From positions 1,798,001-1,862,000 of the forward strand of contig CP069394.1 in NCBI GenBank assembly GCA_016887485.1: a DNA stretch of 64,000 nt. The letters are read 5' to 3'. The notes beneath the pieces were generated by a model, which ran no database searches, was not told the DNA's origin, and worked only from the letters and a program-made list of their open reading frames with translations. The DNA is from Chloroflexota bacterium (lineage in GTDB: Bacteria; Chloroflexota; Anaerolineae; Anaerolineales; Anaerolineaceae). Positions 1 through 64,000 of this stretch are shown here, in pieces. The position numbers and the translations under genes were made by a program. How positions within the stretch are numbered: position 1 is the first letter of the stretch; each line of letters starts with the position of its first letter.

Positions 1-1506
1 GTAGTGGTCACCGGGTTGATGCTGCTAGCCGCTGATGCCCGCTATCACTGGCAGCATCGCAAAGCCGCGCTCAAGGGGCTGGCTCTGATCATCCTCCTGG
101 CCCTGCCCTACTTGCGGTTCACACTCACCGAGGGCGGCGCACAGTTCCAACACCTGACGCTGTTAAATTCCTACTGGGTCAAGCCATTCTCCTTTTGGGA
201 GAAGATCGGGATGTACTTCGTCCGCTATCTCAAAGGGCTCAACCCCTTCTATTGGTTCTGGCCCAATCCCTCGTTGATTGAAAGAATCTGGCCTGGTGTC
301 ACCCTGCCCACCTGGCTTTTCTCAACCCAGTTCGACCTGGCACGGCACACGATGTTTGGCTACGGGCACATCTTCTGGGCGACCTTCCCCTTCTGGCTGG
401 CAGGGCTGATCCGCTGCATCCGCCGCTTCCGGGACCCTGCCCACCGCACCTTGATCCTTGCCACCCTGGCTGCCCCATCCGGGGCGGCACTTGTCGATTG
501 GGGGATCACCCGCGGGCTGGTCTTCATCATCCCGGCCACGCTGATGATCGCTCTTGGCCTGGAAATGGCCGCGACCTGGCTGCGGTCGAAGTGGCTCCGG
601 CTGAGCCGGACGCTGATCTGGCTGGCTGTGTTCGCGGTTCTCACCGGCTTCAGCTTCTGGATGATGACGGACGCTCTGACCAACGGACCCACCTGGACGG
701 ATAATTACGGCCTGGACGGGATGCAGTACGGCGCGCGGCAGGTCTTCCCTCGGGCGGCTGAGATCGCCAAATCCGAAGCGGATACCACCGTCTATGTCAG
801 CTCCACCTGGGCCAACGGCTCGGATGTGCTCCTGCGCTACTTTGCAGACGGCATCCCCAACCTGCAGATGGGAAATATCAACGCCTGGGCGCTGGATTAC
901 CGCCCTTTGGATGACAGCATACTGTTCGTGATGACCGAAGATGACCTGGACTTCATCTACTCTTGCGGTAAGTTCACGGATATCAACATAGAAGAAACGC
1001 TCGCCTATCCGGATGGCAGCCCAGGATTTTATTTCGTCCGCCTGGCATATGTCCCGGAGATCCTCGATATTCTGGCGCAAGAACGCGAGGCGCGACAGGC
1101 CCTGATCACCACCGAGATGCTGCTGGACGGCCGGCAGGTCACCGTGGCGCATTCCGCACTGGACACCAACGAGATCGCCCACGCCTTCGATGGTGACCCC
1201 ACTACCCTGATCCGCACCCTCGAGGCCAACCCGCTGAAGATCGTCCTGAGTTATCCTGAACCGGTCCAGCTCCAATCCGCCACCCTGCTGATCGGCGGTC
1301 CGCCCACCCGGGTCACTGTGGCAGCCTACCTTGCGGGGGACCAGGTCGCCAGCCAAACCCAGGAAGTCGGGCAATCACCGGTCACCCGGGAGCTCACCCT
1401 GACCTTTGATGAGCAAGTGACCGTGGACGAAATCCAAATCGAGGTGCTCAGCGTTTACGATGGCGAGATTGCCCACGTGCACCTCTGGGAAATCACGCTG
1501 AAATAA
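1..1506 (+). CDS. GT-C-like membrane glycosyltransferase with discoidin-like C-terminal domain (5' partial)
   Basis: The reading frame is open to the left edge, so the N-terminus lies outside the window; 501 residues are visible. The first part has several hydrophobic segments separated by aromatic-rich loops, as in the large ArnT/PMT-like (GT-C) membrane proteins that move sugars from polyprenyl-phosphate donors outside the membrane. The last 130 or so residues are soluble. They contain an AFDGDPTT motif followed by beta-strand-rich sequence ending in HLWEITL, which resembles the F5/8 type C (discoidin, galactose-binding-like) fold. That tail could bind a glycan. Fusion of a GT-C-type membrane region with such a domain is less common than GT-C alone. 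The catalytic first loop is not visible, so the GT-C assignment is by general appearance. It is followed by three hairpins and then kbl. Confidence 0.6.
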   Translation, partial: VVVTGLMLLAADARYHWQHRKAALKGLALIILLALPYLRFTLTEGGAQFQHLTLLNSYWVKPFSFWEKIGMYFVRYLKGLNPFYWFWPNPSLIERIWPGVTLPTWLFSTQFDLARHTMFGYGHIFWATFPFWLAGLIRCIRRFRDPAHRTLILATLAAPSGAALVDWGITRGLVFIIPATLMIALGLEMAATWLRSKWLRLSRTLIWLAVFAVLTGFSFWMMTDALTNGPTWTDNYGLDGMQYGARQVFPRAAEIAKSEADTTVYVSSTWANGSDVLLRYFADGIPNLQMGNINAWALDYRPLDDSILFVMTEDDLDFIYSCGKFTDINIEETLAYPDGSPGFYFVRLAYVPEILDILAQEREARQALITTEMLLDGRQVTVAHSALDTNEIAHAFDGDPTTLIRTLEANPLKIVLSYPEPVQLQSATLLIGGPPTRVTVAAYLAGDQVASQTQEVGQSPVTRELTLTFDEQVTVDEIQIEVLSVYDGEIAHVHLWEITLK

Positions 1507-1567
1507 AATCTCTTCTCCAAAATATGCATCCAGACCTTTTGGTATAGAAAATGGTCATCAACCTGCT

Positions 1568-1644
1568 TTCTCATTTATATGAGAACCCCTTTCTGCCTGC
1601 CACACTCCGTTTGCAGGCATCCTTCCCCTGGGATCAGGGGAAGG
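1568..1644. repeat. three consecutive hairpins in the 308-base gap before kbl
   Basis: The gap at 1507-1814 has no gene. It holds three stem-loops in a row: 1568-1585 (TTCTCAT/ATGAGAA), 1594-1619 (TGCCTGC/GCAGGCA, 12-base loop) and 1621-1644 (CCTTCCCCTG/CAGGGGAAGG, 4-base loop). The last is followed by AATGAGGATAGGGTC. None has a good T-tract, so they may end the upstream transcript only weakly. The third resembles the large arm of the double-hairpin repeats at 52.5 kb and 63.9 kb and may be a degenerate member of that family. Confidence 0.5.
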
Positions 1645-1765
1645 AATGAGGATAGGGTCGTTTATTGGTTTTATAAGATCATTTCAACGTGACCTTTACT
1701 CACGGATTATATTGAATTACATTTTGTTTCACCCTCAAAGCGCCGTTTCACCAGAGAACAAAAGG

Positions 1766-1771
1766 TATAAT
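1766..1771 (+). promoter_or_regulatory. -10 box of kbl
   Basis: A perfect TATAAT lies 43 bases before the kbl start codon. No good -35 is seen at 16-18 bases. The predicted start near 1778 gives a leader of about 37 bases with an AGGGAG ribosome site. Confidence 0.4.
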
Positions 1772-1814
1772 AGTCTCAGAATTTTTTACCCACTCACCAT
1801 AATCAGAGGGAGCC

Positions 1815-2996
1815 ATGTCAACCAAATTAAACTGGATTGATGAGGAACTTGAAAACCTGAAGGATTCAGGCCTGTATAACCGGATTCGCACACTCAGCTC
1901 ACCGCAGGGTGCCTGGTTGGTCGTTGACGGCAAGCGAGTCCTCAATTTCTGCTCGAACAACTACCTGGGGCTGGCCAATCACCCCAAACTGGTCCAGGCT
2001 GCCAAAGACGCCATGGATAAATACGGCGTCGGGCCGGGGGCTGTGCGCACCATCGCCGGCACCATGGATCTGCACCTCGAACTCGAGAAGCGGATTGCCA
2101 AATTTAAGGGTGTGGAGTCGGCAATCACCTTCCAATCGGGCTTCACCGCCAACCTCGGCACCATCCCAGCGTTGGTGGGCAAAGAAGACCGCATCTTTTC
2201 CGATGAGCTGAACCACGCCTCAATCATTGATGGCTGCCGGCTCTCCGGGGCAAAGATCGTCCGCTATAAACATGCTGATCCCGCCTCTTTGGAAGCCGTG
2301 ATCCGGGAAAATGAAGGCCAATATCGGCGCGGCCTGATCGTGACCGACGGCGTCTTCTCCATGGATGGGGACTTCCCACCACTCGATAAAATTGTCGAGA
2401 TCGCCGAAGCCTACGACATGATGCTGATGGTCGATGATGCCCACGGCGAAGGCGTTTTAGGTAAGGGCGGCCGGGGGATCGTGGACCACTTCAACCTGCA
2501 TGGTCGGGTGGATGTCGAGGTCGGCACCTTCTCCAAGGCCTTTGGCGTGATGGGCGGCGTCGTTGCCGGGAACGCCAAGATCATGGAATGGTTGCACCAG
2601 CGCGGTCGGCCCTTCCTGTTCTCCTCTGCAGTCACCATCCCCGATGTCGCTGCGACCATTGCCGCGATTGACCTGCTGGAAGAATCCACCGAACTGGTGG
2701 ATCGGCTTTGGTCCAACGCTGAAATGTTCAAAAACGGCATGAACGAACTAGGCTTCGATACCGGCAAGAGCATGACGCCGATCACCCCCGTTATGCTGGG
2801 TGAGGCCAAACTAGCTCGCGAGTTCAGCCGCCGGCTTTATGAAGAAGGTGTCTTCGCGATGGCACTGGGCTTCCCCACCGTGCCGCGAGGTCTGGCCCGG
2901 ATCCGCGTGATGATCTCAGCAGCCCATACCGATGAGGATCTCAAACAATCTCTGAAAGCCTTTGAGAAAGTTGGAAAAGAACTGGGCGTGATCTAA
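1815..2996 (+). CDS. kbl: glycine C-acetyltransferase (2-amino-3-ketobutyrate CoA ligase)
   Basis: This is a PLP-dependent alpha-oxoamine synthase that cleaves 2-amino-3-oxobutyrate with CoA to glycine and acetyl-CoA, the second step of threonine degradation. It has 393 residues, the usual length. Visible family motifs are the [14 protein letters not shown] substrate region, the GTMDLH segment, the [11 protein letters not shown] cofactor-binding aspartate/histidine, and the PLP lysine in [12 protein letters not shown]. The start is supported by AGGGAG seven bases upstream. Threonine dehydrogenase (tdh), its usual partner, is not in the window, so it could also act in the glycine-consuming direction or on a related amino acid. 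Close relatives (AONS/BioF, serine palmitoyltransferase) share the fold; the overall sequence fits Kbl best. A terminator-like hairpin follows. Confidence 0.9.
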
Positions 2997-3024
2997 ACCT
3001 CAGACTGATTTATTGACAATTAAT

Positions 3025-3068
3025 AGCCCTCAAGAGTAGTCCTTTATAGCTAATTTTGAGGGCTTTAC
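3025..3068 (+). terminator. stem-loop after kbl
   Basis: A nine-base perfect stem (AGCCCTCAA at 3025-3033, TTGAGGGCT at 3056-3064) with a long AT-rich loop is followed by TTACTTTAA. It is probably the kbl terminator, though the loop is large and the T-tract short. Confidence 0.5.
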
Positions 3069-3129
3069 TTTAAGCGATAAAATCCCTTCAAGGGCGCTGC
3101 ACGGATCAATGACATTTTGAAAGGCCGAA

Positions 3130-3792
3130 ATGACCGACAATATCAAAAAAACTAAAGCCTTCCTATTTAAGAAATTTGATGAAAGCGCTTATTACGCTCA
3201 TTATATGGAGCGCAAAGAACAAAAGGATTACCGTTTAGAACACACTATGCGGGTGGCAAATCTCGGTGAACAGATCGCACGAGCCGAAGGCCTGGATGTT
3301 GAAGCTCTAGTCATCGCCTGCCTGCTGCACGATGTGAGCTATTGTGAGGAGTTATCAGGGGAAGAAGATTGGCTCAATCACGGCAGACGAGCAGCAGCCA
3401 TCGCCAGGCCATTTCTTGAATCCCTCGACCTGGAACCGGAGAGAATCCAGGAAATCTGCTATGGGATCGCCATCCACGTGGATGACAAGTCGGATTTTGA
3501 AGGTGAGAGAACGCCGCTTGCCATCTCTGTGGGTGACGCTGATAACCTGGACCGCTTTGACGCCTACCGCATTTATGAAATCCTCCAGATGAAGGCGTTC
3601 AGCAAGATGCCCATTGCAGAGAAAAAGAAAACGGTTACAACCACTCTGGAGAGACTTAATAACTACATCAACATGACACTGGGGACCGATTTTGCGACCA
3701 AATTATGGGTTGAGCGAATAAGCTTCTTCCGAACCTTTTATCTGAAATTGCTTGATCAGCTTAAAAACAGTGAATACCCGGCTCCAAAATAG
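3130..3792 (+). CDS. HD-domain phosphohydrolase
   Basis: This 220-residue soluble protein has a classic HD fold signature: the first histidine in RLEHTMRVA, the paired HD in CLLHDVSYCEE, a histidine in NHGRRAA, and the distal aspartate in GDADNLDRFDAYR. HD proteins of this size hydrolyse phosphate esters or nucleotides using a divalent metal. The substrate cannot be read from sequence. AAAGG lies just upstream of the ATG, and a TAAAAT -10-like hexamer lies at 3078-3083. It is a single-gene unit between a terminator-like hairpin and a strong convergent terminator. Nothing nearby suggests a pathway. Confidence 0.75.
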   Translation: MTDNIKKTKAFLFKKFDESAYYAHYMERKEQKDYRLEHTMRVANLGEQIARAEGLDVEALVIACLLHDVSYCEELSGEEDWLNHGRRAAAIARPFLESLDLEPERIQEICYGIAIHVDDKSDFEGERTPLAISVGDADNLDRFDAYRIYEILQMKAFSKMPIAEKKKTVTTTLERLNNYINMTLGTDFATKLWVERISFFRTFYLKLLDQLKNSEYPAPK

Positions 3793-3815
3793 AAAAAACC
3801 GTCTTTAAATCAGAA

Positions 3816-3851
3816 CACTCGCTGAAAGGATTTTTCAGCGAGTGCTTTTTC
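3816..3851. terminator. bidirectional intrinsic terminator
   Basis: A twelve-base perfect stem (CACTCGCTGAAA at 3816-3827, TTTCAGCGAGTG at 3833-3844) with a five-base loop is followed by CTTTTTCTTT on the plus strand. An A-run at 3792-3797 lies on the other side. It can end both the HD gene and the convergent small gene. Confidence 0.8.
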
Positions 3852-3877
3852 TTTAGTTATTCTGTTCTGAGGATTTT

Positions 3878-4123
3878 TTACACAGGGCTGGCTTCTTTTG
3901 GTGTTTTGAAAGGGTCAAATCCGGGGTTGGTCCCCGCCCAACAGCAGCTGGGGTGACGGAAACTGTTGCAGGCCAGGCCTCGCGAGCAGCGATGAGCGAT
4001 GATCCTGGGGGCTTGCTCCGGCAAGTAACTGGCCGGGTATACGATCTCAGCCTCCAGGGCAACTTCCTCGCCAGCATGTTCGCAGTAGGATACTTTGATC
4101 ACTTCCCAGTTCTTAAAGGTCAT
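3878..4123 (-). CDS. small Cys-rich conserved protein
   Basis: An 81-residue protein with five cysteines and several histidines: CEHAGEEV near residue 14, then HRCSRGLACN and HPSCCWAGTNPGFDPF in the C-terminal half. The spacing suggests a metal (zinc or iron-sulfur) site, but I do not recognise a named family. The gene looks real because it has its own promoter (TTGACT and an extended TGCTATAAT), a GGAGGT ribosome site five bases before the ATG, and a terminator after it. No signal peptide or membrane segment is seen, so it is probably cytoplasmic. Its position at the end of a glycan cluster may be coincidental. Confidence 0.65.
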   Translation of the reverse strand: MTFKNWEVIKVSYCEHAGEEVALEAEIVYPASYLPEQAPRIIAHRCSRGLACNSFRHPSCCWAGTNPGFDPFKTPKEASPV

Positions 4124-4166
4124 CGTCTACCTCCATAATAAGAAAGCTTACCAATATTGTAGTTGG

Positions 4167-4193
4167 ATTATAGCATATACCCCATTCAGTCAA
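4167..4193 (-). promoter_or_regulatory. promoter of the small Cys-rich gene
   Basis: On the minus strand TTGACT (4188-4193) is separated by 15 bases from TATAAT (4167-4172), which is preceded by TGC (an extended -10). The short spacer is offset by the near-perfect boxes. The -35 sits immediately beside the end of the upstream glycosyltransferase gene. Confidence 0.55.
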
Positions 4194-4196
4194 AAC

Positions 4197-5003
4197 CTAT
4201 TCTTCGTCCTTGTGTTCTTCGGCATATTTCTGGAAAGACTGCTTCCGATACCAATTGATGATCGGTGCAGCTAATCTACGAAGATAATACTTGGCCTGAA
4301 TCGCAGAAAGCCAATGCCCCCCGTTGCGATAGTGGACTTTGAGCATCTCCGGCCAGCACTGAGAATCAGCAACGATTGTCTTGGCGTCACCATGCAGCCG
4401 GAAACCGGCCCAGGTGCGGTCGGGCAGGTAAACCAAGGGTGCCAGCCGTGCAATCCGAACCCAAAGATCGTAATCCATTGCGAAATAGAAGGACGGATCC
4501 AAGGGGCCAACCTTCTGCCAGATTTCCCGCGGCAGGAAAGCCGTTGCCTGGGGGATATGGACATATCCTTGCTGCAGCAATTTATGATTTGTCTGCGCAG
4601 AGGGAAACTTACCAATCACATGATCCTCAGCATCGAGGAAGTCACAATCCGCATAAACCAGCCCAACATCCGGGTGCTCTTCCAGATAGGCCACCGCCTC
4701 GCTGATCACACCAGGATAATACACGTCATCCGAATTCAGCCATGCAATGTACTTCCCTGTGGCCCGATTGAACCCCTTATTGATCGCGTCCGTCTGGCCC
4801 TTATCCGGAACCGATTCCCAATACGCCAGCCGGTCAGCATATTCCTGGATGATCTCCAGGCTGCCATCATTCGAACCGCCATCAATCACAATATATTCCA
4901 AATTCGGATAATCCTGATTGAGAACGGATTCAATCGTCCGGCGGAGGAATTTGGCCTGATTATAAGAAGGGGTGATAATTGAAACGAGGGGCGCTTGGTT
5001 CAT
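4197..5003 (-). CDS. family 2 glycosyltransferase (WcaA-like)
   Basis: A 268-residue GT-A fold enzyme. The N-terminus [19 protein letters not shown], the VIDGGSNDGS nucleotide-sugar-binding loop, the DKGQTDAINKGF helix and the LNSDD (DxD-type) metal site are all present in order within the first 100 residues. It should transfer a sugar from an activated nucleotide donor to a growing surface glycan on the cytoplasmic side. It is a clear paralogue of the 6917-7903 gene. It is the last gene of the minus-strand glycan cluster. Donor and acceptor cannot be read from the sequence. Confidence 0.85.
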   Translation of the reverse strand: MNQAPLVSIITPSYNQAKFLRRTIESVLNQDYPNLEYIVIDGGSNDGSLEIIQEYADRLAYWESVPDKGQTDAINKGFNRATGKYIAWLNSDDVYYPGVISEAVAYLEEHPDVGLVYADCDFLDAEDHVIGKFPSAQTNHKLLQQGYVHIPQATAFLPREIWQKVGPLDPSFYFAMDYDLWVRIARLAPLVYLPDRTWAGFRLHGDAKTIVADSQCWPEMLKVHYRNGGHWLSAIQAKYYLRRLAAPIINWYRKQSFQKYAEEHKDEE

Positions 5004-5113
5004 AAGCAGTAATTATAACTTTCATGGACAATTATTGAGAAAACCGAATCAAATAATTATACCGGGATTGCTAACGGTCATCTATTCTACTTTATTCCAA
5101 ATAAAAACTTCGA

Positions 5114-6883
5114 CTAATCGGAATTTAGCAGATATATATGGGCCTCATTTGCGTCATCTGACCAGACCAGAGATAAAGCCTTTCCCTCCTGATCAAGCAC
5201 AAGGTCCCAAAGGATTCTTGGAGCTTCCTCGTCCAGATAGATCGCAGAAAAATCCTGAACCGTCATCCATTCAATGAAATCACCCGAAGATTCGAATTCA
5301 GGAATATCACTCGCACTAAAATTAGCCACCTCGCGGTCGGCCATCAAGACAACTGAGGACGTTCCGGTTAAGACAATGCTATTCGGTTCCGTGACTGCCC
5401 GTAGCTCCAAAGAAGCCCTTTCCCGATAATCCTGTCCTAAAACACGAGGTGAATAGATCCGATAATCCGCTTTCAACATGAACCCGGCTACAAGCAGCAA
5501 CAACATGGCCATGGATTTCCAGTTTGGATATTTCTCTTTCCGCTTCATAAGCAGTAGAGATAAAATAAACCAGAAGAGATAAACCAGCATGGCCAGCATT
5601 ACACCATCTTCACCGCGCAAATAGGCGAAGATCAGGCCTGCGCCAAAAACACCCATCCAGATATATTTTTCCCAGCCCTTTTTCAGGTTCTCCAAGATTC
5701 CCACAAGGCCCTTTGCGGCCAGGGCAAACGTGACAAAAAGGAACATATAGAAATATCCGGGGCGAACCAGCGTTCGAGCAATGACCGCTCCAAACGGTAG
5801 AAACCAGACTAAGTGCAAGAGGGCAAGTTTTATCTTCTTGTTTCGTAAATATTCGACAAGACCTCGAATGGCTAACAGGACAATGAGAGGGGCATAACGA
5901 CGATAGTGGGCAGAGAGGAACACACCGGGGATCCAGGTGACCACTGCTTTCAATCTGCGAATATATGCCTCAGGATTCCGCTTGATCGCATTGAACATTG
6001 AGTAGTCATTTTCTTCCGGTGTACCAAATAGCTGCCTGGCGACATAATAACTTTCTGTCGGACCAGCAAACCGTTGAGTACCGCCTTGGAGGTCCACCTC
6101 TTGTCCCTGTTCAAACACCGTGTATGAATAAGGGCCCATGCCGGTAGCAAAATCTCCGGTGATTGCTCCCCGCAGGAGAATATATCCTCCCGCCAAGGCA
6201 ACGAATGGAATCATCCCAGACAAGACAATTTGCCACCACTTATTCTTTTTTAGCCCTACAATTACCAAAAACCCAACCAACGCAAAAATGAGCACAAGTG
6301 CATCGCCCCGCGTCAGCATCCCAAGCCCAAGCCAGAAAGACGCCCATCGTAAATGTTTCAATTGCCAAGTTTTAATAAATCGGATCGCTTGTGAAAAAGC
6401 AAGGGCAGAGAAAGTTATAAACAAGGGATCCGCAGGATATTCATATATTGTGACCAGGGCTGGAGATAAGAGCAACAATCCCCAAAGGATCATTGGATTG
6501 AAGTGGGATTTCAAGGCCTTCCCAACTTGCCAAAAGCCCAAAAATAAACCAGAGAACAATAAGAATCTGCCCAGCGAATCTGTCTGAACAAGCCAAAATG
6601 GCGATGCTTTGAATGGCAGATAACAAATTGCATAAAAAATTGCTGTCATCGGGCTGCCACTGAAAGAGGGAATCACACCATTAACAAGCTCTTTTCCACT
6701 TAGCAAGTAATAGGTCTCATCCCAAGGTGTAATATCACTTAAATTAGGGAGGAAATGAGGTAGATAGAGCAGGACAGCGAAAAGGTAAATATAAAAAGAA
6801 GGATTGGTCAGTAATGAAAGGAAACCCCGCTTTCCCCTCTCCCAGATTTGGTTCATTGTGTTGGGTTGGTATTCTCGATTCAT
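5114..6883 (-). CDS. large GT-C-like polytopic membrane protein
   Basis: A 589-residue protein with about a dozen hydrophobic segments and a soluble C-terminal region of about 130 residues. After the first membrane segment it has DITPWDETYYL, whose acidic residues match the first-loop catalytic acids of PMT/ArnT (GT39/GT83) enzymes. Such enzymes use polyprenyl-phosphate sugars outside the membrane. The ATG at 6883 is supported by GAGGAG six bases upstream. It lies between two GT2 genes in the same direction. It is visibly more AT-rich than the central cluster genes, like the 7907-9883 gene, which suggests a shared, later-acquired origin. The exact sugar is unknown. Confidence 0.7.
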   Translation of the reverse strand: MNREYQPNTMNQIWERGKRGFLSLLTNPSFYIYLFAVLLYLPHFLPNLSDITPWDETYYLLSGKELVNGVIPSFSGSPMTAIFYAICYLPFKASPFWLVQTDSLGRFLLFSGLFLGFWQVGKALKSHFNPMILWGLLLLSPALVTIYEYPADPLFITFSALAFSQAIRFIKTWQLKHLRWASFWLGLGMLTRGDALVLIFALVGFLVIVGLKKNKWWQIVLSGMIPFVALAGGYILLRGAITGDFATGMGPYSYTVFEQGQEVDLQGGTQRFAGPTESYYVARQLFGTPEENDYSMFNAIKRNPEAYIRRLKAVVTWIPGVFLSAHYRRYAPLIVLLAIRGLVEYLRNKKIKLALLHLVWFLPFGAVIARTLVRPGYFYMFLFVTFALAAKGLVGILENLKKGWEKYIWMGVFGAGLIFAYLRGEDGVMLAMLVYLFWFILSLLLMKRKEKYPNWKSMAMLLLLVAGFMLKADYRIYSPRVLGQDYRERASLELRAVTEPNSIVLTGTSSVVLMADREVANFSASDIPEFESSGDFIEWMTVQDFSAIYLDEEAPRILWDLVLDQEGKALSLVWSDDANEAHIYLLNSD

Positions 6884-6916
6884 TTATCTCCTCAAATTTC
6901 CACCTGTTAAAAATAA

Positions 6917-7903
6917 TTACATCCAATGGATCCCGTCTTGATCCACCACAAGTTTCTGGTCGCGGTGGGTAACCTGCCTTCTGGTCTTGCGATAGGCTAA
7001 AAACAACCCCGAAAGGCCTAAAGCACCGCCCAAAGCCTGAACCCACTTGTACCAGACATGCCAAACTGACTTTCGATCAATCGCCCAGGCTTTTTTGAAA
7101 TGCGAAAGCGCCTGGTTTGGCTCGCCGGAATCGATCAGCCGCCTGGCGGAAAACACATGCAGACCGGCCTGGATCTTTCGATCATATTGCTGCAATACGG
7201 CGTCAAATTGCGGTTCGGCTTTTAGCCCCTCCACGAAATTAAAGGCTTCATCCACAAATTTAGCCGACATGGCAATCGTCTTGGCGTCTTCATGGGTCCG
7301 CTCCACAGCCCAAAACTCATCCACATGCTGGACAGGATGCACTGCAGCAATTCGCACCCAAAGTTCATGATCCAGGATCAGATGACTTTCCTGCCGGAGG
7401 TAACCCGCCTGTTCCAGAGCTTCCCGCCGCATGAATACTGCCGGTTGCAAAAGGACATTGAATGCCAGCAGGTCATCCAGCGAATACTGGCGGTAGGGAT
7501 GCCAATCAAGCAAATATCCTTCGCCATCCACCATCACGCCATTGCCATAAACCATCCCCAGTTCAGGGTTCTCCGTCATCACCCGAACCGCTTGGCTGAC
7601 GACATTACAGGTGTAATAGAGATCATCTGAATTAATCCAGGCCACGACCTCTCCCTTGGCCTGCTTAAAACCCTTGTTGATCGCCTCCGCCTGGCCGTGA
7701 TCCTTTTCGGAGACCCAGAATTCCAGCCGATCCTCATATTTGCGGATAATCTCCTGACTGCCATCGGTAGATGCGCCATCAATCAAAATGTATTCAATGG
7801 GTGCATAATCCTGGCAGAGTACTGAGAGCATGGTCTGCTCCAGATACTGCGCCTGGTTATAGGAGGGTGTGATGATGGAAACAAGCGGTTTTTGATCAGT
7901 CAT
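6917..7903 (-). CDS. family 2 glycosyltransferase with C-terminal helical extension
   Basis: This 328-residue protein begins with a GT2 domain closely resembling that of the 4197-5003 gene: [30 protein letters not shown], the [12 protein letters not shown] helix and WINSDDLYY. After about residue 230 there is an extra 100-residue part with a predicted amphipathic helical segment ([14 protein letters not shown]-like in appearance) and one hydrophobic stretch near [17 protein letters not shown], which could anchor it to the membrane. It probably extends or branches the surface glycan on the cytoplasmic face. It starts three bases after the stop of the upstream membrane protein gene, so the two are probably translated together. 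Confidence 0.82.
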
Positions 7904-7906
7904 TTC

Positions 7907-9883
7907 TCATTCTGTTGTTTGCGGAATATACTCCGGTAGTAGGTATAAAATAAGATGTCTTTCACCATCTGACTCAAAATACCACTCATCTTTGAGTGAA
8001 TATGAACCATCCTCCACAATTTCAGGTGATGAGGCATCCAGCACAATGATACCGCATGGCTCAAAATCCGGGGATTCCAGGCTAGCAGTAACATTATCAA
8101 CCGCATAATGTTCAAGGCGATATTCTGATGCATCAGGTGTCAGAGTAGCCCAAAATAAATATTCAGGTACATTTTTACCCAAAACCATACCATATTCACG
8201 GCAGCCTGAGGTATACATCTCATAGGTCATTTCTAGGATTGCACCCTCATATGCCTGATGGTTTGCAAACAGAAGCCCTTTGCGGGACATCGTCCAAATG
8301 CTATTTCGGTTGGATTCTGACCAGGAGAATGAGCGGGAATGATTGTTTAGTAAGGGATTAATCAACCAGGCCAAAAGCGCCGCACAAACCAACCACCCCA
8401 TCCAACGGGGAAGGCACCTACTAAAAATATATCCAACTGCTGGGGCAAAAAGAACATAATATGGGATAAAATACCGTGTTCCCCAGACTTGCCAGCGAAA
8501 TATCGCTGAGAAGATCACCATACCCAAAAAAGCTGCTATACAAAGATACAAAACCTTTCGGTCTTTTGAACAGTTTTTCTTTTTGAACAAAGAAATTAGC
8601 AAAACTAAAACCACAAAACAAGTTACTAAAAAGTGAATAGGATTTGCAGCAACCTCTTCTCGGGTAGGTACAATAAAAAACTCACCTGGTCCATTGGTGA
8701 TCGTCTGGTCAAACACACTTATACCCATCATATTATGAATCGTTGTCAGCGCTTTCATCATAATCTCATTTACAAAACCGATAGAGATCATTTGAGTCAC
8801 AATATTTCGGGAAAGGTTAGATATAACAACATCCAAACCAAATCGTTGATTGAGTGTGAAATCCGCTGCCGATGAATTTAAGGGATCACCAAATGCATTA
8901 AAGTTCCTCAGCCATTGGCCCGCATTAAGACTACCAACCGCCAAAATACCTATCCCAATGAATACTAAAATATCTTTCCAATTTTTCTTCTTAATAAATA
9001 TGATCAAAAGCCAAATCAGTACCGGTAGAACGAAAAATGGAAAATTCCCTTTGGTAAGTAAACCCAACCCAACAGCAATACTTAAGGAAATCTTATCCCA
9101 GACTCCTAGATTCTCATGAGTTGCTTTAATAATGTAATATGCGACCGCAGAAAAGATGAAAGCCAAAACAAGGTCATTTTTCGCACCGGATGCCTGAAGA
9201 ACTACTATAGGCATGGTCAAAATGAATATTGCTGAAATCCACTGACCGTTCTTTTTCGCTCCAAATTGACCAGCGGCCGCACTGACTGCTACCAATGCTA
9301 AGACAAGGCTCTGCCATTGGTTATAAAAAGACATCACATCATTTCCCGTTAGGAGGTAAAAATTCAGCTGGATCATCTCACTAAAAGGCGGCATCCAGAG
9401 CTGCCAGGTGATGGATGTTGGGAAATAATCAAGTGTACGATTTTGGATCCAATGCATGACCCGGCTCATGTGATAGGTAAAGACATCATGAATTGTCGGT
9501 GGAGAAAGGATACCTGTAATGAATAGTATTATCAGAATGATAATAATCAGAACCAGACTAATCCATCCAAAGATTTTTTTAGGCAAACGAATTGAGTTTA
9601 TTATCTGATACCAACCAAAAGCAAATCTTCCTGTTTTCCAAAGAAAGATCAACAAGACAAGTATCGTTAACGCCCAAAAAACAATGACGCCTAAACTTGT
9701 AATCTCGGAAATAAGGCTCAGAATCTCAGTTCCGATGACAAGCCAAGCTGACCATATTAGCGCAGATCTAATTAACGATTCTTGCCAAATAAAATCTGAA
9801 GGTTCTTCAGAAGTCTGAATGGATGCACTATATATCCAGAATAGCAATATACCAATTACTGGAAGTAATGAAAGAACAAGCAT
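7907..9883 (-). CDS. very large GT-C-like polytopic membrane protein
   Basis: A 658-residue protein with about 12-14 hydrophobic segments and a soluble C-terminal tail rich in beta-strand residues. The first extracytoplasmic loop carries PPTIHDVFTYHMSR, with an acidic residue where GT-C enzymes keep their catalytic aspartate, followed by long aromatic loops. It probably transfers sugars from a polyprenyl-phosphate donor, like its neighbours at 5114 and 13358. AAGGGG precedes the ATG. It is strongly AT-rich relative to the flanking SDR and cytidylyltransferase genes, a sign of separate origin. It could instead be a glycan polymerase of the Wzy type; the long first-loop/aspartate pattern makes GT-C more likely. 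Confidence 0.65.
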   Translation of the reverse strand: MLVLSLLPVIGILLFWIYSASIQTSEEPSDFIWQESLIRSALIWSAWLVIGTEILSLISEITSLGVIVFWALTILVLLIFLWKTGRFAFGWYQIINSIRLPKKIFGWISLVLIIIILIILFITGILSPPTIHDVFTYHMSRVMHWIQNRTLDYFPTSITWQLWMPPFSEMIQLNFYLLTGNDVMSFYNQWQSLVLALVAVSAAAGQFGAKKNGQWISAIFILTMPIVVLQASGAKNDLVLAFIFSAVAYYIIKATHENLGVWDKISLSIAVGLGLLTKGNFPFFVLPVLIWLLIIFIKKKNWKDILVFIGIGILAVGSLNAGQWLRNFNAFGDPLNSSAADFTLNQRFGLDVVISNLSRNIVTQMISIGFVNEIMMKALTTIHNMMGISVFDQTITNGPGEFFIVPTREEVAANPIHFLVTCFVVLVLLISLFKKKNCSKDRKVLYLCIAAFLGMVIFSAIFRWQVWGTRYFIPYYVLFAPAVGYIFSRCLPRWMGWLVCAALLAWLINPLLNNHSRSFSWSESNRNSIWTMSRKGLLFANHQAYEGAILEMTYEMYTSGCREYGMVLGKNVPEYLFWATLTPDASEYRLEHYAVDNVTASLESPDFEPCGIIVLDASSPEIVEDGSYSLKDEWYFESDGERHLILYLLPEYIPQTTE

Positions 9884-9902
9884 CTTAGCCCCTTATTTCT
9901 AT

Positions 9903-10724
9903 TTATTCCTTAAACAGACTTTCATACTCAACTTTATTTAAGACGGTCAACTTCCCGCCCACAGTGGCGTCCAGGACCTGTCGTCCATCCGCCTCATAAG
10001 CAGCCTTCGCCATCCGGTAAGCCCTTTCTGAGCCTTCAAGGTCGGGTAGCTGCCAGCGAAAACCCTTTCCGAAGTATTTACCGGAGAAGTGGTTCGGGTC
10101 ATCCCCTTCAGAGGTCACCGTCGTATTCGCGGGACCTTTGGTCACGAAATTATGATCCACCCCAATCAGTATTGCCTCAGAAAAGCCCATAAAATAGGCC
10201 AACTGCAGGCAGACATAGGTCACGGTAAAACCTTCAAACATCCGCCCAGTCGCGTCACCACTGAAATCTTCGGGCAGGGTGTAATCCGTATCCAGGAACA
10301 TCATCTCCGGCCCCGCCTCAAAGAATTTCCGGGCGCGCCAGGTGACGAATTTGGGCAGGTCCAGTGCAGAAATATCCGCATGACACTGTTCCAGCACCAG
10401 ATCATTTACCGAAACCAAACAGGAAGTCTTGAAATCATACTCATCAAAAGCCAGGTAAATGCGGTTCATCCCAAAGGTGAATTCCCCGGCCAGCTTAGTC
10501 AGGTCGGTATTGCGCAGGCTGGGGCCGTTACCCACAATGAAGCAGCGCTGACCGGCATATTTGTTCCGATACTCCTCCAGGCGGGCCTTATTATGCATCC
10601 ACGCCGGTGAAAAGATCTTCGCCATCAAGTGCCGGTCACGGTTATACCAGGACCAATAACGGTCCGACCCGAACCGCCAGAGCGATTCGGGCAGGGCTTT
10701 TTTAAGAGTTGATTTCACGGACAT
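9903..10724 (-). CDS. DUF115 (MptE-like / Maf-type) domain protein, candidate nonulosonate transferase
   Basis: A 273-residue soluble protein. From about residue 60 it has the DUF115 nucleotide-binding signature: CFIVGNGPSLRNTDL, then NRIYLAFDEYDF, and later ILIGVDHNF. The DUF115 domain is found in the motility accessory factors (Maf) that attach pseudaminic or legionaminic acid to flagellin, and it is distantly like sialyltransferases. Here it lies four bases after an SDR gene and in the same direction as a hydroxyacid dehydrogenase and a CMP-sugar synthetase. I infer that it may transfer the CMP-activated sugar made by those genes. The family also includes an archaeal pterin kinase, so the reaction is not certain. 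No flagellar genes are in the window, so a surface glycan acceptor is more likely. Confidence 0.7.
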   Translation of the reverse strand: MSVKSTLKKALPESLWRFGSDRYWSWYNRDRHLMAKIFSPAWMHNKARLEEYRNKYAGQRCFIVGNGPSLRNTDLTKLAGEFTFGMNRIYLAFDEYDFKTSCLVSVNDLVLEQCHADISALDLPKFVTWRARKFFEAGPEMMFLDTDYTLPEDFSGDATGRMFEGFTVTYVCLQLAYFMGFSEAILIGVDHNFVTKGPANTTVTSEGDDPNHFSGKYFGKGFRWQLPDLEGSERAYRMAKAAYEADGRQVLDATVGGKLTVLNKVEYESLFKE

Positions 10725-10728
10725 CAGA

Positions 10729-11496
10729 TTACTCTGTGCTCAGCCGGGCAGTCGCGCCGCCATCGGCGATCAATGCCTGACCGGTGATGAAGGAGGACTG
10801 GTTATTATCAGCCAGGAAGTAAATCACGCTCCCGATCTCCTCCGGCAGGCCAACCCGTCCATTGACGGTCTTGGCAGCAAGGTTATCCAACCGCTCCTGC
10901 ATATCACCATGGCCGACATGCCCGCGGTTGAGGCCGGCCCGCAGCATGGGGGTATCCACTGCACCGGGCAGGATCGCATTCACACGGATATTCGCGGGTG
11001 CAAATTCAATCGCCATCGCTCGGGTCAGTGCCAGGAGACCGCCCTTGCTGGCGGCATACGCAGCGATATTTGCGGAGGTTGCCACGGCATGGACGGAAGA
11101 GGTGTTCACAATCGCGCCGCCCCCCTCAGCCTTCAATAAAGGATAGGCCAGTTTGGCACCAAGGAAAGCTGAACGTAGATTGGAAGCTATGGTCATATCC
11201 CATTCTTCCGCAGTCGTCTCAATCAGAGGCTTGGCGATCTGAACAGCGGCGTTATTTACCACGGCATCCAGGGTGTCCGTTTCAGCCTTGACCTGATCAT
11301 AAATCCCTTCGATCTGTTCAGGCAGGGAAATATCAGCCTGAATATAAACGCCATCCGCCGGAAATTCATCATATTTAGGCTCCCGGTCCACACCGAAAAC
11401 CCGCCAACCATGATCCGCAAAGACTTTAACGGTCGCACGGCCAATGCCACCTGCCGCACCGGTAATGAGCATTATCCTGGTCTCTTTTTCAGTCAT
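10729..11496 (-). CDS. short-chain dehydrogenase/reductase
   Basis: A 255-residue classical SDR. It has the TGAAGGIG cofactor loop near residue 12, the acidic residue in FGVDRE that favours NAD, the NNAAV motif, the catalytic Ser in VNTSSVHA, and the Tyr/Lys pair in YAASKGG, ending with the GQALIADGG signature. Length and motifs are normal. It lies between the DUF115 gene and a D-2-hydroxyacid dehydrogenase, next to a CMP-sugar synthetase. It is therefore likely to modify a sugar precursor, in the manner of PtmA-type oxidoreductases in legionaminic acid loci, rather than a fatty acid. The substrate is unknown. Confidence 0.85.
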   Translation of the reverse strand: MTEKETRIMLITGAAGGIGRATVKVFADHGWRVFGVDREPKYDEFPADGVYIQADISLPEQIEGIYDQVKAETDTLDAVVNNAAVQIAKPLIETTAEEWDMTIASNLRSAFLGAKLAYPLLKAEGGGAIVNTSSVHAVATSANIAAYAASKGGLLALTRAMAIEFAPANIRVNAILPGAVDTPMLRAGLNRGHVGHGDMQERLDNLAAKTVNGRVGLPEEIGSVIYFLADNNQSSFITGQALIADGGATARLSTE

Positions 11497-11559
11497 AAGT
11501 GATTATCCTTCCATTTCTAGGGTGTTGAAATCTCGAATATTAACTGAAGGTTCCTGGGG

Positions 11560-12537
11560 TCAGCCGCCGTATTCCGCTTTCAATGCCGCTAACCGATCCG
11601 TCGGGATCTCCAAACCAATGAGCAAATTCTTGATCGTGTTCCAGTGTACCCGTTCCCAAAAGCGGGGGCTTGAATTCGTGTTGTGGGGTGAAAGGAGCAC
11701 ATTATTCATCTTCAATAAGGGGCTGTTTGCGGGCAGTGGTTCATCCTCAAAGACATCCATCCCTGCACCGCCCAACTTACCCTCTTGTAATGCCTTCACC
11801 AACGCAGGCTGGTCAATGATCGGACCGCGAGCGGTATTGATCAAAATTGCGCCCGGTTTGACCCAACTCAGGGTCTCAGCATTGATCAAATGCTGGCTGG
11901 TGGGGTTCAAAGAACAGTTGATGCTGATGAAATCTGAACGTGAAAGCAAATCCTGCAGGCTGGTCATCTCCACACCGTTTTCCAGCAGGAAATCCGGGGC
12001 GACATCCACAATGTCATTCCCGAGCAGTTCCATGCCGAAGCCGCGGGCTCGCCGCAGTACGGCTTGACCAACATTGCCGACCCCAACTACACCAAGGGTG
12101 CATTCGCTGAGGGTCTTACCGTTGATCTTCTGCCACTCACTGGCTTTCATAGCATCATCCAGCCAGGGGATGTTGCGTGCAAAGGAAAGCATATATCCCA
12201 GCACACTCTCCGAAACCGGTACGGTGAAAGCGTTGGGGGTATTGCCCACCATCACGCCAAAATCAGCCGCAGCCGCCTGGTCAATCGAATCGATGCCGGT
12301 GCCCCATTTGGAGATCACCCGCAGCCGAGGCTGGCAGGCTTCAATCACCCGGCGGGTATAGCGGTCATCACCGCAAATCGTGCCGTCAAAATCGCCGGCA
12401 TAAGCCAGGATCTCTTCTTCCGAGAGGCGCTCATGCACTTCCGGGACGATCAGGTTCAGGTCAAAGGCTTTCAAAACCGGCAGCAGCCGGTCCAATTCCG
12501 GTAACATATAGGGGGCGGATACTAATATATCTTTCAT
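11560..12537 (-). CDS. D-isomer specific 2-hydroxyacid dehydrogenase (phosphoglycerate dehydrogenase-like)
   Basis: A 325-residue NAD-dependent dehydrogenase. The Rossmann motif GVVGVGNVGQAV lies near residue 145. The catalytic triad is visible as Arg in NTARGPI, Glu in GMDVFEDEP and His in LSPHNTN. The ATG at 12537 is preferred over the in-frame TTG one codon earlier because GGAG lies seven bases upstream. Its place between a cytidylyltransferase and an SDR is unusual. Here it may reduce or oxidise a 2-keto or 2-hydroxy acid sugar intermediate rather than serve serine synthesis; a nonulosonic acid is itself a 2-keto acid. That role is inference from context only. Confidence 0.82.
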   Translation of the reverse strand: MKDILVSAPYMLPELDRLLPVLKAFDLNLIVPEVHERLSEEEILAYAGDFDGTICGDDRYTRRVIEACQPRLRVISKWGTGIDSIDQAAAADFGVMVGNTPNAFTVPVSESVLGYMLSFARNIPWLDDAMKASEWQKINGKTLSECTLGVVGVGNVGQAVLRRARGFGMELLGNDIVDVAPDFLLENGVEMTSLQDLLSRSDFISINCSLNPTSQHLINAETLSWVKPGAILINTARGPIIDQPALVKALQEGKLGGAGMDVFEDEPLPANSPLLKMNNVLLSPHNTNSSPRFWERVHWNTIKNLLIGLEIPTDRLAALKAEYGG

Positions 12538-12570
12538 CAATCGACTCCAAGTTCAATCTCAGGTTGAGGG

Positions 12571-13248
12571 TCAGTCAACACCGTGGATCTGCTTGTAAAT
12601 GGTTTCCGCCACGGTGAAATCCAATTCCTCGTCAATGTCCCAGGCTTCATTGGCCGGGATTTCAAACATCATGGGGCGTTCTCCCAGCCGGTTTCCCCGC
12701 GAGATCAAGATCTGGAGCGGGAAAATATAGATGCAGGAATTTTCCTCATAGATCGGCGGGAGGTCCTGCGTGCGCAGGAGAACGTTTGGGTCATGGTTAA
12801 GGGGCAGGCCGTTCTGGTCATAGAGCCGGGTCTGCAACCTGGTGACTCCAAAGAGGGAATCATGCTCAGGGTAATTCTCAAAGAAGGTCTTCACAGCCCT
12901 GGCCACCGTTTCAGAGGTCAGCAGAGGGTTGGTCGTGTGGGTTTGCAAATAGAATTCCGCTTCCACTTCTGCCGTGTCGTGAAGCAGGATGTCATTCATC
13001 GGTATGGTGCCTGCCCGAAGCTCATCAGGACGGCGCAATCTGGTCACGGTGGGGAAATCCTGCTGCAAGCCCTCCAGAATCAGGTCACTGTCCGTATCGA
13101 CAACGATCCGGTCAATGGCCTCCACTGCCAAAAGGGTATTCAGGATATGGTGATAGAGGGGTTTGCCCGCCAGCGGCCGGTAATTCTTCCCGGGGACCCT
13201 CTCAGAATGGTGCCGCATGGGTACCAGTGCAGTTAGTTTTTTTGTCAT
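12571..13248 (-). CDS. acylneuraminate cytidylyltransferase-like (CMP-nonulosonate synthetase)
   Basis: A 225-residue GT-A-like nucleotidyltransferase. It has the P-loop-like LVPMRHHSERVPGKN at the N-terminus, which differs from the usual PARGGSK but keeps the Arg and Lys of the CTP site. It also has VDTDSD, the QTHTTNPLLT region and a DIDEELDF metal-binding end motif. It should activate a 2-keto sugar acid with CTP. I chose the ATG at 13248, not the upstream codon at 13281, because the family starts at this Met and GAGAG precedes it. It is first in a minus-strand run with the hydroxyacid dehydrogenase, SDR and DUF115 genes, and a TATAAT lies at 13289-13294. It is one of three such enzymes in the window. 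Confidence 0.8.
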   Translation of the reverse strand: MTKKLTALVPMRHHSERVPGKNYRPLAGKPLYHHILNTLLAVEAIDRIVVDTDSDLILEGLQQDFPTVTRLRRPDELRAGTIPMNDILLHDTAEVEAEFYLQTHTTNPLLTSETVARAVKTFFENYPEHDSLFGVTRLQTRLYDQNGLPLNHDPNVLLRTQDLPPIYEENSCIYIFPLQILISRGNRLGERPMMFEIPANEAWDIDEELDFTVAETIYKQIHGVD

Positions 13249-13288
13249 AAAATACTCTCGGCTACCTTTTTTCTCTGCCAAGTGATAT

Positions 13289-13294
13289 ATTATA
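13289..13294 (-). promoter_or_regulatory. -10 box in the divergent gap
   Basis: TATAAT on the minus strand, 41 bases before the cytidylyltransferase start, lies in the gap shared with the divergent membrane protein gene at 13358. TTGGTG 19 bases further up is a possible -35. Confidence 0.35.
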
Positions 13295-13357
13295 AACTAC
13301 AATAATCGCAATACACCAACAAGCGTATTATACTGGAAACGCCAATGGGAGGACACC

Positions 13358-14992
13358 ATGGCAAAAAATAAAAATAGGCAAGCCTTGCTTGTTGCAATAC
13401 CTTTTGTTCTCGCAATTCTAATTATGCTGCCACGTTTATTGTCTCCACAGTTTGGGCTGTTAGATGATGCTACAACCTTGCAACAAGCCCGAAATTTCCT
13501 CGGCGGGGATTTCAGTATGAGCCACGACTTTCAAGCAGGGCGTTTTCGTCCCATATACTGGCTTTATTACACAATAATCTATTTTTTCGCGGGTTACCAC
13601 TCTTTCTGGTATTTCATAAGTAACTTAGTTATCTTATTTATCCTTCTGGTCGAAATCCGGCTACTCCTGAAGCGTTCAGGTGCTGCGGAATGGCAAATAC
13701 TGCTGACTAGTTGCATCTTTCTTTTTTCAATGCCCATCATTGGGAATTTTTATACCCTTTCTAAAGGTGAGCCATTACAACTAACACTCATAATTAGCGC
13801 TATTCTCGTCCTAACCCCCAAATTTGTACACGAAGAGAAGTTACCATGGGCCAAAGGCATATTCGCCGCATCCCTGCTCCTACTAGCTATCATGGTGAAA
13901 GAGACAGCAATTGTCATGCTTCCTTTGATTGTATTCTGGGCGCTTTACGTCACATATTTTAGGAAAAACAAAAACCTCAAATTGTACCGGAAGAATTATT
14001 GGATGTTGGTAGGTTCAGTAACCATTGCAGTGCTGGCTTATTTTGGCTTAAGACAATCCATTCAAAGCACCGGTTTATTAGAAGGTACATATACTGACCG
14101 TTACCTGATAGATCTTGGAGAAACTCTAAATAAACTACTCCGGTGGGTAACACAATACGCGTATTATTTTCATTACACCATGCCCATCACTTTATTCTGG
14201 GTTTGGTTTGTTATCAAGAAGATTTCCATTAACCAAAACCAGAAATTCATGCTTTTTCGTTGGGCTACTTGGTGGTTTTTTTGGTTTGTAGTTTTCATTC
14301 CCTGGACATATGCAGAAAGTTATTATCTCCTACCTTTCGCCTTTGGGGGAGCCATGCTGATCGGTCTCACTGCGCCAGTCTTTCTTAATACGCTTAAAAG
14401 GTCAAAAGCTTCAGGCCGGACAGTTCCACTTATTTTAGGCATTCTGGCAAGCCTCCTGTTCCTTTTGACACTCCCTAATTATCGAACTGAAGCAAAAATG
14501 CAATTAGCATTTGACCAAGCAAATAATGAAATGTTAACTTACCTCACCGAAACAGCTCCCGAAAATTCCACCGTTCTGATGAACCTGCGAACAAGTAATG
14601 AATATTCCGAAAAGTTTGATATATATTTAAAGGAGCATTATCAGAGAACAGATATTAGCTTTGGAGTACTTGATAGCACCCAAATGGAAACTGTGAACAC
14701 CCAATCCTGTGTTATCGCTCTCATGCCTTATATTGAAAACCAACCTACCCTCACCGTCCGTGCCGGGATTGAGGAAACCTACCAAGATAGGTGGAATGAG
14801 ACTTTCCTTATGACAACTGAGGAAAACCGCCAACAGCTAAGTGTTTTTGAAGAATCATTCCGCTTATCTAATATTAACTTACCTATCATTCTTTGCAACT
14901 TCGGGTTAGATGCTGGCTTCTGTCAAAACCCTGATCCTCTCTTTGATTATCGAGCATTCACTTATGGGTGGGAGATTTCCAAAATTCAATGA
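13358..14992 (+). CDS. GT-C-like polytopic membrane protein
   Basis: A 544-residue protein with about 11 hydrophobic segments in the first 370 residues and a soluble tail of about 150 residues. The first outer loop has FGLLDDATTLQQA, with paired aspartates where GT-C enzymes keep their catalytic acid. GGGAGG precedes the ATG. It overlaps the following GtrB-like gene by ATGA, so the two are coupled. That pairing fits a module in which GtrB makes a polyprenyl-phosphate sugar and the membrane protein transfers it to a glycan. The two genes are the only plus-strand, AT-rich pair inside a long minus-strand cluster, so they look inserted. Confidence 0.7.
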   Translation: MAKNKNRQALLVAIPFVLAILIMLPRLLSPQFGLLDDATTLQQARNFLGGDFSMSHDFQAGRFRPIYWLYYTIIYFFAGYHSFWYFISNLVILFILLVEIRLLLKRSGAAEWQILLTSCIFLFSMPIIGNFYTLSKGEPLQLTLIISAILVLTPKFVHEEKLPWAKGIFAASLLLLAIMVKETAIVMLPLIVFWALYVTYFRKNKNLKLYRKNYWMLVGSVTIAVLAYFGLRQSIQSTGLLEGTYTDRYLIDLGETLNKLLRWVTQYAYYFHYTMPITLFWVWFVIKKISINQNQKFMLFRWATWWFFWFVVFIPWTYAESYYLLPFAFGGAMLIGLTAPVFLNTLKRSKASGRTVPLILGILASLLFLLTLPNYRTEAKMQLAFDQANNEMLTYLTETAPENSTVLMNLRTSNEYSEKFDIYLKEHYQRTDISFGVLDSTQMETVNTQSCVIALMPYIENQPTLTVRAGIEETYQDRWNETFLMTTEENRQQLSVFEESFRLSNINLPIILCNFGLDAGFCQNPDPLFDYRAFTYGWEISKIQ

Positions 14993-15951
14993 ACATTCAC
15001 ACTACTTCGAGAATTTCAATTGTTGTTCCCATATTTAATGAAGCTGAAATATTGGAACAATTTCATCACAACCTAAGATCTGTCCTCAATGAATTGCCGA
15101 ACCCGGCAAATATTTATTATATTGATGATGGCTCAACAGATTCCACGCCAGAGATTCTTTATGACCTAGCTCAGAAGGATGAACTAATTCGGGTGATAAC
15201 GCTAAGCCGAAACTTTGGACACCAAGCCGCGCTATCTTGTGGCATCGAATCTGCTGATGGTGATGCCATCATCACCATGGATGGCGATGGACAGAACCCA
15301 CCCGAGCTCATTCCTGAAATGGTGAAATTTTTTCAGGCCGGCTATGATATTGTCATCTGCCAAAGAAAACAAACTCAAAATCAATCCTTGTTCAAACGAT
15401 TGACCTCGCAGAGATTTTATAAACTCATCAATACGATTGGTGATCAAAAAACAATTCCAAACGCTGCAGACTTTCGTTTGCTCTCAAAACGGGCTGCCCA
15501 GGCGCTGATATCCATGCCAGAATACCACCGGTTCCTGCGGGGAATGATCGGATGGATCGGTTTCAAGTCAACTATTCTGCAATTTGATCCCCCACCTAGA
15601 ATTGGTGGTCAATCTAAATACACCGTTAAGAAGATGCTAAACCTCGCAAACGACGCTATCTTTTCATTCTCTTTATTTCCACTTAAATTGGGATTATTCA
15701 CTGGCGGTCTTTTTTATTTTCTCGCACTGATTGAAATTTTGTATATCCTGTTTTTATGGATATCTGGCAATACCAGCCAACTCGAACCAGGCTGGAGTTC
15801 TTTGATGTTCATGATCCTCATTGTTGGAGGAACCCTAACAACTGTCATCAGCTTTATTGGAATCTATATCGGATATATTTTTCAAGAAGTAAAAAACCGC
15901 CCAGTATATATTATTAAAGAAAAGAATATTCCACCTTCCGATGAGGATTAA
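14989..15951 (+). CDS. GtrB/DPM1-like polyprenyl-phosphate glycosyltransferase
   Basis: A 320-residue GT2 enzyme that should move a sugar (glucose or similar) from a nucleotide donor to undecaprenyl phosphate on the cytoplasmic face. Motifs are ISIVVPIFNEAE, IDDGSTDST, the SRNFGHQAALSCGIE helix and TMDGDGQNPPELI, all typical of the GtrB/ArnC group. Two membrane segments lie in the last 90 residues (from LGLFTGGLFYFLAL and from LMFMILIVGGTL), as in GtrB. The start at 14989 overlaps the upstream stop in an ATGA. Together with the 13358 gene it forms a two-gene modification module. Confidence 0.88.
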   Translation: MNIHTTSRISIVVPIFNEAEILEQFHHNLRSVLNELPNPANIYYIDDGSTDSTPEILYDLAQKDELIRVITLSRNFGHQAALSCGIESADGDAIITMDGDGQNPPELIPEMVKFFQAGYDIVICQRKQTQNQSLFKRLTSQRFYKLINTIGDQKTIPNAADFRLLSKRAAQALISMPEYHRFLRGMIGWIGFKSTILQFDPPPRIGGQSKYTVKKMLNLANDAIFSFSLFPLKLGLFTGGLFYFLALIEILYILFLWISGNTSQLEPGWSSLMFMILIVGGTLTTVISFIGIYIGYIFQEVKNRPVYIIKEKNIPPSDED

Positions 15952-15991
15952 TCTACTCTGTAGGTAGGCTATTATTTACAGAATTAAAATA

Positions 15992-17608
15992 CTAATCTTG
16001 CTCATCGCTTAGCAGGAATGGCTTCCCTTCCAGCAGCCCCTCCGAGATCACTCGAAATGTGGGCGAATTCTCCGGCAACAAATCCTTCCATTTAAAATCG
16101 CTCATGCGCACGAAACCTGGCCAGATACCATCCGGTTTCAGGTAATCCTCAAAAGGCAGCGATGTACGGTAAAGTTGGTAATAGAGGAACCGGCGGGCAT
16201 TTATTTTATGCTCCGGTGAAGCTTCCACCTTATCGGCATTGAGAAACGCTTCCAGTTTCGCCAGGTACGCCTCCTGCGTTTTGGGGAAGAAAACCGTATC
16301 CAATTGCGAAAAACGAGCCTTACCGGCACTAAGCACCGGCGCGCCCATGATCGCGGCTTCCATCCCAATCGTGGAGTTATAGATCATCACGAATTTGGAA
16401 CGCTGGATCATCTCATAGGAACTGAAATAGGCCTGCGGGGGAATAAAGGTCACATTTGGCAGATCATCCACCTGGTTCTTCGCCGCCCAATCCGCCACGC
16501 TCTCGCGGCTGGCCTTGCCAGGGCGGGATTCATCCGGGTGGGCTCGGATCACGAATAAGGTCTCGGGATGCTGTTTAGCCACCTTCAGAACTTCATCGAG
16601 CCAGATGAACATATCCTCAAAGACCACATTGGCATGCGGCTGGCTGGTGTCGAAGATCACGTTGGTGAAGACCGGGACGACCTGCTTGAACTGCGCCAAT
16701 TTCTCGATGAAATCGGCATCCAGGCCGCTCATCTCAGGCCAGAACTTCACGCCGGCCATGCTGAAATCGCCCTTGAAGCGTTTTGACAGATACGCATCCA
16801 GGCGCTGGTCCATCTTGGGGGTCAATTGAAAATCGTCCGGGATATCAACCGGATAGGCCGTGGCCTCCCCAGCAGTGAAGAAGGCGGAAGTGGCTCGCAG
16901 CCCAACCTCATGGGAATAGGCTGGGATGCCATGTTTCTGCGCCACCCAACGGGCGGCAGCCTCAGGGAACTGCATCCCATTGAAAACCATCACGGCCAGC
17001 GGGTGCAGCTCGTTGATGAGGGCTTCAAATTGAATAGCGACGGAATAGGCGGAAAGAATATAGTCTCGATAGAGCTGGGTGGTTGGGGCGTCATCCATCA
17101 AATGATGGCGGCGCAGGATCCACCGCATGGAGGGTAAACAAATCTCACCCAGCGGTATATCCTCATAAGTAAAGGTCTGCAATTCAGCCAGCGTCAATCC
17201 CTTGAGTGCATCTTCAAGGTCGGCATCCGGGTCACCGGCCATCCAGACCAACTCCTGCCGGTCATAAATGGCGTTGGATTGCTTCACGCAATGCTCGCAG
17301 GGCGGCTCGCGGAGGACGTCATCGGTTCGTGTCCCCAACACACAGCGGCGCATCCCGTGCAGACAAGCAAAATTGACCACCCGCACTCCCTGCAGTTGGA
17401 GTGACCAGCCGGTCAGCATGGCAAAAGCCGCGTTCAGGCTCAACCCGGTGATCCGGGTTGAAGCGTTGAATGAAATGATGACTCGATCATCTTTGGGGGC
17501 TGGCGCGAGGGCTTCTACCAAGCGGGCCATTCTGCGGATGTCACGATTTATGGCCTGCCGCGCCGGTTTAACCTGCAAGAGGTCTTTTGCTCTTTCCAAA
17601 ACCGTCAT
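15992..17608 (-). CDS. KpsC/KpsS-like surface polysaccharide glycosyltransferase
   Basis: A 538-residue soluble protein. The C-terminal half has the features of the capsule polysaccharide (KpsC/S, GT-B-like) group: VIRAHPDE near residue 355 and SKFVMIYNSTIGMEAAIMG near residue 418, where the Glu and the GxE-type loop bind the nucleotide donor. KpsC and KpsS are Kdo transferases using CMP-Kdo. Since CMP-activated nonulosonates are made next door, this may be the transferase for one of them, but the similarity is only at fold and motif level. An N-terminal region of about 150 residues has several cysteines (CLHGMRRC, CEHC), possibly structural. It follows the NeuB gene at 17622 in the same direction, 13 bases away. 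Confidence 0.6.
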   Translation of the reverse strand: MTVLERAKDLLQVKPARQAINRDIRRMARLVEALAPAPKDDRVIISFNASTRITGLSLNAAFAMLTGWSLQLQGVRVVNFACLHGMRRCVLGTRTDDVLREPPCEHCVKQSNAIYDRQELVWMAGDPDADLEDALKGLTLAELQTFTYEDIPLGEICLPSMRWILRRHHLMDDAPTTQLYRDYILSAYSVAIQFEALINELHPLAVMVFNGMQFPEAAARWVAQKHGIPAYSHEVGLRATSAFFTAGEATAYPVDIPDDFQLTPKMDQRLDAYLSKRFKGDFSMAGVKFWPEMSGLDADFIEKLAQFKQVVPVFTNVIFDTSQPHANVVFEDMFIWLDEVLKVAKQHPETLFVIRAHPDESRPGKASRESVADWAAKNQVDDLPNVTFIPPQAYFSSYEMIQRSKFVMIYNSTIGMEAAIMGAPVLSAGKARFSQLDTVFFPKTQEAYLAKLEAFLNADKVEASPEHKINARRFLYYQLYRTSLPFEDYLKPDGIWPGFVRMSDFKWKDLLPENSPTFRVISEGLLEGKPFLLSDEQD

Positions 17609-17621
17609 AGCGTTTATCGTC

Positions 17622-18497
17622 CTAAATACTGTAACGGCGCATCTTGTTCAGAGAAGATTGCTCGCTGTCATAAACTTTTTTCTTGCCATCACCCAGGGCC
17701 TTCTCAGTCACCCGGATGTATTTCACCAGGGTGCGGATGCCCTGCGGCTCCACAGAAGCAGCCTGGTCAGAGCCCCACATCGCACGGTCCAGGGTCACAT
17801 GCCGTTCCACAAGGCAGGCACCCATCGCCACCGCCACTGCGGAAGGCACCAGCCCAACCTCGTGCCCGGAATAACCAATCGGGCAGTCGAAGCGGTCCTG
17901 GAGGGTCTGGATCATTTTCAGATTCAATTCTTCCGGTGGGCAGGGATAGCTGCTGGTGGTGTGGCAGATCAGCAGATTATCGGTTCCAACCACTTCCACA
18001 GCGCTCTCAATTTCATCCATAGTGGACATGCCTGTGGAAAGGATGACGGGTTTACCGGTGTTCCTGAGCCCGCGCAGTAACTCATGATCGGTCAGCAGGG
18101 CCGAGGGTACTTTATGCGCCGGAGGGTTAAAAGCGTCAATGAACTCCAAGGAAGGAATATCCCAGGAGCTGGCCAGCCAGTCAATACCCAGTGACTTGGC
18201 ATACGCGTCAATTTCTTCATACTCTTTTTGGTCGAATTCCACTTTATAGCGGTAATCCAGATAGGAGATATAGCCCCAGGGGGTATCCCGCATTTGACCC
18301 TTTTGATGATCCGGCACGCAGATCTCGGGGGTCCGCTTCTGGAACTTCACTGCATCCACCCCAGCTTCATGGGCGGCTAAGATCAAATCTTTGGCAACTT
18401 GCACGCTGCCGTTATGATTGATGCCAACTTCGGCGATAACATAGGTTGGGTGACCTTCACCCACCATTCGGTTCCCAATTTTGATTTCACGAGCCAT
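17622..18497 (-). CDS. neuB: NeuB-type nonulosonate (phosphate) synthase lacking the SAF domain
   Basis: A 291-residue TIM-barrel enzyme that condenses phosphoenolpyruvate with a hexosamine or hexose to make a nonulosonic acid. Motifs are VIAEVGINHNGS, VKFQKRTPE, LASSWD, ILSTGMSTMDEI, HTTSSYPCPPEELNL, IGYSGHEVG and VERHVTLD. Typical NeuB proteins have about 350 residues with a C-terminal antifreeze-like SAF domain. This one stops at KVYDSEQSSLNKMRRY, just where SAF would begin, with a normal stop codon. The ATG at 18497 is chosen because AAAGGAGA lies six bases upstream. The next upstream gene is a CMP-synthetase fused to a phosphatase, which points to a 9-phosphate (NANS/KDN-like) product. 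The second NeuB in the window does have a SAF domain. Confidence 0.88.
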   Translation of the reverse strand: MAREIKIGNRMVGEGHPTYVIAEVGINHNGSVQVAKDLILAAHEAGVDAVKFQKRTPEICVPDHQKGQMRDTPWGYISYLDYRYKVEFDQKEYEEIDAYAKSLGIDWLASSWDIPSLEFIDAFNPPAHKVPSALLTDHELLRGLRNTGKPVILSTGMSTMDEIESAVEVVGTDNLLICHTTSSYPCPPEELNLKMIQTLQDRFDCPIGYSGHEVGLVPSAVAVAMGACLVERHVTLDRAMWGSDQAASVEPQGIRTLVKYIRVTEKALGDGKKKVYDSEQSSLNKMRRYSI

Positions 18498-18544
18498 TTG
18501 AGTCTCCTTTGCAATCCCGCCGGGGTGTCCAACGGGGTTTCGCA

Positions 18545-19774
18545 TCATTTTACTTTTTTCCGGGATAGAAGGATATCACAAACCTCACGCACAGCGCCAT
18601 GCCCGCCTTTATGGGCAAGGACCTGATCCGCTTTGCTTTTTACATCCGGGTGCGCATCTGCCACCGCAACGGCGCAGGCCACCACTGGAAAACAGGGTAA
18701 ATCGTTGACGTCATTGCCAACGTAGATCGTCTCTTCGGCGGAGATGGCGTTTTCCGCCAGATAAGTCTTCAGAAGGCTGGCTTTATCTCCTACCCCATGG
18801 AAATAGGGCAGCTTCAGCTTTTTGGCGCGGGCCGCCACCACCGGATTGGTCTCGGTGGAGATGATCACAGCCTTGAACCCAGCGGCCAGCAGGAAACTAA
18901 TACCCATGCCATCACCGCGCTTGGCGGCCACAAACTCCTGGCCGTCCTGATTCACCCATACCCGGTCATCGGTCATCACGCCGTCAAAATCAAAGACGAC
19001 CAGCGAGACCGTGTCGGGCCAGGCTCGGCGCTGCGGTCCGGGTGAGACCATCGGCAGGCCAGATTCCCGCACCAGCCATTCATAACGCGCCCAATCACGC
19101 AGGTTATCAATGTCAACGGTATATTCAGGGTCAATATGCACCGGCAGGATCACATCCCCACTCATCGAGTGCTTTTCGTGGATGGTTGCCGGTCGGATCA
19201 CGTCGATATGTCCGGTTTGCCAAAAGACAGGGGGTAATTTCTGGCGGGGAGCGTTATAGGGTTCGGCAATCCCATCTACCTTTAGGAGAGATTGCATCCG
19301 GCCATCGGCCCCGATCCGCCACATCTTATGGGGGTTCTGCCCAGCAGGGACAATGCCCCGCACGGAATCTGCCTCAGGATGAGTGAGCAATTCACTCACG
19401 GCCCGGTCCACCAAACCCACCGGGCGGACAGGCGAGGTCGGCCTGAGCTGGATCACCAGGTCAGGGGAATACGATTCGTTTTCAGCCAGCCAGTGCAGGA
19501 CATGCTCAAAGACCGGCAAATCGAGGGTTTCATCACGAGCCAGTTCATCAGGCCGCAGGAAGGGCACTTCCGCGCCCAGCTCCCGGGCCACAGCCGCAAT
19601 TTCTTCATCGTCCGTGGAAACGATCACACGGGTGACCGATTCGGACTGCTTTGCGGCTGCAATGCTGTAGGCAATCAGGGGGAAACCGGCAAAATCTCGG
19701 ATGTTCTTGCGCGGGATTCCTTTAGAGCCCCCGCGCGCGGGGATGATCGCCAGAACTTCCGGTCGGGCTACCAT
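18545..19774 (-). CDS. CMP-nonulosonate synthetase fused to KdsC-type HAD phosphatase
   Basis: A 409-residue two-domain protein. Residues 1-230 are an acylneuraminate cytidylyltransferase with IIPARGGSKGIPRKN, LRPTSPVRP, WQTGHIDV and the metal site YTVDID. Residues 255-405 are a HAD phosphatase of the KdsC (Kdo-8-phosphate phosphatase) type with FDFDGVMTDD, the RGDGMG loop, IISTETN, a VGDKASLL lysine and VGNDVNDL, so every catalytic motif is intact. It probably dephosphorylates a nonulosonate 9-phosphate and then loads CMP. The domain order is the same as in vertebrate CMAS. The ATG at 19774 is preferred to the GTG three codons earlier. It overlaps the upstream SDR stop by seven bases and precedes the NeuB gene at 17622. 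Confidence 0.9.
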   Translation of the reverse strand: MVARPEVLAIIPARGGSKGIPRKNIRDFAGFPLIAYSIAAAKQSESVTRVIVSTDDEEIAAVARELGAEVPFLRPDELARDETLDLPVFEHVLHWLAENESYSPDLVIQLRPTSPVRPVGLVDRAVSELLTHPEADSVRGIVPAGQNPHKMWRIGADGRMQSLLKVDGIAEPYNAPRQKLPPVFWQTGHIDVIRPATIHEKHSMSGDVILPVHIDPEYTVDIDNLRDWARYEWLVRESGLPMVSPGPQRRAWPDTVSLVVFDFDGVMTDDRVWVNQDGQEFVAAKRGDGMGISFLLAAGFKAVIISTETNPVVAARAKKLKLPYFHGVGDKASLLKTYLAENAISAEETIYVGNDVNDLPCFPVVACAVAVADAHPDVKSKADQVLAHKGGHGAVREVCDILLSRKKVK

Positions 19775-20592
19775 GCCGTCCACCCGCCATCCACAACCAG
19801 ATTCGCACCGGTCATATAGGATGAGGCTTCGGAGGCGAGGAAAACAACCGCCCCGCTCATCTCGTCCTGGTTGGCCATCCGGCCAATCACGGTACGGGAG
19901 GAATAGGCTTTGAGAAAAGTATCATCATGCTTGTTATAAACACCGCCGGGGGTCAGGGCATTAGCCCGGATATTCGTCCCGGCGTAATAGGTGGCGAGGT
20001 ATTTGGTCAAGCCCAGCACACCGGCTTTGCTCACAGTGTAATAAACAGGCTTATACTGTCTCGGCCCATCCGGGCGCTCATAAAGGCGCTGATCCGGGCC
20101 CACCAACCCATAGGTTGAGCAGATATTGATGATCTTCCCGTAATCCTGCGCCACCATCTGCCGGGCAGCCGCCTGACAGGTCAGGAACATGCCAGTCAGG
20201 TTCACATCAATGGCTTTTTGCCAGGAATCCAGGGGGTAGCTTTCAAAAGCATTGCCGGATTGGGCATCCACATTATCGGGGTCAAATTTAGGGTCCAGAG
20301 CGGCGCTGTTGACAATCACATCCAGGCTGCCAAAATGGTTCACCGCGCTGGCAACCATACCGGAGACCGAAGCAGGATCCGTGACGTTCACCTGCACGGG
20401 CATAACGTCAATCCCGGCATCCGCCAGCTTGCCCGCATGAGCCTCCGCCTGAGAAAAGTCCAAATCAGCGACGACCACCTTTGCGCCGGCCTCACCCAAA
20501 GCCTGGGTGAACTGGCGGCCAAGCAACCCCGCCCCCCCGGTGACCAGGGCAGTACGGCCCTCCAGGGAGAATTTATCCATGATCGTTGTCAT
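19768..20592 (-). CDS. short-chain dehydrogenase/reductase (PtmA-like context)
   Basis: A 274-residue SDR with TGGAGLLGRQF, VVADLD (NAD-type acidic residue), VNSAALDP, the serine in INICSTYGLVG and YYTVSKAG, ending with ANLVVDGG. AAGGA six bases before the ATG supports this start; a second ATG lies four codons later. In Campylobacter legionaminic acid loci an SDR (PtmA) sits beside the NeuB and CMP-synthetase genes, and the same trio occurs here (SDR, then synthetase, then NeuB). It probably interconverts a sugar precursor such as the hexose before condensation. The exact step is not established from sequence. Confidence 0.85.
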   Translation of the reverse strand: MTTIMDKFSLEGRTALVTGGAGLLGRQFTQALGEAGAKVVVADLDFSQAEAHAGKLADAGIDVMPVQVNVTDPASVSGMVASAVNHFGSLDVIVNSAALDPKFDPDNVDAQSGNAFESYPLDSWQKAIDVNLTGMFLTCQAAARQMVAQDYGKIINICSTYGLVGPDQRLYERPDGPRQYKPVYYTVSKAGVLGLTKYLATYYAGTNIRANALTPGGVYNKHDDTFLKAYSSRTVIGRMANQDEMSGAVVFLASEASSYMTGANLVVDGGWTAW

Positions 20593-20706
20593 GTATTATC
20601 CTTCACAAATTGTAAGTTTTTCAGATTGATATTATACCAGCGGAGACCATCCAGGCGTGACCAGGATGGAAAATGATTTGTTTTTGGGAATAAATAAATG
20701 TTATTG

Positions 20707-21696
20707 CTAGAAGAAATATTCCTGCCCCTTCAGAGAAGATTGATGCGCCGTTTCAGTGAGTTCCAAGGCTCGGATGCCATCCGTCAAATCACAGCGAGAA
20801 GCTGCATTTCCCCTAAGCAGCGCCAGGAAGTGCGCCGTCTCATCTATGAATAATTGGTTCCGTTCAAAACCCGCAGGGGGTGAAAAAGTTTCCCAGCGGT
20901 CCTCGTCCACCGAGTATACTTCCGCCGCGCCTGTGGCATTATCCCAACGGACCAGCCCGCGCTCAAAGCCAATTTGCAGGGTATGTTCAGGTGGACGCTG
21001 GAAATAATCCAAATGTACGGAACCGATCAGGCCACTTTCAAATCGCAGGGTGATCTCTGCGACATCCTCCACATCCAACTCGAGGTCAGAGATCTTGCCG
21101 GTCTTGGCCATCAGAGAGGAAACATCACCAAAGAGCCAGCGGACATAATCCAACGGATGGCAGAGTGTGTTCACTACCCCACCGCCCAGGTCCTTCTTGG
21201 CGGCGTAGGACTGGCGATAGTCCTCCCAGGGGTGCCAGCCGGGCAGATACTCACCCCAATGCACTCGGAAGGACAGCGGACGTCCCAGTCTACGGGACGC
21301 AATCAGATCGCGGATTTGGCCTAATGTCGGATGGAAGCGAAATTGGAATCCCACCAGCACTTTCAGGCTCTGAGCTGCAACAACTTCCTGCAGTTCCATC
21401 ACCCTTTCACCCAGCCTGTCAGCGATTGGCTTTTCCAAGAAAAGGTGACAGCCCGCCTTAGCCGCTGGCAGGGCCACATCCAGATGGCAGGCTGTAGGGT
21501 TCGCCACGATCACCGCATCCGGTTTTTGTGCCAGCGCCTTCTCCAGATCAGTTTCAACGGGATATTCCGCCAATTCATCATCCGGCAGGGTGCTGAGATG
21601 GGTACGGTAGAGCAGAATATCATGCTCGCCCAGCGCAACCAGATTGCGCAGGTGCCGTCTGCCGATTGATCCCAGGCCCGCGATCATAAATTTCAT
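20707..21696 (-). CDS. Gfo/Idh/MocA-family oxidoreductase
   Basis: A 329-residue NAD(P)-dependent sugar oxidoreductase. It has the Rossmann motif IAGLGSIGRRH at the N-terminus, the FLEKPIADR motif with the conserved Glu-Lys-Pro, and GGVVNTLCHPLDYVRWLFG with the catalytic histidine. The length is normal. It lies upstream of the SDR, synthetase-phosphatase and NeuB genes in the same direction, so it very likely works on a nucleotide sugar or free sugar of the nonulosonate pathway. The gap to the next gene (113 bases) could hold a promoter, but none is convincing. Substrate unknown. Confidence 0.85.
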   Translation of the reverse strand: MKFMIAGLGSIGRRHLRNLVALGEHDILLYRTHLSTLPDDELAEYPVETDLEKALAQKPDAVIVANPTACHLDVALPAAKAGCHLFLEKPIADRLGERVMELQEVVAAQSLKVLVGFQFRFHPTLGQIRDLIASRRLGRPLSFRVHWGEYLPGWHPWEDYRQSYAAKKDLGGGVVNTLCHPLDYVRWLFGDVSSLMAKTGKISDLELDVEDVAEITLRFESGLIGSVHLDYFQRPPEHTLQIGFERGLVRWDNATGAAEVYSVDEDRWETFSPPAGFERNQLFIDETAHFLALLRGNAASRCDLTDGIRALELTETAHQSSLKGQEYFF

Positions 21697-21717
21697 AGGA
21701 TTTCCTAAAACGAGGTG

Positions 21718-21954
21718 TTAATCGTCAATATCTACTGGCGTGACGTCATCCTTGCCACCGTACTCATCCAACTCGTCCAGTTCATCCTGCACGCCGGTGC
21801 CCTTCTTTTTATTGAAGAAGGCCACGATCTTCTTCCAGTAGATCCGGACACCAACGCCGATGCCCAAAAGACCGGCCAGCAGCATTTGGATGATAAAGCT
21901 CCCTGAACCGGGATCCAGATAAGCCAGGGGTTTCAATAAGATAATGATCCGCAT
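21718..21954 (-). CDS. small single-span membrane protein of the YLDPGSGS type
   Basis: A 78-residue protein. A conserved YLDPGSGSFIIQ stretch near residue 12 runs into one hydrophobic segment (MLLAGLLGIGVGV) and a basic RIYWKKIVAFF stop. An acidic tail of about 25 residues, rich in Asp and Glu, follows. Small proteins with this pattern recur in bacterial surface polysaccharide clusters; I know of no assigned function. It could help place a glycan assembly complex at the membrane. The ATG at 21954 has GAGG seven bases upstream, while the in-frame TTG two codons earlier is less likely. It is followed by the oxidoreductase at 20707. Confidence 0.7.
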   Translation of the reverse strand: MRIIILLKPLAYLDPGSGSFIIQMLLAGLLGIGVGVRIYWKKIVAFFNKKKGTGVQDELDELDEYGGKDDVTPVDIDD

Positions 21955-21987
21955 TAGCAACCTCTTTCCAGTGTCGTTATGCTACTA

Positions 21988-23370
21988 CTATTTTTTTACC
22001 TGCATCAGATACAAGGTTCGCTCCGATTCGGGGACTGAAACCTTGTGGAGAATATCAAATTGGGTTTTAAACGCCGCTTCAAATCCGTCCTCTGTGTAGT
22101 CATCGAAGATATCCAACCGGGAAGCGAGCAAGCGTTTCACCTGAGAATCGGCCTTGGGAACAAATTCTATCACCAGATTCTCACAAACCTCACCAAAGAA
22201 TTGCGCCAGTTTAGGCAGCGGCACGTTATTGGAAATGGCCAAATGATGGACCAAAGCTAAAGCAAAGGCCATCGGCACGGGGCCACGCTCGATCAACGAT
22301 TGGCGTTCACGGTGCGCCCAACCCAAACCGGGTGAGGGGTTGGTCAAATCCATCACAAGGGGCAGCAGGTTCGTTTCACGTGATTTGCGTGCCTGGATAT
22401 AGGCTTTGGAAATCGCATTGGCGTCAATATCAAAAGCCACGGTGAATATCCCGCGGTCGCTGGCGATCCGACTGAACTCGCCATTGTTAGCGCCCAGGTC
22501 CCAAACCTCATCAGGTTGGACCTCATCCACAAACTTGCTGATGATCGCTTTCTTTTCCTCAAAAGCTGTATCGGAATAATTGGTGATGTCATAATATTCC
22601 GCCCATTCCGTGCCGGTGGTCTTGACGGATAGGCCCTTGACGGTGTTGCGCAGGCTATCCAACAGCCCAATCAGGGCCTGCTGGCTGACCTTGCCCTTGA
22701 CCTCCTCCTGCTTCACTTCCTTGCCGGCATAACGGGCTTGTGTGCGGGCATGCAGGTGGATGTGGGTCATCAGCCCGAAGTTCAACTTGGTCCCGAAGGG
22801 GAGCAGCTTGGCGGCCACGTCCAGCGGAATGCCATCTATAAACAAACGGCTCATCAGGTTCAGGCGGAGGTCTCGTTTAGCCATCAATGCGAGCGGCGCC
22901 AGGAAGTGCTGGCAGAATTGTTTATAGGCCACCCAGGGCGTGCCCTCTTCATAGGTCTCAAAGGAGAGCGTATCAATCAATTTCCAGGAGCCATCCACAA
23001 ACTGGAGGTTATAGGCGCTGGCGTCCTTGAGGATCATGCCGTGACTGAGCGCCATCCGGGTCAGGCGCAGGGTCATCAAAGCTGCGCTACGCAGTTCATG
23101 GAAGCACCATTCATAGGGATAGGATATGAAACGGACCTTTTCCGGTTGAATGATCTTATAGGCCAGTTCCGGCTGAGGCGCTTTAGCGATATCCACCTCT
23201 TCATGCGCCACCATCAGACCATTATCGACCAACTCCTGATACAGACCGGATTTCATCAGTTGGTCATAATGGGACTGGTATTCCTGGTTCACCTGCCGAT
23301 AAAGCACACCATCCTGGTAAAACAGGAACCCACTGGGGTCTCGGAATGATGCAAATTCCTTTTCCATCAT
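21988..23370 (-). CDS. class I SAM-dependent methyltransferase (NoeA-like)
   Basis: A 460-residue protein. From about residue 270 it has a Rossmann methyltransferase core: VWDLGANNGEFSRIA (motif I), VAFDIDANAIS (acidic end of strand 2) and LLPLVMDLTNP, then ALALVHHLAI. The first 260 residues form a separate region with kinase-like echoes (ILKDASAYNLQFVDGSWKLIDT resembles a HxDxxxxN/DxD loop), but the family as a whole is known as a nodulation/glycan methyltransferase type. It may methylate a glycan or a sugar. The ATG at 23370 is used instead of the TTG codon before it; AAGGATGG lies upstream. It heads a minus-strand run after a 270-base gap. Confidence 0.7.
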   Translation of the reverse strand: MMEKEFASFRDPSGFLFYQDGVLYRQVNQEYQSHYDQLMKSGLYQELVDNGLMVAHEEVDIAKAPQPELAYKIIQPEKVRFISYPYEWCFHELRSAALMTLRLTRMALSHGMILKDASAYNLQFVDGSWKLIDTLSFETYEEGTPWVAYKQFCQHFLAPLALMAKRDLRLNLMSRLFIDGIPLDVAAKLLPFGTKLNFGLMTHIHLHARTQARYAGKEVKQEEVKGKVSQQALIGLLDSLRNTVKGLSVKTTGTEWAEYYDITNYSDTAFEEKKAIISKFVDEVQPDEVWDLGANNGEFSRIASDRGIFTVAFDIDANAISKAYIQARKSRETNLLPLVMDLTNPSPGLGWAHRERQSLIERGPVPMAFALALVHHLAISNNVPLPKLAQFFGEVCENLVIEFVPKADSQVKRLLASRLDIFDDYTEDGFEAAFKTQFDILHKVSVPESERTLYLMQVKK

Positions 23371-23547
23371 CAATCAGCCATCCTTGTAAACTATTTTCCC
23401 GGTTAACTTAGGGCTCTGTTTTCTATTGTCCTTCAGTGGAAAACATTAACCCAATCATAACTTTTATCTTTCAACAGGTCAAAGCATAGATAATGGTAGC
23501 AATTGAAATTCATACCAAAATTATCCTTTGCTATCCTGAAAAACAAG

Positions 23548-23576
23548 TTTTGGGAGACAAAAAAGCTCTCCCCAAA
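23548..23576 (-). terminator. stem-loop in the 23374-23645 gap
   Basis: Read on the minus strand, TTTGGGGAGA and TCTCCCAAAA form a 9-10 base stem with one bulge and a T-rich loop, followed by CTTGTTTTTC. It may end the transcript of the glycosyltransferase gene at 23646. The rest of the gap shows nothing clear. Confidence 0.4.
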
Positions 23577-23645
23577 TTATTTCTGTTAAAAAGAGCATAT
23601 TTCGTTGTGCAGAATCTATCTAAATTGTACAAACTCCCTGAAAAA

Positions 23646-24644
23646 TCACCCATTCAACCAGCGATAGAGCCGGTTGACAATCCCCTGAACGATGAAGCGA
23701 ATCCACTTCACCTGGACCAGACGCTGCATTAACCCACCCGTCTTTTTCACCGGTTCCGCAGCCCGGACCTCCAGCCCCGATTGACGCGCCAGTTCAGCCA
23801 CTTCATCTGAAATCGCATTGCCCATCAGGCGAACGGTCTGCCGGCGGGTGCAGAAGCGAAGATAGCCTTTGGCATCCATCCGGTCGTCCATCTCAACCAT
23901 CCGGCCCATCACAGCCTCGCTCCAGCCTTCCGGCAGCATTTCCCCCAAGACTTCCTGGATCACAGCCTTCGGACAGACCATCTGGAAATGATGCGCCGAC
24001 ACCCATGCCTCCAGGCCTTCATAAGTGACAATAATATCCTCAATCCCTGCCACTTCCTGCTCATAGCGCTCCCAGGTGCGCCCACTGTTGATCAGATATT
24101 CTTCTTCCCACTTGCGGGGCATCAACAGGCCGCATTCCGTCTGCATCCCCGGCTGGTTCACGAATGCCAGAGTGCTCTCGGAGCTCATTGCCACCCGCTG
24201 CCGGATATAGAAACCGGTCACCGCGCCCACATTAGGGAAGGCGTCAATGATCTTCAAATGCTCACCCAACCAGCCCGGCAAATGGAAAACATCATCATCC
24301 GTATAGGCCACGATCTCACCTGGCGCACTATTGAAAATGATCTTCAAGGCGTTCAGCTTGCCGATGTTGCGTTTGGAAAGGATCAGGTAGTCGATCTTCC
24401 CTTCAGATTCCAGAGATTTCAGGTAATCCACCATCTCTGGGCAGCTGCCGTTATCAAACACCAGCAGGTCAAAAGGCTCCTGAGTATTTGCCAGGATGCT
24501 CTCTATAGTCATCCGGGTTACGTCCAGCCGGTTTTGAAAATATCCGGCCTGGTGAGGCGCATAAACCAACACCGCTACCGTTGTGCGGGCCGGTGTGAAT
24601 TCCAGTTTCTGTCCCCGAGAGGGGTTAATCCCAATCCTCGGCAT
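23646..24644 (-). CDS. family 2-type glycosyltransferase
   Basis: A 332-residue GT-A enzyme. VAVLVYAPHQ and an unusually long first loop lead into LLVFDNGSCPEMVDYL, then ILSKRNIGKLNALKIIF and the DxD metal motif in VAYTDDDVFHLPGW. A cluster of acidic and histidine residues (GLEAWVSAHHFQM) lies in the acceptor half. It is a cytoplasmic glycosyltransferase of the surface-glycan assembly line. It starts three bases after the next upstream gene ends, which implies coupled translation with that glycosyltransferase-like gene. A basic C-terminal helix with hydrophobic residues may associate with the membrane. Confidence 0.78.
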   Translation of the reverse strand: MPRIGINPSRGQKLEFTPARTTVAVLVYAPHQAGYFQNRLDVTRMTIESILANTQEPFDLLVFDNGSCPEMVDYLKSLESEGKIDYLILSKRNIGKLNALKIIFNSAPGEIVAYTDDDVFHLPGWLGEHLKIIDAFPNVGAVTGFYIRQRVAMSSESTLAFVNQPGMQTECGLLMPRKWEEEYLINSGRTWERYEQEVAGIEDIIVTYEGLEAWVSAHHFQMVCPKAVIQEVLGEMLPEGWSEAVMGRMVEMDDRMDAKGYLRFCTRRQTVRLMGNAISDEVAELARQSGLEVRAAEPVKKTGGLMQRLVQVKWIRFIVQGIVNRLYRWLNG

Positions 24645-24647
24645 CTT

Positions 24648-25586
24648 CTAACCTGCCTTGTTCTGCTTGAGTTTATAAGCCAACCAGCCCCGAACCTCTT
24701 TATATGCCAATACCGGATGAAAAATGGCAAAACTCACCATGCCCAGCAAGCGTGAATGGAGCTTAATGAGGGGAAAGACTTCAACTTCACGCCAAAAGCC
24801 TTTCCAGCCTAAGGGTTTTCGTTCAAGGCCGTTCTCTGTCAAAAGGTAGCGCGAATCCGTGGCATTGAAAATGGTACGCCGGCCGCCCGCCAGTTTGACG
24901 TTCACTTCCGTTTCCGGCTGGCGAAAATGGATCACCCCACCGGGTAAATGGGCATAATCATGGTTTTGGTGGATCACCGTGATCGCTGGTGTTGCATCCA
25001 CCAGCTTCCAACCCTGATAACGGGTCTGATACAACATCCAGTTATCCCACCCTGCTCGGCCAACAGCAAAATCGGGGATATCATCAAAGCATCCCCGCGG
25101 GTAGATGAAATAATCGCTGCCGGTTTGCCCGTGCAGCTTTCCCTTTTTACTGATCCAGGCTTTCAATTCCTGCGGCCATTCCCCACTGAAATCCACGGAC
25201 TCGGTGATATCCATATCATAACGCTGCCCCACAGCCAGGAATGGCTTGTCTGATTCCGCCAGGCGCTTTACGGCCGTGACCAAATCTGGCAGAAAGAGGA
25301 TATCCGCATTAGCATAAACCAATAAGGGCGAGTCGTTCAGATCGCGGCCAAGCTCAAAGATCGAGCTGATCAGCGGCGTGCCCTGCTGATTTGTGCGCAC
25401 GTCAGGCAAATGCGTAATGCCATATTCCGCACAGACCTCCGCTATCCCGGGGTCATCCCCGATCACCGCCACGGCAACCTCATCCCCCAACGCCAGCCAG
25501 TTGCGAAGGGTATTGCGCTGGATAGTGTTGATATGAGGGTTCTCAAAGGATTTCGGGGCGGTAAAAAGGGTTAGCAAAGGCGCCAT
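24648..25586 (-). CDS. GT-A-like glycosyltransferase
   Basis: A 312-residue soluble protein. The N-terminal half has FTAPKSFENPHINTIQRN, VAVAVIGDDPGIAEV and a DxD-type LVYANADILFLPDLV near residue 95. A later WDNWMLYQTRYQG acceptor-site segment and VIHQNHDYAHL are typical of a group of uncharacterised glycosyltransferases found in exopolysaccharide loci. The fold looks GT2-related, but the sequence is divergent. It sits in tight order between a methyltransferase (zero-base gap) and another glycosyltransferase, so it is surely part of the glycan operon. Donor and acceptor unknown. Confidence 0.68.
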   Translation of the reverse strand: MAPLLTLFTAPKSFENPHINTIQRNTLRNWLALGDEVAVAVIGDDPGIAEVCAEYGITHLPDVRTNQQGTPLISSIFELGRDLNDSPLLVYANADILFLPDLVTAVKRLAESDKPFLAVGQRYDMDITESVDFSGEWPQELKAWISKKGKLHGQTGSDYFIYPRGCFDDIPDFAVGRAGWDNWMLYQTRYQGWKLVDATPAITVIHQNHDYAHLPGGVIHFRQPETEVNVKLAGGRRTIFNATDSRYLLTENGLERKPLGWKGFWREVEVFPLIKLHSRLLGMVSFAIFHPVLAYKEVRGWLAYKLKQNKAG

Positions 25587-26468
25587 TTAGTCACCCTTCT
25601 CTGTCGGCAGGGAAAGCCAGGCCCGGTGCGGGAAGATCCGCTGGATCACCCGGCGATAGAGCATGGCAATTTTACGCTTTGGGCTGACATTTTTCTCTGG
25701 TCGAACAGCGCCAGGGTTTGATTTCGTTGCGTCAGGCGTGGCGAGAACCGTCAGGTACAAGTTCAGCAGGTTTGAACGGGGAACGCCATGCCGCGCCAAA
25801 TGCATAACATGAAAGCCCGCCTGCCTGAGGACTTCCTTCAAGGTATGCGGCGTGTAGCAGGCCAGGTGCGCCAGTTCATAGCTATCGTGAGCATAGAAAT
25901 TAGGCACTTCCAGTAACAGCAGCCCGTCATCCGTAAGCAGCCGTTCCCGAATGAGCCGCAGCATCCCGACCGGATCGGGCAGATGCTCCAGCACATGGCT
26001 CATGCTCACCAGATCAAACCGCTGGGGCTTGGCAGCAACCAGGTCCTCCACGCTGGGGAACATTCGAATTCCCTTTTGTTCGGCAAAAACCCGGTAGGCT
26101 TCACCCGGTTCCACGCCAGTGATCTTGCAGCCAAAAGCCTGATGAAAGGCCCCCAGCAGCACACCGGCTGATGCGCCGATATCCAGCATATTCGCCACTG
26201 CGCTCACCCCGGATTGCCGCACATTGGTTATCAAGTGCTGTGAGCGTTGGCCCTGCACCCAAAGGTCCTTAGCTGTTGGCTCCTCATGCGCCTGATAGAT
26301 CTTCCGGTAGGTGGTTGCATAAAATTCAGGGTCCGCTGCCTGGCTCTCCTCCTGAGATTGGAACACCAAACCGCAGTTTTCGCACTGGTAATAAATCAGG
26401 GGATACCCAAAGGATTCCGCCCGGTCAAATATCTTCTTTTGTTCCGATCCACAAAGTAAACAGGTCAT
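25587..26468 (-). CDS. class I methyltransferase with N-terminal zinc ribbon
   Basis: A 293-residue protein. It begins with a four-cysteine ribbon, CLLCGSE and CENCGLVF, in the first 35 residues. A methyltransferase core follows with MLDIGASAGVLLGAF (SAM motif I), ITGVEPGE and LVSMSHVLEHLPDP. Zinc-ribbon C-methyltransferases of this layout act on nucleotide-linked keto-deoxysugars, so it may add a methyl branch to a sugar of this glycan. The ATG at 26468 is chosen because GAGGAG lies five bases upstream and it gives the family start at the ribbon; the ATG four codons earlier has no such site. Confidence 0.82.
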   Translation of the reverse strand: MTCLLCGSEQKKIFDRAESFGYPLIYYQCENCGLVFQSQEESQAADPEFYATTYRKIYQAHEEPTAKDLWVQGQRSQHLITNVRQSGVSAVANMLDIGASAGVLLGAFHQAFGCKITGVEPGEAYRVFAEQKGIRMFPSVEDLVAAKPQRFDLVSMSHVLEHLPDPVGMLRLIRERLLTDDGLLLLEVPNFYAHDSYELAHLACYTPHTLKEVLRQAGFHVMHLARHGVPRSNLLNLYLTVLATPDATKSNPGAVRPEKNVSPKRKIAMLYRRVIQRIFPHRAWLSLPTEKGD

Positions 26469-26512
26469 GCAACTCCTCAAAAAAATTTGTGGCGCAATTA
26501 TAACACCGCGTC

Positions 26513-27283
26513 CTAACCGCGGTCATCCACGTCCTTAAATGTCTTGTGATGGATGCCGGCATTGATCGCACCCAGCTCGGGATGCGCCAGAAGATACTGG
26601 ACGGCCTCCGACATGCCGAAGTCATTGCCATTGCCAAAATGGGCGGTGATTTGGCGGATCAGCTCCAGGTCCTCCGGAGTATCAACTGTCAGCCGCACAT
26701 CGCCCCAATCCGGGGTGTGATCCACCAGCAGGGTCTTGAAACGACCAGGCTCCTCATAAAGATAGGGCATCACATGTTCACGGGCATATTTGGCGTCCGC
26801 TTCCTGCCAGGCGCGGGTGAGCGCGGCCATCGTCACCACTTCGGTATCCATGCCAATTGGGGTCGTGCGTTTCCAGGGTGGCGGCAAACGATTCGCCGCA
26901 AAATCCACATGTGCGTCCTCAAACGCGAGGACCGTTCGGTCAACCTCACCTGGATCCAGTAATGGGCAGTCCGCCGTAAGGCGAACGACCGTCTCCGCAT
27001 GATAGGTGACAGCCGCCTGAAAATAGCGGTCCAGGACATCATAGGGATCGCCCCGGAAAACCGGGAATCCCTGCTGATTGCAAAACACCTCCACCGGGTC
27101 ATCGCCGGCATCGGTCGTGGTGGCAACCACCACCTTCCCGACCGTCTGGGCATGACGGGCACGAACGACCACCCGATACAACATCGGCTGACCGCCGATA
27201 TCCCGCAGCACCTTACCCGGCAGCCGGCTGGATCCCATCCGGGCCTGGATAATGGCAACGGTATTTGAATTTCTATGCGTCAT
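26513..27283 (-). CDS. SpsF/PseF-type cytidylyltransferase
   Basis: A 256-residue nucleotidyltransferase. It has AIIQARMGSSRLPGKVL, the signature of the SpsF family, then VVVATTTDAGDD, VVRLTADCPLLDP (donor/metal site) and VRLTVDTPEDL. SpsF-type enzymes activate 2-keto acid sugars with CTP, and genes for them often sit beside a NeuB/SpsE-type synthase. Here the SAF-containing NeuB at 28543 is two genes away. The third Met after the first in-frame codon is used (ATG at 27283) because it starts the conserved domain. It is thus the probable CMP-synthetase partner of the second NeuB. Confidence 0.82.
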   Translation of the reverse strand: MTHRNSNTVAIIQARMGSSRLPGKVLRDIGGQPMLYRVVVRARHAQTVGKVVVATTTDAGDDPVEVFCNQQGFPVFRGDPYDVLDRYFQAAVTYHAETVVRLTADCPLLDPGEVDRTVLAFEDAHVDFAANRLPPPWKRTTPIGMDTEVVTMAALTRAWQEADAKYAREHVMPYLYEEPGRFKTLLVDHTPDWGDVRLTVDTPEDLELIRQITAHFGNGNDFGMSEAVQYLLAHPELGAINAGIHHKTFKDVDDRG

Positions 27284-27418
27284 GGCTATCAAATTTAATT
27301 TAACCTTATTATCTATTTACTGGTTTCATCGTATTTGCTCAATATAAACACAAATCATAATATCCAACAATTCTAAAATCTCACATCCTGGTCCAACAAC
27401 AGAAACAAACGTCTACAG

Positions 27419-28507
27419 TTACACCATCTTATAAGCCTTCAGCAGCTCGATAAAATTCCGCCGCCAATCCGCACGTTCTGTCGCTGTGACATGCGCCAGC
27501 CACCTATAGTCAAACTGCCCCGGGTCTCTCACCATTTCAACCAGTTTTGCCGTCAGGTCCACCGCAGAGCCATCCTCAAACAAACGACCATTCACACCAT
27601 CCTCCACCCACTCGCGGTTACTGGGGATATCCGAAACCAACACCGTTCGACCGCAAGCCATTGCTTCCAACAGTGAAATCGAAGAACCATCACTGTGCGA
27701 GGGGCTGACATAAAGATCTGCCGCATGATAATAGGCGGGTTGCCGTACCTGGCTGAGCCGGCCGGCGAAATGAACCACCTCGCCCAACGGGTCGAGGATC
27801 TTGTGGATCAACTCTGCTTGAGGGCCATCCCCAACCAGCAACAGCCGCAATTGGGGTTCCTGCCTGGCGGCCTTTGAAAAAGCCCGGGCCAGCAGGTCTA
27901 CCCCATAGAGCGGCGCCCAGGAGCGGTTGCAGAGTACCACAAAATTATCATTCCAACCCAGCTCCTCACGCAGGTCTTCCCCCTCCTCAAAACCATTGGT
28001 TTGAGAAAAGGTATCAAGGTCCACTCCCCAGGGGAATAAAACCATCTTTTCATGCGGGAAGCCAAATCCCGCTGCTGCATCCGCCACTGCCTGGCAATCA
28101 CCCAGGAAGACGTCCGTCCGGTCCAATGTGCACTGGGTGGCGTAACGCATCCACGGGCTGCGCTGGGCCGTCCGCAACAGGTCCGAGCCCCAGGACATTG
28201 TCACCAGGGGATGGTATCCAATCAGTGCCGTCAACAAGGCAGGTCCTTGCACCGGTCCGGCGTGCACCAGGTCAGGCTTGAGGTCGGCTAAAAATGTGGA
28301 GAGCTGTTTCGCTCCCGCCTGCCAGCCTGCCCAATGGGTAAGTTCCGGCAGCCCCTCCGGCCATTCACATTCCGTGATGCCCTTGGGAGTCAGCGGCTCA
28401 CAGGCCTTCAGCCGAAGCGCAAAAACCTGATGTTCTGACCCCGCCAAAGCCGACAGAAATCGCCGGTCGTGCGGCGTATCTCGTTCGGTGAAGTAGAGGA
28501 CTCGCAT
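27419..28507 (-). CDS. family 4 glycosyltransferase
   Basis: A 362-residue GT-B enzyme. The N-terminal domain starts RVLYFTERDTPHDRRF. The C-terminal domain has the retaining-GT4 donor site with VVLCNRSWAPLYGVDLLARAF, LLLVGDGPQAE and the E-x7-E motif DGSSISLLEAMACGRTVL. It should transfer a sugar from a nucleotide donor with retention. A 126-base AT-rich gap separates it from the SpsF-like gene downstream, and 35 bases separate it from the NeuB gene upstream. Specificity unknown. Confidence 0.88.
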   Translation of the reverse strand: MRVLYFTERDTPHDRRFLSALAGSEHQVFALRLKACEPLTPKGITECEWPEGLPELTHWAGWQAGAKQLSTFLADLKPDLVHAGPVQGPALLTALIGYHPLVTMSWGSDLLRTAQRSPWMRYATQCTLDRTDVFLGDCQAVADAAAGFGFPHEKMVLFPWGVDLDTFSQTNGFEEGEDLREELGWNDNFVVLCNRSWAPLYGVDLLARAFSKAARQEPQLRLLLVGDGPQAELIHKILDPLGEVVHFAGRLSQVRQPAYYHAADLYVSPSHSDGSSISLLEAMACGRTVLVSDIPSNREWVEDGVNGRLFEDGSAVDLTAKLVEMVRDPGQFDYRWLAHVTATERADWRRNFIELLKAYKMV

Positions 28508-28542
28508 CAGGTCTCGTTTTCAGTTAAATTAGTTGGTCTCGT

Positions 28543-29613
28543 TCAGGAATTCCCAAATTGCGACCAGCGCAGATCCTGCCCGGCCGGGATTCGTTCCAGC
28601 ACTTTCAATCCGATCAGATCATCAACCTCATACGGCATGATCGCGCCCGTTGATGCCGGTCGCAACACGTCAATCATCTCACGCGTCACGATCTCACCGA
28701 GTTGCAGGTCCCGCGCGGCCCGCAGGCAACGCCGCTGGATCACCACAGTTTCCATTTCATTGTCCGCCACAAACTTGTCGCCGGAACCCATCGCCCTTTC
28801 CAGCTGTCGGGTGGCCCTGACCATCTCGGCCCAGGTTTGCGGGTTCATTGCAAAGGGATGATCTGGCCCTTCCCGGTTATTATCATCCGTGAAGTGCTTT
28901 TCCACCACCCTTGCGCCCAATGTCACCGCACCCAGCACAGTCGCATGGCCGTGGGTGTGATCCGAAAGGCCCAAAATCAGGTCCGGGTACATCGAATGAT
29001 AGGTCCTGAGCACATTCAGGTGAATATTGTCAAAATTGCCGTCCGCGGCGGTGTAATTGGTATTGCATTGCATCAGCACCAGTTGGGGATTGATCGCCAA
29101 AATCGCTTCCACAGCCCGCTGCACATCGCCAATGGTGGAGGCGCCGGTTGCCAGCAGCACCGGCTTGCCCTTGCTAGCCATCCGCTCACAGGCTTCAATC
29201 CAAGTGATATCCCCTGAACCGATCTTGTAGGCCGGGACGTAGTCTTCCAGCATATCAATCGCCTCAAAGTCATAGGGCGAGGAGAAATAGTCGATCCCCA
29301 CCTCGTCACAGGTCTGCTTCAACACCGGCGTCCAGTCAAAGGGGACTGAGGCTGAGGCATAGACTTCCGACACGGACTTCTTCCATTTGGCCTGGTGAGA
29401 CACCTGGCCGTTCATGTGGGTGAAGCCGTAATCCGAGACGATCTTGGGCGCCTGGAAGTTTTGGAACTTGGCGGCGTCCGCTCCAGCTTCTTTGGCCAGG
29501 CGGATCAGGAGCTTGGCGCGCTCCAGGCTGCCGTCATGGTTGGCGGCGATATCTGCAATGAAATAAGTGGGATGTTCTTTTCCAATCAGGTGATTGCCAA
29601 TCTTCAATTCCAT
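28543..29613 (-). CDS. neuB: NeuB-type nonulosonate synthase with SAF domain
   Basis: A 356-residue synthase of the sialic/legionaminic/pseudaminic acid type. The barrel has FIADIAANHDGSLE, AAKFQNFQAPK, YFSSPYD, KIGSGDITW, LLATGASTIGDV and LGLSDHTHGH. The last 60 residues, from RRCLRAARDLQLGEIV to KVLERIPAGQDL, form the antifreeze-like SAF domain that covers the active site in NeuB dimers. It is only distantly like the other NeuB at 17622, so the two are not a recent duplication. The ATG at 29613 has GGAGG five bases upstream. It follows a PseB-like dehydratase and a reductase in the same direction, which may prepare its amino-sugar substrate. Confidence 0.9.
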   Translation of the reverse strand: MELKIGNHLIGKEHPTYFIADIAANHDGSLERAKLLIRLAKEAGADAAKFQNFQAPKIVSDYGFTHMNGQVSHQAKWKKSVSEVYASASVPFDWTPVLKQTCDEVGIDYFSSPYDFEAIDMLEDYVPAYKIGSGDITWIEACERMASKGKPVLLATGASTIGDVQRAVEAILAINPQLVLMQCNTNYTAADGNFDNIHLNVLRTYHSMYPDLILGLSDHTHGHATVLGAVTLGARVVEKHFTDDNNREGPDHPFAMNPQTWAEMVRATRQLERAMGSGDKFVADNEMETVVIQRRCLRAARDLQLGEIVTREMIDVLRPASTGAIMPYEVDDLIGLKVLERIPAGQDLRWSQFGNS

Positions 29614-29642
29614 GTCATCCTCCACCAAGTTTTTATGTAGCG

Positions 29643-30560
29643 TCAGGCTCGATAACCCTGCAGGGTCTGTGGGTAACCTTCAACCCAGCGGTCATAAAAC
29701 CGGGTCAGTCCCGCTTCCACACCGGGCAGGGCATGCCCCAGCGCTGTCTGTAATTTTTCCGTATTCAGAGTCAGATTCAATGACCGGGGCACAATCCGAT
29801 TTTCTTTTTCTGCCTGCACAGGCTCAATAAGATCAGGGTTTAGGCCAAATTGCTGGGCGATCCGTACCGCGAAGTCATATTTACTCAAATGCTCCGATGC
29901 GACCACATGATACACCCCGCTCAATCGCTTTTCAATCATCTCCAACAACGCCTGCGCCAGATCTTCGACATAAAGCGGGCAGAACACCGTATCGGTAAAG
30001 CCCTTCATCGGTTCACCGGCGGTCAGCTGGTTGAAAAAGAATTCCGCCAGGCTGCGCTTGCCGGAAAGGCTCCAGCCATAAAAGACCGTGCGGGCGATGA
30101 TCGCATCCGGATTAGCGGATTGAACAGCCTGCTCACCGGCCAGTTTGGCGCGGCCATAAATGCTGAGCGGCCCGGTGGGGTCCGTTTCGCGATAGTCTCC
30201 CTTGACACCATCAAATACCGCATCGGTAGAGATATGCACAAACGGCACACCCCAACCTTGAGCAGCTGCGGCGAGCTTTCCGGGGACTTCGGCATTCAAT
30301 TTTTGGGTCAGCTCAGGCTGTTGTTCAGCCAAATTGATGCTGGCAATTGCGGCGCAGTGAATGATCGCATCCGGTTGGCTGGCCTCGACAACTTGCAAGG
30401 CCGCATCCGTCTCCAGCAGGTTTGCCTGCCGGACCTCAAACGGAACGCCCTGCAGCGAGCGGGAATGGACCAGCCCGGTCACCTCATCCCCCTGACGAGC
30501 GGCCACCAGGCTGAGGTTCAGCCCTAAGAGCCCGCTTGCGCCGGTCACCAGGAGTCGCAT
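29643..30560 (-). CDS. RmlD/RfbD-like NAD(P)-dependent sugar reductase
   Basis: A 305-residue extended SDR. It has RLLVTGASGLLGLN at the start, DAIIHCAAIASINLAEQQ, HISTDAVFDG and YGRAKLAGEQ with the catalytic Tyr and Lys, the pattern of dTDP-4-dehydrorhamnose reductase. Its ATG overlaps the stop of the PseB-like dehydratase gene by one base (TAATG). It therefore probably reduces that enzyme's 4-keto product, much as FnlB/CapF-type reductases follow UDP-GlcNAc dehydratases. It has no cupin tail, unlike CapF. No dTDP-sugar genes (rmlA, B, C) are in the window, so a rhamnose role is unlikely. Confidence 0.82.
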   Translation of the reverse strand: MRLLVTGASGLLGLNLSLVAARQGDEVTGLVHSRSLQGVPFEVRQANLLETDAALQVVEASQPDAIIHCAAIASINLAEQQPELTQKLNAEVPGKLAAAAQGWGVPFVHISTDAVFDGVKGDYRETDPTGPLSIYGRAKLAGEQAVQSANPDAIIARTVFYGWSLSGKRSLAEFFFNQLTAGEPMKGFTDTVFCPLYVEDLAQALLEMIEKRLSGVYHVVASEHLSKYDFAVRIAQQFGLNPDLIEPVQAEKENRIVPRSLNLTLNTEKLQTALGHALPGVEAGLTRFYDRWVEGYPQTLQGYRA

Positions 30561-31558
30561 TAGTTAGCGGGACCTTTCTTTTCAAAAGGTGCGACAAGAT
30601 CTTTGATGCCCTCCAACGAGAGCCACTCGGTGTTGTTATCGCTGGCATAGTGATAGTCATCCGGCAGCGCCTTGCCAAGATCCTGCCAGTGGTGCCCAAA
30701 CCAGAGCGCCGCGGCGGGCTGAACCACGTACATATCGTCCAGTTCAACGGTGGTGCGGGCCTCATCTTCTGAGATCAGGACTTCGTGCAGCTTCTCGCCG
30801 GGGCGAATGCCGATCACCTTGATCTCAGCCTCAGGGGCAATCGCCTTAGCCAGGTCGGTCATTTTCATGCTGGGGATCTTCGGGACGAAGACCTCGCCGC
30901 CATCCATCTGTTCAATGCAGCGGATGACGAAGCGCACGCCCTGGTCCAGCGAAATCCAGAAACGGGTCATGCGGTCATCGGTCAGGGTCACCTGGCCGCT
31001 GTCACGCTGTTTAATGAACAGGGGGACCACACTGCCGCGAGAGCCCACCACGTTACCATAGCGGACGCAACTGAAGCGGGTGTTGGTGCCGCCGGCATAG
31101 GCGTTGCTCTGCACCATCAGTTTTTCGGCGGCCAGCTTTGTGGCGCCATAGAGGTTCACCGGATTGACGGCTTTATCGGTGCTGAGCGCCAGCACCTTTT
31201 CCACACCGGCATCCAATGCGGCATCAACCACATTGCTGCTGCCGAGGATATTGGTCTTGATCGCTTCCATCGGGTTATATTCACAAGCGGGCACCTGTTT
31301 GAGCGCCGCAGCGTGCACTACAATGTCCACACCATTAAAAGCCCGCTTGAGCCGGGGCAGGTCACGGATATCGCCGATGAAATAGCGCAGGTTGGGCTGA
31401 TTGAAGCCTGCCATCCGCATTTCATGCTGTTTCAGTTCGTCACGGCTGAAAATGATCAACCGGGCGGGGTGATATTCCTTGAGCATCACTTCCACAAACT
31501 TCTTGCCAAAGGAACCCGTTCCTCCGGTCACCAGTATGTTCTTATTGGTCCAATCCAT
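30560..31558 (-). CDS. pseB: PseB/FlaA1-like UDP-GlcNAc 4,6-dehydratase
   Basis: A 332-residue NAD-dependent dehydratase, often also a C5 epimerase. It has ILVTGGTGSFGKKFV, VVHAAALKQVPACEYNP, ALSTDKAVNPVNLYGATKLAAE with the catalytic Tyr-Lys, and RYGNVVGSRGSV, all characteristic of PseB/CapE/FlaA1 short dehydratases. Three ATG codons follow each other; the third (31558) has the best distance to AGGAG. It makes a UDP-4-keto-6-deoxy-HexNAc, the first step of pseudaminic acid or of several dideoxy aminosugars. PseC (aminotransferase), PseH and PseG are not in this window, so a pseudaminic acid product is not shown. Its neighbour is an RmlD-like reductase. Confidence 0.88.
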   Translation of the reverse strand: MDWTNKNILVTGGTGSFGKKFVEVMLKEYHPARLIIFSRDELKQHEMRMAGFNQPNLRYFIGDIRDLPRLKRAFNGVDIVVHAAALKQVPACEYNPMEAIKTNILGSSNVVDAALDAGVEKVLALSTDKAVNPVNLYGATKLAAEKLMVQSNAYAGGTNTRFSCVRYGNVVGSRGSVVPLFIKQRDSGQVTLTDDRMTRFWISLDQGVRFVIRCIEQMDGGEVFVPKIPSMKMTDLAKAIAPEAEIKVIGIRPGEKLHEVLISEDEARTTVELDDMYVVQPAAALWFGHHWQDLGKALPDDYHYASDNNTEWLSLEGIKDLVAPFEKKGPAN

Positions 31559-31586
31559 CATCATTCTCCTGGAATTTTTTAAAAAA

Positions 31587-32498
31587 TTATATCGTAGTCA
31601 CTGGTTCTTCAACCAGAGGTTTGGAAACAACCACCAGCGGGTATTGGCCGATCCGGCCCAGCCAGCGGGGGAAAATGGTTTCCAGTCCATAGATCACCTT
31701 CAGCCAGAAATTCCCGCCCCATTCAGGGTAGATCACAGCCCGCAAGAAAGCCACGTTCACACTGCGCCAAACCAGAATATCAAAGGGCATCTTGCCGCTC
31801 AACGCCTCAGTCAGCCATTCAGCGGTCAACTTCTGCACAAATGTCCCAGCCGGGCCGTTCTTCTTTTCTTCAGGTTCAGCAGCGTTCTGAGCAACCGGTT
31901 TTGCTGCCACCGGCTCAATCTCCTGCTTTTTCACCCGCCGCAGCCACCAATTGTGGAAACGGGCCGTTCTATTCATAAAGGGTTTCAGCCGCACCATCAA
32001 TGGGGCATTGGTCCAGCCGTTGACAATCGCCATCTTGCGTCCGGGTTTCAATGCCCGGTAAAGTTCCTCATAGGCCGGGAGCTTGTCTTCCATCGGTACA
32101 TGGTGAATGGTGTGCAGGGAGACAATCCCATCAAAAGCGTCAGATTTGAAAGGCAGGTGGGCAATATCAGCCACCACATAGCGACCTTTCTCGCCCAGGC
32201 GCTTACGGGCTTCCTGCATGGCAACAATCGAGATATCCATACACACTCGAGCTTTATAGCCCTCAGAGTAGGTCAGATATTCGGGATATTGCACCGGCCC
32301 GGAGCCGGCATCCAGCAGGAAGTCACCTTCCGGGGCTAAATGGCGGTTGATCCGCAGGTGGCATTTATGGATATAGTCACGTGAGACAGGACGCAAGTCT
32401 TCATATTCCGCGTTCTGGTAGACCTCGCCGCTGACCATCTGCCAGCCCACGCGGTCATAAAACTCACGCACATTTTTCTTTATATTCTCATCACTCAT
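31587..32498 (-). CDS. class I SAM-dependent methyltransferase
   Basis: A 303-residue protein. The core has DFLLDAGSGPVQYPEYL (a variant SAM motif I), CMDISIVAMQEAR, VVADIAHLPFKSDAFDGIVSLHTIHH and ELYRALKPGRKMAI, all standard for Methyltransf_11-type enzymes. A predicted disordered linker rich in Glu, Lys and Ala (around residues 210-235) precedes a C-terminal hydrophobic region. The upstream in-frame start at 32657 would overlap the radical SAM gene by 137 bases, so the Met at 32498 (MSDENIKKN) is used. It likely methylates a sugar or a lipid-linked glycan together with the radical SAM protein. Confidence 0.8.
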   Translation of the reverse strand: MSDENIKKNVREFYDRVGWQMVSGEVYQNAEYEDLRPVSRDYIHKCHLRINRHLAPEGDFLLDAGSGPVQYPEYLTYSEGYKARVCMDISIVAMQEARKRLGEKGRYVVADIAHLPFKSDAFDGIVSLHTIHHVPMEDKLPAYEELYRALKPGRKMAIVNGWTNAPLMVRLKPFMNRTARFHNWWLRRVKKQEIEPVAAKPVAQNAAEPEEKKNGPAGTFVQKLTAEWLTEALSGKMPFDILVWRSVNVAFLRAVIYPEWGGNFWLKVIYGLETIFPRWLGRIGQYPLVVVSKPLVEEPVTTI

Positions 32499-32520
32499 TC
32501 TGTCGTACTTCCAATATTCT

Positions 32521-33459
32521 CTAGATTTTTTCCGCTGCCATCTCCGACTCAGCGGTTTTGGCTGCCTGGCGGGCCAGACAGCCACCCTGGCACCAATTTG
32601 TCTGATGCCGGGGACAAGCATCCCATTGCGGGGCAAGATATCGATCCCGCCGCTCAAACCATTCCCGAGCGGATTGCAAATCCATTAATTTCTGCAGATC
32701 CAGGCTTGGCCCGTTTGAAAAAGCAAAGCAGCGCCAGGCTCGCAGACCCGGGCCCACATCCAGGGCGGGTGAACAGTCAAAACGCAGAATCGTGCCTGCC
32801 CGGATCAACTGCTCAATCTGGCGGTCATCAAAGTGACAGCGCATGAATCCGCAATCAAAGTTCAAGCGGATGTTATCCACGGCCAGCTCAGTCGCCCAGT
32901 CGGCAATTGAGGCATGCGCCGCTGCCAGGTGCTTTTCGGGCAGGTAGACATTCGTCCCGCCGATGATCGGTTGAGCCAGGCCCAGCCGGATCACCTGCCT
33001 GAGGCCATACTCTCGGATCAGATGCCGGTGCATTGAAAGGTCAAAGTCCGGTTTTGTCACCGTGAAGCCCAGGCTAACTTTTTCACCCAGGGCAGCCAGG
33101 TTGTTAAGGATTTCGGTCTGCTGATCCTCCGAATAGAAAGACCAATCATTCAGGTTCAGCAGCACCCGATAGGGCAGGTCCGGCGCAGTTTGCCGGAGGA
33201 CCGGCTGAGTACCATTGGTAAAGACCGTGACGATATAGCCATGCTCGTTTGCCAGCCGCATCACTTCCGGATAGCGGGAATGCAAAGTGGGCTCACCGCC
33301 CATCAACCGGACTTCATCAACATCCGGGTTTAGCCTATTGAACAGGAGCCATTCAAGCTCCCGCAATGTCATTTCCTGTTTCCCTGTCCCGCTCCTCAGT
33401 GACTGCTCAAAACAGTAGTCGCATGCCAGGTTACAGGCTGTGGTCAGCAGGATGTTCAT
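32521..33459 (-). CDS. radical SAM protein with SPASM-like C-terminus
   Basis: A 312-residue enzyme. The radical SAM cluster motif CNLACDYC (C-x3-C-x2-C, residues 9-16) is followed by VDEVRLMGGEPTLH (the GGE motif) and TVFTNGTQ. The C-terminal part contains a second set of cysteines (FDCSPA, WRCFAF, DACPRHQTNWCQGGC), which look like an auxiliary iron-sulfur or SPASM-type site. It may carry out a difficult oxidation or C-C/C-N change on a sugar. It overlaps no neighbour but lies six bases after the 33466 gene's stop. The reaction cannot be assigned from sequence. Confidence 0.82.
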   Translation of the reverse strand: MNILLTTACNLACDYCFEQSLRSGTGKQEMTLRELEWLLFNRLNPDVDEVRLMGGEPTLHSRYPEVMRLANEHGYIVTVFTNGTQPVLRQTAPDLPYRVLLNLNDWSFYSEDQQTEILNNLAALGEKVSLGFTVTKPDFDLSMHRHLIREYGLRQVIRLGLAQPIIGGTNVYLPEKHLAAAHASIADWATELAVDNIRLNFDCGFMRCHFDDRQIEQLIRAGTILRFDCSPALDVGPGLRAWRCFAFSNGPSLDLQKLMDLQSAREWFERRDRYLAPQWDACPRHQTNWCQGGCLARQAAKTAESEMAAEKI

Positions 33460-33465
33460 GCGGTC

Positions 33466-35049
33466 TCACCAGACCAGCGGTTTGCCAGTCAGGTATGCCA
33501 GAGTCTCACCATAGCGCTGAGTGCCTTCGTCTCCCAACACGAAAGACAGCGGACGTTCTTTGATATCCGATTTCAGATCCAGCAGGTGCCAGGGGAAAGG
33601 CTTGGGGAAAGCAAAGAAGAACAGGTAGGCATAGCGCCAGGCCAGTTCGACCTGCTCTTCGGTCAGCCGGGCGGATTTGAGGTCCGCCAGCAGGACGTTC
33701 AAGGTCTCAGAGTAGGTATCCCAGGAAGCCGGGTCCTGTGTGAAGCCGCGGTTCCGGTAATGCGTTTGGCCGGCGACGACCACGGGGATCCCGCGCAGGG
33801 CCATTTCCAACCCGACCGTGGTGGTATAAACCAGGCCCAGGTCGGTGATATCGGTGATGTCATAGGTATTGACCTTTTCCTCAGGTCCCACCAGATGAAT
33901 CTGCGGTGGAATCTCACCCAGGGCATCTTTGACCACATCCACCATCGAGGTGCCATGGATCAGCATTTCGCCGGGGTGCACCCGGATCACCAGCTGCACA
34001 TCTTCCCGTTCAGCGAAGAATTTAACCGTGCGTTCGATCCATTCGGCCATCGACTCGCTGAAGACCTGGCGCCCAAGGGTCAGGCTGTCACCAAGTACAT
34101 TGGTCGCTAGCAGCACCACGGGCCGGTCATCCAGTCCCAGTTTCTTCCGGACGGCTTTGCCGCCTTCCGTAGGGGTATCCTGCCATTGGCGGGCAAAATT
34201 CTTCCAGGTTTTGGCATCCTGCCGGGCGGAAAAGAGCGCTTGCAGCTTGCCAAGGTCATCTTCGGTCAGCGGCTGATCACCCAAAGCACCCCAGAGTTCA
34301 TCCGTCTCATGGTGCATGATCTCAGCGTCCTGCGCAATCCAAATCCGTTCGCGCTGGTCGCCGAATTCAAAGGTAACCACCGGGATATTCAAATGTTTGG
34401 CGACCTGATAGACCGCGCCCATTTCAAGGATCGTCCCGTTGGGAATGACCACAACATCCGGTTTATGCGCCAGCAGCCAGGCCCGGGCGTTCCGAGCGGC
34501 TTCTAGGTTGCGTTCCTGACGGATCTTATAGACTTCCTCTTCCCGGGTGATATCTTCCACCTGCAGAGTATATTGCGTATCAAAAACACTCACAGCTTCA
34601 ACCGCCTGGCGCAGGTCAGATGGAAGCTCTCGTGAGAATGGTCGCACGTCCAGCAGGGATTGGACCTGCATCAAGGGATGTACCTGGCTCAAAACCTCGC
34701 GGGTATAGAGGTTCTGCTTGCGAAGGTCAAACTTCTGGATCGGTTTATCCCAATTGGCATAAGGCAGGAAGGACAGTGTGACGTCATGGCCCTTCCCAGC
34801 CAGCGCCAAGCCCAACAGGGTGGAAAAATCAATCCAATAGTGCAGGGAGGCAAAAACAAAGACCTTCTTGCCGGGTTTTGCCGATGCCGCGAAGGGGGCC
34901 GTCTGCTCAACTGCCTCAGGCAGGACAGCAGCCAGGTCATCCAGGTTGTAATGGGCCGACCAGGGCCGATGCCGCTGGACCAATTCCCAGTACAACTCAA
35001 CGGTATAGGGCAAACGCCCAAGAATGTTCTTCAGTAATCTTTTATTCAT
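33466..35049 (-). CDS. KpsC/KpsS-like or glycerophosphotransferase-like surface polysaccharide enzyme
   Basis: A 527-residue soluble GT-B-like protein. The donor-site features are LVIRVHPGEM, GLVYTTTVGLEMALRGIPVVVAG (the Glu-containing loop seen in the KpsS/CDP-glycerol family) and ETDELWGALGDQ. The N-terminal domain has KVFVFASLHYWIDFSTLLGLAL. It is clearly related in layout, though not closely, to the 15992 gene. The two may add different CMP- or nucleotide-activated sugars. It sits directly after the ABC exporter ATPase gene (one-base gap), as expected for an enzyme that builds or caps the exported chain. The exact reaction is unknown. Confidence 0.62.
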   Translation of the reverse strand: MNKRLLKNILGRLPYTVELYWELVQRHRPWSAHYNLDDLAAVLPEAVEQTAPFAASAKPGKKVFVFASLHYWIDFSTLLGLALAGKGHDVTLSFLPYANWDKPIQKFDLRKQNLYTREVLSQVHPLMQVQSLLDVRPFSRELPSDLRQAVEAVSVFDTQYTLQVEDITREEEVYKIRQERNLEAARNARAWLLAHKPDVVVIPNGTILEMGAVYQVAKHLNIPVVTFEFGDQRERIWIAQDAEIMHHETDELWGALGDQPLTEDDLGKLQALFSARQDAKTWKNFARQWQDTPTEGGKAVRKKLGLDDRPVVLLATNVLGDSLTLGRQVFSESMAEWIERTVKFFAEREDVQLVIRVHPGEMLIHGTSMVDVVKDALGEIPPQIHLVGPEEKVNTYDITDITDLGLVYTTTVGLEMALRGIPVVVAGQTHYRNRGFTQDPASWDTYSETLNVLLADLKSARLTEEQVELAWRYAYLFFFAFPKPFPWHLLDLKSDIKERPLSFVLGDEGTQRYGETLAYLTGKPLVW

Positions 35050-35050
35050 T

Positions 35051-36334
35051 TTATTTTTCTACCACTTCAATTTTCCAGTCCAGATCCGGGCGAACCGGCC
35101 CCAGACGTTTTTCCGGCCATTGCATACCCGGCGCACCGGTGGCATCCACGGTGAAGGTCAGCACTTTGTCGTCCTGGAAATAGCGCTTGATCCGGTATGT
35201 GCTGGCATTAACACCCAGCAGATAACGGCCTTCGTTCATCAAATTCGGCGGGATCTGCACGCGGCTGATATACCGGCCAGCAGGTCGCGAGGTATAGGTC
35301 TGATAAAGACCGGGGTCATCGGTATCAAACGTGGTGAAGACATATTCGCCTCGGGTGGTCATCATATAGAAGCCCACCCGCAGCCCACTGATGGCCTCAT
35401 TGAGCTGATATTCCAATTCCACCGAGAAACCATCCGCAGCGACCACGGTATCAACCACCTGATCCCTGGGGTTGCGCACCCGGAGTGCAATCGGCCTGAA
35501 TGCCTTATCCGCACCCACCAATTCACTCTCGGTCCAGTTACGCTCACCGGCTTTGGTCAGGCCCATATTCAAATAGGCATCCACCGCTTCAGGCGTCGGG
35601 GCCCGCATGACCACCTTGCCCTCATTGAGGACAATCGTCTCCTGCGTCAGGCGCAGGATCGCGGACATGTTATGGCTGACAAACAGCACGGTACGGCCCT
35701 CATTAGCTACATCGTTCATCTTGCCCAGGCATTTGCGCTGGAATTCTGCGTCACCCACTGCCAGGACCTCATCCACAACAAGGATCTCCGGTTCAAGGTG
35801 CGCGGCAACGGCAAAAGCCAGACGTAAGTACATCCCGCTTGAATAGCGCTTGACGGGAGTGTCAATGAATTTACCGACCTCAGAAAAATCGACGATCTCA
35901 TCAAATTTGCGGGTGATCTCTTCCCGCCGCATCCCGAGGATCGCACCGTTCAAATAGATGTTTTCACGTCCGGAGAGTTCTGGATGGAAACCGGTGCCAA
36001 CTTCCAGCAGGGAACCCACCCGGCCGTGGATTTCGCCAAAGCCTTCCGTGGGGTTTGTGACCCGTGAGAGGATCTTGAGCAGCGTGCTTTTGCCCGCACC
36101 GTTACGGCCCACAATGCCCAGCACCTGACCGCGTTCCACATTAAAGGAGACATCTTTGAGGGCCCAGATATGGGTTGGGTCACTATAACGGCCTTCGGCC
36201 TTGGGACGGAAGATCCTGCCCACCCGCCGCACGCCTGAGGTCAGCAGGTCGCGCAGGGTGTCAGGTCGGTCCTGAGCCAGGCCAATCCGGTATTGTTTGG
36301 AGATGTTCTCAACTCGAATCGCGTAATCAGCCAT
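35051..36334 (-). CDS. ABC transporter ATP-binding protein for surface polysaccharide export (Wzt-like)
   Basis: A 427-residue protein. Residues 1-240 form the ATPase with Walker A GIVGRNGAGKST, the Q-loop region GRVGSLLEVGTGFHPELSG, signature YSSGMYLRLAFA and Walker B EILVVDEVLAVGD. Residues 255-427 are an immunoglobulin-like C-terminal domain (GFYMMTTRGEYVFTTFDTD and RYLLGVNASTYRIKRYF) typical of Wzt-C, which recognises the non-reducing end or terminal modification of the glycan. Such a domain implies that a specific cap signals export. With the permease gene six bases upstream it makes the exporter that moves the lipid-linked glycan across the membrane. Confidence 0.92.
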   Translation of the reverse strand: MADYAIRVENISKQYRIGLAQDRPDTLRDLLTSGVRRVGRIFRPKAEGRYSDPTHIWALKDVSFNVERGQVLGIVGRNGAGKSTLLKILSRVTNPTEGFGEIHGRVGSLLEVGTGFHPELSGRENIYLNGAILGMRREEITRKFDEIVDFSEVGKFIDTPVKRYSSGMYLRLAFAVAAHLEPEILVVDEVLAVGDAEFQRKCLGKMNDVANEGRTVLFVSHNMSAILRLTQETIVLNEGKVVMRAPTPEAVDAYLNMGLTKAGERNWTESELVGADKAFRPIALRVRNPRDQVVDTVVAADGFSVELEYQLNEAISGLRVGFYMMTTRGEYVFTTFDTDDPGLYQTYTSRPAGRYISRVQIPPNLMNEGRYLLGVNASTYRIKRYFQDDKVLTFTVDATGAPGMQWPEKRLGPVRPDLDWKIEVVEK

Positions 36335-36340
36335 AAGATC

Positions 36341-37200
36341 CTACACAATATCGGCGAAGGTCTTTTCCATTCGCCGGAAATAATACAAACCACTCACCAA
36401 CAGGATCAGGACCATCGCAACTGAAATCACGAGGGTCAGGTCCGGTGGCGTTCCGCCCAGCAGTGCCCAGCGGAATCCCTGGATCACACCAACCATTGGA
36501 TTCAGGCTATACAACCAGCGCCAGATCCCGGCCGGGATGGTTTCAATGGGATAAACAATAGGCGAAGCATACATCCACACCTGGATCAGGAAGGGAACAA
36601 TCTGCTGAATATCCCGATATTGGACATTGAGCGCTGAAAGCCAAAGCCCAACGGCCAAGGCCGTCAACAGGGCCAACAGCACCAGCAAGGGCACCCAGAG
36701 CACATTCCAGCCCGGCATATAACGGTAATAGCCCATTACGCCGATCAGCACAACAAAGGAGATCAGAAAATCAACCAAAGCGGCAAAAATCGAGGCCAGG
36801 GGAATCGCCAGACGGGGAAAATAAATTTTGGTCAGCAGGTTAGCATTCCCCACCAGGCTGGTACTCGAACGCTGCAAAGCAGAGGCAAATAACTGCCAGG
36901 GCAGCAGCGCGGTGAGCGAAAACAGCGGATAAGGGATGCCCTGAGAAGGGGTCTTCAGCAGGGTACCAAAGATGACCGTGAAGATCACCATCGTCATCAA
37001 TGGCTGCAAGACAGCCCAGGCAATCCCCAGGACAGCCTGTTTATAGCGGACTTTGATATCCCGCCAGGTGAGAAAGTAGATCAATTCCCGGTAACGCCAG
37101 AGTTCCTTGAAGTCAATTGAAAGCCAGCCCTTGGCCGGCTTCAAAAAGGTGACCAGTTCCTCTGTTTCGGAAATTGGACGTTTTTCGATCAATTCAGCCA

Positions 37201-37201
<1 letters not shown>
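36341..37201 (-). CDS. ABC-2 type polysaccharide exporter permease (Wzm-like)
   Basis: A 286-residue membrane protein with six hydrophobic segments. It carries the family's LLTKIYFPRLAIPLASIFAALVDF segment in the third to fourth span and LWLSALNVQYRDIQQIVPFLIQVW near residue 190, both typical of Wzm/TagG permeases. It forms the channel with the Wzt-like ATPase encoded next. The start overlaps the GDP-fucose synthase stop in TAATG, so these genes form one operon. No Wza-like outer membrane protein is in the window, consistent with a single-membrane cell. Confidence 0.9.
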
Positions 37202-38651
<1,450 letters not shown>

Positions 38652-38654
38652 AAT

Positions 38655-38685
38655 TTCAACGATTGAATTATAACTTCTAAAGTTA
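38655..38685. promoter_or_regulatory. two inverted repeats, candidate operators of the winged-helix regulator
   Basis: TAACTT-N3-AAGTTA at 38671-38685 fills most of the promoter spacer and extends into the -10, while TTCAA-N3-TTGAA at 38655-38667 covers the start of transcription. Both have a three-base centre and fit a dimeric winged-helix protein. A bound dimer would block RNA polymerase. Confidence 0.5.
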
Positions 38686-38694
38686 ATCCGTCAA
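38667..38694 (-). promoter_or_regulatory. promoter of the glycan cluster regulator
   Basis: On the minus strand TTGACG (38689-38694) and TATAAT (38667-38672) are separated by 16 bases. The start should be near 38660, about nine bases before the first ATG at 38651. This makes a nearly leaderless transcript that runs into the regulator and fcl. Confidence 0.65.
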
Positions 38695-40233
38695 GGCGCG
38701 CTTATGCTCCAAATGATCTCGCACCACACCCCCAACCAGGATCAACAAGCTAATTCCCGCGATCAGCGCCACGGTAACCTTGAAGCCCAAATTCGGGCCA
38801 ATCAGCAGATAACGGCTGAAATACCACTCCGTAAAGAGCAGCAAAAAGACACTTTCAACAGCGATAATCCGCCTGAACCAACGGTCTTTATGCTTGGCGA
38901 GATAATCCATGCCCCAACCAGCCAAAAACGCCATCCAGGGCAGGAAAATCGTCCGGTAACGGGGATTATCCCATTGGTCACCACCTGCTCGGACTGAAGC
39001 AAGCACGATCCAGGCCACGACTACAGCCAGGAACACTCCCAGCCACTGACGCTGGAGCCTGGAATCCGCTTTCCATAGCCGAACTGCGGCAAAAACCAGC
39101 AGCGGAATCAGGGCATACCATCCGATTGAGCGGAAAATACCAATTCCCTTCCAAATCGCCGGCGCAGGAGTGACCAGCGCAGCAGGCAGCACAGGCTGGA
39201 ACAATCCATAGCCCATTATGAAGGGAAAAGCCCATGTTTCCGGCATGCTCTCCACCAGGAAATCCATCATACCGGAATTCAAGATCGTCAGGTAGGCATC
39301 CCACCGGAAGACTTCATCCAGCCAGGGCTTGAAGAACGCCAGGCTTACCAACCCGCCCAAAGCGATCACCAGCCAGCCGACCACCTTCACCCATAACTTC
39401 TTTGCCTTGCTCGATTCAACAACCCAAATCCAGAGACCCATCACGCCAATGCAGGGAATAGCGACCCGAGAGGAGATCAGGAGGAACACGGCCAAATCAA
39501 CGACAAACACGGTTATCGCCAACTTCACCCGATCCCGATCCAGCCAGTGAGCCACGGCCCAGATCAGCACCGTAATCAGCAGGATCATCAGGGGCTCGCG
39601 CATCTGGGATGCGCCTAGAAGAACGCCTTCCGGATAAAAGACCATGATCCATCCTGCCCATAAAGCGACCCTTGGGCTGAATTTGCGTCGAATGGTTGTC
39701 AACAAGATCGGAATACTTAGGCTCATGGCGGCGGCAGAGATGATCGATATCAGAACGGGCCTGAAGGCATCCGGACTGAGCACGCGATAGACCAGAGAAC
39801 TCATCAGGAGCATGCCGCCATACTGATCCGTCCCCAGTTCATCATCAAAAGCCTTGAGCAGGGACTCATCCGACTGAGCCAGCGCCCAAGCGGTCCCTTC
39901 CCGACGATAAGAATCATTAAAAACAAAACCGGCTTGCTGCTCTTCGTTATCATAGCCATAGTTCGGTAAGCCAATAATCAGAAAAACCGCCAGGATGATC
40001 CGCAGGCCAAAGGCAATCAACATCATCAAGGCAACTACTTTTCCGCTGCCCGCCCAATGCCAGATCAGCAGAATAATGAACAAGCAAAAGAAAGCGATCA
40101 GAGAACCGGCAACAAATCCTGGCAGAAAACGGCCTACACCAACCAAGCCCTGGATACCAGCGCCAAGAGCCAGGCTGAGTCCAATGATCAACGCCAGATA
40201 GACTTCAAAATTCCATTCTTTCAAAGGTTTCAT
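38683..40233 (-). CDS. GT-C-like polytopic membrane protein
   Basis: A 516-residue protein with about 12 hydrophobic segments. After the second one the loop has LPNYGYDNEEQQAGFVFNDSYRREGTAWAL, with acidic residues in the GT-C catalytic position. It then has long WI/VLIW-rich helices. It is very likely a mannosyl- or arabinosyl-type transferase using polyprenyl-phosphate donors, or a glycan polymerase. It overlaps the 40233-41603 gene by one base and, with it and the GT4 at 41603, forms an operon running towards the glycan-cluster regulator. Substrate unknown. Confidence 0.68.
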   Translation of the reverse strand: MKPLKEWNFEVYLALIIGLSLALGAGIQGLVGVGRFLPGFVAGSLIAFFCLFIILLIWHWAGSGKVVALMMLIAFGLRIILAVFLIIGLPNYGYDNEEQQAGFVFNDSYRREGTAWALAQSDESLLKAFDDELGTDQYGGMLLMSSLVYRVLSPDAFRPVLISIISAAAMSLSIPILLTTIRRKFSPRVALWAGWIMVFYPEGVLLGASQMREPLMILLITVLIWAVAHWLDRDRVKLAITVFVVDLAVFLLISSRVAIPCIGVMGLWIWVVESSKAKKLWVKVVGWLVIALGGLVSLAFFKPWLDEVFRWDAYLTILNSGMMDFLVESMPETWAFPFIMGYGLFQPVLPAALVTPAPAIWKGIGIFRSIGWYALIPLLVFAAVRLWKADSRLQRQWLGVFLAVVVAWIVLASVRAGGDQWDNPRYRTIFLPWMAFLAGWGMDYLAKHKDRWFRRIIAVESVFLLLFTEWYFSRYLLIGPNLGFKVTVALIAGISLLILVGGVVRDHLEHKRALTD

Positions 40234-41603
40234 CAGTCACCTTTTTCAACTGTGGGCACGCTCTGACGATGCGAACGCCAGGCCTGCCATGAATAGAAAC
40301 TGATCCATAAAACCCAAAAGACCACCACTGTTTGCAGTGGGATCAGGAAACGGGGGTTATCCCCATGATCAAGTAGGGAAGAAACCACAGAGGTCGCCCA
40401 GACCGAACCGGCAAGGAGCCAATGGAAGGGCTGAAATTGCCATAACTTTTTTAGCCGTTTTGAAAACAGCGCCCCAGCTGACGTCGCGACAAAAATGAGG
40501 TTCGCCGTGAACAAAGCCAAGCGGGCGGCCCAAATCATCACATTCAAGCCGCTTGCCAAAACGGTGGATTGAACAGCGGTGACATCCCAATAGACCGGTG
40601 CCCGCCAAAACAGCCACCAACCGCGCAGAACCCTGGCCAGATACTGCCAGGGATGGGTCAGGATTAATTGTACTGAAATCTTGGAAAGTACGCCGGATAG
40701 GTCATAGAAGCTCAGACCGGTTGCGTCCATGATCGCGGGGATGGCGTCCCAGATCGTGTTCCCCTGGGTGCCGCGCGCCGCAATGCGGGCATCGCGGTAA
40801 TCCAGATAAATATCTCGGATCACGGCATATTCATCCGGAACGTCTTCAAAATAATAACCGGTGTGCTGGACGAGGTGATAGCCGGACATCGTGGAGACGC
40901 TGAAGACATGATAGCGAGATTTGATATAGGTCATCCAACCACCCACCAGGACAGCGGCGACCAATAAAATAGTCCAGACAGCCCGCCAATTCACCTTCAA
41001 TTTGCGGTCCTTAAAGGAAACAGCCAGGAAGACCGCCAGCCAGACCGGCATGAAAATGAACACAGGACGGGTCAGAACGGCAAGGGAAGCCGCCGTGCCA
41101 ATGCCCATACCCAGCCAGATGGAGCGGTTCTTCTCTGCCCTCAGCCAGAACCATGCGCCCAGAAGCGCAAGGATCAGCCAAAAGGTCGCCAAAGTCTCGG
41201 TTAACAGGTCTGCCTCAAAGAACAACTGTCCGGGGTTGAGCGTATGCGCCAGACTGACAATTCCCGCAAAAACTACGGACTTTGTGGCCTGCCAGGCGAT
41301 CAGGAACCAGGCCAGGGTAATTCCCAGGCCAAGGATCAGTTGAACGGCATAAACAGTGCGATCAGAACCGACCAGCGCCATGAAGGCCGGATAGCCGGGA
41401 GTGCGGGTGCCGTCATAATGCGTCAGGCCGCCCAAAATCGCATTGGCCGACCGCCGGTAGCTGGCTGTGTCAGAATAGGACACCGGGGGGTACACCGCAA
41501 AGAGCAAGACCCTCAGGGCCACTGCCACCACAAGCACAATCAACAGCCAGGTTCGAAGCTGCCGGGCTTTTTGCTTATCTTCAGTAAGGATTGGTTTTTC
41601 CAT
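40233..41603 (-). CDS. GT-C-like polytopic membrane protein
   Basis: A 456-residue protein with about ten hydrophobic segments. YPPVSYSDTASYRRSANAILGG follows the first membrane helix and carries the acidic residue typical of GT-C enzymes, and YDGTRTPGYPAFMALVG is an exposed motif found in this family. The region resembles the glycosyltransferase 39/DUF2029 groups. It lies between another such protein and a GT4 gene, with one-base overlaps on both sides, so the three genes are co-translated. Probably adds sugars to a lipid-linked or cell-surface glycan; exact role unknown. Confidence 0.68.
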   Translation of the reverse strand: MEKPILTEDKQKARQLRTWLLIVLVVAVALRVLLFAVYPPVSYSDTASYRRSANAILGGLTHYDGTRTPGYPAFMALVGSDRTVYAVQLILGLGITLAWFLIAWQATKSVVFAGIVSLAHTLNPGQLFFEADLLTETLATFWLILALLGAWFWLRAEKNRSIWLGMGIGTAASLAVLTRPVFIFMPVWLAVFLAVSFKDRKLKVNWRAVWTILLVAAVLVGGWMTYIKSRYHVFSVSTMSGYHLVQHTGYYFEDVPDEYAVIRDIYLDYRDARIAARGTQGNTIWDAIPAIMDATGLSFYDLSGVLSKISVQLILTHPWQYLARVLRGWWLFWRAPVYWDVTAVQSTVLASGLNVMIWAARLALFTANLIFVATSAGALFSKRLKKLWQFQPFHWLLAGSVWATSVVSSLLDHGDNPRFLIPLQTVVVFWVLWISFYSWQAWRSHRQSVPTVEKGD

Positions 41604-42736
41604 TATTTATTTAGTTTCATCCCCGCCAGGGCATGAGCTTCTCGGGCAGTCCATGTATAGTCACTCACTGCCGCTTTGGCTGCCGAAGCCAGAGCAGCGC
41701 TACGGGCTGGGTCAGTCGCCAACTCACGAATCGCCTGCTGCCAGGCTTGTTCATCCTCCGGTGGGCAGAAAACCGCCATTTCCTCATTTAAAACTTCATG
41801 GATCACAGGCAGGTCACTGGCGATGATCGCCCGTCCAGCCGCCATATATTCGAACATTTTCATGGGGCTTGCAATCTCCGCTGAATTCCCACCACCGCTG
41901 CCCGCAATCTGGGTGCCATAGGGCATCAGGAGCACATCAGCCGCGGCTTGATAACGGGGCAGAATGGCATTATCAACAAAACCGGTCAGGGTGATGTTGT
42001 GAACGCCTTCATCTGCCAACCGCTGCTGCCATTGAGCCACATCCCCCGGCTGGCCGCCAACCCACAGGAAGTTGACCTCCGGCAGGGCTTTGGCCAAAGC
42101 CAGCATCAGTTCCATCCCACGTCCGGCATAGAAATGCCCGGTATAACCGGCGGTGAAGCCTTCGGGTACACCCAATTCCTTACGGGCTATTTTTTCATCA
42201 GGTAAATCCTGATAGCGTTCCAGTTCGACTCCATTGGGGCCAACCAAAATTTCATCCGCTTTTTCACTCAACCCGAAGGTCTCAATCAGGACATCCTTCA
42301 ACGCCTGGGTGTTGGTCAGCACTCGCTGAGGCGTTTTGGATCGCCAAAAACGGTTGAACAACCAGGGACCCATCCTGCCCGTCACGCGGTCATGCAGTTC
42401 CAACAAAGCGGGCAAGCCGCGACCAAGGGCAAATACAGCCGCCTGCAAAACCCAGGTGTAGACCAGGTCCGGTGACAACTGTTTGGCACGGCGAACGGCC
42501 TTAAAAGCATAGTCATAACGCTTAAAGGTCAGGTTTTCAGGAATCCACTCGACCTGAAAGGGAACCTGCAAGCCGTAATGGTCTTGAAGCGCGTCCCAAG
42601 GGGCGTTTTCATGCCCCGGCACCAACAAAGTCACCTCATGGCCCAGTTCAGCGAGGGCATGAGCCGCCTTCATCACTTGGATGCTATTAGCAGCGTTGGA
42701 GGGGACAAAAGATGCAGCGATACAAACAATTCTCAT
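41603..42736 (-). CDS. family 4 glycosyltransferase
   Basis: A 377-residue GT-B enzyme. The N-terminal domain has FVPSNAANSIQVMKAAHALAE and LVYTWVLQAAV. The C-terminal donor domain has FTAGYTGHFYAGRGMELML, VNFLWVGGQPGDVAQW and SPMKMFEYMAAGRAIIASDLP with the conserved Glu. It resembles mannosyl/glucosyl GT4 enzymes acting on membrane lipids or surface glycans. It overlaps the 40233 gene by one base. Since a lipid acyltransferase and a CDP-alcohol transferase lie just beyond the next gene, a mannosyl step on a phosphoinositide-type lipid is possible, but that is inference. Confidence 0.85.
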   Translation of the reverse strand: MRIVCIAASFVPSNAANSIQVMKAAHALAELGHEVTLLVPGHENAPWDALQDHYGLQVPFQVEWIPENLTFKRYDYAFKAVRRAKQLSPDLVYTWVLQAAVFALGRGLPALLELHDRVTGRMGPWLFNRFWRSKTPQRVLTNTQALKDVLIETFGLSEKADEILVGPNGVELERYQDLPDEKIARKELGVPEGFTAGYTGHFYAGRGMELMLALAKALPEVNFLWVGGQPGDVAQWQQRLADEGVHNITLTGFVDNAILPRYQAAADVLLMPYGTQIAGSGGGNSAEIASPMKMFEYMAAGRAIIASDLPVIHEVLNEEMAVFCPPEDEQAWQQAIRELATDPARSAALASAAKAAVSDYTWTAREAHALAGMKLNK

Positions 42737-42840
42737 TAGAAAATCCGGGTATGCCTAATTAGGTGAACAACTTTCCAGTAAATTGGGGGTTATAGAATCT
42801 TTGACGATTGCATTTATACCACAGGACCCGCAAAGACACA

Positions 42841-43209
42841 CTAACGCTCGCATCCGATCCCATTACCGTCAGCGTCCAGGTGATGCGGGTCTGGCCAGAG
42901 CACCTCAAAATTGGCATAGGGGATGTCATCGCAATTCAGGTCTGGCGGGCCAGGTGCAATGCAAACTGCCGGATAAGCCGGATCGCATTTTACCCAACGG
43001 TCCTCAATAGTAAAGGTCTGCGGGAAGATATTGCTGAGTGATAGCAGCACGACCAATACCAAAAAACCGCTCAGTGATAGTCCATATATGGACCCCAGAA
43101 TAATCTGTACCCATTTTGGCCATTTGGTGTGGCTTCGAAATAGGACATAGATGAACCAGGTAAATAAGCCGCCAAGGGCAATAATTAATAAGAACCAATA
43201 GGCAGACAT
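42841..43209 (-). CDS. small membrane protein with an Excalibur-like domain
   Basis: A 122-residue protein. Two hydrophobic segments occupy the first 65 residues (FLLIIALGGLFTWFIYVL and SLSGFLVLVVLLSLS). The outer part ends with LNCDDIPYANFEV and DADGNGIGCER, the Cys and D-x-D-x-DG-x-G-CE pattern of the Excalibur calcium-binding extracellular domain, probably with a disulfide. It is likely anchored in the membrane with the Excalibur part outside. Divergent to the acyltransferase gene at 43337. Function unknown. Confidence 0.72.
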   Translation of the reverse strand: MSAYWFLLIIALGGLFTWFIYVLFRSHTKWPKWVQIILGSIYGLSLSGFLVLVVLLSLSNIFPQTFTIEDRWVKCDPAYPAVCIAPGPPDLNCDDIPYANFEVLWPDPHHLDADGNGIGCER

Positions 43210-43336
43210 GACATCTCGCGATCTAAATAAACGTCTGTACTTATTTTACCGGTTAATAATTTACATAACGCTTACATTCGCGTTGTAAAATATTAATCCT
43301 GATATAAATCGGGAAAAGCTCGAAAAAGAAAATATA

Positions 43337-44251
43337 ATGCAACAAGAGAAACAAAAAAGACGTCTTTCCATACAGCCTCTTTTGATTCATCTGGCAATCC
43401 TGATCGGATGGATCTTTCCGCGCCGTTGGGGATATGGCCTGGCGACGCTCGTTGGGAACCTGATAGGAAGCCTCAAGAATAACAAAATGGTGAAAGCCAT
43501 CAGGGCCAACCAATATGTGGTGCATGGGCAAGAGATGCCTGCCGAAGCCTTAAACCAAATACCAAAGACCATTTTCGTTTCAGCAGCCAAATGTATCTTT
43601 GATTATTTTTATTTTCTGCCCCGCCCTGAGAAGCTTCATAAAGTTATCAGCTTCAGCCCCGAGGCAAGCAACGCGATTGAGCGGATCAAAAATCAGGAAC
43701 CCACGGTTGTGGTTTGTCCGCACCTCAGCAACTTTGACCTGATGGGCTATACGTTGGCCCTCCATAAAGTTGATGTTCAAGTGCTCTCATTCCCCAATCC
43801 GAACGAGACCTATAAAGTCCAAAACCGATTACGAGAACGCACCGGAATCAATGTCACCCCACTCGACTTCTCCGCATTCCGGCAAGCCCAATTACGGCTG
43901 CAAAAAGGCGGCAGTGTGCTGACCGGGATGGATCGCCCCCTGGCGGATCAGAGTGACACAAAATATATGCCCCGGTTCTTTGGCTACGAAACTCATCTGC
44001 CTGTTGCCTACATCCGCATGGCCCTGAAGGCCAACGCCCCCGTGGTCATCCTGGCAGTCGTCACCTTACCGGATGGCAACTATCGCCTAATAGGGTCCGA
44101 TCCGATCTGGATGACCCCCAACGACGATCTGGAAACCGAAATCCAGACGAATGCCGAAACGGTTTTAAAAGCCGCCGAACCCTTTATTGCTGAACAAGCC
44201 CAACAATGGGCGATGTTTTATCCCATCTGGCCCCAATTCCTGGGAGTCTGA
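43337..44251 (+). CDS. LpxL/PatA-like lipid acyltransferase
   Basis: A 304-residue membrane-associated acyltransferase. An N-terminal hydrophobic helix (LIHLAILIGWIFPRRWGYGLA) anchors it. The catalytic H-x4-D motif is visible in CPHLSNFDLMGYT near residue 130, with TGMDRPLADQSD and LKANAPVVILAVV further on. LpxL/HtrB relatives act on lipid A, but there are no lipid A genes here, and the protein is coupled (21 bases) with a CDP-alcohol phosphatidyltransferase. The pairing resembles the mycobacterial order in which PatA acylates phosphatidylinositol mannosides. I therefore read it as a phospholipid- or glycolipid-acylating enzyme. It lacks a clear ribosome site. Confidence 0.8.
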   Translation: MQQEKQKRRLSIQPLLIHLAILIGWIFPRRWGYGLATLVGNLIGSLKNNKMVKAIRANQYVVHGQEMPAEALNQIPKTIFVSAAKCIFDYFYFLPRPEKLHKVISFSPEASNAIERIKNQEPTVVVCPHLSNFDLMGYTLALHKVDVQVLSFPNPNETYKVQNRLRERTGINVTPLDFSAFRQAQLRLQKGGSVLTGMDRPLADQSDTKYMPRFFGYETHLPVAYIRMALKANAPVVILAVVTLPDGNYRLIGSDPIWMTPNDDLETEIQTNAETVLKAAEPFIAEQAQQWAMFYPIWPQFLGV

Positions 44252-44272
44252 TTTATTGAAGGAAAGGTAATT

Positions 44273-45031
44273 ATGCCCAAAGTTGAAAAACACAAAAGAG
44301 AAAACGATATTCTTCTCGGTTTTCTTGAACGCCCAGCACTGCAATGGCTGGCCAAAAACGCCCCCGCCTGGGTCACCCCAGACGTTCTAACCTATCTTGG
44401 GATTAGTGCTTCCGTACTGATCTTCATCAGTTACGTTCTCACCAACGTCAGTCCTCATTTCCTCTGGCTTGCCAGCTTCGGCTTTGCCCTGAACTGGTTG
44501 GGAGACAGCCTTGATGGCACCCTGGCTCGCTATCGCCATATGGAACGGCCCCGGTATGGTTTCCTGGTGGACCATTGGATTGACGCAATGAGCACCGTGT
44601 TGATCTTCCTCGGTCTTGGGCTTTCACCTTATGTCGACTTCAGAGCCGCCAGCCTGGGCGCCATTATGTATCTCCTTCTCTCAATCATGGTCTATCTGAT
44701 CACTTATGTGACCGGTGTCTTCCAGATCACCAATGCCAAGATTGGCCCCACTGAGATCCGTGTTCTGGCAGTGCTCCTGAACACCTTTATCTTCTTCATC
44801 GGCAACCCCCTGCTAACGCTGCCCATTGTTGGCGAAATCAGCTTCTATACGCTGTTTGTAGCCCTGCTGACAATCGTCATGGCCATCTACTTCCTGGTCA
44901 ACACCGGGATCCAGACTCGTCGCTTGAAACTTTTGGATGAGAAGCGGCTCGAGCGCAAACTCGCCAAAGAAGAAACTGAGAACAAGGCAAATAACGGGAA
45001 CACGACCGCTGCCCCCGCAAGTGAAGGCTAA
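44273..45031 (+). CDS. CDP-alcohol phosphatidyltransferase
   Basis: A 252-residue membrane enzyme with about six hydrophobic segments. The catalytic signature is complete: DSLDGTLARYRHMERPRYGF followed by LVDHWIDA, i.e. D-x2-DG-x2-AR, then G-x3-D-x3-D. It transfers a phosphatidyl group from CDP-diacylglycerol (made by the cdsA product further on) to an alcohol such as inositol phosphate, glycerol phosphate or serine. With the acyltransferase before it and the GT4 at 41603 it may belong to a phosphatidylinositol-mannoside-like lipid route, though the alcohol cannot be read from sequence. The C-terminal 30 residues are charged and low-complexity. Confidence 0.88.
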   Translation: MPKVEKHKRENDILLGFLERPALQWLAKNAPAWVTPDVLTYLGISASVLIFISYVLTNVSPHFLWLASFGFALNWLGDSLDGTLARYRHMERPRYGFLVDHWIDAMSTVLIFLGLGLSPYVDFRAASLGAIMYLLLSIMVYLITYVTGVFQITNAKIGPTEIRVLAVLLNTFIFFIGNPLLTLPIVGEISFYTLFVALLTIVMAIYFLVNTGIQTRRLKLLDEKRLERKLAKEETENKANNGNTTAAPASEG

Positions 45032-45066
45032 CCGCAATCAATTCGTTCCGCCAAATTTCGGGATGA

Positions 45067-45072
45067 TATAAT
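45067..45072 (+). promoter_or_regulatory. extended -10 for a leaderless sbcD-like mRNA
   Basis: TGATATAAT (extended -10) ends six bases before the ATG at 45079, so transcription should begin at or near the start codon. There is no Shine-Dalgarno. No strong -35 is present. Confidence 0.5.
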
Positions 45073-45078
45073 CACCGC

Positions 45079-46314
45079 ATGGTCAAACTGCTTCACTTTG
45101 CGGACGCGCATATCGACATGGCTAATTACGGTCGGCACGACCCGGAATCCGGGCTGCCGATGCGTGTGATGGATTTTCTCAAGTCCCTGGATGAAATCGT
45201 CCAGACGGCACTTGATGAGAAGGTAGATTTAGTAATCTTCGCCGGCGACGCTTATAAAGACCGCTCGCCGGCGCCCACCTTCCAGCGCGAGTGGGACCAG
45301 CGGATTATGAAACTTTCCCATGCTGGGATCACAACCATCCTGCTGACGGGTAACCATGATATCTCCCCCTCCACTGGGCGCGCCCATGCCATTCATGAAT
45401 TTGAATCCCTGGGCGTCCCCTATGTTAAGGTGGTCAACAAACCCACCCTGCTGCTGCCGGATGATCTCGACGGCCTGCCCGTGCAGGTGCTCTGCATTCC
45501 CTGGCTATCACAGGTGGAATTTTATGATTTTGACAATTCGGACAATAACGCACCGAGTGAGATCAACAATTTCATCCAAAGTATCCTCAATCAGAAAATC
45601 GAAAATATCTCATCCGTCATCAATCCAGAACTTCCACTCCTCCTGGCTGCTCATGCTTCAGTGGAAGGCGTGGAATACGGCTATGAACGGCTGGCCAACA
45701 TTTCCAAAGATTTCGTTCTGGATCGCGGGTTCGTCACCAACAAGGTCTTTGACTACACCGCTCTTGGTCACATTCATAAGGCCCAGGATTTGAACGAGGG
45801 CCATCATCCCCCTGCGATCTACCCCGGCTCGATTGAGCGGGTCGATTTTGGCGAAGAGAAGGAAAAGAAATTCTTCATTGTGGCTGATATTGAAAAAGGT
45901 CGTACCGAAGTGCACTGGAAAGAACTGAAGCACATCCGCCCCTTCATCACCCGCCAGGTGGAATTGAACGACCCCAATCAGGTCAGCGCCCAGATTAATG
46001 CCATCATGCCCTCTCCGGAACAGCTCAAGGATGCCATTGTGCGGATTATCCTCCAATACCCGGAAGCCTATGAGCCGTTGATCAATAACAACGAAATCCG
46101 AGCCCTTGGTGAATCGGCCTTTGAGTTCCAGTTGATCAAACGCCCCCAGCGTCAGTCCCGGGCCAGGCTGCCGGAAGGGGATTATGCCACCGAAAAATCC
46201 ATGACTGAGCTGCTGGAGATTTACCTGAAGGCGACTGATAAGGAAATCTCAACCGATAAAATCGAAAGCCTGCAGAGCCTGGCACAAGATATCATCCAGC
46301 CTTCGGATGACTAA
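45079..46314 (+). CDS. SbcD-like metallophosphoesterase (DNA repair exonuclease)
   Basis: A 411-residue calcineurin-like nuclease. The metal motifs are in order: LLHFADAHIDM, VDLVIFAGDAYKDR, ILLTGNHDI, LLLAAHASVEG and YTALGHIHKAQ, all within the first 240 residues, followed by the capping region PAIYPGSIERVDFGEEKEKK. SbcD/Mre11 normally works with the SbcC/Rad50 ATPase, but no sbcC-like gene is next to it here. So it may be an orphan with a different partner, or sbcC may lie elsewhere. Its promoter makes a leaderless transcript. tRNA-Asn follows. Confidence 0.85.
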   Translation: MVKLLHFADAHIDMANYGRHDPESGLPMRVMDFLKSLDEIVQTALDEKVDLVIFAGDAYKDRSPAPTFQREWDQRIMKLSHAGITTILLTGNHDISPSTGRAHAIHEFESLGVPYVKVVNKPTLLLPDDLDGLPVQVLCIPWLSQVEFYDFDNSDNNAPSEINNFIQSILNQKIENISSVINPELPLLLAAHASVEGVEYGYERLANISKDFVLDRGFVTNKVFDYTALGHIHKAQDLNEGHHPPAIYPGSIERVDFGEEKEKKFFIVADIEKGRTEVHWKELKHIRPFITRQVELNDPNQVSAQINAIMPSPEQLKDAIVRIILQYPEAYEPLINNNEIRALGESAFEFQLIKRPQRQSRARLPEGDYATEKSMTELLEIYLKATDKEISTDKIESLQSLAQDIIQPSDD

Positions 46315-46346
46315 ATAATTGGTGGCAAGTCAATGCCTTCTGCTGC

Positions 46347-46375
46347 TTGACACTCCCCCTGATTCTCCGTATAAT
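46347..46375 (+). promoter_or_regulatory. consensus promoter of tRNA-Asn
   Basis: A perfect TTGACA (46347-46352), a 17-base spacer and a perfect TATAAT (46370-46375). The start should be near 46382, five bases before the tRNA. This is the strongest promoter in the window. Confidence 0.8.
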
Positions 46376-46386
46376 ATCCTACGCAT

Positions 46387-46459
46387 TCCTCGATAGCTCA
46401 ATTGGCAGAGCGAGCGGCTGTTAACCGTTAGGTTCCAGGTTCGAGTCCTGGTCGAGGAG
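46387..46459 (+). tRNA. tRNA-Asn (GTT)
   Basis: A 73-base cloverleaf. The acceptor stem TCCTCGA pairs with TCGAGGA, and the discriminator base is G. The D-arm is GCTC/GAGC. The anticodon stem AGCGG pairs with CCGTT, including one G-T pair, with loop CTGTTAA and anticodon GTT at 46420-46422. The T-arm is CCAGG/CCTGG with loop TTCGAGT. The CCA end is not encoded. It reads AAC and AAU codons. Confidence 0.95.
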
Positions 46460-46495
46460 CTTATTTATTTAAACACCCAAACCATTCGACGATAA

Positions 46496-46523
46496 TTGTG
46501 TTTGCATAGAATTATGCTATAAT
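46496..46523 (+). promoter_or_regulatory. promoter of a short non-coding unit
   Basis: TATAAT (46518-46523) preceded by TGC gives an extended -10, with TTGTGT (46496-46501) 16 bases upstream as a partial -35. No coding region follows within the next 80 bases, but three hairpins and a terminator do. Confidence 0.6.
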
Positions 46524-46529
46524 TAATTT

Positions 46530-46605
46530 CTGGGCCTGAGAGCCCACCCATTCATATTGAATATTCCTTGCCCCTGGTTTACGCCGGCCGGGGGTTTCTT
46601 TTTTT
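46530..46605 (+). ncRNA. candidate small structured RNA of about 76 nucleotides
   Basis: The predicted start near 46530 leads straight into TGGGC/GCCCA (46531-46535 with 46542-46546, loop CTGAGA). A small ATTCA/TGAAT hairpin (46549-46561) follows, then a G+C-rich terminator stem (46571-46594) and a T-tract. No ORF fits. It lies between tRNA-Asn and the zur promoter and has its own promoter, so it is not just a tRNA trailer. It does not match a riboswitch I know. Could be a regulatory RNA or a short transcript without function. Confidence 0.45.
46571..46605 (+). terminator. intrinsic terminator of the candidate small RNA
   Basis: CCCCTGG (46571-46577) pairs with CCGGGGG (46588-46594), with one T-G pair, followed by TTTCTTTTTTT. 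It insulates the zur operon promoter at 46651 from upstream transcription. Confidence 0.8.
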
Positions 46606-46650
46606 AACCCCCTCAACCCAACCCTATTCCACCCATTATCCAAAACCACC

Positions 46651-46679
46651 TTGACTTTCTTTTTTCAATGGAATAGACT
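46651..46679 (+). promoter_or_regulatory. promoter of the zur-znu operon
   Basis: TTGACT (46651-46656), 17 bases, TAGACT (46674-46679). Transcription should start near 46686, inside the palindrome that begins at the end of this -10 box. Confidence 0.65.
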
Positions 46680-46707
46680 CCTTATTGAAAATGATTTTCA
46701 ATAAGGA
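46679..46707. promoter_or_regulatory. Zur/Fur-family operator (14-base palindromic arms)
   Basis: A perfect inverted repeat of two 14-base arms around one central G, containing TGAAAAT-G-ATTTTCA, the 7-1-7 form bound by Fur-family dimers. It covers the end of the -10, the transcription start and the AAGGA ribosome site of the downstream gene. Binding by the Zur-like protein encoded next would repress the whole zinc operon. Confidence 0.8.
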
Positions 46708-46713
46708 CAACTT

Positions 46714-47154
46714 ATGGACTTGCAAACGAAATTAAACGAAGAAGGCATGCGTATGACCCGCCCACGGCAGGTGGTTCTCTCCATTCTGGAGAATACCAAC
46801 GTGCCGCTCTCACCACAGACCATTCACCAACAGTCTCTCGAAGCCCACCAGGAAATTGGGCTGGTTTCGGTCTACCGGACCCTGGATATCCTGATGGAAC
46901 TGGCTATGGTTCGCAAGGTGCACAGCGCGGATGGCTGTCACGGCTATGTCCTTGCCTCCCCGGGGCATCATCATCACCTGATCTGCCGGGAGTGTGACCA
47001 GGCAGTGGAGTTCAGCGGCGGAGAAGACCTTTCCAGCCTGGTGAACCGCATTCAAAAAGAAACCGGCTTCACCATCGACGGTCACATGCTGCAGCTCTAT
47101 GGCCTCTGTCCAAATTGCCAACAAGAACAGAAAGAGGCGCTAGCAAATGTATAA
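46714..47154 (+). CDS. zur: Zur-like Fur-family metal regulator
   Basis: A 146-residue Fur-family repressor. The N-terminal winged helix contains MTRPRQVVLSILE and IGLVSVYRTLDIL. The metal sites are HHHHLICREC (His85-88, Cys91, Cys94) and CPNC (Cys132, Cys135). The two CxxC pairs hold structural zinc; the histidines form the sensing site. Because it leads a zinc ABC transporter operon, it is read as Zur rather than Fur or PerR. It overlaps znuA by eight bases. A palindromic operator covers its own promoter, so it is autoregulated: zinc-replete cells should shut the operon off. Confidence 0.88.
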   Translation: MDLQTKLNEEGMRMTRPRQVVLSILENTNVPLSPQTIHQQSLEAHQEIGLVSVYRTLDILMELAMVRKVHSADGCHGYVLASPGHHHHLICRECDQAVEFSGGEDLSSLVNRIQKETGFTIDGHMLQLYGLCPNCQQEQKEALANV

Positions 47155-48094
47155 ACTTCAAAAATCCATCAAACCTCTAGTGCTTTTCACCCTGCTCGCG
47201 CTGGTAATCGTGCCTGTGCTCGGAGCTTGCCAATCCACCTCAACACCTGCCGCTCAGGACACAGACCAGGTCAACATCACGGTCAGCATCGTACCGCTTG
47301 CCTATTTTGCCGAACGGATCGGTGGTGACTGGGTCAACATCAATACGATGGTTGGCCCAGGGGAGGAACCTCACTCCTATGAACCGACCCCGGAACAGAT
47401 GGTCGCCATCTCCGAATCTCCCGTTTTCTTCAGCATTGGCGTGGAATATGAAGATGTCTGGTTGCCAAAGTTCGAAGAGACCAATCCTGAAATGCTCGTT
47501 GTGGACACCTCGGAAGGCATCGACCGCATTCCCGTGGCCACCTCAATTGCCGAAGTCGGCGCTCAGACGGTCTCCGAAGACGACCATCATGACGAAGAAG
47601 GCGGGCTGGACCCGCATGTCTGGCTCTCACCCGAAAACGGTAAGATCATCGCCGAAAACATGCTGAACGGCCTGATTGCCATTGTCCCCGAACACGAAGC
47701 GAATTTTCAGAATAACTATGACGCGCTCATCGCCGATATTGACGCTCTGGATGCCCAAATTCAGGAAACGCTCGCAGATGATCAGAACCAATCCTTCATC
47801 GTCTTCCACCCCGCCTGGGGTTATTTCGCCAAACAATATGGCCTGCAACAAATTGCTGTTCAGGTCGGTGGGCAGGACCCCAGCGCCAGTGAACTGGCCG
47901 ATCTGGTGGATATCGCCCGTGCCAGAGAAATAAAAGTGATCTTCTTGCAGCCTTCCTTCAACAGCGCCAGCGCTGAAGCGCTCGCGCAGGAAATCGACGG
48001 CACGGTTGCCGCTGCGGATCCTCTGGCCGAAGACTGGCTGGGAAACTTGAGCACAATTGCCAACGCTTTAGCCGAATCCTTTGGTCAGCAGTAG
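47147..48094 (+). CDS. znuA: zinc ABC transporter substrate-binding lipoprotein
   Basis: A 315-residue lipoprotein. The signal peptide ends with a lipobox VLGAC (Cys28), which is lipidated and anchors the protein to the outer side of the membrane. The first metal histidine is in GEEPHSYEPTPEQM, the second in GGLDPHVWLSPENG, and the third in FIVFHPAWGYFA. An Asp/His-rich loop (EDDHHDEEG) before the second histidine is typical of zinc-specific ZnuA rather than manganese proteins. It overlaps zur by eight bases, so synthesis is coupled. It delivers zinc to the ZnuBC translocator encoded downstream. Confidence 0.92.
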   Translation: MYKLQKSIKPLVLFTLLALVIVPVLGACQSTSTPAAQDTDQVNITVSIVPLAYFAERIGGDWVNINTMVGPGEEPHSYEPTPEQMVAISESPVFFSIGVEYEDVWLPKFEETNPEMLVVDTSEGIDRIPVATSIAEVGAQTVSEDDHHDEEGGLDPHVWLSPENGKIIAENMLNGLIAIVPEHEANFQNNYDALIADIDALDAQIQETLADDQNQSFIVFHPAWGYFAKQYGLQQIAVQVGGQDPSASELADLVDIARAREIKVIFLQPSFNSASAEALAQEIDGTVAAADPLAEDWLGNLSTIANALAESFGQQ

Positions 48095-48135
48095 AATTAG
48101 AGTATTCAGAATATTGGTTAGAAACGAGTGATGCT

Positions 48136-48924
48136 ATGACAACCCGTCCCCCACAAGCCATCCCCCTGGTCGATATCCGGGACCTTTCGGCTGGCTATAA
48201 TGACGAAATGGTCCTGAAGGACATCAGCCTGACCGTTGAATCGGATGATTTCATTGGTCTGATTGGACCAAATGGGGGCGGGAAAACCACCCTCTTCAAG
48301 GTGATCCTCGGCCTGCTCGAGCCCAAATATGGCACGATTGAAGTGATGGGTCAATCACCGGATAAGGGCCGCCGCCATATCGGCTACGTCCCCCAATTCA
48401 CCTATTTTGATGCCGACTTTCCCATCCGTGTCCATGACGTGGTGCTGATGGGCAGGCTGAGTCCCAAACACCTCTTCAAGCGTTATTCCGCTGAGGACGA
48501 TCGAATCGTGGATAACTGCCTGGATATGGTGCAGTTATCCGCCCTGAAGAATTCTCCCCTGCGGGAACTTTCCGGCGGTCAGCGCCAGCGGGTCTATATC
48601 GCCCGGGCCCTGGCCAGTGAACCGGAACTGTTACTATTAGATGAGCCCACCATCAGCGTGGATGTTGAAGCCCGGGCCCAGATCTATGAGCTGCTTCATA
48701 AGATCAATGAGCAGGGTGTGACCATCCTGCTGATCTCCCATGACCTGAACGTGATCTCCAGCTATGTCAAGACCATCGGCTGCCTCAACCGGACCCTGCA
48801 TTATCACGGTGAGAAAGAGATCACGACGGATATGCTCCAGGCCGGCTATAACTGCCCGGTCGATCTGATCGCCCACGGCCTACCCCATCGGGTGCTGGCA
48901 CCCCACGAGGAGAGCCATTCATGA
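48136..48924 (+). CDS. znuC: zinc ABC transporter ATP-binding protein
   Basis: A 262-residue ATPase. Walker A is GPNGGGKTT, the signature LSGGQRQRVYIARAL, Walker B ELLLLDEPTISVD and the H-loop ILLISHDLNVI. The N-terminal 20 residues are a short extension before the conserved VDIRDLSAGYND. It powers zinc uptake with the znuB permease, whose gene overlaps its stop codon by ATGA. The Zur box upstream of zur should control it. The length is normal for the family. Confidence 0.92.
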   Translation: MTTRPPQAIPLVDIRDLSAGYNDEMVLKDISLTVESDDFIGLIGPNGGGKTTLFKVILGLLEPKYGTIEVMGQSPDKGRRHIGYVPQFTYFDADFPIRVHDVVLMGRLSPKHLFKRYSAEDDRIVDNCLDMVQLSALKNSPLRELSGGQRQRVYIARALASEPELLLLDEPTISVDVEARAQIYELLHKINEQGVTILLISHDLNVISSYVKTIGCLNRTLHYHGEKEITTDMLQAGYNCPVDLIAHGLPHRVLAPHEESHS

Positions 48925-49739
48925 GCGGCATTCTGAGCTATACCTTTATGCAAAATGCCTTCGCAACTGGCATCCTGGTGAGCCTGGCCTGCGGCGTGAT
49001 CGGCACCCTGGTAGTGCTGAAACGGATGGTCTTTATCTCCGGCGGCGTCGCCCACACCGCCTATGGTGGGATCGGGATGGCCTTCTATTTCGGGATCAAC
49101 CCCATCCTCGGCGCACTGACCTTCAGCCTGGGCGCCTCCCTTTTAATGGGCTATATCCAACGCAAAACCCGCCAGCGGCCTGACACCCTGATCGGTGTGA
49201 TGTGGGCCATCGGCATGGCCATTGGCATCATCTTCACCGACCTGACCCCCGGCTATAAATCCGACCTGATGAGTTATCTCTTTGGCAGCATCCTGGCCGT
49301 CACCCAGACGGATCTCTGGCTGATGTTGATCGTGGATGTCATCGTGATCGGTGTTACTTTCCTGTTCTTCAAAGAGTTCCAGGCTACCGCCTTTGACGAA
49401 TCCTTCGCCCGAACCCGAAATATTCCAGTGGATCTGCTCTATGTGATCCTGGTGACCATGATCGGTCTGGCAGTGGTCATGTTGATGCGTGTTGTAGGGC
49501 TGATTATGATCATCGCCCTGCTGACCGTGCCGGCTGCCATTGGGTCTCTCTTCCTCAAGAACATGGGCAAGATCATGTGGCTGGCAATCGGCCTAAGTGT
49601 GGTTTTCACCACCGGCGGCCTGTTATTATCCTATGCCTTCAACCTGACCTCCGGGGCAACCATCATTTTGGTGGCAGGCGCTGCTTATTTGATCGCCCTC
49701 CTGGTGCGGCGTCTCTGTAAACGCTGCCCGGACGAATAG
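48921..49739 (+). CDS. znuB: zinc ABC transporter permease
   Basis: A 272-residue permease of the ABC-3 family with about eight hydrophobic segments. It has LACGVIGTLVVLKRMVFISGG at the second span, GGVAHTAYGGIGMAFYFGINP in the loop that meets the ATPase, and RVVGLIMIIALLTVPAAIG near residue 190, all typical of ZnuB/MntB. The start overlaps znuC, so the two are translated in equal amounts. It is the last gene of the zinc operon. Confidence 0.92.
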   Translation: MSGILSYTFMQNAFATGILVSLACGVIGTLVVLKRMVFISGGVAHTAYGGIGMAFYFGINPILGALTFSLGASLLMGYIQRKTRQRPDTLIGVMWAIGMAIGIIFTDLTPGYKSDLMSYLFGSILAVTQTDLWLMLIVDVIVIGVTFLFFKEFQATAFDESFARTRNIPVDLLYVILVTMIGLAVVMLMRVVGLIMIIALLTVPAAIGSLFLKNMGKIMWLAIGLSVVFTTGGLLLSYAFNLTSGATIILVAGAAYLIALLVRRLCKRCPDE

Positions 49740-49838
49740 GAACCCTTCACCTGCGAATTATGGTTTTTATAAAATTTCAACTATAATTAAATTGTTGAGA
49801 GACGTTTTTATCCGTAAACAGGAGTCTGGAGGTAATCC

Positions 49839-50138
49839 ATGAAGAAGACCTTGATTTTTAGCATCTTATTGATGGCCCTCTTAGTCGTAGCGATCTCAGC
49901 CTGCTCCAACACCGCAACCCCCGTCAGCACCGACAGTCCGGCCACACCTACCGAAGATCCCACCCAAGCGCTAATCGAAGAACGATGCAGCGGCTGCCAT
50001 AACACCAGCATTATCTATAACGCCAACTACGATGAGAGTGGCTGGTCCGATGTCATTGACCACATGATTGAAAAAGGTGCGGTCCTCTCTGAGGACGAAA
50101 AAGCCCAAATCATCGAATGGCTGATTGCCCAACCATAA
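49839..50138 (+). CDS. small c-type cytochrome lipoprotein
   Basis: A 99-residue lipoprotein. The signal peptide ends with AISAC (Cys22). After a Thr/Pro/Ser linker there is a single heme site RCSGCHN (Cys50, Cys53, His54). Met76 in DHMIEKG is the likely second heme ligand. It would sit on the outer face of the cell membrane and could pass electrons, but no oxidase or dehydrogenase lies beside it. It follows the zinc operon with a 100-base gap and is ended by a 10-base hairpin, so it is an independent unit. Confidence 0.85.
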   Translation: MKKTLIFSILLMALLVVAISACSNTATPVSTDSPATPTEDPTQALIEERCSGCHNTSIIYNANYDESGWSDVIDHMIEKGAVLSEDEKAQIIEWLIAQP

Positions 50139-50165
50139 AACGACCCACATCCACGAGATGGAACC

Positions 50166-50191
50166 GAACGCCCTGCCACCACAGGGCGTTC
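50166..50191 (+). terminator. hairpin after the cytochrome gene
   Basis: A perfect ten-base stem (GAACGCCCTG at 50166-50175, CAGGGCGTTC at 50182-50191) with a six-base loop. The following AGTTTGTC is a weak T-tract, so it is a probable but not certain terminator. Confidence 0.55.
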
Positions 50192-50288
50192 AGTTTGTCA
50201 GCAGAATGACCCTGGAGGTGGACGAGTTTAATTTTTTGTTGTATGCTTAATACCCTAGATAAGGGAATAAACTAAAAGGAGGCACATG

Positions 50289-50846
50289 ATGATAAAAGAT
50301 ATCTTGCGCGAAGCCGCCGAAAGAATGCAATCTGCATTGGACACCCTCGAGGACGATCTGTCCGGTATTCGTACCGGGCGGGCCTCACCAGCCTTGGTTG
50401 AGCGTCTTCCTGTGGACTATTACGGCTCCAGCACCCCCTTGATCCAACTTGCTTCGATCAGTGTGCCTGAGCCGCGCATGCTGTTGATCCGTCCCTTTGA
50501 CCCGGCCTCGCTGAAAGACATCGAAAAGGCCATCATGGTCTCTGATTTGGGGCTGACGCCCAATAACGACGGTAAAGCAATCCGTCTTTCGCTGCCCCAG
50601 CTCACCGAGGAACGGCGCAAGGAACTGGTGCGTATCCTGCATAACCGCATGGAAGAAACCCGCGTCAAGATCCGCAACATTCGCCGCGACCAGATCCGTG
50701 ACCTGCGCGACTTCGAAAAAGAAGGCCTGATTTCCGAAGACGATCAGGAACGGGGCGAGAAGGACCTCCAGGACCTGACCGATAAGCTCAGCGAAAAAGT
50801 TGAGACCATCGGTGAGGCCAAAGAAAAAGAGATCATGGAAGTCTAG
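50289..50846 (+). CDS. frr: ribosome recycling factor
   Basis: A 185-residue protein, the standard RRF length. It starts MIKDILREAAERMQ and contains the conserved RTGRASPALVERLPVDYYGS and ELVRILHNRMEETRVKIRNIRRD in order. It splits ribosomes after termination together with EF-G. Two ATG codons lie in tandem; the second (50289) is six bases from AGGAGG and the first only three, so the second is used. It leads an operon with uppS and cdsA. pyrH and tsf, often next to frr, are not present. Confidence 0.95.
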   Translation: MIKDILREAAERMQSALDTLEDDLSGIRTGRASPALVERLPVDYYGSSTPLIQLASISVPEPRMLLIRPFDPASLKDIEKAIMVSDLGLTPNNDGKAIRLSLPQLTEERRKELVRILHNRMEETRVKIRNIRRDQIRDLRDFEKEGLISEDDQERGEKDLQDLTDKLSEKVETIGEAKEKEIMEV

Positions 50847-50852
50847 CGCCTG

Positions 50853-51578
50853 ATGACCCCTGAAGAAAACCCCCAGACTTTTGCACGAGTTCCCCAACAC
50901 ATCGCCATAATTATGGATGGCAATGGCCGCTGGGCCAAAGCCCGCGGGCTGCCACGCCTGGCCGGTCACCGCGCCGGGACAGAAAACCTGCGCGCGATCA
51001 TCAAAGCCGGCGTCGATTTTGGCATCCAATATATGACCTTTTATGCCTTCTCCACCGAGAACTGGTCCCGGCCAAAATCCGAGGTGGATGGGCTGATGAA
51101 GATCCTGGCGGAAGTGTTCGACAAGGAAGCTGCTGAATTGCACAGACAGGGGGCCAGATTGATCCACATCGGTCATCTGGATGGCTTGCCACCGAAACTT
51201 CAGGAAAAGGTCCGCAATGCGGTTGAAATGACCAGCGGCAACAACCGGATCACCATCGTGCTGGCTTTCAATTATGGCGGCCGGGATGAGATCGTCCACG
51301 CGGTAAAGCATATGCTCAAAGATCAGGTCAAACCCGAGAAGGTCAATCAGGACCTCATGAGCGCCTATATGTTCACGGAAGGCATTCCGGACCCGGACTT
51401 CGTGATCCGAACCTCCGGTGAACAGCGCACCAGCAACTTCCTGACCTGGCAGACGGTTTATTCAGAATGGTATTTCCCCAAAGTCTATTGGCCGGATTTC
51501 GATAAGGTGGAATTGGCTAATGCAATTGTTGAATTTGGCAATCGGGACCGCCGGTTTGGCGGGCTCAACGAGACCTAA
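50853..51578 (+). CDS. uppS: isoprenyl transferase (undecaprenyl diphosphate synthase)
   Basis: A 241-residue cis-prenyltransferase. It shows HIAIIMDGNGRWAKARGLPR, GHRAGTENLRAIIKAG, YAFSTENWSRP, and RTSGEQRTSNFLTWQTVYSEWYF in order; the Asp in MDGNGRWA and the Arg residues in the later motif bind the diphosphate. Its product, undecaprenyl diphosphate, is the lipid carrier for peptidoglycan and for the surface glycan made by the large cluster in this window. It lies six bases after frr and 17 before cdsA. Confidence 0.95.
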   Translation: MTPEENPQTFARVPQHIAIIMDGNGRWAKARGLPRLAGHRAGTENLRAIIKAGVDFGIQYMTFYAFSTENWSRPKSEVDGLMKILAEVFDKEAAELHRQGARLIHIGHLDGLPPKLQEKVRNAVEMTSGNNRITIVLAFNYGGRDEIVHAVKHMLKDQVKPEKVNQDLMSAYMFTEGIPDPDFVIRTSGEQRTSNFLTWQTVYSEWYFPKVYWPDFDKVELANAIVEFGNRDRRFGGLNET

Positions 51579-51595
51579 GCTTTGATAAGGAAATT

Positions 51596-52417
51596 ATGTT
51601 ATCGCAACGAGTAAAAGCGGCGTTGGTTTTTACGCCGCTTGTTTTAATCACTATCTATTTTGGGGGATGGGTATTCAACCTGTTCTTTGCCGCGGTGCTG
51701 TTGGCGGCCACCTTTGAATATTGGCGATTGTTCACAAAAATCGGCAGCAGCCCTTCATTAGTCCTGATGCTAATCGGGGTTGGTGGAACGATCCTGGTTC
51801 GCTGGTTCCTGCCTCAACCCCTTCACGGACATATACTCTCCATCCTGATTTTCGCATCAGCCGTAGTTTCCCTCATCCAATATGAAAGAGGAGACGAACA
51901 CGCTGCCTTGAACTTTGGCATCACCCTCAGTGGCATCCTCTACGTCGGCTGGATCGGCAGCTACCTCTTTGACCTGCGCACCTTGGCGGATGGCCGCGGT
52001 TGGATGCTCACCGCGCTGCCCGCTGTCTGGCTGGCCGATTCCGGCGGGTATTACTTCGGGGGCTGGTGGGGAAAGGTCAAGATGTGCCCACGACTCAGCC
52101 CCAAGAAATCCTGGATGGGTTTATTGGGTGCAGCCATATTTGGTACAGTGAGCGGCCCCCTGTTGATCCTGCTCTGGCAGACGGTTGGTTGGCTGCCGGC
52201 AGAAACGCCCCTCTGGTTTGGGGCCCTCATCGGGTTAGCTGCCGGGTTGATCACTCCCGTGGGCGACCTGTTGATCAGCCTCTTCAAGCGGACCGCCGGC
52301 GAGAAAGACACCGGCAATCTGATCCCCGGTCATGGCGGCATATTGGATAGAATCGATACCTGGATTTGGGGTGCGCTGCTAGGATATTATCTGGTTTTGA
52401 TCTTCGGGCTTGCATAA
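51596..52417 (+). CDS. cdsA: phosphatidate cytidylyltransferase
   Basis: A 273-residue membrane enzyme with about seven hydrophobic segments. The family signature is at the end: SLFKRTAGEKDTGNLIPGHG then GILDRIDTWIWG. It makes CDP-diacylglycerol from phosphatidate and CTP, which feeds the CDP-alcohol phosphatidyltransferase at 44273 as well as other phospholipids. It ends the frr-uppS-cdsA operon. A 164-base gap with a double-hairpin repeat follows, before a convergent gene. Confidence 0.95.
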   Translation: MLSQRVKAALVFTPLVLITIYFGGWVFNLFFAAVLLAATFEYWRLFTKIGSSPSLVLMLIGVGGTILVRWFLPQPLHGHILSILIFASAVVSLIQYERGDEHAALNFGITLSGILYVGWIGSYLFDLRTLADGRGWMLTALPAVWLADSGGYYFGGWWGKVKMCPRLSPKKSWMGLLGAAIFGTVSGPLLILLWQTVGWLPAETPLWFGALIGLAAGLITPVGDLLISLFKRTAGEKDTGNLIPGHGGILDRIDTWIWGALLGYYLVLIFGLA

Positions 52418-52504
52418 ACACCCCCTAAAATAATCCAAAAGATTAAATTATCATTCATTGAGTAATTTCACTCGTTTCCAAATAACTCAACAAATAACTA
52501 ATCA

Positions 52505-52576
52505 AAAATTTTACCCCTACCCACCTGCTCCGCAGGTCTCCCTTCCCCTTGGCAAGGGGAAGGGTCGGGGGAAGGG
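52505..52576 (-). repeat. double-hairpin intergenic repeat, copy 1
   Basis: Read on the minus strand it has a large eleven-base stem (CCCTTCCCCTT with AAGGGGAAGGG, 52540-52564, three-base loop). A smaller stem follows (ACCTGC with GCAGGT, 52523-52537, three-base loop), then GGGTAGGGGTAAAATTTTTG. The same arrangement, with other stem sequences but a similar GGTAAAA tail, occurs at 63941-64000. It lies between convergent genes and probably also acts as a two-way terminator. Confidence 0.7.
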
Positions 52577-52581
52577 GATCC

Positions 52582-53787
52582 TCACAACCCAAAGAAGATC
52601 GTCCATTCGCCCTGGGCGGGCTTCTCGATAGTTGAGCTGTTTCCCACAATCACAATCCAGGTCTGACCCGGTTTGAAGGGCATCGACTGGCCCGGTTCCA
52701 TCTCAAAAATGATCGGGCGGTTTGGTTCCGGCACACGCCAGGTCCCCTCGACCCACTCTCCATCTCGGAAGAACCAGGCTTGCTGCGGCGCTCGCAAGGT
52801 CTCGATGGCAATATCATGCAGTGAGGGCGCATACTCGATATAATCTGCAAACATCACCACCAGATTCTCAAATGCCAACCGCCGTCCAGTGTTGCGGTCA
52901 GTGGTGGGGGCCAAGACCAGGCCGTTCTCAATTTCCGCTTCCTGCCAGAGCCGATAGGTGCCGCTCTCGGGATCATAGCGCCATTCCATGATACTGAAAT
53001 TAGCATATTCCACCCGCAGGATCAATCCCACATCATCCCCAGCGGGTGCTGCGTCCTCAAAATACATCCCGCGCAGGTCCTGCACTGAATTATCCACACC
53101 AAGTCCCTCGGCATAGGTCGTCAAATCGGCGGAATCGAGAAACACCCCGGTGGCGGAGTGGGTCAGGTAGCCGCACATCGGCGGACAGGGCAGGTTCTTA
53201 TAGGCCAGTGCACGGTCATGCAGTCTCTCGATCAGGACTTCATCAACGCTTGCATCCGCATTGCCATAGGCCAGGATCCCCTGGTAGAGGTTGGTTAACT
53301 GGGCATCTACCAGCCGTCCCGAGCGGATCGGGCCGATCTCAGCACTGTTTTCCCCATAATAAATCGCCAGGAACCGGTTCATCTGGTAGCCGATATAGTA
53401 TTCAAAGACGATATCCGCACTGGAAAGCCCGGCATGTGGGCGTCCTTCCCGCGGCCAGTTGGAAACCTTCGCCATCACCGGCCGCCGGTCCAGATTGGCT
53501 TCATCCGCAGCCAGTCCCGTGAGTGGATCAACCCCCTGGTCAAAGTAGTAATAGGTGGCAGGCACCTGGGTGATCGTTGGTGAGGGGGTGAAGCCGGGGG
53601 CAAAGGTCGCTGAAGCCTGGGGCGTTTCGGTCATAAAATCCCCTTCCAGCAGCGATTCAATTTGACGGGTCGCGGTGCCATTGGGCGTTTCCAGATAGGG
53701 ATTAGGAACGCCTGTGCCCACCGTCGTGCAGGCGGTCAGGAATAACAGCAATAATATGAGGAATGTGGTTCCGGTTTTCCAACGCAT
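52582..53787 (-). CDS. DUF3048-family lipoprotein
   Basis: A 401-residue secreted lipoprotein. A short signal peptide ends with LLFLTAC. A Thr/Pro/Ser-rich linker follows, then the DUF3048 region from YYYFDQGVDPLTGLAADEANLDRRPVMAKVSNW, with HAGLSSADIVFEYY and the hallmark IGPIRSGRLVDAQL. Such proteins (YerB in Bacillus) are found on the cell surface of Gram-positive-type bacteria; the molecular role is not known. The ATG at 53787 with AAGGTGA upstream is preferred over the GTG three codons earlier. A single cysteine pair (LPCPPMCGY) may form a disulfide. Confidence 0.85.
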   Translation of the reverse strand: MRWKTGTTFLILLLLFLTACTTVGTGVPNPYLETPNGTATRQIESLLEGDFMTETPQASATFAPGFTPSPTITQVPATYYYFDQGVDPLTGLAADEANLDRRPVMAKVSNWPREGRPHAGLSSADIVFEYYIGYQMNRFLAIYYGENSAEIGPIRSGRLVDAQLTNLYQGILAYGNADASVDEVLIERLHDRALAYKNLPCPPMCGYLTHSATGVFLDSADLTTYAEGLGVDNSVQDLRGMYFEDAAPAGDDVGLILRVEYANFSIMEWRYDPESGTYRLWQEAEIENGLVLAPTTDRNTGRRLAFENLVVMFADYIEYAPSLHDIAIETLRAPQQAWFFRDGEWVEGTWRVPEPNRPIIFEMEPGQSMPFKPGQTWIVIVGNSSTIEKPAQGEWTIFFGL

Positions 53788-53875
53788 AGAGATCACCTTG
53801 AGGGTTTGTTTGAAGTACCCGCTATCATCTTACTCCATAAGGGGATAAACCCTTTACCATAAAAGACACGCTCCC

Positions 53876-54853
53876 CTATTCATTCGCTTTTATTTTGATC
53901 TTCCCCCGGAAAAACTGCTGGAACCCTGTCACTGCCAGCACCGACCCGAACGCAATCGTCCCCAGCTTGCCACCCGCCCCGCCCAGGTGCGGCGTGCTAA
54001 AGATAAAGGCCACCCCCGTGGAAAGCGCCACCAACAGGACCATCCCGAAAGTTGGCAGCCGCTCTTTGCTGGACATCCCCGTGAAGCTGGCACAGATCGC
54101 CACCACTGCAAGGTTCGTCCCCATCTCGGGGTAGATCACGTGCAGTAATAACCCGCTGATCATCCCGACCACGCTGGATGCCAGCACAGGGCCATTCCCA
54201 TGAGCCTCGCTGAGATAAAATGTCAGCGGCGTGGCAATCAACGCGATAACGATGATTTCCAATGAGGTCTGAAAATCCGGCAGTGGTGCGATCAGGAATA
54301 TCCGCTGCAGGCTGAGGCTCATCAGCGTGGTGCCGATCAGGGCGATGGTACCCAGCTTGCCGCCCACCCCCGGGAAGACCGGTTTGGTCAGATAAAAGAC
54401 CACCCCGGAAGTCAGCGAGGCTAACAGCACCTCGACATGGGTTAAAAGAAGCAGGTCAGAGGTCATCCCCACAAACGCTCCGGCGTACACCGCTGCACTC
54501 AATTTTGGCACAATCAGGTGAGCCGCAATCCCCACCAGGCTGGCGGCCACAACGGGACCCAGGCCGACATCATGCGCCAGGGTATAGGCTGCGACACCGC
54601 CTATCAACACAGCCACGACCTCCAGTACCGATTTCCGTAATGAGTTTATACTTGGCTGGGCTGAGAAAACAGCCTTCCCCTCCCAAAAGACGCCCAGCCC
54701 CACACCAACCAAAATGATGGATGAGACCACACCCCCCAGCCAGTGTGCGGTCCAGGCTTCGTAGACTGTGAAGCCAAAAAGGGTCAGCACCATGACAGCC
54801 AGCAGCAGGAATGCAAAAATCGCCATTCCCCGCTTCACCTGACATATCAACAT
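53876..54853 (-). CDS. internally duplicated polytopic membrane protein of unknown function
   Basis: A 325-residue protein with about ten hydrophobic segments. Residues 76-174 and 197-304 are similar halves: GPVVAASLVG matches GPVLASSVVG, AGAFVGMTS matches CASFTGMSS, and GGKLGTIA occurs in both (164-171 and 294-301). So the gene arose by duplication of a unit of about five membrane spans. I do not recognise the family. The pattern suggests a transporter- or channel-like pseudo-symmetric fold. The ATG at 54853 has AGGAGG four bases upstream; the long in-frame N-terminal extension to 55045 overlaps the divergent gene and is not used. Confidence 0.72.
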   Translation of the reverse strand: MLICQVKRGMAIFAFLLLAVMVLTLFGFTVYEAWTAHWLGGVVSSIILVGVGLGVFWEGKAVFSAQPSINSLRKSVLEVVAVLIGGVAAYTLAHDVGLGPVVAASLVGIAAHLIVPKLSAAVYAGAFVGMTSDLLLLTHVEVLLASLTSGVVFYLTKPVFPGVGGKLGTIALIGTTLMSLSLQRIFLIAPLPDFQTSLEIIVIALIATPLTFYLSEAHGNGPVLASSVVGMISGLLLHVIYPEMGTNLAVVAICASFTGMSSKERLPTFGMVLLVALSTGVAFIFSTPHLGGAGGKLGTIAFGSVLAVTGFQQFFRGKIKIKANE

Positions 54854-54930
54854 GCTGCCTCCTCTTCGATTCATCTCGCTTGATGTTTGGATTATATCGT
54901 ATCGGCCAGGAGAGTGAGTACAATAAACCT

Positions 54931-54960
54931 TAGACAAAACCGATAAAATTTTTGTAAAAT
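54931..54960 (+). promoter_or_regulatory. promoter of the SnoaL-SDR-CrtI-like operon
   Basis: TAGACA (54931-54936), 18 bases, TAAAAT (54955-54960). The start near 54967 gives a leader of about 52 bases before the ATG at 55019. Confidence 0.5.
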
Positions 54961-54968
54961 ATATACAA
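54952..54968. promoter_or_regulatory. inverted repeat over the -10, candidate operator
   Basis: TTGTA-N7-TACAA spans the -10 and start of transcription. A single TACAATA copy also lies at 54919-54925. It could bind a dimeric repressor, but no regulator gene is next to it. Confidence 0.35.
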
Positions 54969-55018
54969 TAGATTAGATGACACCATAGTCCCATCGAATC
55001 GAAATGTGAGGTTTGATC

Positions 55019-55456
55019 ATGTTGGAAAAATTGACCGCCGAACAAATCCGTGAATTATGGAGTAAGACCTACAACACTGAGGGAAAACCGGATTGGTCGC
55101 ATCTCTTCCCCTATTATCACGAGGAGATTGTCTTTCAGGACAGCATCCAGCGCATAGAGGGGATCGAAGACTTCAAAGCCATGTGCGCAAGGCTCACCGA
55201 TCGCTGCGAACAGCTCAATATGGATATCGAATCCGTACTTGTGGAGGGCAACACCGCTTTTTTGCAGTGGACGATGACCATGATGTTCAAACGCTATCCC
55301 AGCACGCCCGTTTACGGTGCCAGCAAGCTGACCTTCGCGGAGGACAACCGGATCATCGCCCAGCGGGATTATTTCGACCTGTGGGGTGATATCTTCAACG
55401 GCATCCCCCGCTTCAAGCCCCTCTACCGCCGCTTCTTGCGCAAACGCTTTGGCTAG
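55019..55456 (+). CDS. SnoaL/NTF2-like protein
   Basis: A 145-residue protein with the cone-shaped NTF2-like fold pattern: an N-terminal helix (EQIRELWSKTYNT), a hydrophobic turn around LFPYYHEEIVFQDSI, then strands IESVLVEGNTAFLQWTMTMMF and ASKLTFAEDNRIIAQRDYFDLW. This fold often serves as a small hydrolase, isomerase or binding protein. The ATG at 55019 is used; it has GAGG seven bases upstream. Nine bases separate it from the SDR gene. Its joint operon with an SDR and a CrtI-like oxidase suggests a lipid or terpenoid modification pathway. Confidence 0.75.
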   Translation: MLEKLTAEQIRELWSKTYNTEGKPDWSHLFPYYHEEIVFQDSIQRIEGIEDFKAMCARLTDRCEQLNMDIESVLVEGNTAFLQWTMTMMFKRYPSTPVYGASKLTFAEDNRIIAQRDYFDLWGDIFNGIPRFKPLYRRFLRKRFG

Positions 55457-55464
55457 GAGGCCCC

Positions 55465-56397
55465 ATGCCGCTGCCCGATGAACTTCAATTTATGGCCAAT
55501 GCCCTCAAGCCGCAAAAAAACACCAACGCGCGGATGGATGGCAAAATCTGCATCATCACCGGCGCGACCTCCGGCGTGGGCTATCAGGCCGCCAAACGGC
55601 TGGCCCAGGCTGGGGCAGATATTGTGCTTGTCTGCCGCAACCCGCAAAAGGGCGAAACCGTCCGCCAGGAACTGACTGACGCCTTCGGGGTTAATGTTAG
55701 TGTCGTCCTCGCTGATTTCACCCGCCTGGACGAGGTCCGCCGGGCCGCCAATGAGATACTTGAACACTACCCCCGCATCGATGTCCTGATCAATAACGCC
55801 GGAGTGCACCGCACCCACCGCACGCTCACGGAGGCTGGCTTCGAGACCGTATTCTGCGTGAACCACCTGGCCGCCTTCCTGCTGACCCGCCTGCTGCTGG
55901 ACCGGATCCTTGCCAGCGCACCCGCCCAGATCCTCTATGTGAACTCTGAGGGCCACCGCTTCGGCGGGCTGGACCTGGACGACCTGGACTGGGCTAAGCG
56001 CCGCTACAAAGGCCTGCAAGGTTATGGCGCGGCCAAAACCGCCCAGCTGCTCACCATCTGGGAGCTGAACGACCTGCTGGCCGGCACAGGTGTGACTGTC
56101 AACGCGATGCACCCCGGCGCAGTGCGAACCCAGATCGGCATGGACAACGGCTGGCTCTACCGAACTTATCAACGATTTATCCTGGGACCGTTCCTGCAGA
56201 AGCCGGAGGTCTCCGGTGAAGCGATCTATTATCTGCTCGCCGCGCCAGAAATGCAGAACGTGAGCGGGAAATTTTATAATAAAACCAATGAAGAGACGCC
56301 GATGCCCCACGCAATGGACCGGGCACTCGGTAAGCGGGTGTGGGCCGTCAGCGAGGAGCTGACCGGGCTGCCCCACCTGCCATTGAAGGAGGAATAA
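55465..56397 (+). CDS. short-chain dehydrogenase (retinol dehydrogenase-like)
   Basis: A 310-residue SDR. It shows GKICIITGATSGVGYQAAKRL, LVCRNPQKGE (Arg before the second strand favours NADP), VLINNAGVHRT, LYVNSEGHRFGG with the catalytic serine and YGAAKTAQLL with Tyr-Lys, in the style of RDH11-14 retinol dehydrogenases. The substrate is likely an alcohol or ketone on a long hydrophobic molecule. It lies in an operon (nine bases after the SnoaL-like gene, five before the CrtI-like gene). Confidence 0.85.
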   Translation: MPLPDELQFMANALKPQKNTNARMDGKICIITGATSGVGYQAAKRLAQAGADIVLVCRNPQKGETVRQELTDAFGVNVSVVLADFTRLDEVRRAANEILEHYPRIDVLINNAGVHRTHRTLTEAGFETVFCVNHLAAFLLTRLLLDRILASAPAQILYVNSEGHRFGGLDLDDLDWAKRRYKGLQGYGAAKTAQLLTIWELNDLLAGTGVTVNAMHPGAVRTQIGMDNGWLYRTYQRFILGPFLQKPEVSGEAIYYLLAAPEMQNVSGKFYNKTNEETPMPHAMDRALGKRVWAVSEELTGLPHLPLKEE

Positions 56398-56402
56398 ACG
56401 GT

Positions 56403-57992
56403 ATGACGGATAAGCGCGATTACATCATCGTTGGCGGCGGGATGGCCGGGCTGACCGCTGCGGCATTCCTGGCAAAGGACGGCTACCAGCCCCTGTTGAT
56501 CGAAAAACAGGATCGCTGCGGCGGGTTGGTCACCACCTTTACGCGGGACGGCTTCACCTATGATGGCGGCATCCGCGCCACCGAGGACTCCGGCGTGCTC
56601 TTCCCCATGCTGGATGCACTCGGCCTGAATGTTGATTTCGCCCCCAACAGGATCACCCTGGGGATTGAGGATAAGATAATCCAGGTGACGGCGGAGGAAG
56701 ACCTCGCCGCCTATGAAGCGCTGCTGATTGAGCTCTACCCCGAAAGTGCCGACGATATCCGTCAGATCACAGCCCAGATGAAGCGCATCATGGGCTATAT
56801 GGATATCCAGTACCGCATCAAGAACCCCGCCTTCCTCGATCCCAAAGAGGATTGGCAGTATTTTGCCACCAAGGTCGTGCCCTGGATGTTCCAGTACGCC
56901 GCCAAGTTCAAGAAGATCGAAGCGCTCAACACCCCCGTGGAAGCTTTCCTGCGTCAATACACCGACAATGACGCCCTGGTGGATATCATCGCCCAGCACT
57001 TCTTCACTGAGACACCGGCTTTCTTCGCCCTCTCCTACATCAAGCTCTATCTGGATTATCACTACCCCCGGGGTGGGACCGGCACACTGATCCAGCAGAT
57101 GGTGGACTATATCGGCGAGCACGGCGGCGAGATCCGGCTGAACACCGCGATCCAATCCATTGACCCCTCCGAGAAAACCCTGACCGACGAGAGCGGGACG
57201 GTCTATCACTATGAGCAATTGATCTGGGCCGCAGACCAAAAGACGCTCTACCGGGAGATGGACACCAGCAGACTACAGGACAGCAAAGTTCGCACGGCAA
57301 TTAATGACCGCTGGAACGCCATCAAAGACAAAACCGGCAATGATTCAATCCTCACCATCTACCTCGGTGTGGACCTGGATAAATCGTTCTTCAGCGAGAT
57401 CGCCTCGGAGCACTTCTTCTACACCCCCAGCCGCAAGGGACAATCCGCGGCCGGGCCCTGGCCTGTCACCGGTGACAAGGAAACCGTCAAGCAGTGGCTG
57501 GCGGACTTCCTCCAGCTGACCACCTATGAGATCGCGATCCCCGTGCTGCGAGATGCCAGCCTGGCGCCGGAAGGCAAAACCGGGCTGATCGTCAGCGTGC
57601 TCTTTGATTACGGCCTGACCAAAGCCATCTTCGACGCGGGTTGGTATGATGAATTCGCCAAATTCGTTGAAGAGCGGATCACCCAGGCGCTGGATGGCAG
57701 CATTTACCCCGGGCTGGCCAAGGCCATCGTGCAGCGCTTCTCCGCCACCCCGCTGACGGTCGAACGCTATTCCGGCAACGCGGACGGTGCGATCACCGGC
57801 TGGTCCTTCACCAACCACCCGATGCCCGCCGAACACCGCCTGCCCAAGATCTACAGCGCCAGCAAGACGCCCATCCCGGATGTCTGGCAAGCCGGCCAGT
57901 GGACCTACAGCCCCTCCGGGCTGCCGATCTCGATCCTGACCGGCAAGCTGGCGGCAGATGCGGCGGTCAAGGCCTTGCGTAAGGGGAAATAA
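56403..57992 (+). CDS. phytoene desaturase/CrtISO-like FAD oxidoreductase
   Basis: A 529-residue flavoprotein. The N-terminal FAD motif is DYIIVGGGMAGLTAAAFLAKDGY with IEKQDRCGGLVTTF following, and the C-terminal part has WTYSPSGLPISILTGKLAADA, which closes the FAD domain. These are the marks of the CrtI/CrtISO/CrtU superfamily that desaturates, isomerises or oxidises polyenes or other lipids. The ATG at 56403 is used, with GGAGG upstream. No phytoene synthase lies nearby, so a carotenoid role is unproven. It ends the three-gene operon. Confidence 0.8.
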   Translation: MTDKRDYIIVGGGMAGLTAAAFLAKDGYQPLLIEKQDRCGGLVTTFTRDGFTYDGGIRATEDSGVLFPMLDALGLNVDFAPNRITLGIEDKIIQVTAEEDLAAYEALLIELYPESADDIRQITAQMKRIMGYMDIQYRIKNPAFLDPKEDWQYFATKVVPWMFQYAAKFKKIEALNTPVEAFLRQYTDNDALVDIIAQHFFTETPAFFALSYIKLYLDYHYPRGGTGTLIQQMVDYIGEHGGEIRLNTAIQSIDPSEKTLTDESGTVYHYEQLIWAADQKTLYREMDTSRLQDSKVRTAINDRWNAIKDKTGNDSILTIYLGVDLDKSFFSEIASEHFFYTPSRKGQSAAGPWPVTGDKETVKQWLADFLQLTTYEIAIPVLRDASLAPEGKTGLIVSVLFDYGLTKAIFDAGWYDEFAKFVEERITQALDGSIYPGLAKAIVQRFSATPLTVERYSGNADGAITGWSFTNHPMPAEHRLPKIYSASKTPIPDVWQAGQWTYSPSGLPISILTGKLAADAAVKALRKGK

Positions 57993-58046
57993 AGCGCCAT
58001 TCGGCTTATAATGGCAGCAACCCCCGCGCAACGAACCGGAGCTGTC

Positions 58047-59024
58047 ATGACCCAAGCCAAACCAACCGAACACACCCCCACCTATAACCGATCTGATTAC
58101 GTCGGGCTGCTCGTGCGGCTCGATATCCCCGGCACCCTGGCCTATCTGGACGCGTGCGGTGAGACGGGCATGGCCGATGCGCTGCGCCGCAAGCTGAGCG
58201 ACCCCGAACCCTTCGCCACCGGGGACGCCACGTTGGACGCGATCCTCAACGCCTATCAGCGTTATTTCCAGACCTGCTTCACCCCCGCGGACTCATCTCT
58301 GGACGAGTTGGAACAAACTGCCCGCGAAACGCTGACCGTGCAAATGCGAGAGATCCTCGACCAGCCCGGCGCAGACCTGGACGCACTCGAGGAAACTGCC
58401 AAAGCCGCATTTGAGGCTGCGGGCTGGCACTTCCTGGGCGGCACCACCGGCAGCCACTATGGGCCCTACATCTGGCAGGAAACCACCCGCACCGATTACG
58501 CCGTGGAGATCCCCTCGGGCACCGAGACCGTGACCGTCTTCTGGATGGACGGCTTCCTGATGCGCAGCTGGCTGGATTGGCTCTCGGATGGCGAGGTGGG
58601 CGCAGGCGGCTGGGCCAAGGACGAGGGGCTCTACTGCGTCCGCAAGGTCTATGCCGGCAAGCTCGACCAGCCCAGCTTCCAGATCTCCTTCCTAAAGCAC
58701 GAAGCGCAGCACCACGCCGACTTTAGAAGGGGCGAGCTGGAATCCTGGGAACTGGAATACCGCGCCAAGCTGGTGGAGCTGATCTACTACCCCGATTCAT
58801 CCTTCCTGAAATCGCTGCTGGCCTCCGCCGACCTGGCGAACAAAGGCAACAGCCATGCCTACGCGGCGGGGAAGATCGTGGCGGATATAAGCGCGTGGCT
58901 GGAGAGCCAGGGCGCAGCGGATGGGATGCGCGCGCTGGAAGCCGCCACAGCGGATGATCGGAATTGGGAGGATGTGCAGGGGGTGATTAGGAGGGGAAGT
59001 AGGGAGTTGTTGGGACTCAATTGA
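58047..59024 (+). CDS. uncharacterised protein with HExxH motif
   Basis: A 325-residue soluble protein that I do not recognise. Residues 218-222 are HEAQH in LKHEAQHHADF, a zinc-metallopeptidase-type motif, with Glu237 about 15 residues later as a possible third ligand (ELEYRAKLVEL). The N-terminal part is acidic and helical. The ATG at 58047 has GGAG six bases upstream, and a TATAAT lies at 58007-58012. It follows the CrtI-like gene with a 54-base gap. A metalloprotease or other zinc hydrolase is possible but not shown; the motif may be chance. It is followed by a hairpin that ends transcription in both directions. Confidence 0.6.
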   Translation: MTQAKPTEHTPTYNRSDYVGLLVRLDIPGTLAYLDACGETGMADALRRKLSDPEPFATGDATLDAILNAYQRYFQTCFTPADSSLDELEQTARETLTVQMREILDQPGADLDALEETAKAAFEAAGWHFLGGTTGSHYGPYIWQETTRTDYAVEIPSGTETVTVFWMDGFLMRSWLDWLSDGEVGAGGWAKDEGLYCVRKVYAGKLDQPSFQISFLKHEAQHHADFRRGELESWELEYRAKLVELIYYPDSSFLKSLLASADLANKGNSHAYAAGKIVADISAWLESQGAADGMRALEAATADDRNWEDVQGVIRRGSRELLGLN

Positions 59025-59038
59025 AGCTGAACAAAAAA

Positions 59039-59061
59039 GGAAGCCTAATTTCAAGGCTTCC
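59039..59061. terminator. two-way intrinsic terminator
   Basis: GGAAGCC (59039-59045) and GGCTTCC (59055-59061) form a perfect stem. On the minus strand it is followed by TTTTTTGTTC, a strong terminator for the AT-rich gene pair; on the plus strand the tail ATATTTACT is weaker and may end the HExxH gene. Confidence 0.75.
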
Positions 59062-59091
59062 ATATTTACTCAGATTGACATCTTGAAACAA

Positions 59092-59109
59092 TCCTGAATT
59101 TGTTCAGGA
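59092..59109. repeat. perfect short hairpin in the 59.1 kb gap
   Basis: TCCTGAA and TTCAGGA with a four-base loop TTTG. It lies between the 58-residue ORF and the terminator and may be part of the 3' end of that transcript. Confidence 0.4.
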
Positions 59110-59137
59110 ATATCAATATGTCAAATTCATAAAATCA

Positions 59138-59314
59138 TCATTTCTTCTTAGAAAGAACCTCAGTATTACACTCTCTTTTAATTTTTATTTGGACATTAAT
59201 TCTTGAGTTGCGTAAGTCAGGACTATAGGGGTAACGGAAATCTCTGTTTACAGCAGATACTGAACCTAAGTCATAGGGACTCGAATGTTTAAGAGCATAA
59301 TCTCTATTGCACAT
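59138..59314 (-). CDS. small ORF after the AT-rich 470-residue gene
   Basis: A 58-residue reading frame starts with ATG at 59314, 15 bases after the stop of the 470-residue gene, and runs to TGA at 59138. The sequence is basic (KIKIKRE, KKK at the end), with two cysteines and a Tyr/Pro-rich middle (YDLGSVSA, RYPYSPDLR). A weak GAGA lies before the ATG. A strong minus-strand terminator 77 bases later fits a shared transcript. In AT-rich DNA 58 codons without a stop is only mild evidence, so it could be a chance ORF or a remnant. I do not recognise it. Confidence 0.4.
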   Translation of the reverse strand: MCNRDYALKHSSPYDLGSVSAVNRDFRYPYSPDLRNSRINVQIKIKRECNTEVLSKKK

Positions 59315-59329
59315 AATTTCTCAATTCTG

Positions 59330-60742
59330 TTATTCTCTTGGAGTTATATAGTAATTCCAAAAAGTATTTGTTAATAATTGATCACCAGTTGCTAATCGAT
59401 AAATACAATTTGATGTTGTCTCGATTAAATATAAATCTTGTTGATCGACAGACTCATTATGGGTCACTAGCTTAAATTCTAAGTTTTTCGTTATTACTGC
59501 CTTTATTATTTTAGCACAAGATTTTAAATCTCGAACAACCAATACTCCATTTGCTACTCCCCTCTCTAAAAATACTTGGATACCCAAAGGATGTTTTTCA
59601 CTCAATAGTGAAGCACGAGCATCATATTTCTCGCCAATAATTTCTTTCAGTTTTCTTTTAGCCAACTCGAGCGAAACCGAGTTTGAATTATCTACCCAAG
59701 CTTGAACTTGTTCATCTTCCCATGCTAATTGAGGTTTATATTCTTTGATTTTATCCATCACTAATTCTTCTTGAGTTTTCCTTGGGTACAACTCCCCTAA
59801 ATTCTTCAGAAACTCAATCATATAATCATCATCAATTCTAGGCACATATGCGATTACTGTTTTTCCTTGTGCCAAGGTCGATGCCAACTCAGAGTCTTTG
59901 CCCAAAGTGTCAGATTCTTGAACAAAATAAAGAGTACATTTTGCCCTCTTTAACATCAATGCTTCAAAAAGGCCTTTATCTATACGGCTTTCGCAGAATG
60001 CCTGTGTAGGATCAAACCATCTCAATTTTAATCTTTTTATATCACCGAAATTAAAAATTTCCTTCACCCATTTATTTATAAAGAAATATTCTTCTCTAAG
60101 CCGCATAGAGGTTGCAATATATACATCAAGATGGTCAGATGTTAAATAAGCTTGATAATTTCTTTTACCTTTCTGAACAATTTCCTGGGAATAATCATAC
60201 TCCCGCTGAATTTCTACATCGTCGGGATTATCTAATAATGACTGTTTTAGTTGGTTTTGAGTCAAATGTCCTAAATAATATGTCTCCCTTCCATCAATCG
60301 GGTTTACAGGATTGATCGGTTCATGCCGATTTTCAAATTCTTCCTCATCAATTGGCTCTGTAATAACCAGCCAATCGTATAGAACATCTGAATCGGTAGA
60401 AAAAATCTTAAATGCATTTTGGATATTCCCATAACTTAACAGCGCAAGCTTTCTAAATCTAGTTACGGCTAATGCAAATTCACTAAAAGATAGGAAAAAT
60501 TCATCTTTAATTTCAACAGTGCCATCCAAAAGGTATTGAAAAAAGGTTCTTGATACTAGTTTATAACCTAAAAGCAACTGCAATTCATTAAATTGACTAA
60601 ACCCCATACCCTCTTCAGGAAAGTTATGAAAAATAGAATCATCTGATAATTCAAGCGATAATGGCGCTGGGTAACCATTTAATAAAAATAATAATTGAAC
60701 AAAATCGTAATCTAAATCTATTTGATCTTGAATTTCACCCAT
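59330..60742 (-). CDS. AT-rich orphan protein with a nucleoside deoxyribosyltransferase/TIR-like segment
   Basis: A 470-residue protein that I cannot assign to a known family. Residues 204-300 contain LDVYIATSMRLREEYFF, WFDPTQAFCESR and KGLFEALMLKRAKCTLYFV, then GKDSELASTLAQGKTVIAYVP. This matches the pattern of nucleoside deoxyribosyltransferase- and TIR/SLOG-like nucleotide-processing folds, where a Glu in a DSELA-type helix (Glu285) is catalytic. The N-terminal 200 residues and C-terminal 170 are unlike anything I know. The gene is much more AT-rich than its surroundings, has its own promoter and sits alone with a 58-residue ORF, so it looks acquired. A role in nucleotide or NAD cleavage, for example defence, is a hypothesis. 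Confidence 0.65.
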   Translation of the reverse strand: MGEIQDQIDLDYDFVQLLFLLNGYPAPLSLELSDDSIFHNFPEEGMGFSQFNELQLLLGYKLVSRTFFQYLLDGTVEIKDEFFLSFSEFALAVTRFRKLALLSYGNIQNAFKIFSTDSDVLYDWLVITEPIDEEEFENRHEPINPVNPIDGRETYYLGHLTQNQLKQSLLDNPDDVEIQREYDYSQEIVQKGKRNYQAYLTSDHLDVYIATSMRLREEYFFINKWVKEIFNFGDIKRLKLRWFDPTQAFCESRIDKGLFEALMLKRAKCTLYFVQESDTLGKDSELASTLAQGKTVIAYVPRIDDDYMIEFLKNLGELYPRKTQEELVMDKIKEYKPQLAWEDEQVQAWVDNSNSVSLELAKRKLKEIIGEKYDARASLLSEKHPLGIQVFLERGVANGVLVVRDLKSCAKIIKAVITKNLEFKLVTHNESVDQQDLYLIETTSNCIYRLATGDQLLTNTFWNYYITPRE

Positions 60743-60784
60743 TTGATTCCACCCTGCCTTTTATTTAGAAAGAATACAGAAATA

Positions 60785-60814
60785 ATTTTATCATAACCAT
60801 AAGAAATTAATCAA
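60785..60814 (-). promoter_or_regulatory. promoter of the AT-rich orphan gene
   Basis: On the minus strand TTGATT (60809-60814), 18 bases, TAAAAT (60785-60790) preceded by TGA as an extended -10. It lies in the 143-base AT-rich gap before the gene. Confidence 0.5.
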
Positions 60815-60885
60815 TATAACTAAACGAATATCATATATTATTATAATATATTCTTATTTATTTTGTTTTCAATCCAATTCCCCCC

Positions 60886-62097
60886 CTACTCCACCCCCAT
60901 AAACCGCAGCATCACCTCGAACACAAAGGTGTTCTCATGCAAGCCAATAAAGGCCTCGGCGCCGTCACCCAGGGCCGTGACGGGCACGTGCGCGTAGGTG
61001 TGGTCACCGGAATGCCAGGTGATCCAGAATTCGGTCCCATTGGGCATCTGGAAGGGGCCGCCCTCATCCACGGTGCCGGTCGGGTCATAGTTCACCACCA
61101 GGCCGCCGGTCTCGTGGTCGGCGGTGACGATCACCAGCGTGTTCTCGTCCCCCTCTGCCGCCGCCACCCCCACTGCCACGGCCTCGTCAAAGCCAATCAC
61201 ATCATCCATCACGTTCTGTGATTCATGGAAGTGGCTGGCGATGTCGATCATCGCGCCTTCCACCATCAGGAAGTATCCGTTGGGGTTCTGGTCCAAAATG
61301 GCAATCGCGGTCTCGGTCATCTCCGCCAGCGTGGGCGAATAGGGGCGCTCCATGTTCTCATCGGCAAACAGCCCCAGCACCTTGGTATCCGTAGCCGGGT
61401 CAATTTGAGCCAGGCCCGCCGCGTCACAAATGGTGACATAGCCCGCGTCTTGCGCTTCCGTGACCAAATTGCGCCCATCGGTGCGGTTGCCCAGCTCGGG
61501 GTAACAGCCCGTCTCTTTGGTGGGCAGGAAGTCATCCTCGCCCCCGCCCAGGATCACATCCACGCCATGTTCCAGCATCTGCTCAGCGATCTCATCTCGC
61601 ATCGAACTTTCATAGACGTGCGTGGCAAAGGCGGCGGTAGTGGCATCGGTAATGTACTTGGTGGAGACCAGTCCCACCGACATCCCCTGGGCCTGCGCGA
61701 TCTCCAAAATGGACGTCAGGGTGTTGCCGTCCGGGTCCACCCCGATCCGTTCGATATCGGTCAGCACACCGGTGGCCATCGCGGTGGCCGATGCGCCCGA
61801 ATCGGGCAGCGTGTCGCCATAAGATTCGGTGCTCAGCCAGCCGGAGACATCCAGCGAATTCATCGCCAGCTTGCGCACCTCGCCCAGCGAGTAATACTGC
61901 CCGGCCCGGCGGTGCTCCGCACCCATCCCATCGCCAATAAAGAGCATGATCCGGGGCCGCTCACGGGGCGTGACGGGAAGCGTGGGGGCTTCGGTCACAA
62001 CGGACGTTTCCGTGGCGGTGGCGTTGATTTGCGGCGTAGGAGCAACACATCCTGAGAGCATCAGGACCAGTAAAAGCAGGTAGAAGGTTTTTTTCAT
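60886..62097 (-). CDS. alkaline phosphatase lipoprotein
   Basis: A 403-residue PhoA-type phosphomonoesterase. The signal peptide ends with LMLSGC, a lipobox, so it is anchored outside the membrane. Metal and catalytic residues are visible: IMLFIGDGMG (Asp), the nucleophile Ser in PDSGASATAMATG, VEGAMIDIASHFHE (Asp, His), VIVTADHETGG (Asp, His) and HSGDHTYAHVPVT (His). It releases phosphate from organic phosphates outside the cell. It starts one base after the membrane sulfatase-like gene ends, so the two are probably co-expressed. Confidence 0.92.
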   Translation of the reverse strand: MKKTFYLLLLVLMLSGCVAPTPQINATATETSVVTEAPTLPVTPRERPRIMLFIGDGMGAEHRRAGQYYSLGEVRKLAMNSLDVSGWLSTESYGDTLPDSGASATAMATGVLTDIERIGVDPDGNTLTSILEIAQAQGMSVGLVSTKYITDATTAAFATHVYESSMRDEIAEQMLEHGVDVILGGGEDDFLPTKETGCYPELGNRTDGRNLVTEAQDAGYVTICDAAGLAQIDPATDTKVLGLFADENMERPYSPTLAEMTETAIAILDQNPNGYFLMVEGAMIDIASHFHESQNVMDDVIGFDEAVAVGVAAAEGDENTLVIVTADHETGGLVVNYDPTGTVDEGGPFQMPNGTEFWITWHSGDHTYAHVPVTALGDGAEAFIGLHENTFVFEVMLRFMGVE

Positions 62098-62098
62098 A

Positions 62099-63631
62099 TC
62101 AATCCTGGGGACTGCAGAGGGTTTTCACCAGTGCGTCGATATCGGCGAGGTCATAGGTCTGCCAAACGTCATAACTGCGGTCGTTCAGCAGCCCATAGTC
62201 CGAGCCAAAGAGGTCGTTGAAGAGCAGGCGGAAGACATTCACCAGCGAGATACCGTCATAAAATCCAGCATCCACCGGGTCAGTCCCCTGCGTATAGATG
62301 GCAAAGAGGTTCTCAAAGCGTTCCTCGATCGGCCGCCCCTTGACAATTGCGCCGTGATCGCCCATGACGATGATGATCGGCGGCTTATCGGATTTTGCGA
62401 TGATCTCCTCCAAAATCGCTGGGAGGACCGAATCAATATATTCGACCGATTCGACGTATTCTTCCGGGGTGATCGACTTGGTGTCATTGAACGTACCATC
62501 CGTATGGAACACAAAGGGGTCATGCGTGACCAATAAATGGGCATAGACGAATTTATTACCGGGCATCTCCACTTCCGGCAGGGTTGGCAGGGTATCCAGC
62601 GCGTAGAGAGTATCGCGGTAGTGGCGCAGATAGAGGTTGTCGTCAAAAGGATAGGCCCACGCATCCGGGAAAGCGCCATCCATATCGATCAGAATCCGCA
62701 GGATGGAGGTATCCACAATCAGCCGCTCAAACTCTGTGATGCTGCCGGTGAAGGTGCCCTCTCGGGCATAGCGGATGTCATCGTTGATGTTGAAGTGGGC
62801 AAAGACGAAATTCTGAAAGGTGATCGTCTGGTAATCATGATCGTTAAGCGTCTTGAAGACCGTGCTCTCATTCAAAGGCGGCAGCACAAGATGATCGCTG
62901 TCCTCATAGAGGTGATGGAGGTAATCCAGCCCAAACATGGATGCGGTGGAGAGATAGGTGATCGGGTAATTTGAAGTGGAACAATCCGCCACCCAAAATC
63001 CGAGGTCTTCCAGCTCGCTGACAAACTCGGAATTATCCAGCCCGTAAACCTCCTCGAGCACATCCGATCGGGTATACCCATCCACCAGGATCAGATAGAT
63101 ATCCGGCAGGTTGGCAATGCTCTCTGCGGAAAGGGCGGAGGCCAGTGGTGCGCTATCCTCATCCAGGCTTGCCTGGGTGTGATAGACCTTGTATTCATAG
63201 ATCCCAATCGATACGGCCAGATAGCCAATGATCGCTACAACGCCCAGCTCAACGGCCGAATTCAGGCCGCGGGCATCTTTGACCTTGAAGATGATCAGCC
63301 CGACAATCAGCAGGTAGAGGGCCAGAATAACAGGCAGCAACCAGCGATGATTCACCACATCGCCCAAACGCGCCGTTAATATCAGATAAAGGTTGCCATA
63401 AAAAAGCAGCAGGAAGGCTAAAATCCCCGAAAGCAACCCCGCCTTGATCGGATCCCGGAGGAATAGGAAATAGAGCAGATAAAAAACCGCCGTGACGCCC
63501 AGTGTGATGAGCAATGGCCGGTAGAGCGCTGGGATATTGACAAAATCAACGTTGTTTTGCGCGAGAGAAAGAATTGGGAATACGGCTAATAAGACTGGCG
63601 TGAGATATTCATACCACTTTGCTTTGTTCAC
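62099..63631 (-). CDS. membrane-anchored sulfatase/alkaline phosphatase superfamily protein
   Basis: A 510-residue protein. About five hydrophobic segments in the first 165 residues anchor it. The outer domain has LPDIYLILVDGYTRSDVL (first metal Asp), a Thr/Ser nucleophile region NYPITYLSTASMFG, LVTHDPFVFHTDG and IIVMGDHGAIVKGR with the Asp-His metal pair. The sulfatase C-x-P-x-R motif is absent, so it is not a formylglycine sulfatase; it resembles LtaS/phosphotransferase-type relatives. It could move phospho-groups onto a glycan. The start codon is GTG with AAGGA seven bases upstream. A TTGAAG-TATAAT promoter lies 42 bases before it. Confidence 0.75.
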   Translation of the reverse strand: MNKAKWYEYLTPVLLAVFPILSLAQNNVDFVNIPALYRPLLITLGVTAVFYLLYFLFLRDPIKAGLLSGILAFLLLFYGNLYLILTARLGDVVNHRWLLPVILALYLLIVGLIIFKVKDARGLNSAVELGVVAIIGYLAVSIGIYEYKVYHTQASLDEDSAPLASALSAESIANLPDIYLILVDGYTRSDVLEEVYGLDNSEFVSELEDLGFWVADCSTSNYPITYLSTASMFGLDYLHHLYEDSDHLVLPPLNESTVFKTLNDHDYQTITFQNFVFAHFNINDDIRYAREGTFTGSITEFERLIVDTSILRILIDMDGAFPDAWAYPFDDNLYLRHYRDTLYALDTLPTLPEVEMPGNKFVYAHLLVTHDPFVFHTDGTFNDTKSITPEEYVESVEYIDSVLPAILEEIIAKSDKPPIIIVMGDHGAIVKGRPIEERFENLFAIYTQGTDPVDAGFYDGISLVNVFRLLFNDLFGSDYGLLNDRSYDVWQTYDLADIDALVKTLCSPQD

Positions 63632-63672
63632 CTGTGAGTCCTTGTGCGCTGGTGAGGTTTCGACTGAAAATT

Positions 63673-63701
63673 ATTATACTGTCAGTCCTCAATCCCTTCA
63701 A
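63673..63701 (-). promoter_or_regulatory. promoter of the sulfatase-like gene
   Basis: On the minus strand TTGAAG (63696-63701), 17 bases, TATAAT (63673-63678). The start near 63666 gives a leader of about 35 bases with AAGGA before the GTG codon. It should also serve the alkaline phosphatase gene. Confidence 0.6.
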
Positions 63702-63940
63702 ATAGCCCTGTGGGATGGTTTAATCGCTTTTACGCGTTGTAAATCAACACCTAAAAGGGTATGCTGGGGTTAAATAATGCACCTGTCTCCCACTTGAAAC
63801 CCCGAACCTCTAAAATAAGCAAAAAAAATTTTGAGGCAATTTGATTTTTTTGTCAGATTGAATATTGCGAATCAAGTAGAAATGTTCGGCCAATTCTGGA
63901 GAGCTTTCATCCAGATTTGAGAGCCATATTGGTAATTAAG
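63702..63940. other. non-coding stretch without recognisable features
   Basis: I see no gene, RNA or clear promoter here. The last part is AT-rich and leads into the double-hairpin repeat at 63941. Confidence 0.5.
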
Positions 63941-64000
63941 GCTTCTCCTCGAGGAGAAGCTGTCTGCTTCGCAGACTGATGATGTGGTAAAAATTGAATA
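63941..64000 (+). repeat. double-hairpin intergenic repeat, copy 2 (to window edge)
   Basis: A perfect palindrome of two ten-base arms (GCTTCTCCTC and GAGGAGAAGC, 63941-63960) is followed one base later by a second stem (GTCTGC with GCAGAC, 63962-63976, three-base loop) and TGATGATGTGGTAAAAATTG. The architecture is that of copy 1 at 52.5 kb, with a similar GGTAAAA tail. It may continue beyond the edge. Confidence 0.65.

Follow-up and report, generated by a model that had tools for sequence, protein, structure and literature searches.

What does a 470-amino-acid protein encoded by unusually AT-rich DNA do in a bacterial chromosome, and how did it come to lie there? The question is raised by a stretch of 64,000 nucleotides from a Chloroflexota bacterium (GenBank assembly GCA_016887485.1, contig CP069394.1), here called the window, for which a sequence-only reading had proposed an orphan protein with a deoxyribosyltransferase- or TIR-like core and a possible defence role. 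The explanation favoured here, with a probability of roughly 0.47, is that the gene belongs to a mobile two-gene cassette, in which an N-glycosidase effector of the deoxyribosyltransferase (NDT)/DNPH1 fold and a small partner protein would stop phage by destroying a nucleotide pool.

The island and its genes

The large gene, taken from the list of open reading frames (ORFs), occupies positions 59330-60742 on the minus strand, begins with ATG and encodes 470 aa. Its GC content is 0.333 compared with 0.615 in the left flank and 0.573 in the right flank, and the two 1-kb bins that cover 59001-61000, each with a GC content of 0.343, are the lowest among the 64 bins of the window, which upholds the description of the region as an AT-rich island differing in composition from its neighbours. 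A companion ORF of 58 aa (59138-59314, minus strand), which carries a PYDLxxVxxVN motif, follows the large gene's stop codon at a distance of 15 nt.

The island had also been credited with its own promoter and terminator. The terminator is borne out by an intrinsic terminator with an 8-pair stem and a six-T tail located 3′ of both ORFs (59039-59061, minus strand); three terminator-like sites are present in the island, compared with 1.0 ± 1.1 in shuffled sequences. The promoter of the large gene is plausible, the site TTGAAA-N16-TATATT (60843-60872, minus strand) being a consensus match only. Promoter-like sites number 15 against 9.0 ± 3.2 in shuffles of the same AT-rich stretch, and they are weak as evidence because AT-rich DNA yields many such matches by chance. 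No repeats cleanly bound the island, the search for them listing just partial AT-rich repeats.

Search for relatives

The protein is no longer an orphan. Three full-length relatives were found, one in a tailed phage and the others in two genomes from the order to which the window's own genome belongs, giving a family of four sequences in all: the window protein and those of the phage (locus L005), genome G1014 (locus L035) and genome G1033 (locus L036). The phage relative was recovered from one IMG/VR contig using a degenerate DNA pattern based on DSELAxTLAQGK; it has 478 aa and is 46% identical to the window protein across residues 14-468. A two-sequence profile searched against 400 genomes of the order, the window's own genome included, then identified one protein in each of two genomes, G1014 (471 aa) and G1033 (636 aa). 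In the four-way alignment, the three relatives are 44, 49 and 34% identical to the window protein.

The distribution of the family is patchy, with the own genome and two others matching among these 400 genomes of the order. Genome draws of 61, 400 and 385 matched in the own genome alone, and two family draws matched in 1 of 152 and 2 of 147 genomes, all of them previously known members. A search of 396 genomes of the class returned the own genome and seven short matches (E 0.0017-0.09), which span 43-82 residues and were discarded as chance. These draws overlap and all lie within one phylum. Further scans of IMG/VR viral sequences yielded no second contig with a relative. Searches of 50,697 phage records with the window protein, with two of its relatives and with two segments of the core gave nothing or chance-level matches, plasmid searches gave no relative or matches at chance level, and E. 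coli DNA gave no match to a relative. Scans of genome contigs were also without a match, probably on account of their patterns, which were exact 8-mers and say little on other phyla. A literature search found no description of the family of the 470-aa protein.

Comparison with the Pfam, PADLOC, NCBIfam and PHROGs libraries returned nothing beyond chance for the window protein, and a sequence search of PDB chains returned no match. For the four members together, Pfam gave one weak and unrelated match (EPSP synthase, E 0.32, to the window protein), NCBIfam likewise gave one (AroK/AroB, E 0.0084, to one member) and PADLOC gave none. At E up to 10, none of the four matched an NDT-type model of Pfam or NCBIfam, whether PF05014 or another, or the Pfam TIR and DUF4062 models. 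With no convincing match in these libraries, existing tools based on Pfam, NCBIfam and PADLOC (and on PHROGs for the window protein) would therefore overlook the family.

Domain organization and predicted fold

The full-length relatives and a structural model show the large gene to encode a predicted NDT/DNPH1-like core with N-terminal, inserted and C-terminal additions, all on the minus strand. Residues 1-199 (60146-60742) form a helical N-terminal region with a putative sensor or regulatory function, residues 200-303 (59834-60145) the predicted catalytic core, residues 304-382 (59597-59833) a helical insertion between strands 4 and 5, and residues 383-470 (59333-59596) a conserved C-terminal part whose last strand and helix align with NDT folds. 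Identity among the four relatives is 59-73% in the core, 20-48% in the N-terminal region, 8-35% in the insertion and 32-61% in the C-terminal part. This pattern of a slow core and fast flanks suggests an effector in which the parts for sensing or regulation would change in step with some variable factor. The N-terminal region of three members has no match in Pfam, and its profile search of the PDB returned chance hits only. When the region from one member was searched alone against the PDB, calmodulin or troponin C accounted for 8 of 9 hits at E 0.35-4.3, values that make them a lead only.

The single-sequence AF2 model reached a pLDDT of 34.6 and was set aside. The model built from the four sequences has a mean pLDDT of 65 and a pTM of 0.65; averaged over ten-residue blocks, pLDDT is 77-93 over residues 141-250, 78-92 over 291-380 and 59-76 between them, and it falls below 50 for residues 1-130. 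Foldseek searches of the PDB place 7m5h first (E 0.022, probability 1.00) and DNPH1 in rows 3, 5 and 6 (probability 0.97-0.99, E 0.10-0.14), with E below 0.001 in no row. The protein in 7m5h is from E. faecalis V583, and it is probably the NDT structure from that strain listed in PMC12884076. VIA-align is also led by 7m5h (Z 10.9, rmsd 2.7, 124 aligned residues), followed by four NDTs at Z 9.0-9.8, and the five best rows have rmsd values of 2.7-3.2 over 118-131 aligned residues. Further NDT/DNPH1 rows score Z 7.7-8.9 and TIR domains Z 7.7-8.7; only the top rows carry weight, because the unrelated GTPase YsxC, at Z 8.5, is level with the lower NDT and TIR rows.

Profile comparison with hhalign was used to place the core between the two folds named in the sequence-only reading. 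The NDT reference set consists of seven of 13 PF05014 loci, picked by eye and including one (L018) under Pfam's cut-off, and the TIR set of six of nine TIR_2 loci; wider sets hold 11 of the 13 NDT loci, two with ambiguous frames being omitted, and eight of the nine TIR loci. Against the seven NDT proteins, the family scores 23.4 for residues 195-315 and 23.5 for residues 200-425, and neither value is reached by any of 100 column shuffles. Against the six TIR_2 domains, both segments score 13.2, which is attained by 23 of 100 shuffles for the first segment and by 41 for the second. When the wider sets are used, the NDT scores fall to 20.1 and 19.9 over 92 aligned columns, with 2 and 1 of 100 shuffles doing as well, and the TIR scores rise slightly to 15.3 and 15.2, with 8 and 15 of 100 doing as well, so that the lead of NDT over TIR becomes smaller. 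The probabilities that hhalign itself assigns are low throughout (2-10% for NDT), and the result is therefore a relative one, nearer NDT than TIR. Model and profiles together thus favour the deoxyribosyltransferase half of the earlier proposal, while the TIR half finds no Pfam match and scores that 8-41 of 100 shuffles attain. That the core is closer to NDT/DNPH1 than to TIR, and with it the fold class, is fairly well supported by these predictions. The core looks as though built on the NDT superfamily plan, yet by model match it falls outside PF05014.

Predicted active site and substrate

The segment DSELASTLAQGK corresponds to residues 283-294, with the glutamate at position 285, and overlaps a modelled helix at residues 280-291 in a block with a pLDDT of about 59. 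Tyr208, Gly281 and Glu285 are invariant in all four sequences and correspond to the invariant Tyr, Gly and Glu of the seven NDT-family reference proteins. The codon of Glu285 (59888-59890, minus strand) thus specifies the predicted catalytic nucleophile, in agreement with the residue singled out beforehand as likely catalytic, and that of Tyr208 (60119-60121, minus strand) its predicted partner, the two forming an NDT/DNPH1 signature. For the third residue of the NDT triad, an invariant Asp or Asn located 24-26 residues before Glu285 was not found among the four sequences; an invariant glutamate, Glu260, sits 25 residues ahead of Glu285 in the interval where NDTs have Asp or Asn. The assignment of Tyr208 and Glu285 as an active-site dyad is fairly well supported by the alignment.

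The tyrosine also bears on the substrate. In NDTs and DNPH1, both 2′-deoxy-specific, a Tyr is described as hydrogen-bonded to the catalytic Glu, and TIR NADases are described as usually having Phe or Ala in its place (PMC11204291). In DmtZ, an NDT-family phage enzyme, replacing either the Tyr or the Glu is reported to abolish activity (PMC12884076). Among the reference sequences, the position of Tyr208 is occupied by Tyr in 7 of 7 aligned NDT proteins, one sub-cut-off NDT match having Phe at this strand-1 position, and the equivalent position in TIR domains is Phe in 6 of 8 and Tyr in 2 of 8. Tyr208 consequently favours a deoxynucleoside monophosphate over NAD+ as the predicted substrate, and NAD+ stays in consideration because the standalone NDT-like effector of Retron-Eco1 is reported to act in defence by hydrolysing NAD+ (PMC12405507). 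From the sequence, the substrate is inferred to be a deoxynucleotide or NAD+.

An NADase effector, with the same fold and NAD+ as its substrate in the manner reported for Retron-Eco1, is the leading alternative to the favoured reading and is nonetheless judged unlikely. The retron precedent and the VIA-align scores of TIR domains speak for it. The residue at position 208 speaks against it, Phe or Ala being usual at that position in TIR NADases; this contrast, drawn from NDT-family and TIR sequences, is softened by the two TIR domains with Tyr. A retron-like arrangement in particular is disfavoured by the scan of the four flanking window proteins, in which no reverse transcriptase was found.

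The companion ORF

An ATG-initiated ORF of 54-65 aa is located directly behind the large gene, on the same strand, in all four loci, beginning from -1 to +36 nt relative to the end of the large gene's stop codon; the two-gene layout and the coupling to a small ORF noted in the window thus recur throughout the family. In dinucleotide shuffles, an ORF at least as long as the companion arises 44 times per 3000 for the window, 167 for the phage, 22 for G1014 and 57 for G1033. The phage ORF alone is not beyond chance at this frequency, and the product of the four per-locus frequencies is about 1e-7 in a test that was made post hoc on loci that are not a random sample. In G1033, the start of the companion overlaps the stop of the large gene (TAATG) and is preceded by GGAGG.

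The pattern K...PYDL..V..VN...R is common to the 58-aa ORF of the window and the 62-aa ORF of G1014, for which the Smith-Waterman score of 44 is reached by 3 of 2000 shuffles. When seven small ORFs were aligned with that of the window, the scores of all except the G1014 companion were reached by 207 to 1950 of 2000 shuffles, and PYDLxxVxxVN is absent elsewhere in the six frames of the seven scanned sequences. No convincing alignment with the window companion was found for those of the phage and G1033. Judged by sequence, the partner is taken as genuine in two loci and as probable in the remaining pair; it is presumed to be translated and to have a regulatory role.

Such an arrangement could also be a mobile toxin-antitoxin or addiction module, with the enzyme as toxin, the 54-65-aa protein as antitoxin and defence secondary or absent. 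The small ORF's constant position behind the large gene, including the overlap of start and stop behind GGAGG in one locus, its fast divergence and the carriage of the cassette by a phage are all in keeping with this explanation, which ranks below NAD+ hydrolysis and is improbable on present evidence. The same downstream position counts against it, most type II antitoxins, unlike the small ORF here, not being located downstream, as does the finding of recognizable kinship in just two of the four small proteins.

Genomic settings and mobility

The family gene is AT-rich relative to its surroundings in all four loci. Beyond the window, its GC content is 0.456 in the phage (flanks 0.655 and 0.687), 0.374 in G1014 (0.517 and 0.539) and 0.311 in G1033 (0.584 and 0.475). 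The IMG/VR contig is that of a tailed phage, encoding the terminase large subunit, a sigma-factor-like protein, the family gene, the portal, the scaffold and the major head protein. The family gene lies antisense in this series and adjoins the portal gene, a placement typical of morons. The base composition in all four loci marks the cassette as foreign and, together with its carriage by a phage, points to horizontal mobility.

The four flank proteins scanned in the window are a 337-aa protein without a match, an alkaline phosphatase, an amine oxidase-like protein and a sulfatase-like protein. In G1033, the neighbours are an M3 peptidase and a single-strand binding protein, and in G1014 they are an M50 peptidase, an epimerase and a HEPN/nucleotidyltransferase pair, together with HrcA, which was recognized by eye. 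A constant association of homologues with metabolic genes had been named in advance as an argument against defence; the scanned neighbours in the cellular loci are instead ordinary genes that differ from locus to locus, and the remaining copy is carried by a phage.

The phage locus also gives rise to a further explanation, that of an accessory enzyme of phage type, similar to DmtZ, which would serve nucleotide metabolism or the handling of modified bases and would have been acquired by bacteria as a phage remnant. In its favour are the location of one relative in a phage and the report that enzymes of the NDT family, DmtZ among them, occur in phages (PMC12884076). It is nevertheless very doubtful: in the phage, the gene runs antisense next to that for the portal and is AT-rich relative to the rest of the genome, and no nucleotide-metabolism enzyme was named among the ten phage-locus proteins scanned, two weak DNA-binding matches bearing that category label. 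Moreover, a phage NDT domain, at roughly 145 aa, has about one third of the length of the window protein, and the searches of 50,697 phage records yielded no relative. The weakest explanation, a non-functional or neutral AT-rich import, fits the rare and patchy distribution and is highly improbable given the conservation of the core compared with the N-terminal region and insertion (8-48% identity) and a large reading frame that is open in all four loci.

The shared site in a sister genome

The alkaline phosphatase next to the island is present in one genome, G009, among 15 other genomes of the genus. G009 is colinear with the window over 60879-63773 at 76% DNA identity, and colinearity ends at 60879-60886, where the alkaline phosphatase side is kept and the island side is replaced by an unrelated AT-rich ATPase gene. 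To the left of this junction, ungapped identity between the window and G009 is 6-10 bases in each 20-base segment, and gapped alignment shows a short patch of AT-rich similarity adjoining the junction in G009.

The occupant of the site in G009 is a 425-aa AAA ATPase gene (PF13304) with a GC content of 0.301. Its best PADLOC match is HEC-01A (2e-51), on which a literature search for HEC-01 found nothing relevant. Because ATPases of this kind are recognized by a large number of PADLOC models (127 families at E ≤ 0.01), the gene is a defence candidate rather than a proven system. No recognized defence gene was found among the scanned neighbours of the window, phage and G1033 loci. An empty site was not seen, because the G009 contig ends near the ATPase gene and the 337-aa protein on the opposite side of the island was found in just 1 of the 15 other genomes of the genus.

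Proposed mechanism and relation to known systems

In the favoured reading of a mobile nucleotide-destroying cassette, the large protein would use its NDT/DNPH1 fold to cut the base (or nicotinamide) off a nucleotide, with Glu285 as the nucleophile positioned by Tyr208. The variable N-terminal region and the helical insertion may keep the enzyme inactive or detect infection, and its regulation may fall to the small downstream protein. Phage infection, the presumed trigger, would then lead the enzyme to destroy a nucleotide pool and so halt phage growth, probably abortively. An antiviral purpose is likely, as indirectly suggested by mobility, phage carriage and the site shared with a PADLOC candidate in one sister genome. 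A more specific and more tentative proposal is that of a new immune or addiction pair present in bacteria and phages, in which a large stand-alone NDT/DNPH1-fold deoxynucleotide N-glycosidase with a helical sensor would be governed by a tiny, fast-evolving downstream controller and would serve superinfection exclusion in phages.

The family is new by database criteria, its fold is known and its logic is known in outline. With NDT, DNPH1 (Rcl), MilB and DmtZ, it shares the predicted core fold, the active-site Tyr and Glu and a Gly four residues before the Glu. It differs from that superfamily in having no PF05014 match, no triad Asp/Asn in the expected place, a length of 470 aa with an N-terminal region of 200 aa, a helical insertion of 80 aa and a C-terminal extension, and a mobile two-gene layout. 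The type II retron Retron-Eco1/Ec86, compared by its reported description, resembles it in having a standalone NDT-like protein in a defence setting; in the window, a small ORF is found instead, and the four scanned flanking proteins include no reverse transcriptase. TIR-like NADases, including the DUF4062 protein Swarozyc (PMC13174449), have a probably related alpha/beta fold, a catalytic Glu and an enzyme domain joined to auxiliary regions. They differ in that the residue corresponding to Tyr208 is Phe in 6 of 8 TIR domains and that the window core is less similar to them by profile than to NDTs.

AvcID, reported to combine a deoxycytidylate deaminase toxin with an RNA antitoxin and to deplete deoxynucleotides during infection (PMC10511110), offers the same idea of a two-part system with a deoxynucleotide-depleting enzyme; the window has an N-glycosidase-like core and a small ORF in place of the deaminase and RNA. 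Given four sequences, a predicted dyad and a small ORF, the favoured reading lends itself to direct testing at the bench. Nucleotide-depleting defences include dGTPases. If deoxynucleotides are cleaved, glycosidic-bond cleavage would join these and deaminases such as AvcD among the known nucleotide-depleting defences, and the family would test whether Tyr, as opposed to Phe or Ala, in strand 1 predicts a deoxynucleotide rather than an NAD+ target among proteins of a single fold.

Genes at and around the homologous loci

At the corresponding site of a sister genome of the same genus (G009), the position held by the 470-aa gene in the window, adjoining alkaline phosphatase, is occupied by an AT-rich AAA_21 ATPase gene (L037:24-1301, minus strand), for which the best PADLOC match is HEC-01A (E 2e-51). 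In G1014, a genome of the same order, the homologue of the 470-aa protein lies about 0.6 kb from a HEPN and nucleotidyltransferase gene pair (PF05168 and PF01909; L035:7521-8236, plus strand) with a typical toxin-antitoxin layout. Within the window, the gene at 58011-59024 (plus strand) encodes a 337-aa neighbour protein carrying an HEAQH motif that, judged by eye, is zinc-protease-like. A Pfam scan of this protein returned no match, and a homologue with 55% identity is present in 1 of the 15 other genomes of the genus.

Additional sequence features

The N-terminal part of the 636-aa relative (L032:2134-2439, minus strand) has weak EF-hand-like similarity, with calmodulin and troponin C accounting for eight of its nine matches (E 0.35-4.3). 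Two adjacent genes of the NDT family PF05014 (L006 and L016) are located at G003:C40:7042-8012 in a relative within the same genus. Two other stretches of the window are also AT-richer (8001-10000 and 14001-16000, GC approximately 0.40); their genes are membrane and glycosyltransferase-like, as judged by eye, and therefore look like ordinary surface-polysaccharide genes.
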